Source: a halophilic archaeon SHRA6
Lineage (GTDB): Archaea; Halobacteriota; Halobacteria; Halobacteriales; Haloferacaceae
NCBI GenBank assembly: GCA_005239175.1
Contig: SOPS01000004.1
Location: 372,001-436,000 of the forward strand
Direction: 5' to 3'
DNA: 64,000 bases
The notes beneath the pieces are model-generated. The model saw only the letters and a program-made list of their open reading frames with translations, had not been told where the DNA came from and ran no database searches. A program made the position numbers and the translations under genes. Numbering within the stretch: position 1 is the first letter of the stretch; each line of letters starts with the position of its first letter. This document shows positions 1 to 64,000 of this stretch, piece after piece.

Positions 1-7857: not shown

Positions 7858-8767
7858 GCGGCTCACCCGGGGCAACCCGTTCGGCTGTGTCGACGGTCAC
7901 CTGTTGATTCACGTACCGTAGCGAGACGTTCGCACTGTACACGCCGTCACGTTGCGTCTCACCTGGTGACCCGATCGTCCCACCTCGTGTCACGAGTGAA
8001 TAGCTTCCGTTCGAGAGATCTCCTTGGGTTATGTTCACGTTCTGAATCGACTCGCCGTCTGAGACCGTTTCGATCGAGCAGTGTGCAGAGCCTGATCGGA
8101 TTTCTTCGCCGGTGACGTCGAAGGTGACAGCATCTGTCGCAAGTTCGATCGAACAGGAGTCCCCGGTTTCGGCCGTGACGACAACTGTATCGCCATCTGA
8201 GAGATTTCTGACCGACCCACCAGTTCCCTCAACGTGAACATACAGTGTTCGATCGTTGACTTCGATCGCCGTTGTGTTTCCGATCGGGTCGGTCGTCTCA
8301 TTGAGGCTGGTGAAGGTATGTGTGTACGCCCTCGTCTCAGTCACACCGTCGAGCAGGGTCCAGTCCTCGCCACCGCCATCGCTCCCATCTTGGGTATTTG
8401 TTGAGTTGTTTGCTTTCTCAACGACCGTCCCCGGTGTCAACTCATACGTTACGTTGCCGATCGCGCCTTTCCGCGCGTATCGATCGTAGGTCCGATTTGC
8501 GAGCGTCTCGAACGTCTCTGTCGCCGTTGATTCGTTTGTTCCCGGTGGCTCGTTGACAGCCGCGATCGTCCGCTCAGTCTCGGTTATCGTCCGATCTCGG
8601 AACTCGATCGGCTCAGCAGTATCTGCGGAGGTCGATCGCGTTGCCACGTGTTCGACGAAAATTGCAGAGTTCAAAAGCAACACGAGCGTGAGAAGGACGA
8701 CCGCTAGCGCAAAGCCGGTTATCAGGACGAGTTGGCCACGCTCATCGGGGCGCGTTACATCCGCCAT
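7850..8767 (-). CDS. Single-pass pilus-operon protein (DUF7261-type)
   Basis: 305 residues. The N-terminus has RGQLVLITGFALAVVLLTLV, i.e. a polar start (DERGQ), then a hydrophobic helix (about 11-33), the same layout as TadE/TadG-like proteins (the RGQ.. start recurs in two neighbouring products). The external part is Thr/Asn-rich and contains two Cys (DSCSIEL and AHCSIET), possibly a disulfide. It overlaps the upstream gene by 13 bases and the downstream gene by 8. It is likely to be an assembly or minor subunit of the type IV pilus; no enzymatic motif. Confidence 0.77.
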   Translation of the reverse strand: MADVTRPDERGQLVLITGFALAVVLLTLVLLLNSAIFVEHVATRSTSADTAEPIEFRDRTITETERTIAAVNEPPGTNESTATETFETLANRTYDRYARKGAIGNVTYELTPGTVVEKANNSTNTQDGSDGGGEDWTLLDGVTETRAYTHTFTSLNETTDPIGNTTAIEVNDRTLYVHVEGTGGSVRNLSDGDTVVVTAETGDSCSIELATDAVTFDVTGEEIRSGSAHCSIETVSDGESIQNVNITQGDLSNGSYSLVTRGGTIGSPGETQRDGVYSANVSLRYVNQQVTVDTAERVAPGEPHA

Positions 8768-9375
8768 ACTGTCACCTCGACTTCAATAACTGCGTGAATC
8801 CGATCGCTATCGCTTGCTGCCCCGTCCTCGTACAGGCCTGACTCAGCAACGGTCACGTCGTCGTCTGTGGTGAGCGTGTCGTTTTCGTAGAGTACGACCG
8901 TCCGCCCAGCCGTGACGGCGTTGTCGGTCGGCGTACCCATATCGACCATGCGATCGAGGCGGCCGGCTACCTGGTCCATGCGACCATTTTCGAGGTGCGT
9001 GTACACTCGAATGTTGTACGCGATCCCACGACCGTCGTAGGTGTCGTTGAGGAGGAGCCCGAACCCGCCGCACTCAGCTGGCGGGCCACCCTCCACGTAT
9101 GAGGTTCGATTTTCCGTCGTCCCAACGAACTGTCGGGGGGTCTCATTGTGAGATGCCGGATATCGACAAAGCGCCGCCGTTTTTAGTGAACCGTCTCGGT
9201 CGGCGGCCGCGAGCAGGTCTGAAGCGATCGTTCGCTGCTGATTTTCGATCTGCTGGTTCGACGTACTCGCCGACAGCGGCGTGACGGCGGTGGCCTGCAG
9301 TGCGAAGATAACTCCTGAAACTAACAAGAGAACAGCAACGAATGCCTCGAGCGTGTGTGCCTGTCCGCGGTTCAT
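8755..9375 (-). CDS. Single-pass pilus-operon protein (DUF7288-type)
   Basis: 206 residues from ATG 9375, which overlaps the previous stop as ATGA; a GTG two codons upstream is less likely. The N-terminal RGQAHTLEAFVAVLLLVSGV is a TadE-like signature: polar RGQ, a Glu within the start of the hydrophobic helix (TLEAF), then the helix itself. The secreted domain has two Cys (ALCRYP and AECGGF) that could pair. It is one of five consecutive small membrane-anchored proteins after the TadC-like gene. Confidence 0.78.
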   Translation of the reverse strand: MNRGQAHTLEAFVAVLLLVSGVIFALQATAVTPLSASTSNQQIENQQRTIASDLLAAADRDGSLKTAALCRYPASHNETPRQFVGTTENRTSYVEGGPPAECGGFGLLLNDTYDGRGIAYNIRVYTHLENGRMDQVAGRLDRMVDMGTPTDNAVTAGRTVVLYENDTLTTDDDVTVAESGLYEDGAASDSDRIHAVIEVEVTVWRM

Positions 9376-9956
9376 GACCACACCCTCACAACGATTCGAT
9401 AGCGATCCTCGTCGATCGTTACAACCTTCGAATACGTATCAGCGTTGTTCCCTCGAGAGTCGGGACCGCGAACGAGTCGATTCGTGCCGTATCCCGACTG
9501 CACATCGTCTGCCCGAACTGCAACCCCGTTGGATTCGTTGAGCGCCTGTACTGATGCATTCACTCGCCAGCGCTGAGGGATGTCTTCGTCGGTCGCCTCT
9601 TCCGCAGAGATTGCACCGACGTCGCGTGCGAGAGAATCTGTCGGAACGACTCGACAGTCCTCGTTCGTCGCGGCTGTCGAATTAGCGGTGAAAAACGCGA
9701 TCGTACAGCCAGCGTCGAGCGTGCCTGGCGTTCCGGGATCTGCGACCAACAGGCCGTCCGCAAGGTGTGTTGCGGACCGTTCAGCCACGACAGGACCTGC
9801 GCCGTCGCCGAGTGAAAAGGGATCAAACATCGTTGGAACGAAGAGCACGATGAAGCTAACCGCGAGTAAGAAGACGCTCACGCCAATGGCGAAATCGAGC
9901 GTCGTTTGGCCGCGATCGCACTGGCGGCTAGCGGCAGAAGCTAATCGATCGCTCAT
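9372..9956 (-). CDS. Single-pass pilus-operon protein (DUF7287-type)
   Basis: 194 residues from ATG 9956, overlapping the stop of the TadC-like gene as ATGA. The N-terminus RGQTTLDFAIGVSVFLLAVS has the same RGQTTLDF logic as TadE-like pseudopilins, with an acidic residue at the start of the hydrophobic helix. Two Cys (AGCTIAFF and EDCRVV) lie in the external domain. The order ATPase, TadC, this protein and then the other three families is, to my memory, conserved in haloarchaeal pilB3-pilC3-type loci, which supports a pilus role. Confidence 0.78.
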   Translation of the reverse strand: MSDRLASAASRQCDRGQTTLDFAIGVSVFLLAVSFIVLFVPTMFDPFSLGDGAGPVVAERSATHLADGLLVADPGTPGTLDAGCTIAFFTANSTAATNEDCRVVPTDSLARDVGAISAEEATDEDIPQRWRVNASVQALNESNGVAVRADDVQSGYGTNRLVRGPDSRGNNADTYSKVVTIDEDRYRIVVRVWS

Positions 9957-11992
9957 GCGACTACCACCCACGTTGCGAGCGCGACTGTCGCCAGTCCAAC
10001 GACGAACTTCACCCCCGAAATCAGCGTGGCGGTACGGATGTACCCACAGATGAGCCCCGACAACACCGCCTGGATCGTTACTGCGTGAAAGAACAGCAAC
10101 GACAACATCGCCGGATCGAAGCCCCCGCCGAAGTTCGGTCCGCCGCTCACGCCGCCCAACTCGGCGTTTTGTCCCTCCGAGGCGATGCCACCCATGACGT
10201 CAATAAACTGCGTCTGCAAGATCGCCATCACTGCCAGGAGGGTAAAGTACGTCATGATGATGATCGCGACCTGCATTCGGGTCCGAGAAATGCGTTCGCG
10301 CTCGATGTCGTCTTGATTTTCGCTGGCCTGTGCAGCCGTCGACAGGACGTCGGTAATCTGACTCGACGCCTCCTGGGCTTCCGTGATGAGTTTGATCGTC
10401 CGAGCCAGCCGCGGGATGTGGTATTTGTTGTTAAATTCGACGAGTGCATCCCGAAGACCGACGCCGTAGTTCACTTTTGTGTAGATAATCTTGAACTCGT
10501 CGGCGAGTTTACCTGAGGAAGTGTCTGCGACAGTGTAGATTGATTCTAAGAGCGTCTGACCGGTATCGTTTGCGCTCGACAGTTTCCGAAGCGTTCCCGA
10601 AAGCTTGCCGGTGACCGCGTGGCGCGATCGGACGTTCCATTCATAGAAGATCCCGAGCGGCGTCAACACGAGATACAGCGGCACGTACACCCAGATGACA
10701 GTACTCCAGATCGGCTGGGCGATCCACTCCTCGTACGCCACCGGTGCGCGTCCTGACGTGACCGCAATCGCGAGGAGTACGAACGTCGGCGGAACCGTCA
10801 ACACCAGCGTAAACAGCGGGTTATCACGGAGAAATAGGTGCGGCTGTTTGAGTATCTGCATCGTCTTGTACGTCCCTTCCCGCGATTTAATTCGGTTAAA
10901 CACCTGACGAGTGCCGATGAACCGCTCAACGAGGCCGAGGTGAAAGAGCCCCTCTTTCGACGCCTCCTGCAGCCGATCGCTTCCGCCGGCCGCGCCGAGG
11001 TAGCCGTCACCCGGTTCGTCCTGTTTGACCGTCGAGATGAGGACGAGAAAACCAACACCAACGAGCGGCACCAGCGCGTAAATTGTCCCGTACAGCAGGG
11101 TTTCGTCCGCATCGCCCATCATGCCCATAATGACGAGAATGATGACCAAAAGCAGCGGAAACAACGAAAGCGTCATGTACATCTCTCCAAAGAGCTCGAG
11201 CGTTTCGAGCGTCAACTCCTGTTGTTGTTTCGCGGTCCGCATGTGCGCGTCTTTTTTATCATCGAGGAACGGCTCCATGTCCCCGCCGGAGTTGATGATC
11301 GACAGCATATCGGTCAAAAACTGCGAGAGATCAGCACTCGGCGTCTCGATCGACTGCTGTCTGATCGCGTTCCGGTAGTCGGTTCCGAAGTACTCGGTCT
11401 CGGCGACGACGCTTTGGAACTCACGGGAGACTTCGCCGTAGGTATCTTCGGCGACAGCCATCGCCTCGATAATCTCAAGTTGGTTGAGCCCGCCGACCGA
11501 CAGTGCGTACATGAACGCGATCGCGTCGGGCAACAACATGTTGATCTCACGCTTCCGACTGTCTGCGCGCGAGTACGGAATCGCGAGCATCGACCCGAAT
11601 CCCGTCGCGAAACCGATGGTTCCAAACACGAGCCCACTCAGTCCGATCGCGGTCGGGACGACAAGCGACCGGAGCAGTTCGACGAGAACTGGTGAACTGA
11701 CTGGGATACCGAGACTCAGTGACTCCGCGGAGACAATTCCGAACCGAAACAGACCGTAGCCGACGAGCGTGCCGAGTATCCACAAGAGCCCGCCGAGAAT
11801 GATGCCGATCCCGAGCGATCGAGACACGTAGAGCTCGACTGGAGCAGACATCCGCGCCTCGGTGAGTTTTCGATCAACATCGCCGATAAAGTCACCATCT
11901 TGATTGAAAATCAGCTTGAATACCGGATAGAAGAGATCCGAGAGCGGATCGCTGTCCGGATTGCTGTTGCCGAACTCGGGTATTGTTCCCAT
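9953..11992 (-). CDS. pilC: TadC/PilC-like type II secretion F-domain membrane protein
   Basis: 679 residues, the multi-spanning platform protein that pairs with the assembly ATPase. Two T2SSF domains are seen: the first around residues 155-290 (GGLNQLEIIEAMAVAEDTYG, then GGDMEPFL) and the second around 480-600 (GQTLLESIYTVADTSSGKL, then ITEAQEASSQITDVL). Hydrophobic segments flank them (about eight to nine in all), including a C-terminal pair (AVTIQAVLSGLICGYIRTAT). Archaeal PilC proteins are larger than bacterial ones and carry two domains, as here. Its start lies 2 bases after the ATPase stop. The symbol follows haloarchaeal usage; the number of the paralogue cannot be decided. Confidence 0.9.
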   Translation of the reverse strand: MGTIPEFGNSNPDSDPLSDLFYPVFKLIFNQDGDFIGDVDRKLTEARMSAPVELYVSRSLGIGIILGGLLWILGTLVGYGLFRFGIVSAESLSLGIPVSSPVLVELLRSLVVPTAIGLSGLVFGTIGFATGFGSMLAIPYSRADSRKREINMLLPDAIAFMYALSVGGLNQLEIIEAMAVAEDTYGEVSREFQSVVAETEYFGTDYRNAIRQQSIETPSADLSQFLTDMLSIINSGGDMEPFLDDKKDAHMRTAKQQQELTLETLELFGEMYMTLSLFPLLLVIILVIMGMMGDADETLLYGTIYALVPLVGVGFLVLISTVKQDEPGDGYLGAAGGSDRLQEASKEGLFHLGLVERFIGTRQVFNRIKSREGTYKTMQILKQPHLFLRDNPLFTLVLTVPPTFVLLAIAVTSGRAPVAYEEWIAQPIWSTVIWVYVPLYLVLTPLGIFYEWNVRSRHAVTGKLSGTLRKLSSANDTGQTLLESIYTVADTSSGKLADEFKIIYTKVNYGVGLRDALVEFNNKYHIPRLARTIKLITEAQEASSQITDVLSTAAQASENQDDIERERISRTRMQVAIIIMTYFTLLAVMAILQTQFIDVMGGIASEGQNAELGGVSGGPNFGGGFDPAMLSLLFFHAVTIQAVLSGLICGYIRTATLISGVKFVVGLATVALATWVVVA

Positions 11993-11994
11993 GG

Positions 11995-14655
11995 TTAGTC
12001 CTCCGATCGATCGGGCTCATCAGCTGATGTTTCGCCGTCATCGAGATACGTGTCGAAGTCACCGGATCCGTCCGCGGCGGTTCCACCCTCGCTGGAGTCG
12101 GTCTCATCTGCTCGCCAATCGAACCCGCCGGCATCAGCCGTGTCCGGATCCGCGGACGCTGTTTCGGAGTCGGAGTCGATTGTGTCGGTGTCGCCACCTG
12201 ACGCGTCGTCAGCAATGATGTCGCTCGCACCGCCGATTCCATCGAGCGCCGAAGCAACTGAATCGGGGACCGTTCCTCGGTATTTGTCGAACAGCGCTGT
12301 TTCTGCCTGTTCAAGGACTCGTTCGGCCGCTTCGGCCTGGGTTGGACCTGGCTCTGGGCGAGGCACAAGCGCTTCGGTCTCCGGATCAACGTCGATGAGC
12401 ACAGACTCCATCTGCCGCAGGTCTGCAAGGCTCGCTTTCAGCTCGTCGTTTGCCATGAGCGCGAGGATTGTCTCAGGGTCGTTGATGAACGCCTGAATCG
12501 TTGCTGCGACCTCCGAGTACGTGCGTATATTGCGATCGATCAGATACGCGAGGACGGCCTCACGTTTGAGCTGTTCAGTTTCGAGTTCATCGTGGCTCCA
12601 CCCGCGATCGAATCGGATGCTATCGAGGGTGTTTGAGGTCCCCATCCGGAGGAATTCATCGCTTTCGGCCTGCCACTGAAAGACGTCCTGGACGTTTATT
12701 TCGTCGTTTTCAGCGTCGTAGTGGTTGATCTCGGTGAGCGACTTGTTTCGTCTGACCTTCCGTCCCTGCACCCGCGTTGAGGTCTGGATCGACACCAGGT
12801 CGAGCGCGGTGAACATCGTCTTCGAGACGTTGATCGGCTCGGTCGTGAACCGCTTGAGCACCTCTCCGACAGAGTCGGCATGGAATGTCGTGTAAGTGGT
12901 GTGTCCCGTCGACATGACTTGAAACAGTGTCCGTCCCTCTTGGCCACGAATCTCGCCCATCACAATGTAATCGGGGCGCTGGCGGAGCGCCGCCTCGAGC
13001 AGGTCGAACTCGTCGATATCTCCTTTGTCGTCGTCTGAAAATGACGGTCGGGTAACTGAGGCGATCCAGTTGCGCTGTGGAAGTTCGACCTCCCGTGTAT
13101 CCTCGATCGAGACGATCTTGCTGTTCGAGGGGATAAAAAGCGACACGGCGTTGAGGCTCGTCGTCTTCCCTGAAGCGGTCCCACCGGCGAAGATGAGGCT
13201 CTTGTTGTTTTCGATACAGAGCCACAGATACGCCATCTGCTCTAGGGAGAAGGTATGCCAGTTGATCAAATCGACCGGCGTAAACGGGACCTCTTTGAAC
13301 TGTCTGATCGTGTAATTTGTCCCATGGTCTGACACTTCTCGACCGAGGGTGAGTTGAGCCCGCGATCCGTCCGGCAACGTTGCGTCGACCTGTGGGCGGC
13401 GCTTCGAGATTCCCTTTCCCGATCGCTGTGCGAGTTTAACCACGAAGTCGTCGAGTTCGTCGCTGCCGTGCACAATATTCGAAATGAGCTGTTCGTACTC
13501 CGAGTGGTAGACAAACACGGGAGAGTTGTACCCGTCGCACGAGATGTCCTCGACGTTGATGTCGTGTTTGATCGGGTCGATCCGTTCGTAGCCAATGAAA
13601 TCGCGCTTGAGGACGTACAGCAGTTTTTCGACCTCGTATGGCGTGAGCTGATCAGGATCCTCCGCGAGCACTGCAGGCTCGGGCCGTGCGGCGATCCCAG
13701 GCAGATTTAGGTCCGGATCAGCCGCTGATTCATATCCCAGTCGATCGAGCATTCCCTTGAGGTGGGTCCCGGCCACCGCAGGCAGTCGATACCGATCTGC
13801 CGTTTCGGCGTCTTTGCCGACTCGCTCAAGCAGTGGCTCAAGCGCGTCGAGAACGTCATTCCACGTCTCGACGAGCTGATTGCCGATCGATTCAGTGGGC
13901 ACGTCGTAGAGATCGTAGCGTTCGAGGAGTCGGTGGGCCTCGTTTTGGATTACCGCAATGCGCTCTTCGTCGTCGACGACAGCGTCGGTGTGATCGCCGT
14001 ATTTAATCGAGGTGCGGAGTTTTTGTGTGATGTATTCTGCGACGTCAGACTCGATCTCATTTTGATACGGCTCGATCGCGTAGTACTTTTTTTCGTTTTC
14101 CTTCTCGGAGTGAAAGATAACCACAAACGAGTATGGCTTTTTTACCCAGTAGCGCTCGATTTCGACATAGTGGCGCTTTTTTTCCATCGGAACTGCCTTT
14201 TCAAGATCGTAGCGGTTCGCGATCGTTGTTGCACCGTGCTCGTCGGCGAAAAATCGATCCTCGTCGAAGTCTGTTTGGACATTTACCGTCCGTTCGTCGA
14301 TCACTGGGTCGAGTTCCTCAGCCCGTTTTGCACCCGCAGCGAGAGCGTTTTCTAAAACATCTGGATCGAATCCGAGTGCTTCGGTCTTGTTGAATTCGAT
14401 AACCTCGTCATCGCTGTCGCGTGGCCGACTTCCGTCAGACTCGTAGTAATATTCACGCTTGTAGTGTTCCCACAGGTACGTGCCCTTCACTACGGGCGTT
14501 GTGGCTGGATCACAAAATGCCTCGAACTGCTTATCCAGCGCTCGGGCGTTTCGTATCGCTGGTAGCAGTTCCTGGACGGACTCGGAATCGACAGAGGGCA
14601 CCGAATTTGGGGTCTCATTGGAGTCGTCAACGTCCGACGTACCGTCCAGTTCCAT
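11995..14655 (-). CDS. pilB: Type II/IV secretion system ATPase (PilB/VirB11-like)
   Basis: 886 residues from ATG 14655; a GTG at 14676 would add seven. The Walker A motif GGTASGKT is at about residues 490-498 (Lys497). It is followed by the Asp box (SIEDTREVELPQ), Walker B (PDYIVMGEIRGQE) and the His box (STGHTTYTTFHADS). The long N-terminal region (1-400) is typical of haloarchaeal PilB/ArlI-like ATPases. The last 80 or so residues (SGGDTDTIDSDSETASADPD and similar) are a disordered acidic tail. It powers assembly of the pilin-like products encoded downstream. A TATA box at 14681-14689 lies 30 bases upstream of the ATG, indicating a nearly leaderless mRNA and supporting this start. Confidence 0.93.
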   Translation of the reverse strand: MELDGTSDVDDSNETPNSVPSVDSESVQELLPAIRNARALDKQFEAFCDPATTPVVKGTYLWEHYKREYYYESDGSRPRDSDDEVIEFNKTEALGFDPDVLENALAAGAKRAEELDPVIDERTVNVQTDFDEDRFFADEHGATTIANRYDLEKAVPMEKKRHYVEIERYWVKKPYSFVVIFHSEKENEKKYYAIEPYQNEIESDVAEYITQKLRTSIKYGDHTDAVVDDEERIAVIQNEAHRLLERYDLYDVPTESIGNQLVETWNDVLDALEPLLERVGKDAETADRYRLPAVAGTHLKGMLDRLGYESAADPDLNLPGIAARPEPAVLAEDPDQLTPYEVEKLLYVLKRDFIGYERIDPIKHDINVEDISCDGYNSPVFVYHSEYEQLISNIVHGSDELDDFVVKLAQRSGKGISKRRPQVDATLPDGSRAQLTLGREVSDHGTNYTIRQFKEVPFTPVDLINWHTFSLEQMAYLWLCIENNKSLIFAGGTASGKTTSLNAVSLFIPSNSKIVSIEDTREVELPQRNWIASVTRPSFSDDDKGDIDEFDLLEAALRQRPDYIVMGEIRGQEGRTLFQVMSTGHTTYTTFHADSVGEVLKRFTTEPINVSKTMFTALDLVSIQTSTRVQGRKVRRNKSLTEINHYDAENDEINVQDVFQWQAESDEFLRMGTSNTLDSIRFDRGWSHDELETEQLKREAVLAYLIDRNIRTYSEVAATIQAFINDPETILALMANDELKASLADLRQMESVLIDVDPETEALVPRPEPGPTQAEAAERVLEQAETALFDKYRGTVPDSVASALDGIGGASDIIADDASGGDTDTIDSDSETASADPDTADAGGFDWRADETDSSEGGTAADGSGDFDTYLDDGETSADEPDRSED

Positions 14656-14680
14656 GGAAGACAGTGGCCCCCTCACCCGT

Positions 14681-14689
14681 TAAAATATT
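14681..14689 (-). promoter_or_regulatory. TATA box of the pilus operon
   Basis: The minus strand reads AATATTTTA about 30 bases before ATG 14655. This spacing would place transcription start at or just before the ATG, which is common in haloarchaea, and would exclude GTG 14676 as a start. Confidence 0.55.
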
Positions 14690-14713
14690 CCGGGGCCGGT
14701 ATCACAAGTGATA

Positions 14714-15574
14714 TTACTCCTGATGACGAGCCGACAGATCGGCCAAATCCGGATGTGGCCACGGCTGTCGTCGTCCGTCTGCCACTTTTCGACGAGTCCG
14801 CATCCAGTCGGCATGTCGAACTAACACACAGCATGGAACTGTCTCAAGTCCAAGTACGCGCGCCAAACAGAGCCGATGTTTCCCACTCACAAGCAGAATA
14901 TCGCCATCCCGTCCAATGTCAACCACGATTTCGCGTTCGCAAGCGCCAACGTAATCCAACTCCCTGTCAACTGGATCGGTCCGTTGAGTATAGCCTAAAC
15001 ACCCGTATTGCGCCATGCTTTCGTATATCGTTTCGAGCCGTTCGCACCGTTCGAGGACGTCAGCTGCCGTTTCACAGTCGTGCCAGACTGGGTACTGACC
15101 TGACTCAAGCAGCTCGATCGCCCGGCGGACGAACCACGTGTCTGCCCAGGCAGTCCCGTCAACGAATCGGGCGTGTATTGCCTGATACAGTGGTGTATCC
15201 GTAAGGTGATCTGCATGAAACAGCTCCCTGGGCGGACCGCCGTTATGTGGCACAGCGTCGTGGGGTCGACAATCCCAGTCACCATCCCGTATTGCCCCAA
15301 ACAGTTGTCGCCGCCCGTGCCACGGTGGGTACTGTCGCCCGGTGAATCGATCGATTCGGCTCGGATCAATCGAGACGATTCTGAACGGGTCAGGATCACT
15401 CGGGTGTGAAAAGTCAGTCGGATACTGGTGCCGGTAGATATGTGGTGTGAGTGCCCAATAAGCTCGGGCGGTGACTCGGGATGGGAGTGGTGCGCTTCGA
15501 ATAGCCTGCTTCGCGGGGATAGCAGTGAGGAGACGACCAATTGCGGCGATCGCACTGTTTTTGAAATTGCCCAT
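14714..15574 (-). CDS. Protein with C-terminal ParB/sulfiredoxin-like domain, surface-glycan context
   Basis: 286 residues. The C-terminal part has EIVVDIGRDGDILLVSGKHR followed by LCLARVLGLETVPCCVLVRH, the 'DGxHRLxxAxxLGxxxIP' pattern of ParB/sulfiredoxin-like domains, with Lys-His in place of the usual Arg-His. The N-terminal 150 residues are rich in Arg, Trp and His. Similar proteins occur in archaeal polysaccharide and glycosylation clusters, but a biochemical role is not established. It is divergent from the phosphatase-fold gene and upstream of the pilus ATPase. GTAGG-GAAAAA-CCTAC at 15590-15605, 15 bases before the start, may be an operator. Confidence 0.65.
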   Translation of the reverse strand: MGNFKNSAIAAIGRLLTAIPAKQAIRSAPLPSRVTARAYWALTPHIYRHQYPTDFSHPSDPDPFRIVSIDPSRIDRFTGRQYPPWHGRRQLFGAIRDGDWDCRPHDAVPHNGGPPRELFHADHLTDTPLYQAIHARFVDGTAWADTWFVRRAIELLESGQYPVWHDCETAADVLERCERLETIYESMAQYGCLGYTQRTDPVDRELDYVGACEREIVVDIGRDGDILLVSGKHRLCLARVLGLETVPCCVLVRHADWMRTRRKVADGRRQPWPHPDLADLSARHQE

Positions 15575-15788
15575 TCCTCCATTCGTTTTGTAGGGAAAAA
15601 CCTACCTGGTTATTTCATTCTTAATTGCCCAGGCCGTACGGGAGAACTGCCCGGATACGGTGATGCCGCAATTATGCCAAGTATACTTAATATTCGATCG
15701 GGGCTGTGATTGTTCAAGCGACTCTCAGTTCGGGGGGCAAATCACTGGAAACCCTCGAACAATCCACTCGAGCAACGCTGCCCACATT

Positions 15789-16697
15789 ATGTATACACTG
15801 GCTGATTTCGGTTTGAAGATTGCAAACGCTCATTCGCGGGTCCGACAGGCGATGTACAGGCTGACAGGTGCAACGACGAAAATAACCGAAGAGGACTGGG
15901 ATAATCTAATCCTCCTCGATGCGTGCCGATACGATCAGTTCCAGCGGCTCGCAGCCATTGAGGCCCCGATCGACTCGCGGGTTTCGGTGGGCTCAAGCAC
16001 AGAGGAGTTTCTCCGTCGAACGTTTGGAACGACCGACCACCACGATATCGTCTACGTCACCGCAAACCCCATGCACAGAAAGGTCGGCTTGGATGGAACC
16101 TTTCACGCGACGATCGACGTGTGGGATACCGACTGGGACGAAGAGCTCCGAACTGTCACGCCAGACACTGTTCTTGAGGCAGCAATAGAAGCCTACGAGT
16201 CGTTTCCTCAAAAGCGACTTCTCGTGCACTTTATGCAACCACATTACCCGTTCATTGGCCCAACAGGAAGAGCGATCGAACACGCTGGATTCGAATGGTC
16301 TTACCGCCTGGCAACCACTGGTGAGGGATCGCGGGACAACCCAACAATCTGGGATCTTGCCAGTACTGGGGCGATCGATATCGATCGTGTCTGGGCTGCG
16401 TATGACGAAAATCTGTCACTTGTTCTCGACCGCGTCGATCGCCTGCTCGAAACGTTCGAGGAGCGAACCGTGATCACCGCAGATCACGGCAACTTCGTCG
16501 GAGAGCGGCTCGCGCCGTTCGAGCCGCGTCGATTCGGACACCCAGATGATGTCTGTGCAAAGGTTCTTCGGACGGTACCGTGGGTGGTCGTCGACGGCGA
16601 CACGAGAAAACATATCAGATCTGGCCCGCCTGTCGAATCTAGGACGGTAGATGAGTCGACCGCACAATCGCGGCTTCGTGATCTCGGCTATGTCTGA
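15789..16697 (+). CDS. Alkaline-phosphatase/sulfatase-fold protein
   Basis: 302 residues from ATG 15789; upstream in-frame starts add unsupported sequence. LILLDACRYDQF (about residues 41-52) is the N-terminal metal-site motif seen in archaeal sulfatase-like proteins, HFMQPHYPFIGP (about 140-151) is the middle motif, and TVITADHGNFVGE (about 232-244) carries the C-terminal DH metal ligands. The fold binds two metals and transfers phosphate, sulfate or phosphoethanolamine groups. Haloarchaeal members lie in polysaccharide clusters. It overlaps the glycosyltransferase gene by eight bases, so both probably modify one surface glycan. No signal peptide or membrane helix is visible, so it acts in the cytoplasm or at the inner face. 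Confidence 0.8.
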   Translation: MYTLADFGLKIANAHSRVRQAMYRLTGATTKITEEDWDNLILLDACRYDQFQRLAAIEAPIDSRVSVGSSTEEFLRRTFGTTDHHDIVYVTANPMHRKVGLDGTFHATIDVWDTDWDEELRTVTPDTVLEAAIEAYESFPQKRLLVHFMQPHYPFIGPTGRAIEHAGFEWSYRLATTGEGSRDNPTIWDLASTGAIDIDRVWAAYDENLSLVLDRVDRLLETFEERTVITADHGNFVGERLAPFEPRRFGHPDDVCAKVLRTVPWVVVDGDTRKHIRSGPPVESRTVDESTAQSRLRDLGYV

Positions 16698-17643
16698 ATC
16701 GCCTTCCAACCCGAAAACAGACGGTGATCGCCCACTGATTTCGATCATCATTCCGACGTACTATCGGAATGACCTCCTTGAGGAGGCGATCGAAAGCGCA
16801 CTGGAACAGACGTACGAGCCAACGGAGATAATCGTCGTTGATGACTCTGGAGAGGGAAACGCACGGCCAGTCTTCGATCGCTATGAGGATGATATTCGAG
16901 GCATTGTCCGCGAACAAAACGGCGGGGATGTCCATGCCCGCCAGACGGGATTCGAGGCGTCGAACGGAACGTATGTGAACTTTCTTGACGATGACGACGT
17001 GTTGTTGCCTGAGAAGCTCTCGAAGACCGCGTCGATCCTTAGAGAGAACGACGAAGTTGGCGTGGCATTCTGCGGGGTCACCCAAGACGACGGCTGGGAG
17101 TGCGTGCCAGGGTCGGAAATGATCGGCAACGTGCTCGAACAGACACTCAAATTTGAGACGTTTCCTTGCTATACTGGGTCGATGCTTATTCAAAACCGGT
17201 TACTCACAGAGACCCTGCCGCTCCCGCAGCTTTCAGGTGGCAATGACAGCAATCTGATGATCGAACTCGCAAAACAGACACAGTTCGACGCTGTCAATGA
17301 GCCACTGGTGTACAACCGGCGGGGTTCGAGTGGCATCTGGGTCGGGCTCAATCGTTTTGACGGCATGCGAGAGGTGATTGAAGCACAGCACGAGACGTAT
17401 GAGCGATACCCACAGATACAGCAGGCTGTCCAGGCGCGAATCGGGTTTTTAGAGGGCGCACACCGGCTGAAACGATCGATCTGGAGCGCCAAGGCGCTCA
17501 GCTGTTTCGCTCGCGCGGCGTACTATGGCGGCGACGATCGAAAAAAACATACACTCGCATTTCTGTCTTCGATTTTCGGTCGTCCCGGGTTTGACGGTGC
17601 GATCCGCGTCCAGCGCCTGCTCGATCGACAGAATCGAGCGTGA
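16690..17643 (+). CDS. Family 2 glycosyltransferase
   Basis: 317 residues from ATG 16690, which overlaps the previous stop; an in-frame ATG at 16651 would overlap by 47 bases and is less likely. GT-A fold motifs are clear: PLISIIIPTYYRNDLLEEAI at the N-terminus, then EIIVVDDSGEGNARPV (first Asp pair binding the nucleotide) and NFLDDDDVLLPEKL, the DxD metal and sugar-nucleotide motif (about residues 98-104). There is no transmembrane segment. Family members add a sugar from UDP-, GDP- or dolichol-activated donors; the specific sugar cannot be deduced. It follows the phosphatase-fold gene and probably decorates a surface glycan, perhaps on the neighbouring pili. Confidence 0.88.
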   Translation: MSESPSNPKTDGDRPLISIIIPTYYRNDLLEEAIESALEQTYEPTEIIVVDDSGEGNARPVFDRYEDDIRGIVREQNGGDVHARQTGFEASNGTYVNFLDDDDVLLPEKLSKTASILRENDEVGVAFCGVTQDDGWECVPGSEMIGNVLEQTLKFETFPCYTGSMLIQNRLLTETLPLPQLSGGNDSNLMIELAKQTQFDAVNEPLVYNRRGSSGIWVGLNRFDGMREVIEAQHETYERYPQIQQAVQARIGFLEGAHRLKRSIWSAKALSCFARAAYYGGDDRKKHTLAFLSSIFGRPGFDGAIRVQRLLDRQNRA

Positions 17644-17671
17644 GGGGAGTCACGCGAGCGAGCAGGGCGAT

Positions 17672-17877
17672 CGGGCGTGACGGGATTCGAACCGAACCGA
17701 GACTCGCTTCGCTCGCCTCGTAGGATTCGAATCCCATGACGTTTTCACGGCTCACTATCGTTCGCCGGAAAACGGGCGTGTCGGGAGTCACGCGAGTGAG
17801 CAGCGCGATCGAGTGTGACTACGTCACGGCCGTCGAATGAGCTTAGCGAATAAGACGGGCGTGACGGGATTCGAACC
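17672..17877. repeat. 22-base direct repeat: partial copy of the tRNA-Arg 3' end (att-like)
   Basis: The 22 bases at 17856-17877, covering the acceptor and T-arm end of tRNA-Arg, recur exactly at 17672-17693, 184 bases away in the same orientation; identity stops after the TTCGAACC of the T arm. Between them are further imperfect repeats: GTCACGCGAGCGAGCAGGGC at 17650 resembles GTCACGCGAGTGAGCAGCGC at 17787, and GGATTCGAATCCC at 17723-17735 is a third T-arm-like sequence. This is the arrangement left by integration at a tRNA gene; no integrase lies between. Confidence 0.6.
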
Positions 17878-17929
17878 CGCGATCGAGGGGTTAGGAACCC
17901 CTCGCCCTAATCCGCTAGGCCACACGCCC
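17857..17929 (-). tRNA. tRNA-Arg (anticodon CCT)
   Basis: The 73-base minus-strand sequence folds as a cloverleaf: acceptor GGGCGTG/CACGCCC (7 pairs), D arm in GCCTAGCGGATTAGGGC, anticodon stem AGGGG/CCCCT with loop TTCCTAA (anticodon CCT, reading AGG), variable loop CGATC, and T arm GCGGG-TTCGAAT-CCCGT with the standard TTCGAAT loop. CCA is not encoded. There is no intron. An AT-rich TATA-like stretch (about 17934-17945) lies upstream on the minus strand. Confidence 0.95.
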
Positions 17930-18021
17930 ACAAAAGATACTATCTCGAATCGAATGACTACGCAAAACCGAACCGCGTCGGCGGCCGTTAGAACTCACGT
18001 CACGTTCGATATGTGCGTCCG

Positions 18022-18336
18022 TTACGTGGATTTTTCCGCTGTGCCAGCAGTTTCGGTTTCAGTTTCGGTTTCGGTTTCGGTTTCAGCGTCCTCGACGAGG
18101 GGCTCCTCGTCCGGCTCTGTGGATGCAGCGGTCTCGTCGTCTTTGGTCTCGGACATCTGTTTGAGCTCTTCTTCGACCTCTTCGCGGCCTTTTTTGAACT
18201 CGCCCATCGCCTGACCGGTAGAGCGAGCGAGCTTTGGAATTTTGTTTGCGCCGAAGAGCAACACCAGTACGAGCAGGATGATGAGCAGCTCGGGACCCAC
18301 CGGCAGGCCGCCGAACAGCGGGATCATGGATGCCAT
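18022..18336 (-). CDS. tatA: Sec-independent translocase subunit TatA/E
   Basis: 104 residues. The short N-terminus is followed by a membrane helix (GPELLIILLVLVLLFGANKI, about 14-33) with the conserved FG hinge (LLFGANKIPKLAR), an amphipathic helix (GQAMGEFKKGREEVEEELKQ) and an acidic disordered tail. This is the standard TatA layout; the protein oligomerises to pass folded Tat substrates across the membrane. Tat is the main export route in haloarchaea, and two Tat lipoproteins are encoded in this window. The tail carries six Glu-Thr repeats from a hexanucleotide tract (18050-18085). The gene is monocistronic between tRNA-Arg and an HD hydrolase gene. Confidence 0.92.
   Translation of the reverse strand: MASMIPLFGGLPVGPELLIILLVLVLLFGANKIPKLARSTGQAMGEFKKGREEVEEELKQMSETKDDETAASTEPDEEPLVEDAETETETETETETAGTAEKST
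18050..18085. repeat. Hexanucleotide microsatellite in the tatA tail
   Basis: Six tandem units GTTTCG/GTTTCA on the plus strand encode (Glu-Thr)x6 on the minus strand. The unit is a multiple of three, so copy number changes would only lengthen or shorten the acidic tail. Confidence 0.85.
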
Positions 18337-18439
18337 GTGTACCCGATGATACCCTGTTGGCGATTATAGGCTTTTTGCCTTCGACGGGCCGAATGAACAC
18401 TACGAAGGGTTTTGCCACTCGGGGTCGAAGTTCCCCCGG

Positions 18440-19243
18440 ATGACTGAGCCACCGAACAGCGACAGAGGGTACGATCCGACCGCTGACCACGCATATCCCG
18501 ACGATCGACTCAACGAGATCCTCCCCGTAGTGACGAACGACCCCGAAGTTGTCACCCTGTTACAGGCCCAGAACGTCAACGCGGTCGATCGAAAACGGTA
18601 CAACGATCACGGACCCAAGCACATCGAAATCGTTCGCAACCACGCATTGCAGTTGTACGAGTTGTTGAAACGCGCTGGAGTGGAATTCAACGGCGCAGCC
18701 GACCAGGGGCTTGCGGAGGCTGACGAGCCGGTTATCATCGCGCTCGCGGCGACGCTGCACGACATTGGCCACATTGTCCACCGCGACGATCACTCCTACT
18801 ACTCGATTCCACTCGCCTCAGATATCCTCGATCGGATGCTCCCAGAGTTTTACGACACGCCCGAGGCAGTGCGGATCAAGGCTGAAGTCTTACACGCAAT
18901 TTTGTGTCATCACACCTCAGAAGAGCCGTTGACTCGAGAAGCGGGGATCATCAGGGTCGCCGACGGCCTGGACATGGAGCGCGGCCGCTCGCGGGTGCCG
19001 TACGAGCACGGCGGCCGTGGAATCAACACGATTTCGAGCCAGGCGATCGACCGGGTGACGCTCAAACCGGGTGAAACCCGCCCAGTCCTCGTCGAGATCG
19101 AGATGGTCAACGCCGCAGGCGTCTACCAGGTAGACAATCTCCTGAAGGCCAAACTGGATCGATCGATGCTCGAAGAGGACGTTCGGATCGTCGCGATCAA
19201 CACCCGCGCGGAAGACCCACTGGTCGAACGGATCGAACTCTGA
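18440..19243 (+). CDS. HD-domain metal-dependent phosphohydrolase
   Basis: 267 residues. HD-domain ligands are visible: His in DHGPKHIEIVRNHA (about 57), the His-Asp pair in TLHDIGHIVH (107-108), further His in HRDDHSYYS, and a later Asp in GIIRVADGLDME. The C-terminal segment (about 190-267) is a beta-rich, ACT-like domain ending in LVERIEL. HD hydrolases of this type cleave phosphodiesters or nucleotides; the substrate is unknown. The last seven codons and the stop lie inside the first unit of a 26-base tandem repeat. Upstream is tatA on the other strand, so the two share a divergent promoter region. Confidence 0.85.
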   Translation: MTEPPNSDRGYDPTADHAYPDDRLNEILPVVTNDPEVVTLLQAQNVNAVDRKRYNDHGPKHIEIVRNHALQLYELLKRAGVEFNGAADQGLAEADEPVIIALAATLHDIGHIVHRDDHSYYSIPLASDILDRMLPEFYDTPEAVRIKAEVLHAILCHHTSEEPLTREAGIIRVADGLDMERGRSRVPYEHGGRGINTISSQAIDRVTLKPGETRPVLVEIEMVNAAGVYQVDNLLKAKLDRSMLEEDVRIVAINTRAEDPLVERIEL

Positions 19244-19348
19244 AACTTGTCGAACGGATCGAACTTTGAAACTTGTCTAACGAATCGAACTCTGAAACTT
19301 GTCTAACGAATCGAACTCTGAAACTTGTCTAACGAATCGAACTCTGAA
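19223..19348. repeat. 26-base tandem repeat spanning the stop of the HD gene
   Basis: Units start at 19223, 19249, 19275, 19301 and 19327 (last one incomplete), period exactly 26. The first unit holds the final codons and the TGA (19241-19243). Units 1-2 read GTCGAACGGATCGAACT and units 3-5 GTCTAACGAATCGAACT, showing that copies 3-5 were amplified from a diverged copy. The period is not a multiple of three and all extra copies are downstream of the stop. Confidence 0.9.
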
Positions 19349-19361
19349 GCGATCGTCGTCT

Positions 19362-19508
19362 TTACATTCCAAACGCGACTCTCGGTCGTCGGAGACCGCC
19401 GATATCCCCTCCTGCCATAATTTGCGCAGCTAACACAGTGGCGAGTCCTTCTGCACTGAGTACATCAAAAGAGCCGAGCGAGCGCCGCGTCCCATAATTA
19501 CTCAACAT
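19362..19508 (-). CDS. Possible small protein, 48 residues, divergent from tpiA
   Basis: An ATG at 19508 opens a 48-codon frame ending in TAA at 19362. The product contains GSFDVLSAEGLATVLAAQIM followed by AGGDIGGLRRPRVAFGM. The start lies in a palindrome (19508-19524) shared with the tpiA promoter region. Third-position GC is only moderate and no family was recognised, so this may be chance. It would fill most of the 300-base gap between the repeat array and tpiA. Confidence 0.3.
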   Translation of the reverse strand: MLSNYGTRRSLGSFDVLSAEGLATVLAAQIMAGGDIGGLRRPRVAFGM

Positions 19509-19524
19509 TGGCCGAAAGGGCCAA
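19508..19524. promoter_or_regulatory. Inverted repeat upstream of tpiA
   Basis: TTGGCC-GAAAG-GGCCAA is a perfect 6+6 inverted repeat 32 bases before the tpiA start, around the expected promoter element position. It could bind a regulator of central sugar metabolism. It does not match the TACT-N-GAGTA form I recall for haloarchaeal TrmB. Confidence 0.35.
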
Positions 19525-19555
19525 CCTATTTGCCCAGGGGGTCGTTCGGTAGGAT

Positions 19556-20200
19556 ATGTTCATCCTGGTCAACCTCAAAGCGTACCCGTGTGACCCGATC
19601 GAAATCGCAACAGCTGCCCGTGACGTCGCCGAGGAATCAGGCGCGCGGATCGCGGTCGCACCCCAGGCGGCCCACCTCGAGCGAGTCGCCGACACCGGCG
19701 TCGAAACCTGGGCCCAGCACGTATCCCCCAACGGCCACGGCAGCCACACCGGAAGTACCCTCGCGGAGGCAGTCGCCGATGCTGGCGCGGTCGGAACGCT
19801 CATTAACCACTCCGAAAACCGCCTGCGGCTCGCAGACATCGACTCGTCGGTGGCGGCTGCCGAGCGCGCCGGCCTCGAAACCTGCGTCTGCGGAAACAAC
19901 CCAGCGCAGATCGCCGCTGTCGCCGCACTTGGACCCGATTCAGCGGCAGTCGAACCGCCAGAACTCATCGGTGGAGACGTCTCCGTTAGCACCGCCGATC
20001 CAGATATCGTGACCGACGCGGTCGACGCCGCTGGAGGTGTGAACGACGACGTCGACGTCTTCTGTGGTGCGGGCGTCTCGACCGGCGATGACGTTGCCGC
20101 GGCGGGCGAGTTGGGCGCGACAGGCGTGCTTTTGGCGAGCGGGGTTGCGAAGGCTGACGACCCGGCAGCTGTCCTCGAAGACCTCGTTTCACAGATATAA
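19556..20200 (+). CDS. tpiA: Triose-phosphate isomerase (archaeal short form)
   Basis: 214 residues, the compact archaeal length. Catalytic residues are in place: Asn6 and Lys8 in VNLKAY, His85 in LINHSEN and Glu133 in [10 protein letters not shown]. The phosphate-gripping [11 protein letters not shown] and the C-terminal [14 protein letters not shown] are conserved. The enzyme interconverts dihydroxyacetone phosphate and glyceraldehyde 3-phosphate. It links the glycerol pathway encoded at the right end of the window (GlpK and GlpABC give dihydroxyacetone phosphate) to glycolysis and gluconeogenesis. It stands alone, convergent with the HerA-like gene 13 bases away. Confidence 0.96.
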
Positions 20201-20213
20201 CACAGCTACTCGT

Positions 20214-21980
20214 TCACTCCATCTCCAAGACGAAGGCGCGATCGCCGCCAAACGACTGCGGCTCTCGAGGATCGTCGACCGAATCGACGAACGTCGACTC
20301 GATCGCTGCGACCATTTCTTCGATCTCGTAGTCCTCAAGCTGGTGAGCGTAGGCCCCCTCAATTAGCTCTGGAATGGCATATTGATATTTTCCATGACCG
20401 ATGTGCTGGACGACACCGGCCTGTCTCAGCGGCCGATGACGGCTGTAGGCGAACTGCTGGTCGGCATCTCCGCCCGTCTCGATGTGGGCGGTCAACGGAT
20501 CACTTGTTCCTTCGGTCCGATAGTGTCTGAGGATCGTTAGGCTCGGTTCGGGGAGTGACGTAACGCGATCGCACAGCTCGTCGATCACCGCCCGCCGGGT
20601 TCCGAGTTCGACAGCTTCGGCGAACTCCATCGCTTCCTCAGCAATGTCGTCTCGCGAGACGGTCCCCAACTCCGCGAGTGCGGCGATATCGTCATCAACC
20701 GTCCCCGTCGACGCCGAATCTTTGTCTTCTGTACGTGCTTGGCGATTCCCGGGACTAGAGCCGTTCGTCGGTTCGCCCGCCCACGCCGCGACAGCCTCGT
20801 CGTCCCACCCATCGTCGGCTGCTGCTGGCTCCGCGCGATCGGCGCGCTCGTCGGCTTCGTACTCATAGAGGTCCGATTGCTCGTCATCGTGCGCGGGCGT
20901 TCGTCCACTCCCACCGCGGTAGGAGGCCTCCGATCGGCTCAAAAGCGCCTGGGCGAACTTATCTGCCATATGGCTGAGGTCCTTTGCCTCTTCGAGTTCC
21001 TGCTCAAGTTGTTGGATTCTGGCGTCTTTTTTATCGAGCTGTTGGCGCAGATCGGCGATCTCGCTTTCACGTCGCTGTTTCTCGTCGGATATCTCCTCCA
21101 GTTCGGAGACGAGATTCCCACTAACGGACTTGAGTTCTGGACGTTCGAAATCTTCGAGTCCGGGGGTTGCACCCGCATCGAAGGTGCGCTTTCTGTGGAA
21201 CTGGACCCGTCGGATCGACTCGGACCAGTCGGTGACCAGAAAGCCCTCGCCGTCGCCAAGATCCTCGACCGCGTTTGCGTACTCGTTGCCGAGGATTCGT
21301 CCGACAACCTTGGTGTCGTTTCGCCAGGTGAGTCGATGCCAGACGAGCCAATCGCACTGGGTAATAAAGTCTTTTTTGACGTCTGCGGGGCGCTGGCTGA
21401 TTCCGAGGATTCCGAGGCCGTGTTTTCGGCCGCGCTTGCCGATCTTGATAAGCATCTTGCCGGCCTCACCCATCCCCCCTTTCTCTGGAATGTACTCGTG
21501 GCACTCTTCGATCACGAGCAAAAACGGCTTTTTGAGCTTCTTTTCTTTCGCAAAGAGATGCCGCGAGGTCTCAAGAATGAGCTCTTGAGCATCCGCGTCG
21601 TCAAGATAGCCGGACACGTCGAGAATGATCGGCACGTTCTGTTCGAGGGCCAGTGAGGCGATCTTCTCGGCGTGCTCAGGGTTTACCTGGATGTCACACT
21701 CTTCGTCCGCGCCAACGTGGAGGATCTCGTACTCCTCTTTGAGCCCGTAGTACTCGCCGTCCGAGTCCACCACAAGCACAGGGAAGTTGTTATCGAGAAG
21801 GTTCTCCATGACCACCGAGGCCGTGTTCGACTTCCCGGATCCCGATTTCCCCGTGACGAACCCACGGCCGGTGAGGATGTCGACGACCGGGAGCTCGACT
21901 GGGGTATCCGGCTCAATCTCGTTCGTCCCGCCCGGACCGGCGCTCACGTCCGCGACAGTGATGTGTTTGGTATCGCTCAT
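20214..21980 (-). CDS. HerA-like ATPase with coiled coil
   Basis: 588 residues. The N-terminal HerA/FtsK-type motor (1-250) has Walker A GKSGSGKS (44-51), Walker B FLLVIEECHEY (about 150) and the sensor segment GILGISQRPADV. A coiled coil follows (about 285-335; LEEISDEKQRRESEIADLRQ and on), then an acidic linker and a C-terminal helical domain (about 440-588) that looks like a winged helix (LTILRHYRTEGTSDPL). Canonical HerA works with NurA in DNA end resection, but no nurA lies nearby and the C-terminus is unlike HerA proper. It is best described as a HerA-family DNA-translocating ATPase of unknown partner, adjacent to a DNA polymerase IV gene. Confidence 0.85.
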   Translation of the reverse strand: MSDTKHITVADVSAGPGGTNEIEPDTPVELPVVDILTGRGFVTGKSGSGKSNTASVVMENLLDNNFPVLVVDSDGEYYGLKEEYEILHVGADEECDIQVNPEHAEKIASLALEQNVPIILDVSGYLDDADAQELILETSRHLFAKEKKLKKPFLLVIEECHEYIPEKGGMGEAGKMLIKIGKRGRKHGLGILGISQRPADVKKDFITQCDWLVWHRLTWRNDTKVVGRILGNEYANAVEDLGDGEGFLVTDWSESIRRVQFHRKRTFDAGATPGLEDFERPELKSVSGNLVSELEEISDEKQRRESEIADLRQQLDKKDARIQQLEQELEEAKDLSHMADKFAQALLSRSEASYRGGSGRTPAHDDEQSDLYEYEADERADRAEPAAADDGWDDEAVAAWAGEPTNGSSPGNRQARTEDKDSASTGTVDDDIAALAELGTVSRDDIAEEAMEFAEAVELGTRRAVIDELCDRVTSLPEPSLTILRHYRTEGTSDPLTAHIETGGDADQQFAYSRHRPLRQAGVVQHIGHGKYQYAIPELIEGAYAHQLEDYEIEEMVAAIESTFVDSVDDPREPQSFGGDRAFVLEME

Positions 21981-22077
21981 TAGGTACGTACTGTCGCTCT
22001 ACGTACATAGTATTGCGTCAGACATTCGATCGCGTACCTCTGCGTATCGCCTCATCGACCGCTCACTCGACATCAGC

Positions 22078-23424
22078 TCACCGATCAGAATCAGCGAACT
22101 CCGATAGTGATCGCTGCCCGGTCGGTCGTCCCTCTGCCGTTGAGCGGGCGTCATCGATCGGCCGTTCATCGGTGTCGATCCAATCAACGATGCGTTCGCC
22201 CTCTGGTCGATCGGGTTGGCCATCTTGAGTGGCCCGATCGCGCTCATCAGTCGCGGTTTCATAGCCAGTCAGCGTCGCCTGATCACTCCCATCGAAATCG
22301 AGATTCGAGACGCGAACCCCAAGCTTTCGCACCCGATCGCCCTCGAACTCCGCGCAGAGATCGAGCGCGACCTTCTCGACGAGGTCGGGCGCATCGACAG
22401 GCCCTGAGAGCGATTGTGCCCGAGTATTCACGTCGAACGGTGGCCTCACGACTTTGATCCCGATTGTCCGATACAGTGCCCCACGCTCGCGGGCTCGCTC
22501 GGCGACATCTGCAGCCAACGCTTTCACCTTCGATTTGATCGCCTCAGCATCCTCTGTCGCTTGCGTAAACGCCGATTCCCGCGAGAGACTCTTTGGATCT
22601 CCCGTCGGAGTCACCGCTCTGTCGTCCTCGCCGCGGGCGCGATCGTACAGCTCGCCGCCGCGAGAGCCGAACCGGTCGAGTAGCGCGTCGCGGTCGGCTG
22701 CGGCGAGGTCGCCTGCGGTTTCGATCCCCATTGACCGGAGTTCGTCGGCGGTGACAGGACCGACGCCGTGTAGTTCGTCGATCGGGATTGGTTCAAGGAA
22801 CGATCGCACGGTCCCAGGCGCGACGACCGTGAGCCCATCAGGCTTGTCGTAATCGCTGGCGATCTTCGCGGTCGCCATATCCGGTGCCACACCGATACTC
22901 GCCGTGACACCGACTTCCCGATCGATTCGATCCTTGACGTATCTGGCATATCCTTCAGCGAGTGGGCGGCCGTCAGAGGCTTTCGTCCATCCCGTTCGAT
23001 CGGTGACGTCGAGGTACGCCTCGTCGATGCTCACCTCGCGGACAGTCTCTGCACACTCGTGGAGGATCGATTTGACACTCCCGGCGACATCTTTGTAGAA
23101 ATCTAGATCGACTGGTCGGTAGTGACCCACTGCGCCGTCGTGATCAGGTGGGGCCGAACCGATTCGCGGTAGCGCTTCGAGCGCCTGACCGATCGGCTGT
23201 GCGCTTTCGATCCCGTGTTTGCGGGCCTCGTAGCTCGCCGTTGCAACCGCGCCATGAGACTCGCCAGCCTCGTAGCCCATTCCGACCACCACCGGTGCGC
23301 CGCGCAGTTCGGGTTCGCGAAGCCGCTCACAGGAGGCGTAAAAACAGTCCATGTCGACGTGGAAGACGATCCGATCGCGGCCGTCGTCGTCGCCGTCTAC
23401 GCCGGGGAGGTGGCTCGATCCCAT
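22078..23424 (-). CDS. dinB: DNA polymerase IV (Y-family translesion polymerase)
   Basis: 448 residues. Palm motifs are IVFHVDMDCFYASCE (first catalytic Asp), the finger segment GAVATASYEARKHGI, and VSIDEAYLDVT with the second catalytic Asp-Glu pair. Helix-hairpin-helix elements (LHGVGPVTADELRSMGIETA) and a little-finger domain (about 250-370) follow. The C-terminal tail is disordered (ATDERDRATQDGQPDRPEGE) and ends in TGQRSLSEFADSDR, with a PIP-like QRSLSEF that would bind the sliding clamp. It copies past damaged bases with low fidelity. It is transcribed toward the HerA-like gene, 97 bases apart, and could share a repair regulon. Confidence 0.93.
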   Translation of the reverse strand: MGSSHLPGVDGDDDGRDRIVFHVDMDCFYASCERLREPELRGAPVVVGMGYEAGESHGAVATASYEARKHGIESAQPIGQALEALPRIGSAPPDHDGAVGHYRPVDLDFYKDVAGSVKSILHECAETVREVSIDEAYLDVTDRTGWTKASDGRPLAEGYARYVKDRIDREVGVTASIGVAPDMATAKIASDYDKPDGLTVVAPGTVRSFLEPIPIDELHGVGPVTADELRSMGIETAGDLAAADRDALLDRFGSRGGELYDRARGEDDRAVTPTGDPKSLSRESAFTQATEDAEAIKSKVKALAADVAERARERGALYRTIGIKVVRPPFDVNTRAQSLSGPVDAPDLVEKVALDLCAEFEGDRVRKLGVRVSNLDFDGSDQATLTGYETATDERDRATQDGQPDRPEGERIVDWIDTDERPIDDARSTAEGRPTGQRSLSEFADSDR

Positions 23425-23476
23425 CGCCTACGTAATCTTGACGCTTCAGTGGCTTAACACCGGCTACCGAAAGCAC

Positions 23477-23537
23477 GTGAGAAACTGCTGTTACTGTCCG
23501 GTGAAGCGAGTGAGAAACTGCTGTTACTGTCCGGTGA
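23477..23537. repeat. 28-base direct repeat spanning the stop of the OCD-family gene
   Basis: An identical 28-base sequence occurs at 23477-23504 and 23510-23537 (period 33, spacer AGCGA). The right copy contains the last codons and TAA (complement TTA at 23524-23526) of the ornithine cyclodeaminase-family gene. The left copy lies just beyond its stop. Confidence 0.9.
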
Positions 23538-24522
23538 GTGCCTCGCTTGCAGGCGCGAAATCGATCGTCATCCCGAGCCCAGCGTCGATCGCCTTTTCAT
23601 ACAGCATGTAGGCAGCCGCTACCGTCTCGATCCCGGTTCCACCGCTATCGAAGACGGTGATCTCCTCGTCTGACTGTCGCCCTGGGGCCGCTCCGGCGAG
23701 CACATCCCCAAGGTCGCCGTGGACGTGGCTCTCATCGACGAGGCCTGCGTCGATCGCGTTGATGAACGAACCGGCGTCTTTCGTCGCTCTGGCGGCGATG
23801 TCGGGGACGTAGACGCTGTCGACGATCGTCTCGGCGTCGAGTTCGTGTTTGTTCGGATTGTACTGTCCCATTGCGGTGATGTGAGTTCCCGGCTCGATTG
23901 CCTCGCGTTCGATCACTGGGCCCGAGGCGTTCGTCGCGGTCACGACGATGTCAGCACCCCCAGCGGCTTGGGCACTGGAGTCGACTGCCCGAACGTCTAA
24001 GTCCAACTCCGCGGATAGGTCGGTGGCGAACGCTTCGCGATTTTCGCGCGTGGGTGAGAACACCCGAACCACTTGCAGATCTCGGACGGTTGCGATCGCC
24101 TTCAGCTGTCCGCGCGCCTGTGCGCCGCTCCCAATGATTCCGGCAACAGTCGCGTCCTCGCGGGCCAGTGCATCAACGCCGACGCCACCAGCTGCGCCGG
24201 TCTTGTAGGGATTCATGCTCGCGCCGTCCAAAAGCGCAATCGGCTCGCCGGATTCAGCGTCGAAAAGTGGCGTCATGAACCATGCGTCCCCTGCACCGAA
24301 CCCCGCGCTGTACGTGTAGCCGCCCATCGCGCCAGTCTCCGGGAGGACTGCGGCATATGTTGTCAACATCCCCGCCGGATCACGGTTGACGAGTTTTGTC
24401 CGTGGCTCGGCAGGAGCGCCCTCACCGTACTCTCTGTAGCCCGATCGGACCGCGTCAACGTACTCTGCGGGTGTCGCAAGCCCATCGAGCTCATCGCTTC
24501 GTAAGAACAGTGTGTCGGTCAT
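23524..24522 (-). CDS. Ornithine cyclodeaminase/alanine dehydrogenase family enzyme
   Basis: 332 residues, the normal length of the mu-crystallin/OCD superfamily. Arg-rich PRTKLV and the substrate-binding AMGGYTYSAGF are followed by LLDGASMNPYKTGAAGGVG and the Rossmann motif VAGIIGSGAQARGQLKAIA (about 127-145); SFINAIDAG lies near the C-terminus. Members deaminate L-ornithine to proline, interconvert alanine and pyruvate (archaeal AlaDH), or reduce imino acids; the sequence alone does not decide. The gene ends inside a tandem repeat and convergence is absent; the dinB stop side lies 100 bases further. Confidence 0.88.
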   Translation of the reverse strand: MTDTLFLRSDELDGLATPAEYVDAVRSGYREYGEGAPAEPRTKLVNRDPAGMLTTYAAVLPETGAMGGYTYSAGFGAGDAWFMTPLFDAESGEPIALLDGASMNPYKTGAAGGVGVDALAREDATVAGIIGSGAQARGQLKAIATVRDLQVVRVFSPTRENREAFATDLSAELDLDVRAVDSSAQAAGGADIVVTATNASGPVIEREAIEPGTHITAMGQYNPNKHELDAETIVDSVYVPDIAARATKDAGSFINAIDAGLVDESHVHGDLGDVLAGAAPGRQSDEEITVFDSGGTGIETVAAAYMLYEKAIDAGLGMTIDFAPASEALTGQ

Positions 24523-24563
24523 ATCACCCGAGACGGGCGTGTGCTACAAAAAATCGACCGCAA

Positions 24564-24791
24564 TCAGTCGGCGTTTATTCTGTTCTGACTGGGAGAGCGA
24601 GCGGTGGACTCCGTCGCTTGTGGGTCGACTGGAACATTGACGAACACGGCGTGGGCGATGATCCCGATCGCCACTGTCGCACCGAGGGGCACGGCCGCCG
24701 TCAATGGCAAGCCAATCACGCTGAGCAAAGCAGTTATTCCGATCAGCGATACGGGAATGAGCCCGAGTACGTAGTCGTAGTATCCAGTCAT
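24564..24791 (-). CDS. Small two-helix membrane protein
   Basis: 75 residues from ATG 24791. Two hydrophobic segments (YVLGLIPVSLIGITALLSVI and PLGATVAIGIIAHAVFVNV) separated by a short turn, then a polar C-terminal tail of about 24 residues. No known function. A TATA-like TTATATAC (24817-24824, minus strand) lies about 30 bases upstream and a perfect 7+7 hairpin sits just before it, so this small gene appears regulated. Confidence 0.7.
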   Translation of the reverse strand: MTGYYDYVLGLIPVSLIGITALLSVIGLPLTAAVPLGATVAIGIIAHAVFVNVPVDPQATESTARSPSQNRINAD

Positions 24792-25108
24792 AATACAGCA
24801 CATAGTATGTACAGTGGGTATATAATTGTTTCCCGTGGTTCACGGGACCCATTGAAAGAACTACGTAGTATAATTCTCATAAGTTATGCAGATATCCATA
24901 CGCTAGAGCCGCTAAAATAGCTGTTTTCGAGGATTTCGAAATTGCTGATTCGTCGGGTTTGTTTTTTGCATTCACCTCGCGAAAAAATTATTAATAGTGA
25001 TATTTTCTTGGTCCAGTAAACGACGGCAAAATATCCGTATCGATCCCGCTGTCAGGTTAGCAACGATTGGGTCTCGGTGAGAATTCGCGACTCAGATCGT
25101 CTCTGTCG
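24792..25108. other. AT-rich intergenic region with inverted repeat, no gene
   Basis: 317 bases without a convincing frame. At 24831-24847 TCCCGTG-GTT-CACGGGA is a perfect 7+7 inverted repeat directly upstream of the TATA box of the small membrane gene and is a good operator candidate. AT-rich stretches (AAAAAATTATTAATAGTG near 24984) could hold a second promoter, but nothing starts to the right on the plus strand. Confidence 0.5.
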
Positions 25109-25516
25109 CTAGCCGACAATCTTGAAAAAGAGCCACCGCCAGACGCCAATCAACACGCCGATCAACACGAACGTGATAGCCACGAAGGCCCCCGCGAGCC
25201 CGCCCGGAAAGATCGGCGTCCATCGCAGCGCGAACCCGATGACGGCCGCGATCACCCACGATCGAACACCGAGTGGAATTGCTGCCTTCGCCGACTCTGC
25301 AGCTCCTGCGGAGTACGCACCAACAATCGGAAAGGCGATCAGCCACCCGATAATGAACGGGGCATACACCATGAGAATGTGTGTTGGCTCGACGAACGTG
25401 TTGTGGTCGATCATCCCATAGGTCAACACTGCAATAATTGCTGCGAGGTCACCGATCGTAAGCGGTAGAGCTGCCATCTCAACGCGCCCCCCAGTCGCCT
25501 CCGATATCGCGCTCAT
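25109..25516 (-). CDS. DUF3054-like four-helix membrane protein
   Basis: 135 residues with four hydrophobic segments: IGDLAAIIAVLTYGMIDH, ILMVYAPFIIGWLIAFPIVG, RSWVIAAVIGFALRWTP and AFVAITFVLIGVLIGVWRWL. The pattern 'GD..AI..F...G..DH' in the first helix, the 'P..W......' in the second, and the Arg-Trp in the third fit DUF3054, a family found in actinobacteria and haloarchaea. No biochemical function is known to me. It is a single gene. Confidence 0.75.
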   Translation of the reverse strand: MSAISEATGGRVEMAALPLTIGDLAAIIAVLTYGMIDHNTFVEPTHILMVYAPFIIGWLIAFPIVGAYSAGAAESAKAAIPLGVRSWVIAAVIGFALRWTPIFPGGLAGAFVAITFVLIGVLIGVWRWLFFKIVG

Positions 25517-25592
25517 ACCTGGGTGTTCGGGCGGGCGATAATGATATCAACGGTCCTGATCGGCCCCTGTGACATGTTGACAATCATTGAGA

Positions 25593-26180
25593 TCACTGGG
25601 AATCGTCGACTGATAGTACACCAATAGCTGTGTAGCCGAGCCGATTGTCGGTGGTCGAGACATCAAGTCCCCGCTCGGCCAGTTCGTACGCCAGCCGGGT
25701 CGGTGTGTAGAACGTTGACTGCATGCCGATCGCGTGTTCGCTGAGTTCGATCGTCCGTCCGAGGAGTCGCGAAGGATCGAACTCTCTGATGACGATCACG
25801 CCCCCCGGACGAAGCACACGGACGATTTCGTCAAGAACGACCTCTCCGTCAGGCATGTGGTGAAAGGCGTCGACGATGAGGACCGCGTCAACCGACCGAT
25901 CGCTGATTGGAAGCCGACGGGCGTCCCCGCGGATGCATGCCAGCCCCCTGGCCTGCGCTCGTGAGAGCATCCCGGCGGAGATGTCGACCACAATAGAGTC
26001 CGTGCGCCCGGTGGCAACCGTTGCCCGACCGCTGCCGCCACCGACATCAAGCACCCGGTTGACGGGGCGTTCCGCGGACGAGAGGCCCGCGTCGATCGCT
26101 GCCTCGTTCGCAGCGGGCATGACAAGATCGTAGATTCGAGACAGCCGCGTGAAAAACTGAACGTCGCCGGGTCCGTACAT
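25593..26180 (-). CDS. Class I SAM-dependent methyltransferase
   Basis: 195 residues from ATG 26180; an upstream frame extension lacks coding character. SAM-binding motif I is RVLDVGGGSGRATVATG (about 41-57), motif II has SIVVDISAGMLSRA, motif III is DARRLPISDRSVDAVLIVDA, and RVLRPGGVIVIREFDPS follows. FYTPTRLAYELAERGLDV near the end would contact the substrate. It resembles the UbiE-like group; no partner identifies its acceptor. It is divergent from the GNAT gene with an 85-base shared upstream region. Confidence 0.87.
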   Translation of the reverse strand: MYGPGDVQFFTRLSRIYDLVMPAANEAAIDAGLSSAERPVNRVLDVGGGSGRATVATGRTDSIVVDISAGMLSRAQARGLACIRGDARRLPISDRSVDAVLIVDAFHHMPDGEVVLDEIVRVLRPGGVIVIREFDPSRLLGRTIELSEHAIGMQSTFYTPTRLAYELAERGLDVSTTDNRLGYTAIGVLSVDDSQ

Positions 26181-26265
26181 ACCCAAGCATTCGACAAGCA
26201 AGAATAAAACACACTGCCCTGGTACAGCCGAAACACCCACCATCTTCGAAACCGATCATCACTTC

Positions 26266-26880
26266 ATGGAGTGTCGAATGCTCGGGTGGCCAGAAGACGA
26301 GCCCACGGTTCGCCTCGATTACCGCGTCTTCAGCTACGCCGGCAAGTTCGTCATGACGGGGACCGGAAAGGCCGTCATCTGCGATGAGCGTGCCGAGGAG
26401 ACGTATCCCCGAGATCTTCCAGCGCTTCCGTCGACGATACATTCTGATGTATTCGACCGATCGATCCTCGCTGCGATCGCGTTCAGTCCCGACCGCCGCG
26501 ATCCAGACACCCTCTGGCTACGATACGTGACTGTACGACGAGACCGACGCGGGGAGGGGCTTGCTCCCAAACTCGTTGAATACGTTCTCGAAGGGGCTGC
26601 GAATCGTGACTTCGATCGAGCGTCGATCGCGGTGAACAACCCGTTCGCGTACGAGGCCCTCTACAAGGTTGGTTTCGCCTTTACCGGCCGGACCACTGGA
26701 TTGGCCGAACTGGTCTTAGAGCGGCCGATCGACGCTGCGGATTCGCGTGAAACTGGCCCAGCGGGCGACCCCGAGCGCTACCAGGCGGGACTCGACCATT
26801 ACCGAAATCGTGAGGGGCTCTCAGAAGCCGAGCGATCGTTTCTCGACGAGCGGATACACAGCGATCCCCCGTCGCACTGA
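26266..26880 (+). CDS. GNAT family N-acetyltransferase
   Basis: 204 residues. The acetyl-CoA binding motif A is LWLRYVTVRRDRRGEGLAPK (R-x-x-G-x-G/A type, about residues 86-105), followed by motif B NNPFAYEALYKVGFAFTGRT. The N-terminal region (about 1-80) contains an unusual Cys/Asp-rich stretch (MTGTGKAVICDERAEET). A C-terminal extension (about 155-204; PERYQAGLDHYRNREGLSEA) is helical and not part of the GNAT core. Start could be 26266 or 26278. The substrate is unknown. Confidence 0.83.
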   Translation: MECRMLGWPEDEPTVRLDYRVFSYAGKFVMTGTGKAVICDERAEETYPRDLPALPSTIHSDVFDRSILAAIAFSPDRRDPDTLWLRYVTVRRDRRGEGLAPKLVEYVLEGAANRDFDRASIAVNNPFAYEALYKVGFAFTGRTTGLAELVLERPIDAADSRETGPAGDPERYQAGLDHYRNREGLSEAERSFLDERIHSDPPSH

Positions 26881-26974
26881 AGTGAGTGCTCGTCGTTTTC
26901 CAGTAGAGGAAAGCGGGTGATAGCAGGCGATCGCCAAGGGTCAGTCTCAAACCGACGGCGGCCGAACGCCGGGT

Positions 26975-27955
26975 ATGGGTAACTCGGACCTTCGATCGCT
27001 TGCGTCGATCACGGAGCTCCCGTTCGCGGAGTGTACCGGCTCGACGGTCGCCGTAGATGCACACAACTGGCTGTACCGGTACCTCACGACGACAGTCAAA
27101 TGGACGAACGACGCAGTCTACACGACCAATGATGGCACTGAGGTCGCAAACCTGATCGGCGTCATCAAAGGACTCCCGAAGTTTTTCGAACACGAACTCG
27201 TCCCGATCTTCGTCTTCGACGGCGGCGTAACAGAGCTCAAAGACGACGAGGTCGAACGCCGTCGCGAACAACGGCGTGACGCCGAGGAGCAACTCGAAGC
27301 CGCAAAAGAACGTGGCGACGCAGTCGCCGCTGCCCGCCTCGAAGCGCGGACTCAGCGGCTCACCGAGACGATTCAGGAGACAACCCGCGAACTGCTGTCG
27401 ATCCTCGACGTACCGTACATCGACGCGCCAGCCGAGGGTGAGGCACAGGCGTCGTACATGAACCGGATCGGCGACGTTGATTACGTCGGCAGTGAGGACT
27501 ACGACACATTGCTTTTCGGCGCACCCAGAACTCTCAGGGGGATTACGAGCAAGGGCCATCCAGAGCTGATGGACCTCGAAGCGACGCTCGATCGCCACGA
27601 CATCACCTACGAACAGCTCGTTGACGTGGGGATTCTCTGTGGAACCGACTTCAACGAGGGTGTTCACGGAATCGGTCCCAAGACCGCGATCAAACTGATC
27701 CACCAACACGGCGATCTGTTTGCCGTGCTCGAAGCGCGAGGCGAGCACATTTCACACGCCGATCGCATCCGTGAGCTGTTCTTCGATCCTCCGGTAACAG
27801 ACGACTACACGATTCGAACTGACGTGAATCCAGACGTTGACGCTGCCAGAGAGTACGTCGTCGACACCTGGGAGATCGACGCCAGCGAGGTCGAGCGCGG
27901 CTTCGAGCGGATCGAATCTTCGATGGTCCAGACCGGACTCAACGACTGGCTTTGA
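26975..27955 (+). CDS. fen: Flap endonuclease 1
   Basis: 326 residues, archaeal FEN-1 length. The N-terminal domain has the metal ligand Asp28 in [14 protein letters not shown] and [11 protein letters not shown]. The arch carries a charged helical region (about 90-125). The internal domain has [12 protein letters not shown] (acidic ligands) and [14 protein letters not shown], and a helix-hairpin-helix at [20 protein letters not shown]. The C-terminal eight residues QTGLNDWL form a PIP box that binds PCNA. The enzyme removes 5' flaps during lagging-strand maturation and repair. It is a single-gene unit. Confidence 0.97.
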
Positions 27956-28024
27956 GATTCTCCCACGGCTGAACCCCCAGATAGTACCAGTAACTTTGTG
28001 CTGGCGAGCAAAATTAGGAAATTG

Positions 28025-28636
28025 ATGGAGCTCAGTGACGACACGCTCTCCGTTTCCCGGGAGCTTTCAAAACTCGACAAAGACGTACTTGAATTTACCA
28101 GGATCCTCGACGCCTGCGACGTGGATTATGTTATTGTCAGTGGGTACGTCGCCATCCTTACTGGACGCTCTCGATCGACTGAGGATATCGACGTTATTCT
28201 ACAGTCGCTGTCTGAAACTGCGACGGCGCAGTTGGTTTCTGAACTCAAAACGCAGGGGTATTGGGGCATGGCGATGCCGCTCGATGAGATGTATTCGATG
28301 TTGAGTGACGGCAGTCGGATCCGGGTTGCCGAAGACGGACAGATGTTTCCGAACTTCGAGCTGTGGTTTGTTTCGAACGATGCGGAACGCGAGGCACTCT
28401 CGAACCCGCTCACCGTTGTATTCGACGAGGGGCAGATCGATATCAGTCCGCTCGAACTGCAAATTGCGTACAAACTTCGGCTTGCGCACGCTGCAGACAG
28501 CCTCAGCGGGAAAGATTTCGAGGACGCACTTCACTTGTATTTGACCTTCGAGGGACAATTTAACACGGAGCGGCTCGAAATGTACGTCAACGAGCTTGGA
28601 GTGCAAGACTACTATGCTGAACTCACAGGAGTTTGA
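28025..28636 (+). CDS. AbiEii-like nucleotidyltransferase (MNT fold)
   Basis: 203 residues from ATG 28025; a GTG at 27998 would add nine. The polymerase-beta-like signature is present: VSGYVAILTGRSRSTEDIDV, where Ser-Gly (39-40) replaces GG and Asp54/Asp56 are metal ligands. A later ELQIAYKLRLAHAADSLSGK and KDFEDALHLY match the 'K..L....R...KD..D' end of AbiEii/DUF1814-type toxins. It overlaps by 23 bases with a small basic protein. It has lower GC and fewer CGATCG than its neighbours, hinting at transfer. This enzyme fold in such gene pairs can modify tRNA or other RNA by adding nucleotides. A defence or toxin-antitoxin role is a fair guess, not shown. Confidence 0.8.
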   Translation: MELSDDTLSVSRELSKLDKDVLEFTRILDACDVDYVIVSGYVAILTGRSRSTEDIDVILQSLSETATAQLVSELKTQGYWGMAMPLDEMYSMLSDGSRIRVAEDGQMFPNFELWFVSNDAEREALSNPLTVVFDEGQIDISPLELQIAYKLRLAHAADSLSGKDFEDALHLYLTFEGQFNTERLEMYVNELGVQDYYAELTGV

Positions 28637-28844
28637 GGACAAAAAACGCCAGAACACAGAGAAACGGCGTGCGATGATCAAACGGTGGGCCGAGTATGTT
28701 CGGACCCACGACGATCGTGAGTGGTCACGCCAGCAGAATCGCCTCATTGACTCCCAGCTCCAGTCGGCAAACGACATGGCCGCTACTGACGACACGGATC
28801 CAGTCCGATTTGTAGTTGCTCGCGATCGCCTCCGCGATCGATGA
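28614..28844 (+). CDS. Small charged protein coupled to the nucleotidyltransferase
   Basis: 76 residues from ATG 28614 in the +2 frame, overlapping the upstream gene by 23 bases. It is helical and strongly charged: EFEDKKRQNTEKRRAMIKRW, then REWSRQQNRLIDSQLQSAND and an acidic-basic tail ending RDRLRDR. No Cys and no membrane segment. The tight overlap indicates co-translation with the nucleotidyltransferase; the size fits an antitoxin or targeting subunit, but it does not resemble AbiEi or HEPN proteins. No known family was recognised. Confidence 0.7.
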   Translation: MLNSQEFEDKKRQNTEKRRAMIKRWAEYVRTHDDREWSRQQNRLIDSQLQSANDMAATDDTDPVRFVVARDRLRDR

Positions 28845-28937
28845 CGTCAGACAGACACCTTCACCGATAAAAAATTGATTGGGAGCATCACAGCCGGATA
28901 CGGCCCATTTTTTGCCCGCCGGCACGGTGGAATCGAT

Positions 28938-29201
28938 ATGGACACAGACGAGATCGAAGCGACGATCGAAGCCGCGATCGAGGATGCTGACGCCACTGTA
29001 ATGATGCCACGCGTTCACAACGACGAGGCCGAAGACGCACACTACGGCGCAATTGTTGTCTCTCCGGCATTCGAGGGAAAATCTCTCGTCGAACAACACA
29101 AACTGGTTTACGACGCGCTCGGCGATCGGATGACGACGGACATCCACGCGATGGAGATCAAGACGTACACGCCCGAAGAGTACGAGGCCCTCGAAGGATA
29201 G
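28938..29201 (+). CDS. BolA family protein
   Basis: 87 residues from ATG 28938. The BolA fold is recognisable by HYGAIVVSPAFEGKSLVEQH (invariant His and the GKSLVEQHKLVYDAL helix) and the C-terminal IHAMEIKTYTPEEYEAL with the conserved His. BolA proteins partner monothiol glutaredoxins in iron-sulfur trafficking or bind DNA; the conserved His is the cluster ligand. Haloarchaea have few BolA proteins and no glutaredoxin lies here. The gene is followed, nine bases on, by an AGE epimerase, suggesting one transcript. Confidence 0.9.
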   Translation: MDTDEIEATIEAAIEDADATVMMPRVHNDEAEDAHYGAIVVSPAFEGKSLVEQHKLVYDALGDRMTTDIHAMEIKTYTPEEYEALEG

Positions 29202-29210
29202 CCGATCGGG

Positions 29211-30428
29211 ATGCCCACGCCAGATGGTCAGTACCGCGATCGGGCTGCACTCACAGAGCAGATCGACCGAATCTCCCGCTTTTATTCGCCGGATCGTTCT
29301 GCGGACTCTTTCACCGCCGAGCGCGAGGAACTGAATGGTGATCCAACGCGTCCGAATCGCTCGCATCTCGTCGCGGTGTCTCGGTTCGTGGTCACCGCGA
29401 CGATCGCCGCTGACCTCGGCGTCGAGGGTGACTGGCGAGCGACGGCGGCTGCCGCGCTCGATCGCCTCTGGGAGTGTCACTACGACCGAACTGCAGGTGG
29501 GTTCGATCGGCTCGTAATACGTGGGGGCGAAGACGAGGCCCCCACGCACGATCGGGTACGCTCAACCTACGGCCACGCCTTCTGTGTACTGGCTGCCGCC
29601 CACGCGGTACAGACAGGGAATGCAGACGCGTCGGGAAAGCTCGAAACCACACTCGAGATCCTCGATGACCGGTTCTACGAGCCCAATCACGGCCTCTATC
29701 GAAGCGATCTGGACGATCGGTGGGAGCCGATCGAGGCCTACCGCGGCCAGAACGCGAATATGCACGCCTGTGAGGCCCACCTTGCGGCCTACGACGCGAG
29801 TGGCGCTCCAACGCAGCTACGGCGGGCGATCGAGATTGCCGAGCGGCTCTGTGTTAACTTCGCTGCGGAAACCGACGGATTACTCTGGGAGCACTACACG
29901 CCGACCTGGGAACCCGACTTCGCGTACAACCGATCGCAGCCGGCCGATCAGTTCCGCCCGTGGGGATACCAGCCGGGCCACCACGCCGAGTGGGCCCGGC
30001 TGCTCGCGGTAATTGATGCTCGTTCGTCGACCGAGCCAGCGGTGTCGCGTCCCAGTTGGGCAATACCCCGCGCCGAGGAACTGTTTGAGTGGGCAACGAC
30101 GGTCGGGTGGGACGACGAGCACGGCGGATTTTACTATACGATCGATCGAGACGGCGAGCCGATCGTCACTGACACGTACGGGTGGACGGTCGCGGAGGCG
30201 ATCGGGGCGGCGGCGCTGTTATTCGAACGGACTGGCCACGAGCGATATCGCGACTGGTACGATCGACTATGGACGTACGCCGACGCGCATCTCGTCGCAC
30301 CGCGTGGTAACTGGTACGAGCGGGTGAACGCGGCGAACGAGCGACTCGAGCCCACAGATGGGCCCGCTGTTGAGCCGGGATACCACCCGATCGGTGCGTG
30401 TGTGGCCGGCGTGCGTGTGTTTGGGTGA
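29211..30428 (+). CDS. AGE family epimerase/isomerase
   Basis: 405 residues with the (alpha/alpha)6-barrel pattern of the N-acylglucosamine 2-epimerase family. RSTYGHAFCVLAAAHA (about 117-132) and AYRGQNANMHACEAHLAAYD (catalytic His region) are followed by RPWGYQPGHHAEWARLLAVI (two His, the second catalytic) and GGFYYTIDRDG. Such enzymes isomerise mannose/fructose, cellobiose or N-acylglucosamine; sulfoquinovose and aldose-ketose isomerases also share the fold. Substrate specificity cannot be read. It begins nine bases after bolA. Confidence 0.88.
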   Translation: MPTPDGQYRDRAALTEQIDRISRFYSPDRSADSFTAEREELNGDPTRPNRSHLVAVSRFVVTATIAADLGVEGDWRATAAAALDRLWECHYDRTAGGFDRLVIRGGEDEAPTHDRVRSTYGHAFCVLAAAHAVQTGNADASGKLETTLEILDDRFYEPNHGLYRSDLDDRWEPIEAYRGQNANMHACEAHLAAYDASGAPTQLRRAIEIAERLCVNFAAETDGLLWEHYTPTWEPDFAYNRSQPADQFRPWGYQPGHHAEWARLLAVIDARSSTEPAVSRPSWAIPRAEELFEWATTVGWDDEHGGFYYTIDRDGEPIVTDTYGWTVAEAIGAAALLFERTGHERYRDWYDRLWTYADAHLVAPRGNWYERVNAANERLEPTDGPAVEPGYHPIGACVAGVRVFG

Positions 30429-30452
30429 CGGACCGGGTTCTATCACACAAGC

Positions 30453-30460
30453 CTTATACC
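30453..30460 (+). promoter_or_regulatory. TATA box of the cold-shock gene
   Basis: CTTATACC is centred about 30 bases before ATG 30486, placing the transcript start almost on the start codon (leaderless mRNA). Confidence 0.5.
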
Positions 30461-30485
30461 CCCGGCGATGCTTGGTTCAGTCGCA

Positions 30486-30680
30486 ATGTCTACTGGTAAA
30501 GTCGGTTTCTTCAATGACACCGGCGGCTATGGTTTCATCGAGACCGACGATTCGGACGACGACGTTTTCTTCCACATGGAGGACGTCGGCGGACCCGATC
30601 TCGAGGAAGGACAGGAAGTCGAATTCGAAATCGAGCAGGCGGACAAGGGTCCGCGTGCGACCAACCTGACCCGGCTGTAA
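30486..30680 (+). CDS. cspA: Cold-shock domain protein
   Basis: 64 residues from ATG 30486. RNP1-like GKVGFFNDTGGYGFI (in place of GxVKWFN, KGFGFI) and RNP2-like DVFFHMEDV are conserved, and EGQEVEFEIEQADKGPRATN closes the OB barrel. Small, acidic single-strand nucleic-acid binding proteins of this kind act as RNA chaperones. In haloarchaea the family is duplicated. The alternative ATG at 30468 lies in the predicted promoter-proximal region and would disturb the TATA spacing. Confidence 0.93.
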   Translation: MSTGKVGFFNDTGGYGFIETDDSDDDVFFHMEDVGGPDLEEGQEVEFEIEQADKGPRATNLTRL

Positions 30681-30876
30681 TTCCCGAGAGGGTTCGTCCG
30701 CGGTTTTTCGGTTTGTGAAGCACCGATCGTGCGGGTTCGCCCGCCGATCGGTATTATTTATTCGGAGACGTAACGGCTCATGGCGTTCAGTATCGCCGGA
30801 AATAGGCACGGAGATGACCCGTTTTCGCGCCCGCGGATCGATGGGTTTTACGCTCGCGTCGGCCGTCTATTCGGGT

Positions 30877-32289
<1,413 letters not shown>

Positions 32290-32370
32290 GATCGCCAGGC
32301 GACATATCCCGATCAATTTAGTTCATTTTCTGATCGATTAACCGTCAAACGACAGCCCTATTACCGTCGC

Positions 32371-32388
32371 TGACTGACCGTTCAGTCA
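32371..32388. promoter_or_regulatory. TetR-type palindromic operator
   Basis: TGACTGACCGTTCAGTCA is an 18-base palindrome with one mismatched pair (16 of 18 bases symmetric), ending seven bases before the tetR ATG (32396). This position covers the transcription start of a leaderless mRNA, so binding would block its own transcription and that of the downstream exporters. Confidence 0.75.
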
Positions 32389-32395
32389 GGACCGA

Positions 32396-33001
32396 ATGAC
32401 AAGTGAAGAGACCCACGACGAGATCATGCAGGCGACCTACGACGCCCTCTGCGATCGCGGCTACGTCGGGCTCACGATGGCGGATATCGCCGATCGGGCC
32501 GGCAAATCAAAATCCCTGTTACACTATCACTACGACACGAAAGCGGATCTGTTGGTATCGTTCATCGAACACCTCCTCTCGGATTTCGAAGAGCGCATTG
32601 CCGTGACCGAGGACGCCCCACCCGAAGAGCGACTGCTGTCGTTCGTCGAGTGGTTCGTAATTGACCCTGACGAAGACGATCGTGCAGCGTTTCACCTCGC
32701 GTTGTTGGAGTTACGCGCACAGGGTGCGTTCAACGAGGCGTTCAGCGAACAGCTCCGTGCAAGCGATGAGTTGCTGCGTGGAACCGTCGAATCGATCCTC
32801 CGTGAGGGGATCGAATCGGGTGCGTTTCGCGACGTGGATGTCGAGGCGACAGCCGCGTGGATCATCGCAACCGTTGACGGCGCACGTACCCGCCAGATCA
32901 CACTCAGAACAGACTGGTACACGGACGCCGTCTGTCACCACTTGCTCGATGTTCTCGAGACGTGGCTGTTCGTTAGCAACGACGATAGAGGTGGTCACTA
33001 G
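32396..33001 (+). CDS. TetR/AcrR family transcriptional regulator
   Basis: 201 residues. The N-terminal helix-turn-helix is classical: EIMQATYDALCDRGYVGLTM, ADIADRAGKSKSLLHYHYDTK and DLLVSFIEHLL (about residues 6-55). The C-terminal part (60-200) is an all-helical ligand-binding and dimer domain. Its gene is preceded by a palindromic operator and overlaps the MATE transporter gene by one base (TAGTG). It probably represses the three-gene operon until a toxic compound binds. The ligand is unknown. Confidence 0.93.
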   Translation: MTSEETHDEIMQATYDALCDRGYVGLTMADIADRAGKSKSLLHYHYDTKADLLVSFIEHLLSDFEERIAVTEDAPPEERLLSFVEWFVIDPDEDDRAAFHLALLELRAQGAFNEAFSEQLRASDELLRGTVESILREGIESGAFRDVDVEATAAWIIATVDGARTRQITLRTDWYTDAVCHHLLDVLETWLFVSNDDRGGH

Positions 33002-34530
33002 TGGCACGCGGCGGCGGAAACGATCGATCAGTCAACGTGACCGATGGGAAACTCGCCGGGCCGCTCGTGGTCCTTTCGGCGCCCATCGTCGCCTCACAGC
33101 TTTTGAATGTCGCGTATAACCTCGCAGACACCTACTGGGTCGGTCGGCTCGGTGAGGACGCGGTCGCCGCACTGTCGTACTCGTGGGCGATCGTGTTTCT
33201 CATGGTAAGCGTCGGCGGCGGCCTCACGGTAGCCGGGACCGTTCTCGTCTCCCAGAACAAGGGTGCCGGAGACTTCCGGCAGTCACACCACATCGCTGGG
33301 CAGACACTGTCGTTCGTTACGCTCATAGCTGGCGGGTTTGCGATCGTCGGCTACATTGCCACACCGTGGCTCCTGTCGCTGATCGGCGCAGCACCGGGCA
33401 GCGCTCCACACACGCTCGCAACGCAGTACACGCGGGTGATCTTCGTCGGTGTCGCGTTCATGTTCTGGTTTTTCATCTTTGACGCGCTCTCACGCGGCTG
33501 GGGCGATACCCGCACACCACTGTACCTGATGGCCGTCAGCGCCGCGGTCAACGTCGTCATCGATCCGTTCTTGATTCTGGGATTCGTCGACAATCCGGTC
33601 TTTGCGTGGCTCGGAATGGAGGCGATCGGTGACAGCCTATACGCCGCGACCGGCTTCGAAGGCTACGGCGTCACCGGCGCGGCCGTTGCGACGGTTATTG
33701 CTCGTGGACTCGCTGCAGTAGCGGGATTGTACCTCCTCTTCAGCGGACGGGTCGGCCTGCAACCGCAACTCGAAGACCTGTGGCTCAAACGAAAGACCAT
33801 CCGGAAAATCTTCGATATTGGCGCGCCGATCGCTACCGAACAGGGCTTTCGCTCTCTCGGAATCGCACTCTTGACCGCAATTATCGCGATCGCCGGAGAT
33901 CAGGCCGTTGCCGCCTACGGAATTGTCAACAGGCTTTCTTCGCTCATGTTTCTGCCCGCGCTGGGCCTTGCCCGCGGGACCGAAACGGTTGTCGGACAGA
34001 ATATCGGGGCAGCGCAGTTCGATCGCGCCAAGCGAGCAGTGTACATCAGTTCGGGACTCGTCATCGGGGTCTTTGCTGTTGTACTTGCAATTGCGATCCC
34101 GTACGCCGAGCCAATCGTCGCGTTCTTTATTGACACGACCGGCGAGCAAAGCGCGGTGATTGAAATCGGCGCGGCGTACATCTTGATCGCCGGGCCAGCG
34201 TACGTCTTTTTGGGTGTATTCCAGGTGATGCTCGGTGGATTCCGTGGGGCTGGAAGCACACGACTGGCGATGATCTTCTCGCTGCAGGAGTTGTGGCTGT
34301 TCCGGCTACCGATCGCGTACGCCGCGCTCACGTGGTTCGCGCTCGGGATCACGGGAGTGTGGTACGCGGTGGCGATCTCGTTTGTCGCGAGCGCGATTAC
34401 AACAGCGATCTGGTTCTTCCGCGGCACGTGGATGAACCGAGTCGTCGACGGTGCAGAGACGACAGAATCTGATGAGACTCGGGGCTCTGGTGAGTCAGTG
34501 AGCTCAACGGACACGACGGGAGGGAGCTAA
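33001..34530 (+). CDS. MATE family efflux transporter
   Basis: 509 residues with twelve predicted membrane helices. It starts with GTG at 33001, sharing one base with the tetR stop. Conserved elements are PIVASQLLNVAYNLADTYWV in helix 1 with the N-terminal sodium/proton-site residues and Trp, GWGDTRTPLYLM between halves, and GFRGAGSTRLAMIFS in the second half. It exports cationic drugs or metabolites in exchange for Na+ or H+. The C-terminal tail after about residue 480 is polar, Ser/Glu-rich. The TetR and MFS neighbours indicate a drug or toxin resistance unit. Confidence 0.93.
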   Translation: MARGGGNDRSVNVTDGKLAGPLVVLSAPIVASQLLNVAYNLADTYWVGRLGEDAVAALSYSWAIVFLMVSVGGGLTVAGTVLVSQNKGAGDFRQSHHIAGQTLSFVTLIAGGFAIVGYIATPWLLSLIGAAPGSAPHTLATQYTRVIFVGVAFMFWFFIFDALSRGWGDTRTPLYLMAVSAAVNVVIDPFLILGFVDNPVFAWLGMEAIGDSLYAATGFEGYGVTGAAVATVIARGLAAVAGLYLLFSGRVGLQPQLEDLWLKRKTIRKIFDIGAPIATEQGFRSLGIALLTAIIAIAGDQAVAAYGIVNRLSSLMFLPALGLARGTETVVGQNIGAAQFDRAKRAVYISSGLVIGVFAVVLAIAIPYAEPIVAFFIDTTGEQSAVIEIGAAYILIAGPAYVFLGVFQVMLGGFRGAGSTRLAMIFSLQELWLFRLPIAYAALTWFALGITGVWYAVAISFVASAITTAIWFFRGTWMNRVVDGAETTESDETRGSGESVSSTDTTGGS

Positions 34531-34531
34531 G

Positions 34532-35803
34532 ATGCGTGCAGATCGGTCGGCTCCTGAACCCAAACCGGCGGAATCGACAACCGCCGCGAGTGCCCGGACG
34601 GTGATGCTCGCAGTCGTTGCGAGCACATTCTTCGTGGGCTTTGGCGGCGGAGTAGTGTTTCCGATTCTCCCGAATCTTGGCGCAGTGCTCGGGATCACGC
34701 CGTTCGTGGTTGGGATTATTCTGAGTGCAAACCGCTTCACGCGGCTGTTCATGAACGCACCGGCTGGCGTGTTGACCGATCGGTTTGGCACCAGAAAGCC
34801 GTTTGTCGCCGGACTGACGATCGAAGGACTCGCGACGTTGGGATACGTCGTCGCGATCCACGCGTCGGCTCCGGCAGCATGGTTCCTCTTCTCGCGGATT
34901 CTCTGGGGGGTCGGCAGCGCGCTGGTGTTTGCAACGGCGTACACGATCGTCGCCGACATCGCCGATCGTAAGTCCCGGGGAACGAGCATGGGACTTGTCC
35001 GTGGTGGGATCACCCTCGGATTCCCAACCGGGCTCGTTCTCGGCGGTGTTGTGAGCGAACTGTATGGGATCTCTGAGGCGTTCATCCTCGCAGCCGGGTT
35101 TGCGATGTTTGCGAGCCTCGTCGCGTTTTTCACCGTGCCGGAGACCCACGTCGACGAGGAAGACGAGACGGTGGGCCTCCTCGACATCGAGCTAACTATT
35201 CCCGCGGTCACGGTTGGGTTCGTAAACTTTGGGCTGTACTTCGCGTACATTGGGGCGCTTTTCGCCTCGCTTGTGTTGTTCTTGGAGGCATACGACATCG
35301 CAGTACTCGGCTTTGGGGCCCAGGGTAGCTCAGGCGTATTCATGGCGATTACAGTGCTCTCGGCGTCGGCGTTCATGATCGTCGGCGGGGCCCTCTCAGA
35401 TCGCTTCGGCTCCCGGGTGCCAACGCTGCTCGCGTTTATTGGCATCTCCTTCGTCGGCTTCCTCATCCTCACGGTGAGTGCGGATATCTACGCGCTGACG
35501 ATCGCCTGTCTGCTGATCGGAGCCGGGCAGGGCGGCACGAGCGGACCGCTCATCGCGCTCTTGGCGGATCTGACGCCGGACGATCGAATGGGCCGAGCGA
35601 TGGGGACGAACAACGTCTTCGGCGACCTCGGCGGCGGATTCGGCCCGGTGTTGACGCTGCCGGCGATCGACGCGATCGGATTCGCGCCCGTGTACGCTGC
35701 CTGTGCGGTGGTCCCGGTACTCGCTGGGATCGTGCTTCTGGCTGGTGTCCGACGCGAAACCGGCTCAGCGCTCCCGAACACTGATCTCGTCAACGCCGAC
35801 TGA
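34532..35803 (+). CDS. Major facilitator superfamily transporter
   Basis: 423 residues, twelve hydrophobic segments. The motif A between helices 2 and 3 reads GVLTDRFGTRKPFVAG and is repeated in the second half as GGALSDRFGSRVPTLL. The N-terminus is disordered and charged (RADRSAPEPKPAESTT). It is separated by one base from the MATE gene, so it belongs to the same operon and the same TetR control. Two different efflux pump families under one repressor suggest that the inducer may be exported by both routes. The substrate is unknown. Confidence 0.92.
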   Translation: MRADRSAPEPKPAESTTAASARTVMLAVVASTFFVGFGGGVVFPILPNLGAVLGITPFVVGIILSANRFTRLFMNAPAGVLTDRFGTRKPFVAGLTIEGLATLGYVVAIHASAPAAWFLFSRILWGVGSALVFATAYTIVADIADRKSRGTSMGLVRGGITLGFPTGLVLGGVVSELYGISEAFILAAGFAMFASLVAFFTVPETHVDEEDETVGLLDIELTIPAVTVGFVNFGLYFAYIGALFASLVLFLEAYDIAVLGFGAQGSSGVFMAITVLSASAFMIVGGALSDRFGSRVPTLLAFIGISFVGFLILTVSADIYALTIACLLIGAGQGGTSGPLIALLADLTPDDRMGRAMGTNNVFGDLGGGFGPVLTLPAIDAIGFAPVYAACAVVPVLAGIVLLAGVRRETGSALPNTDLVNAD

Positions 35804-35901
35804 CACTGGCGGCTTGCACGGGACTGACGAACCGTCGCTTCGGGAGTGCTGAACGAGATACTCGACACAAAATCAATAAAGGATCGGCAAGTACGCCCCA
35901 T

Positions 35902-36489
35902 ATGGCCCTCCACACGCGTCGAGCGTTCCTTACAGCGACAGCCGCGAGTGTCGCCACACTTGCGGGCTGTTCAGGCTCCGACGAGGCGAGCACGTCGGTC
36001 CCGCCAGACCCGGATGACGTAATCACCGACATCGAGTACGAAACCGTCCGATTCGATGTGACAGACGTTCTCGGCACTGCCGATGCGGATCAACCACGTG
36101 GATTCGTCTACCTCCGTTCGACAGCTGATGTCGACGAGCTCGAATTCAGTGCCGAACCGATCGACGGCGACGTTCCGATCGAGTTCCTCCGGGCGATCGA
36201 CTACGCCACCCACACCGGCCTCGTCGTCGAAACGGAGCTGTCAGCGTGTCACTATCATGTCCCCCAGTACGCGGAGTGGCGGGCGGAGGATCGCCTTGGC
36301 GTCCAGTTCTGCGGAACGATGCGTGATCCGTCTGTCGAGTGCGAGCTCGAAGATCGACACGCACAGATTACGGCCGTTTCTGTTCCGGTGACGCTCGATA
36401 CCGATCCCTCTGGGAGTGGCTTCGGCGTCAGCGGAAGCTGTGAGTTGCCGCCGGAACATCCCGCGGGTGACGAGGAGGATGGCCAATGA
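35902..36489 (+). CDS. Tat-exported lipoprotein of unknown function
   Basis: 195 residues. The twin-Arg signal HTRRAFLTATAASVATLAGC (Arg6-Arg7) ends in a lipobox LAGC with Cys23, so the product is exported folded and lipid-anchored outside. The mature domain is beta-rich with three or four Cys (CHYHVPQY, FCGTMRD, VECELED, SGSCELP) that may form disulfides or bind metal; the Cys-His-Tyr-His cluster is notable. It overlaps the next lipoprotein gene as ATGA. No family was recognised. Confidence 0.75.
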   Translation: MALHTRRAFLTATAASVATLAGCSGSDEASTSVPPDPDDVITDIEYETVRFDVTDVLGTADADQPRGFVYLRSTADVDELEFSAEPIDGDVPIEFLRAIDYATHTGLVVETELSACHYHVPQYAEWRAEDRLGVQFCGTMRDPSVECELEDRHAQITAVSVPVTLDTDPSGSGFGVSGSCELPPEHPAGDEEDGQ

Positions 36490-37787
36490 ATAGTGGGCCC
36501 TCCCGCCGTCGGATGCTTGGTGCGATCGGAACCGCTGTTGGTGTGTCGATCGCTGGCTGCCTGTTCGAGGACGGTCCCGAGCCGATCGACGCAGAATACA
36601 GGGATCTGACGGAGATCGCCTCAATGGACGTCCCCGAACTGGCTGAGCCCTTTCCTCTCGAGGTCGATACAGTGTACGTCGAAAGCGAGGTCGAGCGCGT
36701 CGAGTCACGTCTCAGTGAGATACCAGCATCGCTTGAGGCCGAGATTCCGAACGAGGCTGTTCGACAGTATATTGGCCACGAACGCAAAGGCGCACGTCAA
36801 AACCTCAATCGTGCCGACGATCAAGATACGAACCTCGGACGGTTGGGGCCGCTACGGAGCGCTCGCGGCGATGGTGCGGAAGCTAATGGTGCGTATCGCG
36901 CAGCTCGCGGTGAACTGACCCGAGAGGAAGTAACCCCCAGGCTTACCGAGCTCCAAGAACGGGCAGCCGGACGCGCCGCATCACTCAATGTGGAGGGGAG
37001 TGATCCTCGTGAGGCCATACCCATCTACGATCAGATCGAAGGCTGGTTGGGTGCTGCAACGCGGGCACTCGATCGCCCGGACCCTCCGTCTGAAGTCTCG
37101 ACAGTCGAGGCCGTCGGAGAACTCTCTGGACGGGCCGGATTTGTACGGGCTGCGACTAACGACGCAATGCACCTCATCGAGAGACATCGCGAAGCCGTCC
37201 GCGATCCAGAACCGTTCGGAGATGCGATCGAGCAGGCGGTTGATGCCATGGATGAGGAGATCACGAACCGAGCCGAGAGCCTCCCCGACGATCCAAACGG
37301 CGAGACGTTGTTCGACGCTGAGACCGATGGGACGCCGCGAACACACGCCGCCGAGCGCGCGACGAGGCTGGTCCAGCGCTCTGTAGAACAGGTTCACGAT
37401 CTCGAGCCACAGAGTGCACGCCGATTCATCGCCGCGTTACGGGCGCTCTGTGATCTCCGAATGGTCGATCGGCTCCGCACAGTCGTCGAAGAGGGTGGGC
37501 TTGCTCGCCCTGAGAACGCAACAGCGGTCGAAAGCGCGAGAGCCGACGCAATCGAATCGATCGAAGACGCGCGGGCGACGGCCGATTCCGATGCACGATA
37601 TCTGTTTGAAGGACAGTTGTCAAATACGATCCGTAGGATACACCGAGGCGACGACGAAATCGAACGGCATGCCGAACGAAGCGTCGAACAAGCAGCACTC
37701 CGATCGATCGCTGAATATGCGATCGCCGATGCAAGAGCGACTGTGGTCAACGATGCCGTCAGTCAGGCGATCGACGCGCTCGAATAA
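36486..37787 (+). CDS. Tat-exported lipoprotein, helical, unknown function
   Basis: 433 residues. Tat signal SRRRMLGAIGTAVGVSIAGC with lipobox IAGC (Cys25). The mature part is almost all helical (many Ala, Glu, Arg), like a long helical bundle, with no Cys after the lipobox Cys except ALCDLRMVD near residue 320. It overlaps the preceding gene by four bases, so the two lipoproteins probably form a complex on the outer face. The final codons and stop lie in a 25-base tandem repeat. Function is unknown. Confidence 0.75.
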   Translation: MNSGPSRRRMLGAIGTAVGVSIAGCLFEDGPEPIDAEYRDLTEIASMDVPELAEPFPLEVDTVYVESEVERVESRLSEIPASLEAEIPNEAVRQYIGHERKGARQNLNRADDQDTNLGRLGPLRSARGDGAEANGAYRAARGELTREEVTPRLTELQERAAGRAASLNVEGSDPREAIPIYDQIEGWLGAATRALDRPDPPSEVSTVEAVGELSGRAGFVRAATNDAMHLIERHREAVRDPEPFGDAIEQAVDAMDEEITNRAESLPDDPNGETLFDAETDGTPRTHAAERATRLVQRSVEQVHDLEPQSARRFIAALRALCDLRMVDRLRTVVEEGGLARPENATAVESARADAIESIEDARATADSDARYLFEGQLSNTIRRIHRGDDEIERHAERSVEQAALRSIAEYAIADARATVVNDAVSQAIDALE

Positions 37788-37825
37788 TCAGGCGATCGAC
37801 GCGCTCGAATAATCAGGCGATCGAC
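37763..37825. repeat. 25-base tandem repeat spanning the stop of the lipoprotein gene
   Basis: Unit 1 (37763-37787) includes the last seven codons and the TAA; unit 2 (37788-37812) is identical, and 13 bases of a third copy follow (37813-37825). Perfect identity indicates recent duplication; the extra copies all lie outside the coding frame. Confidence 0.92.
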
Positions 37826-37839
37826 TCCGACGACGCAGA

Positions 37840-38340
37840 TCAACCCTCGTAACCGTCTTCGCGGGCTGGGATCGGCGGACTCGATTTGGTTGGCTCCTCG
37901 TCGAATACGTACAAGATTGTGAGAACGATCGCTGCAGCGATCTCAAATACCTTCGAAATCGCGGCTGTCGTCTCGACCGACAGATGCGTAATCATCAGTT
38001 CGACAAATCCCATGTCGTAGTGGAGGCCGTCGCCGCCGAGTCCCCACGGCCAGAACGCGCCGTGGCCCAACACGGTGTGCCACGCGGCGTAGCCAGCGAT
38101 GTAGCCGAGCATAAGCGCAATCCCGACCAGGTACAGCGGCCGGGGATTCGCCCCGTCGAGTACCCGTGCGATCCCGAGGACGATCGCGGTTCCCGACAGC
38201 ACGAATACCGGCGGACGCGGATCGTGGACGATGCCGATCTGGATCTGGGTGACGAGCCGCGGGAATCCCCAGTACAGATGGGTCGCTGCCACGGCCAACA
38301 ACAGCCCGGCGGCGAGGTATCGAAGCCCGGAAACGTTCAT
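37840..38340 (-). CDS. Multi-spanning membrane protein of unknown function
   Basis: 166 residues with four or five membrane helices: YLAAGLLLAVAATHLYW, FVLSGTAIVLGIARVL, PLYLVGIALMLGYIAGYAAWH and SKVFEIAAAIVLTILYVF. Several His and Trp residues (THLYWGFPR, AAWHTVLGHGAFWPWG) lie at membrane borders and could bind haem or metal, but no family was recognised. Convergent with the lipoprotein gene; close to kynU on the same strand but 40 bases downstream of it. Confidence 0.7.
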   Translation of the reverse strand: MNVSGLRYLAAGLLLAVAATHLYWGFPRLVTQIQIGIVHDPRPPVFVLSGTAIVLGIARVLDGANPRPLYLVGIALMLGYIAGYAAWHTVLGHGAFWPWGLGGDGLHYDMGFVELMITHLSVETTAAISKVFEIAAAIVLTILYVFDEEPTKSSPPIPAREDGYEG

Positions 38341-38379
38341 TGCCGTTGGTTAGGACGGCGGGCACCTGAGGGTTTCTTT

Positions 38380-39693
38380 TCAGGTTACGCCATCTGGCGT
38401 TTGGATCTCAGACAGTGACTCCTCAGTCGCGATCGATCGGATCTCTTCGACGACGTCCCACACGTCGACGAATCGGGTATACAGCGGCGATGGACAGACG
38501 CGAACGACGTTCGGTGGCCGGAAGTCAACGATCACGCCTCGGTCGCGCAACACGGTAGCCAGTGCCGCCGCCTCAGGGTGTTCGACTGCGACGTGGCCAC
38601 CTCGACGATCCGGTGCTCTCGGTGTCCCGATCGAGAACGTGTCATCCAGGCGTTCGTCGACGAGTTCTATGAGGTAGTCGGTGAGCGCGATCGACTTCGC
38701 GCGGATGCGATCGATTCCCGCCTCCTCGAGTATCGACAGCGATCCCTCGAGCGGCGCTGCCGAGAGCATCGAAACGGTCCCGATCTGCCACGCGCCGGCG
38801 TCCGCTGCAGGCGTAAACGTCTGATTCATCTCGAACTGTGTCGCCTTCTCGTGGCCCCACCAGCCGGCGAGCGCCGGCTCGGTGCCAAAGTGCGTCTTGT
38901 TGACGTAGAGTCCCGCCAGCGAGCCGGGTCCCGCGTTGAGATACTTGTACGTACACCAGACCGCGAAGTCGACACCGTGGCCCGAGAAGTCGTGGGGGAC
39001 GACGCCGATCGAGTGCGCACAGTCGAAGCCCGCGTACGCGCCATGATCGTGTGCAGCCTGGGTGATTGCTTCAATGTCGAATAGCTGCCCGCTGCGATAC
39101 AGCACGCCCGGCATGAAGACAATCCCCACGTCCGGGTTGGACTCGATTGCCTCGACAATCGCGTCGGTTTCGATTGTCCGGCCATCCGCGCTCTCGACGC
39201 GTCGAAGCTTCTCGTCGGGGTCGATCCCACGCTGGCGCAGTTGGGCCGCGATCGCGTAGTGATCCGTTGGAAAGTCGAGTTCGTTGACCAGGACGGCCGG
39301 CTCCGCGTCTGGACCGTCCCCACGGCGGATCTCGTCGATGAACGTGCCGATCAGGGTGTGGATGTTCACCGTTGTTGAATTGGCGACGACAACTTCCTCG
39401 GGTTCTGCGCCCACAAGCGGCGCGAGCCGATCGCCGAGGTATTCGCCGTAGGTAAACCACGACGGGTCCGTGTCGGTCCAGCCGCGAATCGCCTTGGTGC
39501 GCCACTCGTCGACGACCCGATCGAGCGTTTCTTCGGCGTCTTCGGAGAGCAACCCAAGCGAGTTACCGTCCATGTACTGTTCCTCGTCGGGGATGTGGAA
39601 CCGATCGCGGAGATGCGAAAGGTCGTCCGTCTCGTCGCGGTCAACTGCACCGAAACGCGTGTACGTGCCGGTGTGGTCCTCTCGATCGCCCAT
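38380..39693 (-). CDS. kynU: Kynureninase
   Basis: 437 residues from ATG 39693; a TTG two codons upstream is not needed. Conserved parts are YMDGNSLGLLS near the N-terminus, VANSTTVNIHTLIGTF, LVNELDFPTDHYA, VLYRSGQLFDIEAIT, GFDCAHSIGVVPHDF (PLP-binding Asp) and AVWCTYKYLNAGPGSLAGLY with the PLP lysine at about 250. The enzyme hydrolyses L-kynurenine to anthranilate and alanine. No kynurenine formamidase or tryptophan dioxygenase lies in the window, so the full pathway cannot be confirmed here. Confidence 0.93.
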   Translation of the reverse strand: MGDREDHTGTYTRFGAVDRDETDDLSHLRDRFHIPDEEQYMDGNSLGLLSEDAEETLDRVVDEWRTKAIRGWTDTDPSWFTYGEYLGDRLAPLVGAEPEEVVVANSTTVNIHTLIGTFIDEIRRGDGPDAEPAVLVNELDFPTDHYAIAAQLRQRGIDPDEKLRRVESADGRTIETDAIVEAIESNPDVGIVFMPGVLYRSGQLFDIEAITQAAHDHGAYAGFDCAHSIGVVPHDFSGHGVDFAVWCTYKYLNAGPGSLAGLYVNKTHFGTEPALAGWWGHEKATQFEMNQTFTPAADAGAWQIGTVSMLSAAPLEGSLSILEEAGIDRIRAKSIALTDYLIELVDERLDDTFSIGTPRAPDRRGGHVAVEHPEAAALATVLRDRGVIVDFRPPNVVRVCPSPLYTRFVDVWDVVEEIRSIATEESLSEIQTPDGVT

Positions 39694-39890
39694 ACACAAA
39701 ACGCGCGGCCTAGAGTCAAACGTGTTACTCTGTTACTCCTCCGAGATGCCCACTCATTGCAGTTCACTCGGATACGCCGATCATCGTGAGCAACGGGACC
39801 GGTAGGCGGACGCTAACGATTTTGCTGGTATTCGCTTGCCGAAGCGCTGACACGGTAAGAACTATCGCCGCGGAAACCGGGAGTACACGT

Positions 39891-41009
39891 ATGACAGGAT
39901 TCTCCGCTCGGGTCGAGCGGATTTCGATCAGCGGTATTCGAGAAGTCTTCGAAGCAGCCGGCGAGGATGCGATCAACCTCGGGTTGGGCCAGCCGGACTT
40001 TCAGACCCCCGAACACGCCAGACAGGCGGCGATCGACGCGATCAACTCGGGGCTCGCAGACGAGTACACAGAAAACAAAGGTATCGAATCGCTCAGAGAA
40101 GCGATCGCCGCGAAACACGAGGCCGATCAGGGAATCGATCTCGATCCGTCGAACGTGATCGCCACTGCCGGCGGCAGCGAAGCGCTGCACATCGCGCTCG
40201 AAGCACACGTCGACGCCGGTGAGGAGGTCATTATCCCCGATCCAGGGTTCGTCTCCTACGATGCGCTCACGAAACTTGCTGGCGGTGAACCTGTTCCAGT
40301 TCCGCTTCGAGATGACCTAACGATCGACCCCGAAGCGATCGAAGCAGCGATCACCGAGGACACGGCGGCGTTCGTGGTCAACAGCCCCGGCAATCCGACC
40401 GGTGCGGTCTCACCGAAAGCAGACATTGAAGCGTTCGCACGGATCGCAGACGAACACGACGTACTCTGTCTCTCCGATGAGGTCTACGAGTACACTGTCT
40501 TCGAGGGCGAACACTACTCGCCGATCGAGTTCGCCGACACCGACAACGTTGTCGTGGTCAACTCCGCGTCGAAACTGTACTCGATGACCGGCTGGCGGCT
40601 TGGCTGGGTGTACGGCGCTGAACCTCGCGTCGAGCGGATGCTCCGAGTTCACCAGTACGCTCAGGCCTGTGCCAGTGCGCCCGCACAGTACGCCGCTGAG
40701 GCTGCCCTGACCGGTCCGCAGGACATCGTCGGCGAGATGACCGACTCCTTCGAGCGTCGCCGGGACATTCTGCTCGAGGGGCTCGAATCACACGGGATCC
40801 ACGTGCCAACGCCACAGGGGGCATTCTACGCGATGCCCGAGGTTCCCGAGGGATTCGTTGACGAGTGCATCGATCGGGGCGTTATCGTTGTCCCCGGCGA
40901 GGCCTTTGGCGACCACGGCAGGGGCTACGCGCGAATCTCCTACGCAACCGACGAGGCGGAACTGCGTGAGGCAATAGCGATTATGGGCGAGGCGATCGAA
41001 GCGTTGTGA
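39891..41009 (+). CDS. Class I/II PLP-dependent aminotransferase
   Basis: 372 residues from ATG 39891; an upstream in-frame start adds 35 residues without homology. Motifs are NLGLGQPDFQTPEHARQAAI, NKGIESLREAIAAKH, VVNSPGNPTGAV (PLP Asn), CLSDEVYEYTVFEG, the Schiff-base Lys228 in VNSASKLYSMTGWRLGW and ARISYATDEAEL with the carboxylate-binding Arg. The closest group is the archaeal aspartate/aromatic aminotransferases; the exact amino donor is undecided. It is divergent from kynU, so a link with aromatic amino acid breakdown is possible but speculative. Confidence 0.92.
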   Translation: MTGFSARVERISISGIREVFEAAGEDAINLGLGQPDFQTPEHARQAAIDAINSGLADEYTENKGIESLREAIAAKHEADQGIDLDPSNVIATAGGSEALHIALEAHVDAGEEVIIPDPGFVSYDALTKLAGGEPVPVPLRDDLTIDPEAIEAAITEDTAAFVVNSPGNPTGAVSPKADIEAFARIADEHDVLCLSDEVYEYTVFEGEHYSPIEFADTDNVVVVNSASKLYSMTGWRLGWVYGAEPRVERMLRVHQYAQACASAPAQYAAEAALTGPQDIVGEMTDSFERRRDILLEGLESHGIHVPTPQGAFYAMPEVPEGFVDECIDRGVIVVPGEAFGDHGRGYARISYATDEAELREAIAIMGEAIEAL

Positions 41010-41025
41010 TTCGGCTCGGCCGAAA

Positions 41026-41709
41026 TCAGGCCCGCCGCAGTCGATCGGCTGTTACGTCTATCGATCGACTATAGTGGACGATCGGCTTGCCCGCGGGTTG
41101 CTCGAATCCTTCAGCTTCAAACAGGGTGTTCGATCGAATCTCGATTTCGCCGTCCTGCAGCGGCCACGGGTCGTGATTTATCTCCCCGTAGTACAGCCGA
41201 TTGCCCGCGGCGTAGAATCGATAGTTTTCGACGAGAAACGCCGCGAGCGATCCCGGTTCAGCGTGATAGACCTCGCTCGTTGGTCGATAAGTTGCACGGA
41301 ACCGCGCCGGCGGGACGCCGTCGTGAGTCCGATGGCTGGCGATCGTCACCGTCTCGCCGTCACGAACCATTGACATCTCCGCGGCATAGTACGGCAGCGC
41401 AAAGAGCCGACGGGCGAGCGCGACGCTGAGTCGATCGTCCGCATCAAGGTTAAAAAAGTAGACACCTGGCCCTCGTGGCCCCTCAACATACGTCCGGAGA
41501 TTCAGTTCGGGAAACGATCGCCCGATCGGCACTCCACGGACGCCGATTTCGGCCATCTCGAACGGGACGATTCCCAGCCAGGCATCGCCATCGTAGGTCC
41601 GAACCGAGAGTCGATCGGGGAGGCGGTCGCTGACCAGTTCGGGCGCGATCGGCCAGTGAGCGAACAGCGCATCCCGCCACTGCATCCGGAGGATCGAAGA
41701 ACCCAACAC
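41026..41709 (-). CDS. YqjF/DUF2071 family protein
   Basis: 227 residues, starting with GTG at 41709; an ATG lies at 41685 (codon 9). The family pattern MQWRDALFAHWPIAPELVSD, LSVRTYDGDAWLGIVPFEMA, NLRTYVEGPRGPGVYFFNLD and FLVENYRFYAAG is complete. DUF2071 proteins are found in bacteria and haloarchaea and have an acetoacetate-decarboxylase-like fold; no activity is established. It converges on the aminotransferase gene with 16 bases between. Confidence 0.87.
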   Translation of the reverse strand: MLGSSILRMQWRDALFAHWPIAPELVSDRLPDRLSVRTYDGDAWLGIVPFEMAEIGVRGVPIGRSFPELNLRTYVEGPRGPGVYFFNLDADDRLSVALARRLFALPYYAAEMSMVRDGETVTIASHRTHDGVPPARFRATYRPTSEVYHAEPGSLAAFLVENYRFYAAGNRLYYGEINHDPWPLQDGEIEIRSNTLFEAEGFEQPAGKPIVHYSRSIDVTADRLRRA

Positions 41710-41807
41710 AGCTGAAAATACGGGCTGTGGCCTCTTGATTCGCGCGTTCTATCGGCAAAAAATTGAGTCGGTTGGGCGGGTCCGAGGAGTTCTCGGCGCG
41801 GCGTCAA

Positions 41808-43937
41808 TCAGTCGTCTGCAGGCTCGGCCGCCGAGCCGTCGCCGACTGTAATGGCGATTTCAGCCGCCGCAGCTTTGTACTCGGGAATCTTCGCTCGATC
41901 GTCGAGCACGTCGTTGGTGAGCCGGTTCGCCGACGCGGCGGCAAAGTGCGGCGTGGTCCAGACGACACCCTCTTTTGTGTCTTCTGTCACCTGGGCTTTG
42001 ACTTCGATCGCCCCGCGGCGGGACTTCAGCGTCACCATGTCGCCGTCCTCGATACCGTAATGCTCTGCGTCGGTCGGGTGAACGTCGACGAAGTTCTCCG
42101 GTTGCTGGCGGTTCAGCGTCGGCGATCGACGGCTCATGGTGCCGGTGTTGTAGTGCTCTTCGAGACGCCCGGTCGTGAGCAAGAGCGGGTACTCTTCGTC
42201 CGGAACCTCTGCTGGCGGCTGGTGGCGAACACCTTCGATCTGGCCGAGCCCACTCTCGGTTTCGAATCCGTCCTCGTAGAGGAACAGGTCACCTTCGTCG
42301 CCGGGTTCGTAACACGGCCAGTGGATGCCCTCCTCGCCAAGAGAGTCGTAGGTCATGCCGTGGTAGCTCGGACAGACCTGTCTGAGTTCCTCGAAGACGG
42401 CCTCTACATCCTCGAATCGGAATTTCTCTTCTTCGAAGAGGCGGCTCCCGATCTCCATCAGGATATCGAGATCGTGTTTCGTGTTCTCGTGAACCTTATC
42501 CACCCCACGCATCCGTTGGACGCGGCGATCGGTGTTCGTGACAGTGCCGCCGCGCTCGGCCCACGTGGTTGCAGGCAGGATCACGTCCGCGAACTTCGCG
42601 GTTTCCGTCATGAAGATGTCCTGGACGGCGATGAACTCGAGCTCCTCGAGGCGTTTTTCGACCTGATTGCCGTCAGGCTCGCTCATGACAGGGTTTTCGC
42701 CCATGATGAATAGCCCCTGGATCGACTTGCCGGCTTCGTGGGAGATCTCCACGTTGGTGAGGCCAGGCTCGTCGGGTATCTCGAATCCCCATACTTCTTC
42801 GACGGATTTGCGGGCCTCGTCGTCGTCGACCAGCTGATAGCCCGGCAGAACGTTCGGCATCGCACCGACGTCGCAGGTCCCCTGGACGTTGTTCTGTCCG
42901 CGGAGCGGGTTGACGCCCGTTCCTGGTCGGCCGAGGTTCCCAGTGATCAACGCGAGATTGATCTCGTTTTGGACGTTGTCGACGCCGCAGGTGTGCTGGC
43001 TCATCCCCATGCCGGTGAAGATGGCCGAGTTGTTCGCCATTGCGTACTTTTCGGCGGCGAGTTCGATGTCTTCGAGCGGGACACCGCACTCTTCAGCGGC
43101 GGCTTCCTTGTCGAAGTCTTCGAGCGTCTCCTTGAGGTGTTCAAAGCCTTCAGTGCGCGCTTCGATGAACTCCTCGTCGATCCAGCCCTTCTCGGGTTCT
43201 TCCTCGTGGCGTTCGAGGATCGTCTTGATGACGATGTTGAGAAGCGGGATGTCGGTTCCCGGCTTGAGCTGGAGATGCATGTGTCGATCGGTCTCGTCGA
43301 TCTTGAACGATCGGGTCGTCTTGTTCGCGTGTGGATCGACCTGAATGACCGTTGCGCCCTCCAGTACTGCCTGTCGGAAGTACTGGCTGTTGGCGATCGG
43401 GTGCTGCTCGCCGGGGTTCGCGCCCTGGATCCAGAAGACGTCAGCAGCCTCCTCGAGGTCTTCCATGCTGTTTGTCATCGCACCCGCGCCGAGGCTCGTT
43501 CGCAGCGCCCAGACGGTTGAGGCGTGACACATTCGGGTGCAGTTGTCGACGTTGTTGGTCCCGTAGCGCCGGGCGAGTTTCTGCAGGAGGTAGTTCTCCT
43601 CGTTCATCGTCTTCGAGGAGCCGAAAAAGCCCATCGCGTCGGGGTTGTACTCATCACGGATCCGAGTCATCTCGGAGGTGATTTTCTCGTAGGCCTCTTC
43701 CCACGTGGCCTCACGGAACTCGCCGTCTTCTTTGATCAGTGGATCGGTTAGCCGATCCTCGTGATCGACGACCTGCGTCGCCGCGCCGCCTTTGATGCAG
43801 ATCCGGCCTTCATTGACGGGCGCGTCACCCCACGGCATGAACTGCACGTCGCCGGGTTCTTCGCCCTGTTTGACCTGAATCCCACAACCGACACCGCAGT
43901 ATGGGCAGATCGTCTTTACTGGTTCCTCACTAGACAT
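41808..43937 (-). CDS. fdhA: Formate dehydrogenase alpha subunit (molybdopterin oxidoreductase)
   Basis: 709 residues from ATG 43937 (GTG at 43946 is possible). The N-terminal [4Fe-4S] ligands are Cys11, Cys14, Cys18 and Cys47 (CPYCGVGC and RICIKGG). The active site reads NNVDNCTRMCHASTV, aligning with the Sec140-His141 of E. coli FdhF: here Cys137-His138. Molybdopterin segments WIQGANPGEQHP, GNLGRPGTGVNPLRGQNN and GRLEEHYNTGTMSRR follow, and a C-terminal DUF of the Mopterin-binding beta barrel (about 590-700). It oxidises formate to CO2. No beta subunit, electron-transfer partner or fdhD lies in the window. The pterin enzyme and aldehyde oxidoreductase neighbours suggest a C1 redox module. 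Confidence 0.92.
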   Translation of the reverse strand: MSSEEPVKTICPYCGVGCGIQVKQGEEPGDVQFMPWGDAPVNEGRICIKGGAATQVVDHEDRLTDPLIKEDGEFREATWEEAYEKITSEMTRIRDEYNPDAMGFFGSSKTMNEENYLLQKLARRYGTNNVDNCTRMCHASTVWALRTSLGAGAMTNSMEDLEEAADVFWIQGANPGEQHPIANSQYFRQAVLEGATVIQVDPHANKTTRSFKIDETDRHMHLQLKPGTDIPLLNIVIKTILERHEEEPEKGWIDEEFIEARTEGFEHLKETLEDFDKEAAAEECGVPLEDIELAAEKYAMANNSAIFTGMGMSQHTCGVDNVQNEINLALITGNLGRPGTGVNPLRGQNNVQGTCDVGAMPNVLPGYQLVDDDEARKSVEEVWGFEIPDEPGLTNVEISHEAGKSIQGLFIMGENPVMSEPDGNQVEKRLEELEFIAVQDIFMTETAKFADVILPATTWAERGGTVTNTDRRVQRMRGVDKVHENTKHDLDILMEIGSRLFEEEKFRFEDVEAVFEELRQVCPSYHGMTYDSLGEEGIHWPCYEPGDEGDLFLYEDGFETESGLGQIEGVRHQPPAEVPDEEYPLLLTTGRLEEHYNTGTMSRRSPTLNRQQPENFVDVHPTDAEHYGIEDGDMVTLKSRRGAIEVKAQVTEDTKEGVVWTTPHFAAASANRLTNDVLDDRAKIPEYKAAAAEIAITVGDGSAAEPADD

Positions 43938-44157
43938 GTGAATCACCTGTGTTGGACACGTTCATATGACAACGATTGCGAGCCACTGTGTATGAATGTG
44001 TCGATAAGCAACATTCCTGACAATTCTTGGAATCAAGAAACTCACAGATAGCGCTCGTGTGTAGGAAACATTCACACACCACGCTCAGCTGTTCGGTCTC
44101 CGAGACACCTACCCTTACGAAGGAGCATTCTTTCCCGCATGAGTGTATACGTGGTGT

Positions 44158-44742
44158 ATGGATCTTACACAGGCTGACTTCGATCGCTATATCGAGGAAT
44201 ATCGCGAAACCGAGCCGCTGTACGCAGTCGAACAGCAGTCGATCGAGACAACGCCGGATGCATTCAAAAACGACGATTTCGGGCCGCGAGACGCCGAGTG
44301 GGTCGTCCGGTGGTACTTCCGTCGGTACCTCGGGGCGTATCCACATCGCGATCGACGAAGCGCGGAGGAGTCCTTCGCCGAAACCGACTTTCGAACCATG
44401 CGAACGACGATTCTCGACGCTGTCGACGCCGTAGCGGCCGGACATACCGATTCGGCGATCGAGCACCTCACCGGGCTTCCAGCCGTCGACATGGAGATCG
44501 CAACTGCCTTCCTCCAATTTATATCACCTGAGGAGTACGTTGTGGTTGGCGATCGCGAGTGGACCGTTGTTGGTGCTCTGACCGACCTTTCAGAGCCGTA
44601 TCCGGGCGAAGAACTCGACGCGGCGGCGTACGCGGACTACCTCGCGGCGGTTCGATCGCTGGCTGATCGATACGACCGATCGCTGTGGGAGTGTTACATG
44701 GCTATCTGGCGGTGCTGGGCCGATCGGTTCGAAGCGGAGTAA
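44158..44742 (+). CDS. Helical protein of unknown function between Fdh and AOR
   Basis: 194 residues from ATG 44158. All-helical, with WVVRWYFRRYLGAYPHRDRR and then a segment ITGLP-type: HLTGLPAVDMEIATAFLQFI followed by PEEYVVVGDREWTVVGALTD. The latter resembles the 'L.G....ATAiL....P..Y.v.D.R....L' pattern of helix-hairpin-helix proteins of the DNA-glycosylase superfold, though the catalytic Asp-Lys arrangement is not evident. It is divergent from the formate dehydrogenase gene and 180 bases before the AOR-family gene. Function cannot be assigned. Confidence 0.65.
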   Translation: MDLTQADFDRYIEEYRETEPLYAVEQQSIETTPDAFKNDDFGPRDAEWVVRWYFRRYLGAYPHRDRRSAEESFAETDFRTMRTTILDAVDAVAAGHTDSAIEHLTGLPAVDMEIATAFLQFISPEEYVVVGDREWTVVGALTDLSEPYPGEELDAAAYADYLAAVRSLADRYDRSLWECYMAIWRCWADRFEAE

Positions 44743-44922
44743 GCCAACGATGGCAGCTAAGCAGGCTCATTCCGCGTAATTATCCGGATAGTTGACTTGT
44801 TGTGGTCTCCGCAGGCTCGTTGTATCATCGTCTAATCGGTACTTGCTCCTATTGAATCGGCAGAAGAGAGCAACTGTCCGGATCAAAACGCTCAACACCG
44901 CCGAACGGCTACCGTGACCCCA

Positions 44923-46734
44923 ATGGACGATCCCCGCCGCGACCACGTGTTGTCGATCGATCTGACGGCCGGCAGCGTCGATCGGATCGAGCTCCCCGAG
45001 CAGTGGCTTCGGGACTACCTCGGTGGGAAGGGCCTTGGCGCGCGCTATCTGTACGAACACGTTGCTCCTGAGACGGATCCACTGAGCCCAGCGAACGTGA
45101 TCGGGTTTGTCTTGGGACCACTGTCTGGATACCTCCCCGGACAGTCGCGGTACGCGGTTGTCACGAAATCGCCCTTGACGGGAACGTTCCTCGATTCCTA
45201 CAGCGGCGGTTCATTTCCCGATCGGCTCGCGGGCTCGCTGGACGACTGTCTTGCGGTGTTTGTCACCGGCAAAGCAGACGAGCCGGTCAAAATCGTCGTT
45301 TCTGATGGTGATGCGCGAATTGAACCCGCCGAGACATGGGGACTGGACACCGTCGAGACCGACGCGGCGTATCCGAATGCCGCGACGGCGTGTATCGGCC
45401 CGGCCGGCGAACACGAGGTTGTCTACGCGACAATTGCTTCCGACGGCGGGGATCACCACGCCGGCCGCGGGGGCGCTGGCGCAGTGATGGGAAGCAAGCG
45501 GCTCAAAGCGGTCGTTGCCGCAGACGAGCCACCGGCGATCCCGCCGGCAATTGAGCAACTCCACGATCGGCTGACCGCCGAATACGCCGACCACGACACC
45601 GGCAAGTGGCAGGCCGCCGCGGGAACCATGGAAAGCGTCGACTTTGCCAACGAAGTCGGTCACCTCGCAACTGAGGGGTGGCAGCGCGATCGCTTCGAGG
45701 CGATCGACGATATTGGCATTGAGGCGATCAAAGCCGAAGCCAGTTCCCGCGAGGACGGCGACGAGGCGATTCCCGGCGACTTCTACGTCGAAACTGACGA
45801 TGGTTCGGTCGTGTTGCGAGGCGCTGCGCCGATGACGCTCGGCGCAGGACTCGGAATCACGGATCTCGACGGAGTGGCGACGCTCGGGGAGGCCTGTGAT
45901 CGCCTCGGCATGGACGTGATTGACGCCGGCAACGCGGTGGCATGGGCGATCCGGGCTGCCGACGACGAACTTATCGACGCGAGGCTTTCGTTTGGCGATG
46001 TCGACACGGCAAAACAGCTGCTTGAGGCGATCGCCGTCCGCGATACTGCGGGGGCAGATTCATGGCCAACTGACCTGCCAGCGGTACTCGCCGACGGGGT
46101 CGCCGCTGCTGGCGAGACCTACGGCGGGGACTCATTCATCCCGACGATCAAATCAATGGCGTTACCTTCGTACGATCCGCGCGGAACCGCCGGGATGGCA
46201 CTCGCGTACGCGACGAGCGATCGCGGTGCGTGTCACCGTCGAGCCAGGCCGATCGAAACCGAGGCGTTTGCGGGAACCGACTGGTCGATCGCCGATCGGG
46301 TCGAGACGGTCGTGGGTGCACAGACGGTTCGATCGACGCTGTGGAGCCTCGTGATCGACGACTTCGTCGGGGAAGCTATGTGGGATACCCTCGGGAGTGA
46401 GTGGCTCGAGGCGATCGGCCGCTCGTATACAACCGAGGAACTCACCCGCGTCGGCGAACGAATCTGGACGCTCGTTCGGCTATTTAATGCTCGCGAAGGA
46501 TTTGACCGCCGACAGGATCGCCTCCCCGCTCCACTTCGGGAACCCGCTGGCGGCACAGATCGTCCCGCAATCGATCCCGATCACTTCGACACGCTGTTAG
46601 ATGCCTACTACGCCGCCCGCGGATGGGGACCGAATGGCCTCCCAACGCCCGATACGCTTGAACGACTCGGACTCAGTGAGGTGGTGGATTCGGCCACGCC
46701 GATCGACGACTCGCCGGTGTCACCACGACCGTAG
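44923..46734 (+). CDS. Aldehyde ferredoxin oxidoreductase family protein, cluster ligands missing
   Basis: 603 residues from ATG 44923 (GTG at 44914 is possible). The N-terminal AOR domain is clear: LRDYLGGKGLGARYLYEHVA, GPLSGYLPGQSRYAVVTKSP and GGAGAVMGSKRLKAVV, which bind the tungstopterin. The usual CxxCxxxC plus distant Cys that hold a [4Fe-4S] cluster in AOR proteins are absent: the protein has only four isolated Cys (LDDCLAV, TACIGPA, EACDRLG, GACHRRA). The segments after the first domain (about 215-320) are short and lack the family's Cys loop. Thus the electron path differs, or the protein is not a typical oxidoreductase. It lies between formate and formaldehyde dehydrogenases. Confidence 0.82.
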   Translation: MDDPRRDHVLSIDLTAGSVDRIELPEQWLRDYLGGKGLGARYLYEHVAPETDPLSPANVIGFVLGPLSGYLPGQSRYAVVTKSPLTGTFLDSYSGGSFPDRLAGSLDDCLAVFVTGKADEPVKIVVSDGDARIEPAETWGLDTVETDAAYPNAATACIGPAGEHEVVYATIASDGGDHHAGRGGAGAVMGSKRLKAVVAADEPPAIPPAIEQLHDRLTAEYADHDTGKWQAAAGTMESVDFANEVGHLATEGWQRDRFEAIDDIGIEAIKAEASSREDGDEAIPGDFYVETDDGSVVLRGAAPMTLGAGLGITDLDGVATLGEACDRLGMDVIDAGNAVAWAIRAADDELIDARLSFGDVDTAKQLLEAIAVRDTAGADSWPTDLPAVLADGVAAAGETYGGDSFIPTIKSMALPSYDPRGTAGMALAYATSDRGACHRRARPIETEAFAGTDWSIADRVETVVGAQTVRSTLWSLVIDDFVGEAMWDTLGSEWLEAIGRSYTTEELTRVGERIWTLVRLFNAREGFDRRQDRLPAPLREPAGGTDRPAIDPDHFDTLLDAYYAARGWGPNGLPTPDTLERLGLSEVVDSATPIDDSPVSPRP

Positions 46735-46791
46735 GCTCGATCGCATCTGACTGCACACCGTTACTAGTTGCTAATAAAAAACAACAACAGC

Positions 46792-46808
46792 TAACAACAG
46801 GTTTGTTA
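46792..46808. promoter_or_regulatory. Inverted repeat in the formaldehyde dehydrogenase promoter region
   Basis: TAACAA-CAGGT-TTGTTA is a perfect 6+6 inverted repeat about 70-90 bases before the start. An AT-rich box (ATTATTAATAC, about 46848-46858) sits about 28 bases upstream of ATG 46881, consistent with a leaderless promoter. The repeat could bind a regulator. Confidence 0.35.
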
Positions 46809-46880
46809 TATTTCAAAATCCCGTGAGAAAAAGATAATTAATATTCATTATTAATACTAGGTGCCGTCTGGTGATCACAC

Positions 46881-48047
46881 ATGTCAATGAGAGCAGTCGT
46901 ATATCAGGGCCCACACGAGGTATCTGTAGAGGAGGTCGAGGAACCGGAAATTGAACATCCAAACGACGTCGTAATCGACATTACGACGACGTGTATCTGT
47001 GGATCGGACCTCCACATGTACGAGGGCCGAACCGCGGCCGAGCCCGGGATCGTATTCGGACACGAGAATATGGGGGTCGTCACCGAAACCGGTGACGCCG
47101 TCAGCACGCTCGAAGAGGGCGATCGAATTGTCTTGCCGTTCAACGTTTCTTGTGGATTCTGTCAGAACTGTGAAGAAGGCTACACCGGCTTCTGTACCAA
47201 CGTCAACCCCGGATTCGCCGGTGGTGCGTACGGCTACGTCGCGATGGGACCGTACAAAGGCGGACAGGCCGAGAAACTCCGTGTTCCGTACGCGGACCAC
47301 AACGCGCTGAAGCTGCCAGAAGGTGACGAACACGAGGACTCATTCTCACTGTTGGCCGATATCTTCCCGACGGGCTGGCACGGGACACGGCTCGCGGACT
47401 TGCAGCCCGGCGAGTCGATCGCCGTCTTCGGTGCCGGACCAGTCGGACTGATGGCTGCCTACAGCGCCCACCTGCAGGGTGCCTCGGAGGTGTACATCGT
47501 CGATCGCGTCCCCAGCCGACTCGAGCTCGCCGAAGAACACGCGAACGCCACAACAATCAACTTCGAGGAGGGTGATCCCGTCGAGCAGATCATCGACGCC
47601 CACGGAGGCGAGGTCGACAAGGGCGTTGACGCGGTTGGCTACCAGGCGATTGACCCCGAAACCGATCCGGGCGACGACGCCTACGATCCGGCCCGAGAGA
47701 ACCCTGCGGTCGTGCTCAACCAGCTGATTCAGGTCGTCAGACCGACTGGGCAGCTTGGCGTGCCGGGGCTGTACGTGCCGTCCGATCCCGGCGCTCCGGA
47801 CGATATGGCCGCGCAGGGTCGACTTGGAATCGACTTCGGGAAGCTCTTCGAGAAGGGCCAGAAGGTCGGGACCGGCCAGTGTAACGTCAAAAGCTACAAC
47901 CGGTACCTCCGAGACATGATTATCTCCGGAGAAGCAGACCCGAGCTGGGTGGTCTCTCACCGTGTCAACCTCGACGAGGCACCGGAGATGTACGAAGCCT
48001 TCGACAACCGCGAAGAGGGCGTAACGAAGGTCCTGCTCGAGCCGTGA
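46881..48047 (+). CDS. fdhA2: Glutathione-independent formaldehyde dehydrogenase (zinc-type)
   Basis: 388 residues. It is a zinc-dependent MDR: CICGSDLHMYEGR (catalytic Cys and His region), GIVFGHENMGVV (Glu/His), structural zinc CGFCQNCEEGYTGFC (four Cys), then SIAVFGAGPVGLMAAYSA for NAD+ and YIVDRVPSRLELAEEH. The insert around residues 255-300 (DPETDPGDDAYDPARENPAV) is typical of the Pseudomonas-type formaldehyde dismutase/dehydrogenase subgroup. It oxidises formaldehyde to formate without glutathione. The nearby formate dehydrogenase gene suggests that formate is oxidised onward. Strong promoter elements precede it. A second ATG lies two codons in. The symbol is provisional. Confidence 0.9.
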   Translation: MSMRAVVYQGPHEVSVEEVEEPEIEHPNDVVIDITTTCICGSDLHMYEGRTAAEPGIVFGHENMGVVTETGDAVSTLEEGDRIVLPFNVSCGFCQNCEEGYTGFCTNVNPGFAGGAYGYVAMGPYKGGQAEKLRVPYADHNALKLPEGDEHEDSFSLLADIFPTGWHGTRLADLQPGESIAVFGAGPVGLMAAYSAHLQGASEVYIVDRVPSRLELAEEHANATTINFEEGDPVEQIIDAHGGEVDKGVDAVGYQAIDPETDPGDDAYDPARENPAVVLNQLIQVVRPTGQLGVPGLYVPSDPGAPDDMAAQGRLGIDFGKLFEKGQKVGTGQCNVKSYNRYLRDMIISGEADPSWVVSHRVNLDEAPEMYEAFDNREEGVTKVLLEP

Positions 48048-48074
48048 GCAGGTAATCCCCGAATCCGTTTTTTA

Positions 48075-48227
48075 TCAGCGACGAAGCCAGGTCCGCGGAT
48101 GCTCTGATCGGAGGTGATGGTGATACGCCTTGACGAGTTCTGGATACGATCCGCGAACGACGAACCAGTCACAGCACTCGCACTCACCGGTCAGTTCGCC
48201 GTCGATCGCGTTTGATGGACGTTTCAT
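48075..48227 (-). CDS. Small zinc-finger-like protein, 50 residues
   Basis: Minus-strand frame from ATG 48227 to TGA 48075. The product contains GECECCDWFVVRGSYPELVK and then AYHHHLRSEHPRTWLRR: a Cys-x-Cys-Cys near residue 16-19 and four His (about 36-43), the C2H2-like layout of haloarchaeal small zinc-finger proteins. Codon use is coding-like. A TATA-like GTATACTG palindrome lies just upstream of the start. It would bind DNA, RNA or protein; no role is known. It was recovered by reading short frames, not by length. Confidence 0.75.
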   Translation of the reverse strand: MKRPSNAIDGELTGECECCDWFVVRGSYPELVKAYHHHLRSEHPRTWLRR

Positions 48228-48329
48228 ACAGTATACTGTGATACTCGATCACACTATGTACAAGAATAGGCATCGCGATCGGATATCATTGTCGTCGAAT
48301 GAGTATTTCAATAACAGCGCGTGTTCGAG

Positions 48330-48809
48330 CTACTCATCTGCCCAGTAGTCAACAGTGTCATCAATAGCGTAGTACCCATGAATCGATCGTTCACCACGTC
48401 CGCCCGGCGGGGAACCGACATACACGCCGATTTTGTCTGAGTCTGGATACACCGTCACGTCGGGATCAGTCATCGTCGAAAACATGAGGTAGCGAAGCGG
48501 CTCATCTGTGTCGTTGAAAACCTTGTGTCCACCAGCTTCTTCGGCCGGTAGTGCCACGTACGTGTCTTCGGAAATTGAGTAGGTGGTTTCTGCGAGCCGA
48601 AGCGTTCCACTGCCGGACAACACATACAGTGCCTCCTCGTTAGCGGTGTGATAATGATATGGCCACGACTCTTCTCCCGGCGGCAGTTCGTAGAGACTGC
48701 AGCCGAGTTTTTCACCATCAGCGGCCTCTCCTAACTGTTTTCGACGGACCGACATTTTTCCGTCGTCAATCTCTGCCCAGTCGAGGCCATCCGCATGTAT
48801 CAGGGACAT
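48330..48809 (-). CDS. Cupin-domain protein
   Basis: 159 residues. Motif 1: SWPYHYHTANEEALYVLSGS (His, His, Glu); motif 2: YVALPAEEAGGHKVFNDT (His). These are the four metal ligands of a cupin barrel, so a metal-binding enzyme or sensor is plausible. The C-terminal extension (VYPDSDKIGVYVGSPPGGRG) is typical of a haloarchaeal/bacterial cupin subgroup that may act on sugars or auxin-like acids; the substrate is unknown. It has its own promoter and is convergent with the small zinc-finger gene region. Confidence 0.85.
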   Translation of the reverse strand: MSLIHADGLDWAEIDDGKMSVRRKQLGEAADGEKLGCSLYELPPGEESWPYHYHTANEEALYVLSGSGTLRLAETTYSISEDTYVALPAEEAGGHKVFNDTDEPLRYLMFSTMTDPDVTVYPDSDKIGVYVGSPPGGRGERSIHGYYAIDDTVDYWADE

Positions 48810-48983
48810 ACGGTGTCATAAGCGTCCGATAAATAATCTCTTGCCCATGTCTGAGACGGTGTATTCAGCATGGATCACGCAGCCACTGGAATCTCGATCG
48901 CCGGTCGCTTGCGAAAGTCGGGCAAAGACTTCCACAGTTTCCTCGCGAAAGGATGAATAGCGGTGCAGTAGTACCCATAACCA

Positions 48984-49142
48984 ATGTGTAAGTACTGCAA
49001 CTACGCCATGACAGACGGATGGACAAATCTGTTGGAGTACGACCGGACCTACCAGGACGCGATGGCGGACCTTCGTGCGGAGCGATCGAACTACGGCTTC
49101 AGCGAAGGATTTGACGAGCTACAGGACGATCTGACGGTCTAA
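48984..49142 (+). CDS. Small N-terminal CxxC protein, 52 residues
   Basis: Frame from ATG 48984 to TAA 49142. The product begins MCKYCNYAMTDGWTNLLEYD and continues with YQDAMADLRAERSNYGFSEG and an acidic C-terminus. A CxxC directly at the N-terminus may bind a metal. It ends 13 bases before the 3' end of the COG0523 metallochaperone gene (convergent), which suggests a connection with metal homeostasis but does not prove it. No family was recognised. Confidence 0.6.
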   Translation: MCKYCNYAMTDGWTNLLEYDRTYQDAMADLRAERSNYGFSEGFDELQDDLTV

Positions 49143-49154
49143 GGCAACGTTTGT

Positions 49155-50372
49155 TCAGGGATCGATCCTGACGGGAAACACCGATTCGGGATCGGCGACA
49201 GCTGCGTCAGGCTCAGTCAAACAACTATCGAGGAGCTCTGTCACCCCTTCACGGTCCATATCGCTGCCAATAAACACCAGTTCGGTCCGTGGGGATTCCT
49301 CGCCCCAGTCGCCGATCGGCCCCGCCTGAATCGCGCCTCCGGCCCGACTCATTCCGATCACCGAATCCGTGCCGGCGACGTAACATAGCCCCTTTGCGCG
49401 GATCACGTTGTCCTCGCGCTCGCCCAGCGCCTCAACCAGCGCTTCGGGATCGAACGGTCGATCGCGAGCGTAAACAAACGAATCGATGCCGTGTGCCTCG
49501 GCCGCACCCTCGGCGTGGTCGTGGGCATGGCCGCGCTCGGTTGCGTTTTGATCGTTCGCTTGGTGCCCTTCCGCTAGGTGGTCCTCTGTTTTGTGATCGT
49601 CCGCTTCGTGGTCGTGCTCGCCGCGGCGATGATCCCGAAGCTGTGCTTTCCAGCCAGCCGACCGCCGGGCTTCTTCGAAGTCGAACCGGCCGGTTCCCAA
49701 CACCAACCCGGGATCAACCTCGCTGTAGGTCGTCCGTTCGATGTGTGCCCGCGGCTGGAGTTGCCTGATGGCGGCTTCGATCGTATCCATCTCCGCATCC
49801 GGGACCATGTCCGCTTTATTACAGAGCAACACGTCACAGAACTCGATCGATTCGACGAGCACCTCCGCGAGTGGGCGATCGGGATCGTCACTGTCGGGGA
49901 TCGACGCGCCTGAATCAAACTCCTTCCAGAAGCCGTAGCTGTCGAGGACGGTGACGGTCGTATCGAGACGAAACCGCTCGCGTGGGTCATTGCTGTCTTC
50001 AGTCCCCTCGACGAGTGTTCGCGCGACCGGAATCGGCTCAGAGATTCCAGAGGACTCGACGACGAGGTAGTCAAACTCCCGAAGCTCTGCGAGGCGTTCG
50101 GCTTCGGTCAACAGATCGTCCTGTAGCCGACAGCAGATACAGCCGTTCGAGAGATCGACAATGCCAGCGTCCTCGTTTTCTCGCTCAAAGAGATCAGCGT
50201 CGACGTTTACCTCCCCCATGTCGTTGACGATCACCGCGATACGGTACCCCTGCTCGTTGCGCAGGAGGTTGTTCACGAGCGTCGTCTTACCCGCGCCGAG
50301 CACGCCGCTGACGACGGTCACCGGAATTCGATCGTCTGATTCCGTCGTTGGCTCTCCGCGTGAATCTGTCAT
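49155..50372 (-). CDS. COG0523 (CobW/ZNG-type) GTP-dependent metallochaperone, His-rich
   Basis: 405 residues from ATG 50372. The G3E GTPase domain has Walker A GVLGAGKTT (Lys29), the metal-binding GCICC motif (Cys78, Cys80, Cys81), Walker B-type LVVESSGISEP and the NKAD guanine-specificity motif. Residues about 235-280 form a His/Asp-rich linker (HRRGEHDHEADDHKTEDHLA and HAHDHAEGAAEAHG) that would store or deliver zinc or cobalt. A CobW C-terminal domain follows (about 290-405). Such proteins insert zinc or another metal into client enzymes. The formaldehyde dehydrogenase and zinc-finger proteins nearby are possible clients; that is speculation. Confidence 0.92.
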   Translation of the reverse strand: MTDSRGEPTTESDDRIPVTVVSGVLGAGKTTLVNNLLRNEQGYRIAVIVNDMGEVNVDADLFERENEDAGIVDLSNGCICCRLQDDLLTEAERLAELREFDYLVVESSGISEPIPVARTLVEGTEDSNDPRERFRLDTTVTVLDSYGFWKEFDSGASIPDSDDPDRPLAEVLVESIEFCDVLLCNKADMVPDAEMDTIEAAIRQLQPRAHIERTTYSEVDPGLVLGTGRFDFEEARRSAGWKAQLRDHRRGEHDHEADDHKTEDHLAEGHQANDQNATERGHAHDHAEGAAEAHGIDSFVYARDRPFDPEALVEALGEREDNVIRAKGLCYVAGTDSVIGMSRAGGAIQAGPIGDWGEESPRTELVFIGSDMDREGVTELLDSCLTEPDAAVADPESVFPVRIDP

Positions 50373-50476
50373 GATAATACACAAGGTTCTCGGCGTGGTA
50401 AATCCTCGTTCCGCCGGGACCTCGGAGTCGCTCCGGCGCAGTCCCGAAAACCGTCAAATGCCAATCGACAGGAGCG

Positions 50477-51772
50477 CTACGGCTGTTCAACCGGCTGGAG
50501 ATCTGCGGCCTTCGCGCGGGCGCGCTTGACGATCGTCGGCCGCGTCTCGAAATCCAAGAGGACGTGGTCGTTTTCGTACGACTCCTCAATGACGTAGCTG
50601 TTGTCGTGGATCCACGAAACGACACCCATCGTCTCCTCGCCCATCGGGAGCAACAGCCGCTCACGCTCGAAGTCGGGCAGCTCGCGCTCAACGCGTTCGC
50701 GGAGGGACTCGACATTCTCACCGGTCAACCCAGAGACAGTCACAGGGTTCGGAGTGAGGCCCGACAGCGCAGCGAGTTTGCGATCGAGTTCGTCCTCGTC
50801 GACGCGATCGATCTTGTTGAAGACGGTGACGATGGGTGCTTCGTTGCGATCGTAGAGGGTGTCGTGACAGGTGACGAGCTTTTCGCGAATCGTCTTGACA
50901 TCCTCGCTGGCGTCGACGACGAGCAAAACCAGATCTGCCCGATAGACGGAATCGAGCGTCGACTGGAAGGACTCGACGAGCCAGTGGGGAAGATCGGAGA
51001 TAAACCCGACCGTATCTGTCAGCAGGATCTCGCGGCGATCGAGCTCCGCGCGCCGTGTCGTCGTTCCAAGCGTGGTAAACAACATGTCCTTGGACTCGGC
51101 GACGGTGTCGAGGTCTGGATGTTTGTCCTCGTTTTCGTCCACGTCGATCTCTGCAGCCAACCGCCGAAGCAGCGTCGACTTCCCGGCGTTTGTATATCCC
51201 GCCAGGGCGACCAGATCGAATCCCGACTCGCGGCGGCGTTCACGTCTGGTTTCTTCCTTCTCGGCGATCGTGTCCAACTCGGCTTTGATGTTCGAGATCT
51301 GGGCCTTGATGTCGTTTTCGCGGCTCTCGTCGTACTCGCCGAGGCCCATGAACCCGGGACGCTCATCGCGCTTGGCGAGGCTCGCTTTTGCCTCCGCCCG
51401 GGGAAGTTCATAGCGGAGTTCGGCCAGTTCGACCTGCAGTTGCGCCTTTCTCGTATTCGCCCGCTGGCCAAAGATCTCGAGGATGAGTGTGAACCGATCG
51501 ATCACCTCAACACCGTCGGGCATCGCTTGCCCGATGTTGTACATCTGATAGGGGCCGACCTCGTTATCGATGATCACCGCGCCGGCGCGGGTGTCGGCCG
51601 CAAGCGTGGCGAGTTCTTCGACCTTGCCTTCTCCGAAGACGTAGCCGGGGTCCTCTTTGCGAGTCTGAGTGAGTTCGCCGACGACTTCGTAGCCGGCTGC
51701 GACCGCCAGATCGCGTATCTCCGTGAGATCAGGCGTCCCTGCGTCTGCGCGTTTGGCGACGATCGCTCTCAC
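50477..51772 (-). CDS. hflX: HflX-type ribosome-associated GTPase
   Basis: 431 residues. The N-terminal HflX domain (about 1-110) has GYVFGEGKVEELATL and VIIDNEVGPYQMYNI, with DRFTLILEIFGQRANTRKAQ and a coiled-coil region (LQVELAELRYELPRAEAKAS). The G domain contains GYTNAGKSTLL (Lys198), TTRRAELDRREILLTDTVGF, ADLVLLVVDAS and FNKIDRVD. HflX splits stalled or stressed ribosomes. It is followed by the CobW-family gene 105 bases on. The start ATG gives the canonical N-terminus. Confidence 0.93.
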   Translation of the reverse strand: MRAIVAKRADAGTPDLTEIRDLAVAAGYEVVGELTQTRKEDPGYVFGEGKVEELATLAADTRAGAVIIDNEVGPYQMYNIGQAMPDGVEVIDRFTLILEIFGQRANTRKAQLQVELAELRYELPRAEAKASLAKRDERPGFMGLGEYDESRENDIKAQISNIKAELDTIAEKEETRRERRRESGFDLVALAGYTNAGKSTLLRRLAAEIDVDENEDKHPDLDTVAESKDMLFTTLGTTTRRAELDRREILLTDTVGFISDLPHWLVESFQSTLDSVYRADLVLLVVDASEDVKTIREKLVTCHDTLYDRNEAPIVTVFNKIDRVDEDELDRKLAALSGLTPNPVTVSGLTGENVESLRERVERELPDFERERLLLPMGEETMGVVSWIHDNSYVIEESYENDHVLLDFETRPTIVKRARAKAADLQPVEQP

Positions 51773-51889
51773 GGCCTCTCACCCGCGTCGATCGGAAGTG
51801 TAGCTATAGCCTGCACTGTTAGTTTGAAAGTAGCCGTCGGACGGACTTAAATCCGGCCCGCGAACGAGACCGCAGACCACACCAGCAAC

Positions 51890-52615
51890 TCAACGCGTAC
51901 TGAGTTCGTCTTTGTCCTTGATGACGCGTGTTTCGGCCTGTCCGCTCGTGATGTCGTTGACCATGTCGTAGAAGTCGTTTTGCAGGCCCGCGGGGAAGGT
52001 CAACACACCTACCCACGATCCATCGCTTTGCCACTCTTCCCGCTCGAGGTCGCCGTACTGGCGAATCTGCGCCTGCGCGCTGCCGGCCTGTTCGGCCTCG
52101 ACCTGGACGGCGATCGTCACCTCTTCGAACCGGATCGGAATGACCGGCCGGAGGGCATCAAGCGCGTCGTCGACCTGGTTTTCGACCGGCTCCATTGGAT
52201 CAACCTGAAAGCCTGCTTCCTCAAGCGCCCGTTCGATCCGCTCTGGCGGGTGCGGTGCATTATCCATCTGCGGGTTGACCGCGTTGCGCGTGATCGTGTT
52301 TATGAGGCTTTTTCGCTTCTGCTCTTGCATCTCGCGGCGCTGTTCGGCCGTGATCTGGATCTCGCCGCGCTTGATGATCTCCGGGATTATTTCCAGCGGA
52401 TCGGTCGTGTCGAACACCTTTTCGAGATCGGCCTCGGCGGGTCGATCGCCGCGAGAGGCGTCCTCGAAGACGTCCTCGGCGGCGATAACATCCGAAAGCT
52501 CCCCGTCGAACTCCCCGCGTTTGATCGACAGCGCCGCGTCTGGATCGACCAATACCTCGAATCTCGCGCCGTGAGACTCCAACCGCGCCGTCACCGCGTC
52601 CTCAAGGGAAATCAT
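51890..52615 (-). CDS. sbds: Ribosome maturation factor SBDS
   Basis: 241 residues in three domains: FYSH-like N-terminal domain (1-90; [20 protein letters not shown]), the helical middle domain (about 90-165; [20 protein letters not shown] and [20 protein letters not shown]) and a ferredoxin-like C-terminal domain (about 165-241). All hallmarks of archaeal SBDS, which releases aIF6 from the large ribosomal subunit with an EFL1-like GTPase. It lies beside hflX on the same strand, both linked to ribosome function. Confidence 0.95.
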
Positions 52616-52682
52616 ATCTCGAGTTACCCCCTCCGGGGATAAAAACGCTACCCGGGCTCAACCGACAGTCAGCCTCTTGTTC

Positions 52683-52910
52683 TCACTCGGACTCCTCGTT
52701 CCAGGCTGCTCGGCAGTCGGTATCACAAAAGTGGGTATGTGTCGCGATACCGTCCTCGATTCGGGTTACGACTCGATGGCTCGGCTCCTGTATGATCGGT
52801 TCACCGCACGCTGCACATTTCGGGGCGTTCGTTTCGTCTACGTCCTCGCCCAGATCGGACGTCGGATCAACCATATAAACTGAGTCGACGCCCCGCTTAC
52901 TTGAACCCAT
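52683..52910 (-). CDS. Small zinc-binding protein (DUF7576-type)
   Basis: 75 residues from ATG 52910, or 63 from ATG 52874. The zinc ligands are KCAACGEPI and HFCDTDCRAAW: two CxxC-like pairs (Cys32/Cys35 and Cys62/Cys66), with a His in HRVVTRIEDGIATHTH nearby. This is a single treble-clef-like module. TTTATATGG at 52872-52880 overlaps the second ATG, so TATA geometry favours the 52910 start only if transcription begins further upstream; the choice is uncertain. Function unknown. Confidence 0.8.
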   Translation of the reverse strand: MGSSKRGVDSVYMVDPTSDLGEDVDETNAPKCAACGEPIIQEPSHRVVTRIEDGIATHTHFCDTDCRAAWNEESE

Positions 52911-52938
52911 CCACCTCGGCAGATACTCCCGGACGTGA

Positions 52939-53090
52939 AACTGAGATGCTTTCAGATGTGGTGCTGTTGTGCTGTATGGTATCAGATAAGTGGAGTGATG
53001 TTTTCATATGTGGTGCTGTGACCGATTCCGGATGTAGTACTGTGATACTTTCTGATGTGGCGCTGTGAGGATTCCGGATGTGACAATCGT
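52939..53090. repeat. Degenerate tandem repeat in the SBDS-glycerate kinase gap
   Basis: Three diverged copies of a motif GATG(C/T)TTTCAGATGTGGTGCT occur at about 52944, 52998 and 53043, each followed by GCTGTGA and, in the last two, TTCCGGATGT. Unit length is not constant. It lies in the 280 bases between DUF7576-type and glycerate kinase genes, which otherwise hold no gene. Confidence 0.5.
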
Positions 53091-53194
53091 ATCGATCGCG
53101 CCATCAGCGTGCCAGTTTCACCGCACGGATGCCAGCCCTTGTGACAATCAAGAAATAAACAATTCGTGTGAGCACCGTCCCACTGGCGCGCCGA

Positions 53195-54616
53195 TTACTG
53201 TGTTTCAACGAGCACAACCCGAAGATCGTTGACGTTCGTTCCCGTTGGGCCACATCGGTACAGCGCGTCTACAGCGTCGAGCGCGGCGTTGGAACGATGC
53301 TCGCGGAGAGCCGTGATCGCCTCCGATCGATCGATCGCACCCGTGGGTTCATTGCTTTCTGTCGACCCACTAGCACTGACGGTCGCTTCGTCGACGATCG
53401 CACCGGCCGCGTCGGTCGGTCCGTCGATTCCGTCAGTGTCGATCGCGCCCACGGTAATCGGCTGCTCGCCGATTTCGATCGCCGCCGAGAGCGCGAACTC
53501 CTGATTCGGACCACCAGCGGCTCCCGGCGTCGTCTCTTGATCCCTCCCGGTAGTGGAACCAACAGTTACTGTCGTCTCACCGCCAGAGACGATCGCGGCC
53601 GGCGGCTCGATCGGCGCCCCAGTAGCCAGCGACTCTTCGGCGATGCCAACAGCAGTCTTGGCGGCTTCCCGTGCCTCCCCGCGAATCCGCGCAGACAACA
53701 ACAGCGGCTCGTATCCAGCCGTTTCGGCAACCGACGCGGCCGCTCGCATCGCCGTCATCCCATCGGCAATCACGTAGGTCCGAACTCGATCGAAGCAGTT
53801 TGCCCCCGGCTTTGGGGTTTCTGAGTGTGAACCTGTCGCGCCAGCTTCGAGGTGCGATCGGACCACATCAGGGACCGAGAGGTCGTACTGTTCGAGCACA
53901 GCAAGCGCGTCGGCGTATGTCGTCGGATCCGGCGCGAACGGTCCGCTGCCGATCGTCGCAAGGTCGTTGCCCACGACGTCGCTGAGGACGATCGCCCGAA
54001 CCGTGGCCGGCGCGGCTGCCGCAGCGAGTCGCCCGCCTTTGATCGCCGAGAGGTGTTTGCGGACCGCGTTGATCTCGTCGATCGTCGCCCCGCTTTCGAG
54101 CAGCGCTGTCGTCGTCTCGCGCAGCGCCGTCACGGGAATGCCGTCGGCTGGGACGGCCAACACTGCACTCGCTCCGCCAGTCACGACCGCGAGGACGAGC
54201 GTCCGTTCATCGGCTTCGCGGACCCGATCGAGCACCTGCGTTGCGCTCTCGACGCCCGTTTCGGTGGGGAGTGGGTGCCCGCCAGCAAGCACTGTGGTCC
54301 GATCGCACGCGACGGGATCGTCTGTGACGACAATGCCCGCTGCAAGACGGTCGCCGAGGATCGCCTCTACCTCCCGAGCGACCTGTGAGGCAGCGTTGCC
54401 ACCGCCGAGAAGCACGATCTGATCGAACGCAGAGAGGTCGATCGTTTCTGTGTGGCCCCCTGATCGGAGCGACAGTGTGTCGTCGACCTCGGAAATCGAA
54501 AGGTGATCCTCGACGACCTGGTCCGGATGGGCCGCAGCGATCCCCGCAGACAGACAGCGATTGGCGATCGCTCGCCGTTGGTCGCGGGGCGCCTCATCCC
54601 GTGGCGAGTCGCTCAT
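53195..54616 (-). CDS. Glycerate 2-kinase (MOFRL/GckA type)
   Basis: 473 residues from ATG 54616. The N-terminal DUF4147 part carries IVLLGGGNAASQVAREVEAI, LAGGHPLPTETGVES and VVTGGASAVLAVPADG (phosphate and glycerate sites), then NAVRKHLSAIKGGRLAAAAA. The C-terminal MOFRL domain has AIVSGGETTVTVGSTTGRDQ and GAIDTDGIDGPTDAAGAIVD. It phosphorylates glycerate to 2-phosphoglycerate, feeding the lower glycolytic pathway. Residues around 350-375 contain a Thr/Gly loop longer than usual. The CRTAC1 gene follows upstream on the same strand, 46 bases away. Confidence 0.9.
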   Translation of the reverse strand: MSDSPRDEAPRDQRRAIANRCLSAGIAAAHPDQVVEDHLSISEVDDTLSLRSGGHTETIDLSAFDQIVLLGGGNAASQVAREVEAILGDRLAAGIVVTDDPVACDRTTVLAGGHPLPTETGVESATQVLDRVREADERTLVLAVVTGGASAVLAVPADGIPVTALRETTTALLESGATIDEINAVRKHLSAIKGGRLAAAAAPATVRAIVLSDVVGNDLATIGSGPFAPDPTTYADALAVLEQYDLSVPDVVRSHLEAGATGSHSETPKPGANCFDRVRTYVIADGMTAMRAAASVAETAGYEPLLLSARIRGEAREAAKTAVGIAEESLATGAPIEPPAAIVSGGETTVTVGSTTGRDQETTPGAAGGPNQEFALSAAIEIGEQPITVGAIDTDGIDGPTDAAGAIVDEATVSASGSTESNEPTGAIDRSEAITALREHRSNAALDAVDALYRCGPTGTNVNDLRVVLVETQ

Positions 54617-54662
54617 ACTATGGCGTTCATCACAGTACAACAAATACCTCTTGGGCGATCAG

Positions 54663-56036
54663 CTATCTGCCGTGCGGCGAGAGCGGATGATGAACCGTGT
54701 GCTCGGCGCAGGCATCCGGCTCCTCGATCGTCCGTGTCCGTCCATCAGGCCATCGAATCGTCGCTGACAGCGGGGTTCGATCTGTTCCGAGCCCGAAGTG
54801 AGCAACAGGCTCTGACTGGCAGAGATAGCTACTCCCGGCGTCGATCACGCGGCGATCAGTCCCGGCAGTTGTCTCCACCTCGACGAGCGCACCCCGGGCT
54901 GGAGCACCGTACTGTGTGGTTGGCCGTACCCGAAGCCAGCGATTGTCGTTCGGGACCGAAAATAAAGACAGCGGCTGCGCAGAGACCTCTCCATGAACGA
55001 CAAGCAGTTCAAGCGTTCCATCCCCATCGATGTCGGCCACCGTCGCACCAGTCCCGAGCCCGTGGGGCTCAAGGGCGTCGCCCGGATCGATCGGACTGAG
55101 CTGTCGGTTCTCCCACCGAAAGAGGCGGTTTTCCGCACCGATCGCGTTGACGAACAGCTCTTGGCTGCCGTCGTTATCGAAATCGGAAACGACGAGGTTT
55201 CTTACTCGCTCAGAGCCGATCAGTGCCTCCGGTGCGGTTTCGCGGAACCGATCGCCCTCGCGGGCAAATAACCGAGATGGGCCTTCCCAGTTTCCAACTG
55301 CAATGTCGAACCCGCCGCCTGCGTTGTCCAAAAGCGCTGCTCCTCGGGCATTCCCCTCGCCGTCTGTCAGCCCGAATTGTTCGGCGACGTCGACGAAGTG
55401 ACCGCCGTCGTTTTTGAACAGTTTGTTTGGCCCGCGCTCGGCGCCAACGAAGATATCCATCGACTCGGAGACGATCGGCCCAGCAATGACGGATCGGCAG
55501 CCATCGGTGAACCGAACCCCCACAGCTTCAGCCATGTCGGTGAGCTCACCGTCGTCTCCAAGTTCGTAAAACCGTGAGGGGACACCATAGCAGGCGACCA
55601 ACATCCCGTAGCGACCAGTCCCGAATCGATCGACTGCCGCGACCGATCGCCCGGCGTGGAAGTTACCCCGATCGTAGTTCACGTCCAGCCCAAAAACGTC
55701 ACACCACAACTCTCGGTCGTCGTGGGCAATCCGATCGAGAAGCATGTCTCCATTGTCCGTATAGCCCCCGTATGCGTCGGTGTTGTGGACGTAGATCTCC
55801 TCAACACCGTCGGCGTCGACATCGGCGGCTGCGACACCGATAGCCCGTCGGTCGGGATCTGCGAGAATTCCACAGCTCCGATCGCGGATCTTCTGCCCCT
55901 CGAACGTGTACAACCGGTTGGGACACCCAAACCCCGTGACGAACAGCATCGGCCCGTCGGCACCGGGAGTCACCGCGACCCCATAGCCTTTCATCGGCGG
56001 GTTCTCGCCCAACCGTTCGGACCGATCGACGAACAT
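54663..56036 (-). CDS. CRTAC1-type FG-GAP beta-propeller protein
   Basis: 457 residues from ATG 56036; a TTG four codons upstream is less likely. Calcium-loop FG-GAP repeats occur as ADVDADGVEEIYVHNTDAYG, DFDNDGSQELFVNAIGAENR, and DIDGDGTLELLVVHGEV; the C-terminal RWPDGRTRTIEEPDACAEHT belongs to the ASPIC/UnbV domain of CRTAC1 proteins. There is no signal peptide, which is odd since most relatives are secreted. A seven-bladed propeller binding calcium is likely. It is upstream of, and may be cotranscribed with, the glycerate kinase gene. Role unknown. Confidence 0.82.
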   Translation of the reverse strand: MFVDRSERLGENPPMKGYGVAVTPGADGPMLFVTGFGCPNRLYTFEGQKIRDRSCGILADPDRRAIGVAAADVDADGVEEIYVHNTDAYGGYTDNGDMLLDRIAHDDRELWCDVFGLDVNYDRGNFHAGRSVAAVDRFGTGRYGMLVACYGVPSRFYELGDDGELTDMAEAVGVRFTDGCRSVIAGPIVSESMDIFVGAERGPNKLFKNDGGHFVDVAEQFGLTDGEGNARGAALLDNAGGGFDIAVGNWEGPSRLFAREGDRFRETAPEALIGSERVRNLVVSDFDNDGSQELFVNAIGAENRLFRWENRQLSPIDPGDALEPHGLGTGATVADIDGDGTLELLVVHGEVSAQPLSLFSVPNDNRWLRVRPTTQYGAPARGALVEVETTAGTDRRVIDAGSSYLCQSEPVAHFGLGTDRTPLSATIRWPDGRTRTIEEPDACAEHTVHHPLSPHGR

Positions 56037-56159
56037 ACACTCTTTCAAACGGCCACCGTATTTGAACGCACGGATCAGCGTACCTGCTGGTGCTTCAGAC
56101 CGAGAGCTGCAGGCCAGTGCTATCAGACAAATGACGTTATTCGGGCTGAGAGGTGTGCA

Positions 56160-56342
56160 CTACGAGCGCGAAAATCCGAGCGGTTTTTTGCAGTTTTTAC
56201 AGAGGAATAGGTCGTGGTTTTCGAAGAGTGAAATCGAATTATCCTCTGTGGCTTCGATTTCGGATACTTCGCCCTCACGTTCAAGCTCGTCAAGGGATTC
56301 GATCTCTGTCTCACAGTCTGGGCACGACAATGTGTCTGACAT
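56160..56342 (-). CDS. Small zinc-ribbon protein, 60 residues
   Basis: The product has CPDCETEI (Cys7/Cys10) and CKNCKKPLGF (Cys48/Cys51), a two-CxxC zinc ribbon separated by an acidic stretch (EGEVSEIEATEDNSISLFEN). No other domain. It may bind RNA, DNA or a protein. Divergent from the uspA promoter region on the right. Confidence 0.72.
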   Translation of the reverse strand: MSDTLSCPDCETEIESLDELEREGEVSEIEATEDNSISLFENHDLFLCKNCKKPLGFSRS

Positions 56343-56658
56343 ACACTAACATACGCACTGCGAATATATAGTCGTGGTTCGGATGTGCAACCAATACACT
56401 AACCAGATGAGAGTACGGAGTTTACCATGATAGTGCATCGCAACTGCACATACGCCGGAGGGCAGAAATTCCCTGGCCGGCCGAAAATATCATATATCAT
56501 ATTATAATTTTTCACTCATCCGATGGTCGTACAGAGCCAATATCTCTCCAAACAACCGATTTAGCCACGAGTTTGGGGTGTAGATTGTCCCAAAGTGTGA
56601 TAATTCCCGTCACACTTTTTCAGGTAGTTGTACAATATTAGAACGGTCGGTGATATGC
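56343..56658. other. Intergenic regulatory region before uspA, no gene
   Basis: 316 bases without a coding frame. It contains an AT-rich block (AAAATATCATATATCATATT, 56482-56501) and, near the right end, the perfect inverted repeat described separately. No tRNA or structured RNA was recognised. Confidence 0.6.
56592..56618. promoter_or_regulatory. Perfect 9+9 inverted repeat upstream of uspA
   Basis: AAAGTGTGA-TAATTCCCG-TCACACTTT is perfectly symmetric with nine-base arms and a nine-base spacer. It ends about 15 bases before the TATA-like TACAATATTA (56631-56640) and 41 bases before the ATG. Position and symmetry make it a strong candidate operator for a dimeric regulator acting on uspA. Confidence 0.65.
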
Positions 56659-57165
56659 ATGTACGACAAAATCCTCTACCCAACAGACGGGAGTTCGATC
56701 GCAGAATCAGCAATTGAGCACGCTCAAAACCAGGCCAAACAGCATGACGCAACCGTTCACGTGCTGTACGTGATCGATAGCGAACACATGGGGCTCGGGT
56801 TGGCCAGCAATCTTGATCTGGAGGGGGGTCCTGGGATGGTTGGAGCCCCAACAGAGGGTGCGCCGGGAATGGTCGGCAGCCGGCCCACAGGGCGGGACGA
56901 CCTCGAAGACGAGGGTACTGGAATCGTCAATACCGTTGCCGAACAATTCGAGGGCGTCGAAACGCAGACGGCCGTCCGTTTCGGCTCACCCTACGAAACG
57001 ATACTCGAGTACGTAGACGACGCCGGGATCGACATGATCGTGATGAGTACCCACGGCCGATCGGGAATGCAGCGATACATCATCGGAAGTGTGACCGAAA
57101 AAGTCGTCAGATTTGCCGACGTGCCAGTGCTAACCGTTCGTGCAGCCGAGTCCAAGAAAAAATAA
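56659..57165 (+). CDS. uspA: Universal stress protein (UspA family)
   Basis: 168 residues from ATG 56659 (a GTG at 56650 adds three). The Rossmann-like fold begins YDKILYPTDGSSIAESAIEH and ends with the ATP-binding MSTHGRSGMQRYIIGSVTEK (G-x-x-G...GS-V). A glycine-rich insertion (GGPGMVGAPTEGAPGMVGSR, about residues 56-75) with two near-identical PGMVG repeats interrupts the usual loop; it is absent from typical UspA proteins. Members respond to starvation or osmotic stress. The upstream inverted repeat suggests regulated expression. Confidence 0.92.
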   Translation: MYDKILYPTDGSSIAESAIEHAQNQAKQHDATVHVLYVIDSEHMGLGLASNLDLEGGPGMVGAPTEGAPGMVGSRPTGRDDLEDEGTGIVNTVAEQFEGVETQTAVRFGSPYETILEYVDDAGIDMIVMSTHGRSGMQRYIIGSVTEKVVRFADVPVLTVRAAESKKK

Positions 57166-57292
57166 CAGCAGTATGCGCTGGTATTGTTATATTACTTGTA
57201 TTTCAACCGATGCTACTCGCCGATGCACCGCCCCCCTTTCAGAATAATCGCAGATCCCGCAAACGCAAAAACAGAGAGGAGAGCGTCGATCG

Positions 57293-58594
57293 TTATTCGA
57301 CAACCGCCTCTTCGAGCAACTGCAGTGGGTGTTTGATGTCGTAGCCGGTGCCGTGTTCCATCTGCATTGAACAGGTCGGACACTCGGTCATCCCGACATC
57401 GCCGGTCGCGTGTTCCATGTGTTCGAACATCTCTTCGCCGATCTTCATCGAGTTTTCGTACTTCTCTTTCTTCCAGCCGTAGGTTCCAGAGATGCCTGAA
57501 CAGGAGTCACCCACGTCCTCGATGATGACGCCATCGAGATCACGGAATAGCTCGACCGCCTGGCGATCGAGCCCCTGGTTCCGCGCGTGACACGGCGCGT
57601 GGTAGGCGTACGCCTGCTCCTCGACGGATGCGTCTTCGATCGCACTGTGGAGGTCCTCATTGATTCGGAGGTACTCCATCGCCTCGTAGGTATGTGCAGA
57701 GAGGTCTTCGATTCCGTCCATGCTGAAAAGCTCTGGATATTCTTGTTTCAGCGACATTGAACAGGAGGTACAGGAGGCGATCACGTCGTAGCCCTCGTCG
57801 ATGAGCCCCGAGAAGTTCTCGACGGTGATACCCGCCTCGCGTTTCGCATCGTCGAGCATCCCGTTTGCAAACATTGGCGTTCCCGAACAGCCCTGCTTTG
57901 GAACGACGACCTCGTAGCCGAACGACTCGAACACCCGAACCATCGCCTTGCCGACCTCAGGGGTGTTGAAGTTCGAGTAACAGCCGTGGAAGTACGCAAC
58001 GCGCTTGTCCTCCGATCGGACCTTCGGTCCGCCGCGGTTGCTCCACCACTCGCGGAACGTCTCGGTCGCGAATGCTGGGAACTCCCGCTCGGCGGGAAGC
58101 CCAAGGATCCGTTCGTTGATTTCGCGGACGAGTCTGTTGCCCATAATTGCCGAGGAGAGCCGCGGTACCTTGCTGCCGATCTTTGCGAAAAAGCGATAGT
58201 TCGCGAGGATCCGGTTGCGGATGTACTCCTGGGAGAGTTTGTTCATCTCTTCTGAGACGTACTCTCCACGGGCGGTGTTGTGCATCTGACTGAGCGGAAC
58301 GCTCGACGGACAGGCATTGTCACACCGCATACAGTTCGAACACGACATGATCGAGTCGTCAACCGCCTGGTCTTCTTTTCGTTTCAATCGCCACTGCTCT
58401 GGGCCCTGGAACTTCGGTCCTGGGAAGTCCTCGTCGACCTCCGCGACCGGACACGACGTATCACAGGCCGTACACTTGTAGCAGTTATCTGCGCCCGGGC
58501 GCAGATCCATGTCTTCGTTGTTCGGGAAGACCTGAACTGGCTCGAATGACTGTGCCGTTGTATCGAAGTCGCTTGGTGATTCTGCGTCGCTCAT
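57293..58594 (-). CDS. glpC: Anaerobic-type glycerol-3-phosphate dehydrogenase subunit C
   Basis: 433 residues. Two ferredoxin-like clusters: CYKCTACDTSCP (Cys38, 41, 44, 48) and CSNCMRCDNACP (Cys85, 88, 91, 95). Two cysteine-rich CCG domains follow: AYFHGCYSNFNTPEVG with GCSGTPMF and SCTSCSMSLKQEYPEL, then YHAPCHARNQGLDRQA and GDSCSGISGTYGWK. GlpC anchors GlpAB and passes electrons to the quinone pool; there is no obvious membrane helix, so anchoring must be peripheral. It is the last gene of the glpABC operon, three bases after glpB. Confidence 0.95.
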   Translation of the reverse strand: MSDAESPSDFDTTAQSFEPVQVFPNNEDMDLRPGADNCYKCTACDTSCPVAEVDEDFPGPKFQGPEQWRLKRKEDQAVDDSIMSCSNCMRCDNACPSSVPLSQMHNTARGEYVSEEMNKLSQEYIRNRILANYRFFAKIGSKVPRLSSAIMGNRLVREINERILGLPAEREFPAFATETFREWWSNRGGPKVRSEDKRVAYFHGCYSNFNTPEVGKAMVRVFESFGYEVVVPKQGCSGTPMFANGMLDDAKREAGITVENFSGLIDEGYDVIASCTSCSMSLKQEYPELFSMDGIEDLSAHTYEAMEYLRINEDLHSAIEDASVEEQAYAYHAPCHARNQGLDRQAVELFRDLDGVIIEDVGDSCSGISGTYGWKKEKYENSMKIGEEMFEHMEHATGDVGMTECPTCSMQMEHGTGYDIKHPLQLLEEAVVE

Positions 58595-58597
58595 GTA

Positions 58598-59875
58598 TTA
58601 GATCGCCTCCCCAGCCGCAGTGCCAGCTGCATAGCCGGTCGCCAGCGAGACGCCGCTTTTTGATTTCTCTGCCGTTCTGTCGACCCCACCGACGACGCCG
58701 CCGGCTGCTCGAAGGTTCGAAAACTCCGGAACTCCGTCGGCGTCAAGTGGTTTACACGCCTCGTCGATCTGTACGCCGAACTTCGCAAACGGATGTTCGC
58801 CGAAGGCGTCGTCAACGAACCAGTCGTAGCGATCGTCCGGGTGCGGGACGTGACAGTCAAACACTGGTTCGCGAACGCCCTCGCGGTCGGAGTCGATTCC
58901 CTTGCCGACTAAGCCGCCGGTTGCAAGGACTACCTGTTCGGCGCTATAGGGAACCTCTTTGTTCATCTGGTCAACAATGACTGCGTCGATCGCATCGCCG
59001 TCTGCCTCGTACCCAACTGCTGGGTTGCCATCACTCAACCGGACCCCTGCTTCATCGAGGGCGTCGAACAGAATATCTTCGAGCCGCAGACCCGGATAGC
59101 TCGGCGGCCCCATCGGGAGTTCGAACACCGCTGCACCAAGGTGCCGCTCTAGATCAGCGCGCACTGCATCCGCGTGATCGTCGCCGAGCACAGCCGGCAG
59201 CCCAACCCGATCGGCGTCTCCCAGGTGTGGCTTGATCACTTCCGCGAACGCCTCACGAGCGGGCAGCGATCGACCTTCGTAGTCGAGGTCTTTGTTCAAA
59301 TCCAGCGCGTTTGCAATCCGGGTCACCCGCGAGTCAGCGCGATACGATCCGGGGACCTCGATCTCGACACCGTCGACTGAGAAGGGAACGCCAGCAGCGG
59401 CGAGATGATCTGCGACGAGTTCGCCGTCGAAATCCGTCAACGATCGGAAGCCGACAATCAACATCGCGCGATCATCGCTCACAAGACCCGCCGCAGTAGA
59501 GGTTGGGTATCGACTGGTCGGCTTGATCGCACCGCCGCTCGTCGTAAGCAGCGCGTTCGTGTCCGTGTGGCTACCCTCGTAGGCCTCGCCGACTGCCTCG
59601 TCGAAAACGGTGAGACCGCCACGGATCGCCGTTTCCCCGAGGAGCTGGTACGGATGGCCCTCTGGAAGGCTCTCGATCGCAGCGAAGGGATCGCTCACCG
59701 GACCGTCGACGTCTGGTGCGTAGCCGAGCACGTCGATCAACCCGCTGGCCTGTCTGAGCGTGCTCTTTTTGTGGGTGACGAGTCTGACCTGTGCGCCCGT
59801 CTCTGCGGCCGCGAGTGCGGCGGTCGTTCCAGCGATACCGCCACCGATGACCAACACGTCCTCGTGGATCGCCAC
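58598..59875 (-). CDS. glpB: Anaerobic-type glycerol-3-phosphate dehydrogenase subunit B
   Basis: 425 residues. N-terminal FAD-binding DVLVIGGGIAGTTAALAAAE (about 5-24), GAQVRLVTHKKSTLRQASGL, and the C-terminal NLRAAGGVVGGVDRT with SGVSLATGYAAGTAAGEAI close the FAD domain. It starts immediately after the stop of glpA. GlpB completes the GlpABC complex which oxidises glycerol 3-phosphate to dihydroxyacetone phosphate; the haloarchaeal form works aerobically as the main glycerol route. Confidence 0.95.
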   Translation of the reverse strand: MAIHEDVLVIGGGIAGTTAALAAAETGAQVRLVTHKKSTLRQASGLIDVLGYAPDVDGPVSDPFAAIESLPEGHPYQLLGETAIRGGLTVFDEAVGEAYEGSHTDTNALLTTSGGAIKPTSRYPTSTAAGLVSDDRAMLIVGFRSLTDFDGELVADHLAAAGVPFSVDGVEIEVPGSYRADSRVTRIANALDLNKDLDYEGRSLPAREAFAEVIKPHLGDADRVGLPAVLGDDHADAVRADLERHLGAAVFELPMGPPSYPGLRLEDILFDALDEAGVRLSDGNPAVGYEADGDAIDAVIVDQMNKEVPYSAEQVVLATGGLVGKGIDSDREGVREPVFDCHVPHPDDRYDWFVDDAFGEHPFAKFGVQIDEACKPLDADGVPEFSNLRAAGGVVGGVDRTAEKSKSGVSLATGYAAGTAAGEAI

Positions 59876-61630
59876 TTACCGGTCACCTCCGTTCGTGCCG
59901 GGAGAGCTGACGCCGCCGTCAGTTGCAGCCGCACCGGTCGCACCCGATTTGCTGGCGGCGTCGGTTCCGCCATCGAAGGCCGTGAAATCGATCGCATCGC
60001 CGGTCCGCACCGCGTCGTGATCGGCGTTCATCGTCGTCGAGTGGAGACTGTACTTCAACATGGCCTGCGAGAGCTGTTGGCCCCACAGCGCATGTCGTTC
60101 ACCCTTCCAGCGTTCCTGAAACAGCTCGTCGAACGCCGAGTAGGCCGTCTCCTCGTCGTATTTCGGGTACAACTCGTGAGCCATTCGCTGACAGCAGAAT
60201 GCCCCCTGGCAGTTACCCATAGACGCGCGCGTGCGAATGCGAACCGCGTTGAGGTCGGAGCCAGATTGCTCGATCGCGTCCTGGATTTCTGCGCGTGTGA
60301 CCGCTTCACACTCACAGACCACCGGATTCGGCTCACCGGTTTTCAACACCTCGTCAGCCCGCGAGCCGAGTCGCTGGACGCTGCGGCGACCGATCGGCGA
60401 TCGCAGTCCGAACTCGTCCATGTAGTCGCGCAATACAGAGAAATCTTCGCTGCCCGGCAGCGGTTCGTCGGCGGTTCGACATTCGGCATCGATCCCGAAC
60501 TGCTCGCAGACGTGGTCGGTGATCTTTTCGGCCATCATCCGATAGGTCGTAAACTTCCCACCGACGATCGAGGTCATCCCCGAGAGGCCATCGCGCTCCT
60601 CGTGATCCAATAGGAAGAAATCCCGCGTGATGTCGGTTGGGTCATCGGTTCCGGTTCCTGGCGGTTCATACAGCGGTCGGACACCCCAGAACGATCGGAT
60701 CGTTCGGGCGTCTTTCAACATCGGGACGAGCTCTGAGAGGGTGTCGATCATGTGATCGACTTCCCACTGCTCTTCGGGATAGTCCTCGGGATCTTCGACT
60801 TCGATGTCGGTTGTTCCGAGAATACACGTGGTCTCGTGCGGAACGACGATGTCGGCGTCACCCTTCGGCTTACAGCGGTTGACGACCGTGTCGACCTGGC
60901 GGGTGTTCATTATTGTCATGACGCCTTTCGAGGGGCGAACCTCGACGTCAACACCTGCCATCTCGCCGATCTGTCCTGCCCACGCACCCGTCGCGCTCAC
61001 AACATAGTCCGCGTAGATTTTTTCTGTCGTTCCCGGAGTTTTGTGTTCGCGCTTGCCTGGTCCCGAATCGTGTTTGACCTCGATACCGACAACCTGGTCG
61101 TCTTCGACGAGCACGTCGATCACCTCCGCGTGCGTTTCGATACGCGCGCCGTGTTCCTGTGCACTCGCGGCGTTGGCGACACACAGCCGGAATGGATCGA
61201 CCGCGCCGTCGGGAACCTTGATCGCTCGCTTGATGTCAGTCGCGAGGTACGGCTCCATCTCGCGGGCTTCCTCCGCCGAGAGCACTTCTGCGGGAATACC
61301 GCACTCCCGACAGCCTTCAAGTTTCTTCTGGAAGTACTCGTCGTCGTCTTCGGGGCGCTGTACGAACAGCCCACCGGTCATCTCGACGCAGTGGCTGGCG
61401 ATGTCGCGTAACACCCGATTTTCCTCGATACACTCGGTCGCGCTGGCCTGGTCAGACACCGCGTACCGACCTCCACTGTGTAATAACCCGTGCATGCGTC
61501 CGGTCGTCCCGTGGGTGAGGTTACCCTTTTCAACAAGGGTGACCTCAAATCCCCGCATAGCAAGGTCTCGGGTTATTCCACAACCCGTCGACCCGCCGCC
61601 GATCACGAGGACGTGTGGCGTGTCAGTCAT
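59876..61630 (-). CDS. glpA: Anaerobic-type glycerol-3-phosphate dehydrogenase subunit A
   Basis: 584 residues. FAD motif [20 protein letters not shown] (about 6-25), with [22 protein letters not shown]-terminal BFD-like iron-sulfur module holds four Cys ([13 protein letters not shown] at about 437 and [11 protein letters not shown] at about 475). The extreme C-terminus ([20 protein letters not shown]) is a low-complexity tail unusual for the family. It starts the glpABC operon, divergent from glpK with a 299-base shared promoter region that includes a 6+6 inverted repeat. Confidence 0.96.
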
Positions 61631-61703
61631 TGGTCCAATTCCACCTTAGTCCCGATACACTTTACTTTATCTGCCGATCGCTACTGCAGGTAAAATTTAG
61701 GTT

Positions 61704-61720
61704 GCGTGAAAGTATCACGC
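61704..61720. promoter_or_regulatory. Inverted repeat between glpA and glpK
   Basis: GCGTGA-AAGTA-TCACGC is a perfect 6+6 inverted repeat in the divergent control region, about 75 bases from the glpA start and 210 from glpK. A TATA-like tract for glpA (TTACTTTAT, 61659-61668, plus-strand reading) lies between it and glpA. A second shorter repeat TCCGG-ACGG-CCGGA (61886-61899) is nearer glpK. Either could be a GlpR-type operator; glpR itself is not in the window. Confidence 0.4.
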
Positions 61721-61929
61721 ACAAAAATTCGGAGCCATCAGTGGAATTCCTCGCAATTTACCAGTAATATTTGCCGTATTGTTGTTCAACTGCGCAATCG
61801 TTATCGGTCAATCATGCAGTAGGAGAAAGTTTTATCATGTTTGTCCATAGTGTTTACTGGTGACGCGGGAGCACCAATAAAGAATTCCGGACGGCCGGAG
61901 CATGCCCGCATCAGAACGGTGATATACGT

Positions 61930-63468
61930 ATGACAGACGACACGTACGTCGGAGCGATAGACCAGGGGACAACAGGCACGAGGTTTATGGTATTCGATCA
62001 CAGCGGCAAGGTGATCGCCAACGCCTACGAAAAACACGAACAGATCTATCCCGAACCGGGATGGGTCGAACACGACGCGATGGAGATCTGGGAGAACACC
62101 AAATCCGTCATCAACACAGCGCTTGACGACGCGCTGATCGAGCCCGATCAGCTCGAGGCGATCGGTGTCACAAACCAGCGTGAGACGACGGTGATGTGGG
62201 ACGCAGAATCCGGCCGACCGATCGGAAATGCGATCGTTTGGCAAGACCGGCGGACCACGGACCGAATCGAAAAACTCGAAGCAGACGGCAAGAAAGACGA
62301 TGTCCAACAGAAGACTGGACTCGAGCCGGATGCGTACTTCTCGGCAACCAAAGCTGAGTGGCTGCTCGATAACACGGATCCGATCAAACTGCAGCGCTCG
62401 CGGCCCGAAGACGTTCGCGATCGCGCAGAGGACGGCGAAATCATGTTCGGGACGATCGACACGTGGGTGATCTACAACCTCACCGGGAATCACATCACCG
62501 ACGTGACGAACGCCTCGCGGACGATGCTTTTCAACATCCACGACATGGACTGGGACGAAGAACTCCTCGAAGAGTTCAACGTCCCGGCAGCGACCCTGCC
62601 AGAGGTTCGTCCATCGTCGGATGAAGAAACCTACGGCTCGACAGATCCGGACGGCTTCCTCGGCGCCGAAGTGCCCGTTGCGGGCGCGCTCGGTGACCAG
62701 CAGGCAGCGCTGTTCGGCCAGACCTGTTTCGACGCCGGAGACGCGAAAAACACCTACGGCACCGGTTCGTTCATGCTCATGAACACCGGCGACGAGGCCG
62801 TCATGAGCGAACACGGCCTGCTGACGACGGTCGGCTTCCAGCGATCCGGTGAGCCGGTCCAGTACGCATTGGAGGGCGCAATCTTCATCACTGGCGCGGC
62901 AATCGAGTGGCTTGAAGATATGACGCTCATCGACAACGCGTCCGAGTCCGAAAAGCTCGCTCGCAGTGTTGATTCGACCGATGGCGTCTACTTTGTCCCA
63001 GCCTTCGCGGGGCTCGGTGCCCCACACTGGGATCAGCGCGCTCGCGGGACGATCGTCGGTATGACTCGTGGTACCCGCCGCGAGCACGTCGTCCGTGCAG
63101 TGCTCGAATCGATCGCATTCCAGACCCGCGACGTCGCCGAGGCGATGGTCGAAGACTCCGGCATCGAGCTGGGCAGCCTTCGCGTCGACGGCGGTGCGGT
63201 CAAGAACAACTTCCTGTGTCAGCTGCAGGCAAACATTATCGACACCGACATCGTTCGGCCGGTCGTCGACGAGACGACCGCGCTCGGCTCGGCATACGCC
63301 GCCGGGCTCGCGGTCGGCTACTGGGACACGGTTGACGAACTGCGGGACAACTGGCAGATCGATCGGAGCTTCGAAGCGAAATCCGGTGTGAATGCCGACG
63401 AGCGCTACGGACGCTGGAATGAGGCTGTCGAGCGGTCGCTTGACTGGGCCCGCGACGGAGGCGAATAA
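61930..63468 (+). CDS. glpK: Glycerol kinase
   Basis: 512 residues. FGGY-kinase signatures: YVGAIDQGTTGTRFMVFDHS at the N-terminus, then TNQRETTVMWDAESGRPIGN (substrate and ATP sites), PVAGALGDQQAALFGQTCFD and AGLGAPHWDQRARGTIVGMT, with the ADP-binding RVDGGAVKNNFLCQLQANII near 400. It phosphorylates glycerol to glycerol 3-phosphate for GlpABC. Glycerol released by Dunaliella is a key carbon source for haloarchaea. Its stop is two bases from the next gene, so the two are cotranscribed. Confidence 0.97.
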   Translation: MTDDTYVGAIDQGTTGTRFMVFDHSGKVIANAYEKHEQIYPEPGWVEHDAMEIWENTKSVINTALDDALIEPDQLEAIGVTNQRETTVMWDAESGRPIGNAIVWQDRRTTDRIEKLEADGKKDDVQQKTGLEPDAYFSATKAEWLLDNTDPIKLQRSRPEDVRDRAEDGEIMFGTIDTWVIYNLTGNHITDVTNASRTMLFNIHDMDWDEELLEEFNVPAATLPEVRPSSDEETYGSTDPDGFLGAEVPVAGALGDQQAALFGQTCFDAGDAKNTYGTGSFMLMNTGDEAVMSEHGLLTTVGFQRSGEPVQYALEGAIFITGAAIEWLEDMTLIDNASESEKLARSVDSTDGVYFVPAFAGLGAPHWDQRARGTIVGMTRGTRREHVVRAVLESIAFQTRDVAEAMVEDSGIELGSLRVDGGAVKNNFLCQLQANIIDTDIVRPVVDETTALGSAYAAGLAVGYWDTVDELRDNWQIDRSFEAKSGVNADERYGRWNEAVERSLDWARDGGE

Positions 63469-63470
63469 GA

Positions 63471-64000
63471 ATGTACGATGCGCTCTTGCAGATCCCCATC
63501 ATCGGGATGGAAGTTGAGCCGTTCCTGGTGCTGTTTATTACAGCGCTTGCCGCTGGGGCATTCGGTGCCGCGATCGGTGCACTGCCGGCGTTCATCTTCA
63601 CGGGCTTTCTCGTCTTCCTCGGTGAGGGGCTTGCAATTGCCGGCGAACCAGCAGTCAGTGTGACCGGTGTCATTGGGTTCGGTGCGATCACCGGCCCACA
63701 CATTGCCTTCGCGGGTGGTGTTGCGGCGACCGCATACGCCGGGAAGAAGTATCCAGAACTCGAGCCAGATGGATGGGGATTCCACTTCGGAAAGAACATC
63801 CTTCGGGCATTCGGTCCACGACCGGATATCCTCGCAGTCGGGGCGATCTTTGGCGTGCTCGGGATGCTGATTACTCAAGTCGCAAACGGGGTCGGGGTTC
63901 CAACTGACAACATCGCGCTGTCGGTGTTCTTGACCGCGATGATCGCTCGGCCGGTCTTCGGTTACTCTGTTATCGGCACGCCGAAGGGATCCGGTTTCCT
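63471..64000 (+). CDS. Membrane protein downstream of glpK, likely glycerol uptake (3' end outside window)
   Basis: The frame from ATG 63471 is open to the window edge (176 codons). It begins MYDALLQIPIIGMEVEPFLV and has four or five hydrophobic segments so far (FLVLFITALAAGAFGAAIGA, FIFTGFLVFLGEGLAIAG, ITGPHIAFAGGVAATAY, ILAVGAIFGVLGMLITQVA). It does not match the NPA motifs of a GlpF aquaglyceroporin in the visible part. Haloarchaea often have an unrelated membrane protein after glpK, which is thought to be the glycerol uptake protein. The assignment rests on position and topology. Confidence 0.7.
   Translation, partial: MYDALLQIPIIGMEVEPFLVLFITALAAGAFGAAIGALPAFIFTGFLVFLGEGLAIAGEPAVSVTGVIGFGAITGPHIAFAGGVAATAYAGKKYPELEPDGWGFHFGKNILRAFGPRPDILAVGAIFGVLGMLITQVANGVGVPTDNIALSVFLTAMIARPVFGYSVIGTPKGSGF

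What the first reader, a model, noticed from the sequence alone, without database searches (positions are those of the whole stretch)
28025..28844. Nucleotidyltransferase with an overlapping small partner, base use unlike neighbours
An AbiEii-like nucleotidyltransferase overlaps a 76-residue charged protein by 23 bases. The pair shows fewer CGATCG and lower GC than surrounding genes, consistent with transfer. It does not look like AbiE (no AbiEi upstream) or HEPN/MNT, so it may be a new toxin-antitoxin or defence pair.
Basis: partly seen in the sequence, partly recalled or inferred. Interest (0 to 1): 0.6.

Follow-up and report, generated by a model that had tools for sequence, protein, structure and literature searches.

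The report
Mobile archaeal MenT-like toxin-antitoxin pair
Two overlapping genes in this salt-loving archaeon look like a portable poison-and-antidote pair of a kind not yet described in archaea: a nucleotide-adding enzyme related in shape to a tuberculosis tRNA-disabling toxin, followed by a small helical protein that is always kept beside it and often kept after the enzyme is lost.

Summary
The pair is real. A 203-aa nucleotidyltransferase (NT, 28025-28636) overlaps a 76-aa helical protein (SM, 28614-28844) by 23 bp. The GC dip is confirmed. The CGATCG deficit is not: 4 sites against about 5 expected. Against unrelated haloarchaea, DNA homology covers almost exactly 28020-28845, so the two genes travel as a bare cassette. 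Three relatives have fen1 and bolA directly adjacent, without the pair.

Linkage is total where tested. All 82 full-length NT copies in 391 Halobacteria genomes, and all 20 sampled copies in other Halobacteriota, are followed by SM, nearly always overlapping. No intact NT lacks SM, but about half of listed SM genes (82 of 150) lack an intact NT, often keeping its 3' stub. This asymmetry points to NT as toxin and SM as antitoxin.

The NT model's best PDB match is the MenT1 tRNA-nucleotidyltransferase toxin, and MenT1's four catalytic residues have conserved counterparts. Neither protein passes any Pfam or NCBIfam cut-off. SM matches no solved structure and lies downstream, whereas MenA1 lies upstream.

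Best reading: a new archaeal MenT-like toxin-antitoxin family with its own antitoxin. Toxicity, tRNA targeting and SM-NT binding are inferred, not shown. No evidence for a defence role was found.

The parts
28025..28636 (+). NT: 203-aa MenT-like nucleotidyltransferase, proposed toxin
   Evidence: ORF; dN/dS 0.067; AlphaFold model pLDDT 93, best PDB match MenT1 8an5/8an4, E 6e-8
28142..28192 (+). NTase signature G40-Y41...R50-x-T52-x-D54-x-D56. D54 and T52 correspond to MenT1 D41 and T39
   Evidence: R50 and D54 invariant, T52 and D56 nearly invariant, in an 18-member alignment spanning haloarchaea and other Halobacteriota
28358..28360 (+). E112, invariant (probable third acidic residue of the site)
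28472..28525 (+). K150 ... D164-x-E166-D167. K150 corresponds to MenT1 K137; D164 (or D167) to D152
   Evidence: invariant; MenT1 residues from PMC10435456; correspondence made by motif and spacing
28614..28844 (+). SM: 76-aa charged, two-helix protein, proposed antitoxin
   Evidence: ORF; dN/dS 0.085; helices 4-31 and 39-58 in a medium-confidence model, pLDDT 71; W37 and R18 invariant across the phylum
28614..28636 (+). 23-nt overlap of NT 3' end and SM 5' end
   Evidence: same offset in most copies; some copies have shorter overlaps (L096, L107, L108); orphan SM copies still carry the NT stop 23 nt into SM
28020..28845 (+). Unit of DNA homology shared with unrelated haloarchaea: the mobile cassette
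   Evidence: blastn alignment ends; no flanking terminal repeats
26975..27955 (+). Flanking gene fen1 (flap endonuclease-1), not part of the module
   Evidence: TIGR03674, 398 bits; directly adjacent to bolA in relatives without the pair
28938..29201 (+). Flanking gene bolA, not part of the module
   Evidence: PF01722, E 4e-19

Best explanation
The two genes are a mobile type II-like toxin-antitoxin module. NT is the toxin, a MenT1-like nucleotidyltransferase that most probably adds nucleotides to the 3' acceptor end of tRNA and so stops translation. SM is the antitoxin, a small helical protein without a DNA-binding domain, which probably wraps along NT and closes or inactivates its active site, as MenA1 does to MenT1. 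SM starts inside the end of NT, so its translation is probably coupled to that of NT. SHOWN HERE BY COMPUTATION: the two-gene unit, its linkage across one archaeal phylum, the conserved active site, the MenT1 fold match, horizontal transfer, and the one-way loss of NT. INFERRED: toxicity, tRNA as target, direct SM-NT binding, translational coupling.
For: (1) Obligate pairing. All 82 full-length uninterrupted NT genes in 391 Halobacteria genomes have SM directly downstream: 68 from the hit lists and the other 14 read from sequence. All 20 sampled NT homologues in other Halobacteriota also have it. (2) One-way loss. Of 150 listed SM genes, 82 lack a full-length NT, 32 of them beside detected NT remnants. 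Most orphans inspected keep a short NT C-terminal stub with its stop 23 nt into SM, so NT was deleted and SM kept. Random breakage in proportion to length (612 vs 231 nt) would leave about 27% lone NTs; none of 82 is P about 4e-12 by simple binomial, ignoring relatedness. Orphan SMs remain under purifying selection (median dN/dS 0.24 vs 0.15 when paired). (3) Active site. R50, T52, D54, K150 and D164/D167 are invariant or nearly so; the MenT1 equivalents D41, K137 and D152 are needed for toxicity (PMC10435456). (4) Fold. The model (pLDDT 93) matches MenT1 8an5/8an4/8rr5 best over its whole length, E 6e-8 to 6e-7. (5) Antitoxin analogy. MenA1 is 68 aa, two helices, no DNA-binding domain; SM is 76 aa with two predicted helices. 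(6) Mobility. Bare cassette, plasmid copies, relatives without the pair.
Against: No experiment shows toxicity. Sequence similarity to MenT1 is barely detectable (E 0.06-0.4; 17-19% identity by structure). The fold also matches antibiotic-modifying enzymes ANT(2'')-Ia and LnuA. SM has no detectable similarity to any solved protein, MenA1 included, and gene order is the reverse of menA1-menT1. Part of the selection signal in orphan SMs may predate loss of NT. No complex could be modelled with the tools.
Confidence: 0.72

Rival explanations
1. Roles reversed, as in HEPN/MNT (type VII): SM is the toxin and NT is an antitoxin that inactivates it by adding nucleotides.
For: In HEPN/MNT the nucleotidyltransferase is the antitoxin (PMC7641770; PMC11586414). 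SM has invariant polar and aromatic positions.
Against: Intact SM genes persist without NT in about half of listed cases, while intact NT is never without SM: the opposite of what a toxic SM would allow. SM has no HEPN hit and no conserved R-X4-6-H motif. The NT is a two-lobed MenT-size protein, not a minimal NTase.
Confidence: 0.08
2. Not a toxin-antitoxin system: NT modifies a small molecule such as an antibiotic (as ANT or Lnu enzymes do), with SM as an obligate subunit.
For: Foldseek also matches ANT(2'')-Ia (E 7e-5) and LnuA (1e-4); weak lincosamide-NTase HMM hit.
Against: MenT1 matches better and over full length. Orphan SM genes would be useless as subunits yet stay intact. Bacterial aminoglycosides and lincosamides are poor ligands for archaeal ribosomes (general knowledge).
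Confidence: 0.07
3. A defence (abortive-infection) module whose NT is released from SM on virus infection.
For: Patchy, mobile, plasmid-borne distribution; relation to AbiEii/MenT families; weak PADLOC hits to PDC-M21B (best E 0.002) and AbiEii models.
Against: No defence genes next to the window copy or in the plasmid neighbourhoods inspected, apart from a VapBC-like pair near one orphan; no formal defence-island test was made. No hit in phage or IMG/VR records, so no viral counter-copy. This is a role for a toxin-antitoxin module rather than a rival mechanism.
Confidence: 0.15
4. A chromosomal housekeeping RNA-modifying enzyme with a regulatory partner, not toxic.
For: Strong purifying selection on both genes.
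Against: Present in only 30% of Halobacteria genomes, with many decayed remnants, and inserted as a cassette between genes adjacent in relatives.
Confidence: 0.05

Closest known systems
MenAT1 (MenT1/MenA1, Rv0078A/Rv0078B), Mycobacterium tuberculosis
   Same: NT fold and size (203 vs about 196 aa); catalytic T, D, K, D counterparts conserved; partner is a small (76 vs 68 aa) helical protein without a DNA-binding domain; two-gene mobile unit; in many haloarchaeal copies an HTH gene sits next to it, as Rv0078 does beside menAT1
   Different: 17-19% identity by structure and only marginal sequence similarity; SM has no detectable similarity to MenA1; the partner gene is downstream and overlapping, whereas menA1 is upstream; archaeal
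AbiE (AbiEi/AbiEii), type IV toxin-antitoxin
   Same: NT belongs to the wider AbiEii/DUF1814-type nucleotidyltransferase group
   Different: below Pfam AbiEii cut-off; no AbiEi gene; this genome has a separate true AbiEii (G000:C1:514126)
HEPN/MNT (HepT/MntA), type VII
   Same: nucleotidyltransferase plus small helical partner encoded side by side
   Different: SM has no HEPN signature; NT is larger than a minimal NTase; loss pattern says the NTase is the toxin here
DUF6036 / DUF2204 nucleotidyltransferases (Pfam)
   Same: weak sub-threshold similarity across the NTase motif
   Different: no member passes the cut-off; no paper in the held library mentions DUF6036
PygAT, Pyrococcus yayanosii
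   Same: archaeal toxin-antitoxin with an NTase toxin (as described in PMC11375011)
   Different: DUF2253 toxin, reported as typically encoded immediately upstream of a transcriptional regulator; not compared by sequence here

Membership tests
MenAT (MenT toxins) | MenT nucleotidyltransferase fold | tested here: met
   Foldseek top five hits are MenT1 chains, E 6e-8 to 6e-7, TM 0.56-0.72
MenAT (MenT toxins) | Catalytic T/S, D, K, D | tested here: met
   T52, D54, K150, D164/D167 conserved through Halobacteriota; correspondence by motif and spacing to T39, D41, K137, D152
MenAT (MenT toxins) | DUF1814/AbiEii profile membership | tested here: not met
   PF08843 14.8 bits, cut-off 22.5
MenAT (MenT toxins) | Adjacent cognate antitoxin related to a known MenA | tested here: not met
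   SM is adjacent but has no significant match to any PDB chain, 8AN5 included, by sequence or fold, and is downstream
MenAT (MenT toxins) | tRNA 3'-end nucleotide addition; toxicity neutralised by partner | not testable with these tools
   needs bench work
AbiE (type IV TA) | AbiEii toxin over the curated cut-off | tested here: not met
   a true AbiEii is found elsewhere in the genome
AbiE (type IV TA) | AbiEi (HTH) antitoxin directly upstream | tested here: not met
   upstream gene is fen1. In 12 related copies an unrelated DUF7437/TrmB-type HTH gene lies upstream
HEPN/MNT (type VII TA) | HEPN partner with R-X4-6-H | tested here: not met
   no HEPN match; motif not conserved in SM alignments
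Toxin-antitoxin module in general | Conserved two-gene linkage with mobile, patchy distribution | tested here: met
   82/82 and 20/20 linkage; 118 of 391 genomes; plasmids
Toxin-antitoxin module in general | Toxin never intact without antitoxin; antitoxin may be orphan | tested here: met
   0 lone NT against 82 SM without intact NT among listed hits
Toxin-antitoxin module in general | Growth inhibition by one gene, rescue by the other | not testable with these tools
   needs expression in a haloarchaeon

The most novel reading that the evidence does not exclude
A previously unrecognised toxin-antitoxin family found across Halobacteriota (haloarchaea and the methanogen-containing lineages), in which a MenT-fold tRNA nucleotidyltransferase is neutralised by a small helical antitoxin unrelated to MenA, made by translational coupling from inside the toxin gene, and in which cells widely keep the antitoxin alone as an anti-addiction remnant.
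Probability: 0.5. Interest if true: 0.75.

Novelty: new variant of a known kind. Interest (0 to 1): 0.6.

Why it matters
MenT-type toxins that block tRNA are known mainly from Mycobacterium tuberculosis. This would place the same principle across a large archaeal phylum, with a different antitoxin and reversed gene order. It would give annotation to families now left as 'hypothetical protein' on many haloarchaeal plasmids and chromosomes, and offer a simple genetic system (Haloferax) for asking how small antitoxins silence tRNA-modifying enzymes and why orphan antitoxins are kept.

Tried and rejected
AbiE and HEPN/MNT membership tested and rejected. CGATCG depletion tested and rejected. Viral carriage: no relatives in IMG/VR or phage records. 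Terminal repeats or a transposon around the cassette: none convincing. Sigma-70 promoter scan uninformative for an archaeon. SM fold search gave no significant match. Two database hits for SM (STH1 helix, E 0.04; MHC) treated as coiled-coil noise. 14 NT copies that seemed to lack SM in the hit lists were only below the list cut-off: all have it. The upstream HTH gene (DUF7437/TrmB) was considered as a third component: present in 12 close relatives but absent from the window, and the same protein is widespread elsewhere, so it is an optional neighbour.

Full report
WHAT IS THERE. The NT gene runs 28025-28636 (203 aa) and the SM gene 28614-28844 (76 aa), overlapping by 23 nt. Upstream is fen1 and downstream bolA. 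The window lies in a 3.36-Mb haloarchaeal genome; the nearest named relative found is Halalkalirubrum salinum, which has the whole neighbourhood at about 90% DNA identity. Both genes are conserved by selection: dN/dS 0.067 and 0.085 with the overlap excluded. GC is low for the region (53.7% vs 60.5%), but CGATCG is not depleted (4 vs 5.0 expected).

A BARE CASSETTE THAT MOVES. Against haloarchaea of other genera, blastn homology begins at 28016-28020 and ends at 28845-28846, that is, the two genes and nothing else. NT is 82-88% identical to copies in genera whose fen1 is only 69-73% identical to the window's. Copies sit on plasmids of Halorussus, Natrinema, Halalkaliarchaeum, Haladaptatus and others. 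In three relatives fen1 is followed directly by bolA with only short spacing, a site without the pair (L184, L186, L191). The closest outgroup, L180, has an unrelated 0.5-kb spacer there. No terminal repeats were found.

CONSERVED LINKAGE. NT was found in 118 of 391 Halobacteria genomes across 47 of 86 genera, and SM in 162. Of 82 full-length, uninterrupted NT genes, 68 had SM in the hit list; the other 14 were read from sequence and all have it. NT relatives also occur in other lineages of Halobacteriota. I read 20 of those loci, and all 20 have an SM-like gene overlapping the NT end, E 5e-20 to 4e-8. Gene order is always NT then SM. The overlap is 23 nt in most haloarchaeal copies, with some shorter variants.

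WHICH IS THE TOXIN. Among 150 listed SM genes, 68 have an intact NT, 32 have a remnant and 50 have none detectable. Reading 25 such loci showed that most orphans keep a few to about 60 codons of the NT end (for example VEDEYERLKRA) with the NT stop 23 nt into SM; three could not be parsed by the script. So NT was deleted and SM kept. The window's own genome has one such orphan on another contig (G000:C2:882796). No intact NT without SM was seen. Breakage in proportion to gene length would leave about 27% lone NTs; zero of 82 is improbable (about 4e-12 by simple binomial, though relatedness between loci makes that number only a guide). Orphan SM genes still show purifying selection (0.24 vs 0.15 for paired ones), with the caveat that part of this predates NT loss. 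A toxic SM would not persist alone; an antitoxin would. Hence NT = toxin, SM = antitoxin.

HOW IT MOST LIKELY WORKS. The NT model is confident (pLDDT 93). Its best PDB matches are all MenT1 chains (E 6e-8 to 6e-7), followed by MenT3/TglT, ANT(2'')-Ia and LnuA, and CCA-adding enzymes near threshold. MenT1 adds nucleotides to tRNA acceptor ends; D41A, K137A and D152A abolish its toxicity (PMC10435456). The corresponding residues D54, K150 and D164 (or D167) are invariant in NT, and T52, matching the MenT1 phospho-acceptor T39, is nearly so. MenA1 is a 68-aa protein of a long and a short helix, without a DNA-binding domain, that blocks two MenT1 active sites and triggers auto-phosphorylation. SM is 76 aa with predicted helices 4-31 and 39-58 (pLDDT 71) and a conserved core R18...W25-E27-Y28...W37...Q40-Q41-N42...Q48. 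I propose that SM works in the MenA1 manner. That is analogy: no similarity between SM and MenA1 was found. SM starts inside NT, so coupling of translation is likely but untested.

COMPARISON WITH THE KNOWN. No member passes any Pfam or NCBIfam cut-off, and PADLOC gives only weak hits. AbiE and HEPN/MNT are excluded by tested features (see the membership table). A 2009 survey of type II systems reported no archaea-specific system (PMC2701414), and no description of this pair was found in the papers searched. I therefore call it a new variant of a known kind: MenT-like toxin, new antitoxin family, opposite gene order.

AN OPTIONAL THIRD GENE. In 12 close relatives a 190-192-aa HTH gene (DUF7437/TrmB) lies about 70 nt upstream, and those copies share a TATA-like TTTAT(C/T) about 25-30 nt before NT. 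Haloferax prahovense keeps the 59-nt leader without the HTH gene; the window and Halalkalirubrum have lost both. The HTH family is common elsewhere, so it is a recruited regulator at most.

LIMITS. Toxicity, tRNA as target and binding are inferred. Distribution outside Halobacteriota was not testable here. A defence role has no support from this work.

Noticed in passing
G000:C2:882588-883035 (locus L002): The same genome carries a second, decayed copy: NT reduced to its last ~75 codons, SM intact. Possible anti-addiction gene.
   Followed up: partly
L118, L120, L121 (G256, G068, G305): A stretch of about 3 kb with an orphan SM is 99.8% identical in genomes of three different genera (two families), a very recent transfer.
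   Followed up: no
L033-L039, L006, L161, L209 upstream of NT: Conserved HTH gene (DUF7437/TrmB) and TATA-like leader upstream of NT in 12 close relatives, absent in the window.
   Followed up: partly
G000:C1:514126-514791: A true AbiEii gene (139 bits) elsewhere in the same genome.
   Followed up: no
window 56001-56800: Lowest-GC stretch of the window (48%), mostly intergenic, between a 461-aa ORF and a UspA-like ORF (56650-57165).
   Followed up: no
L160 250-896 and 4551-6283 (Natronosalvus rutilus plasmid): Orphan SM lies between a VapBC-like pair and an ArsR-DUF6036 nucleotidyltransferase pair, a cluster of possible toxin-antitoxin genes.
   Followed up: no
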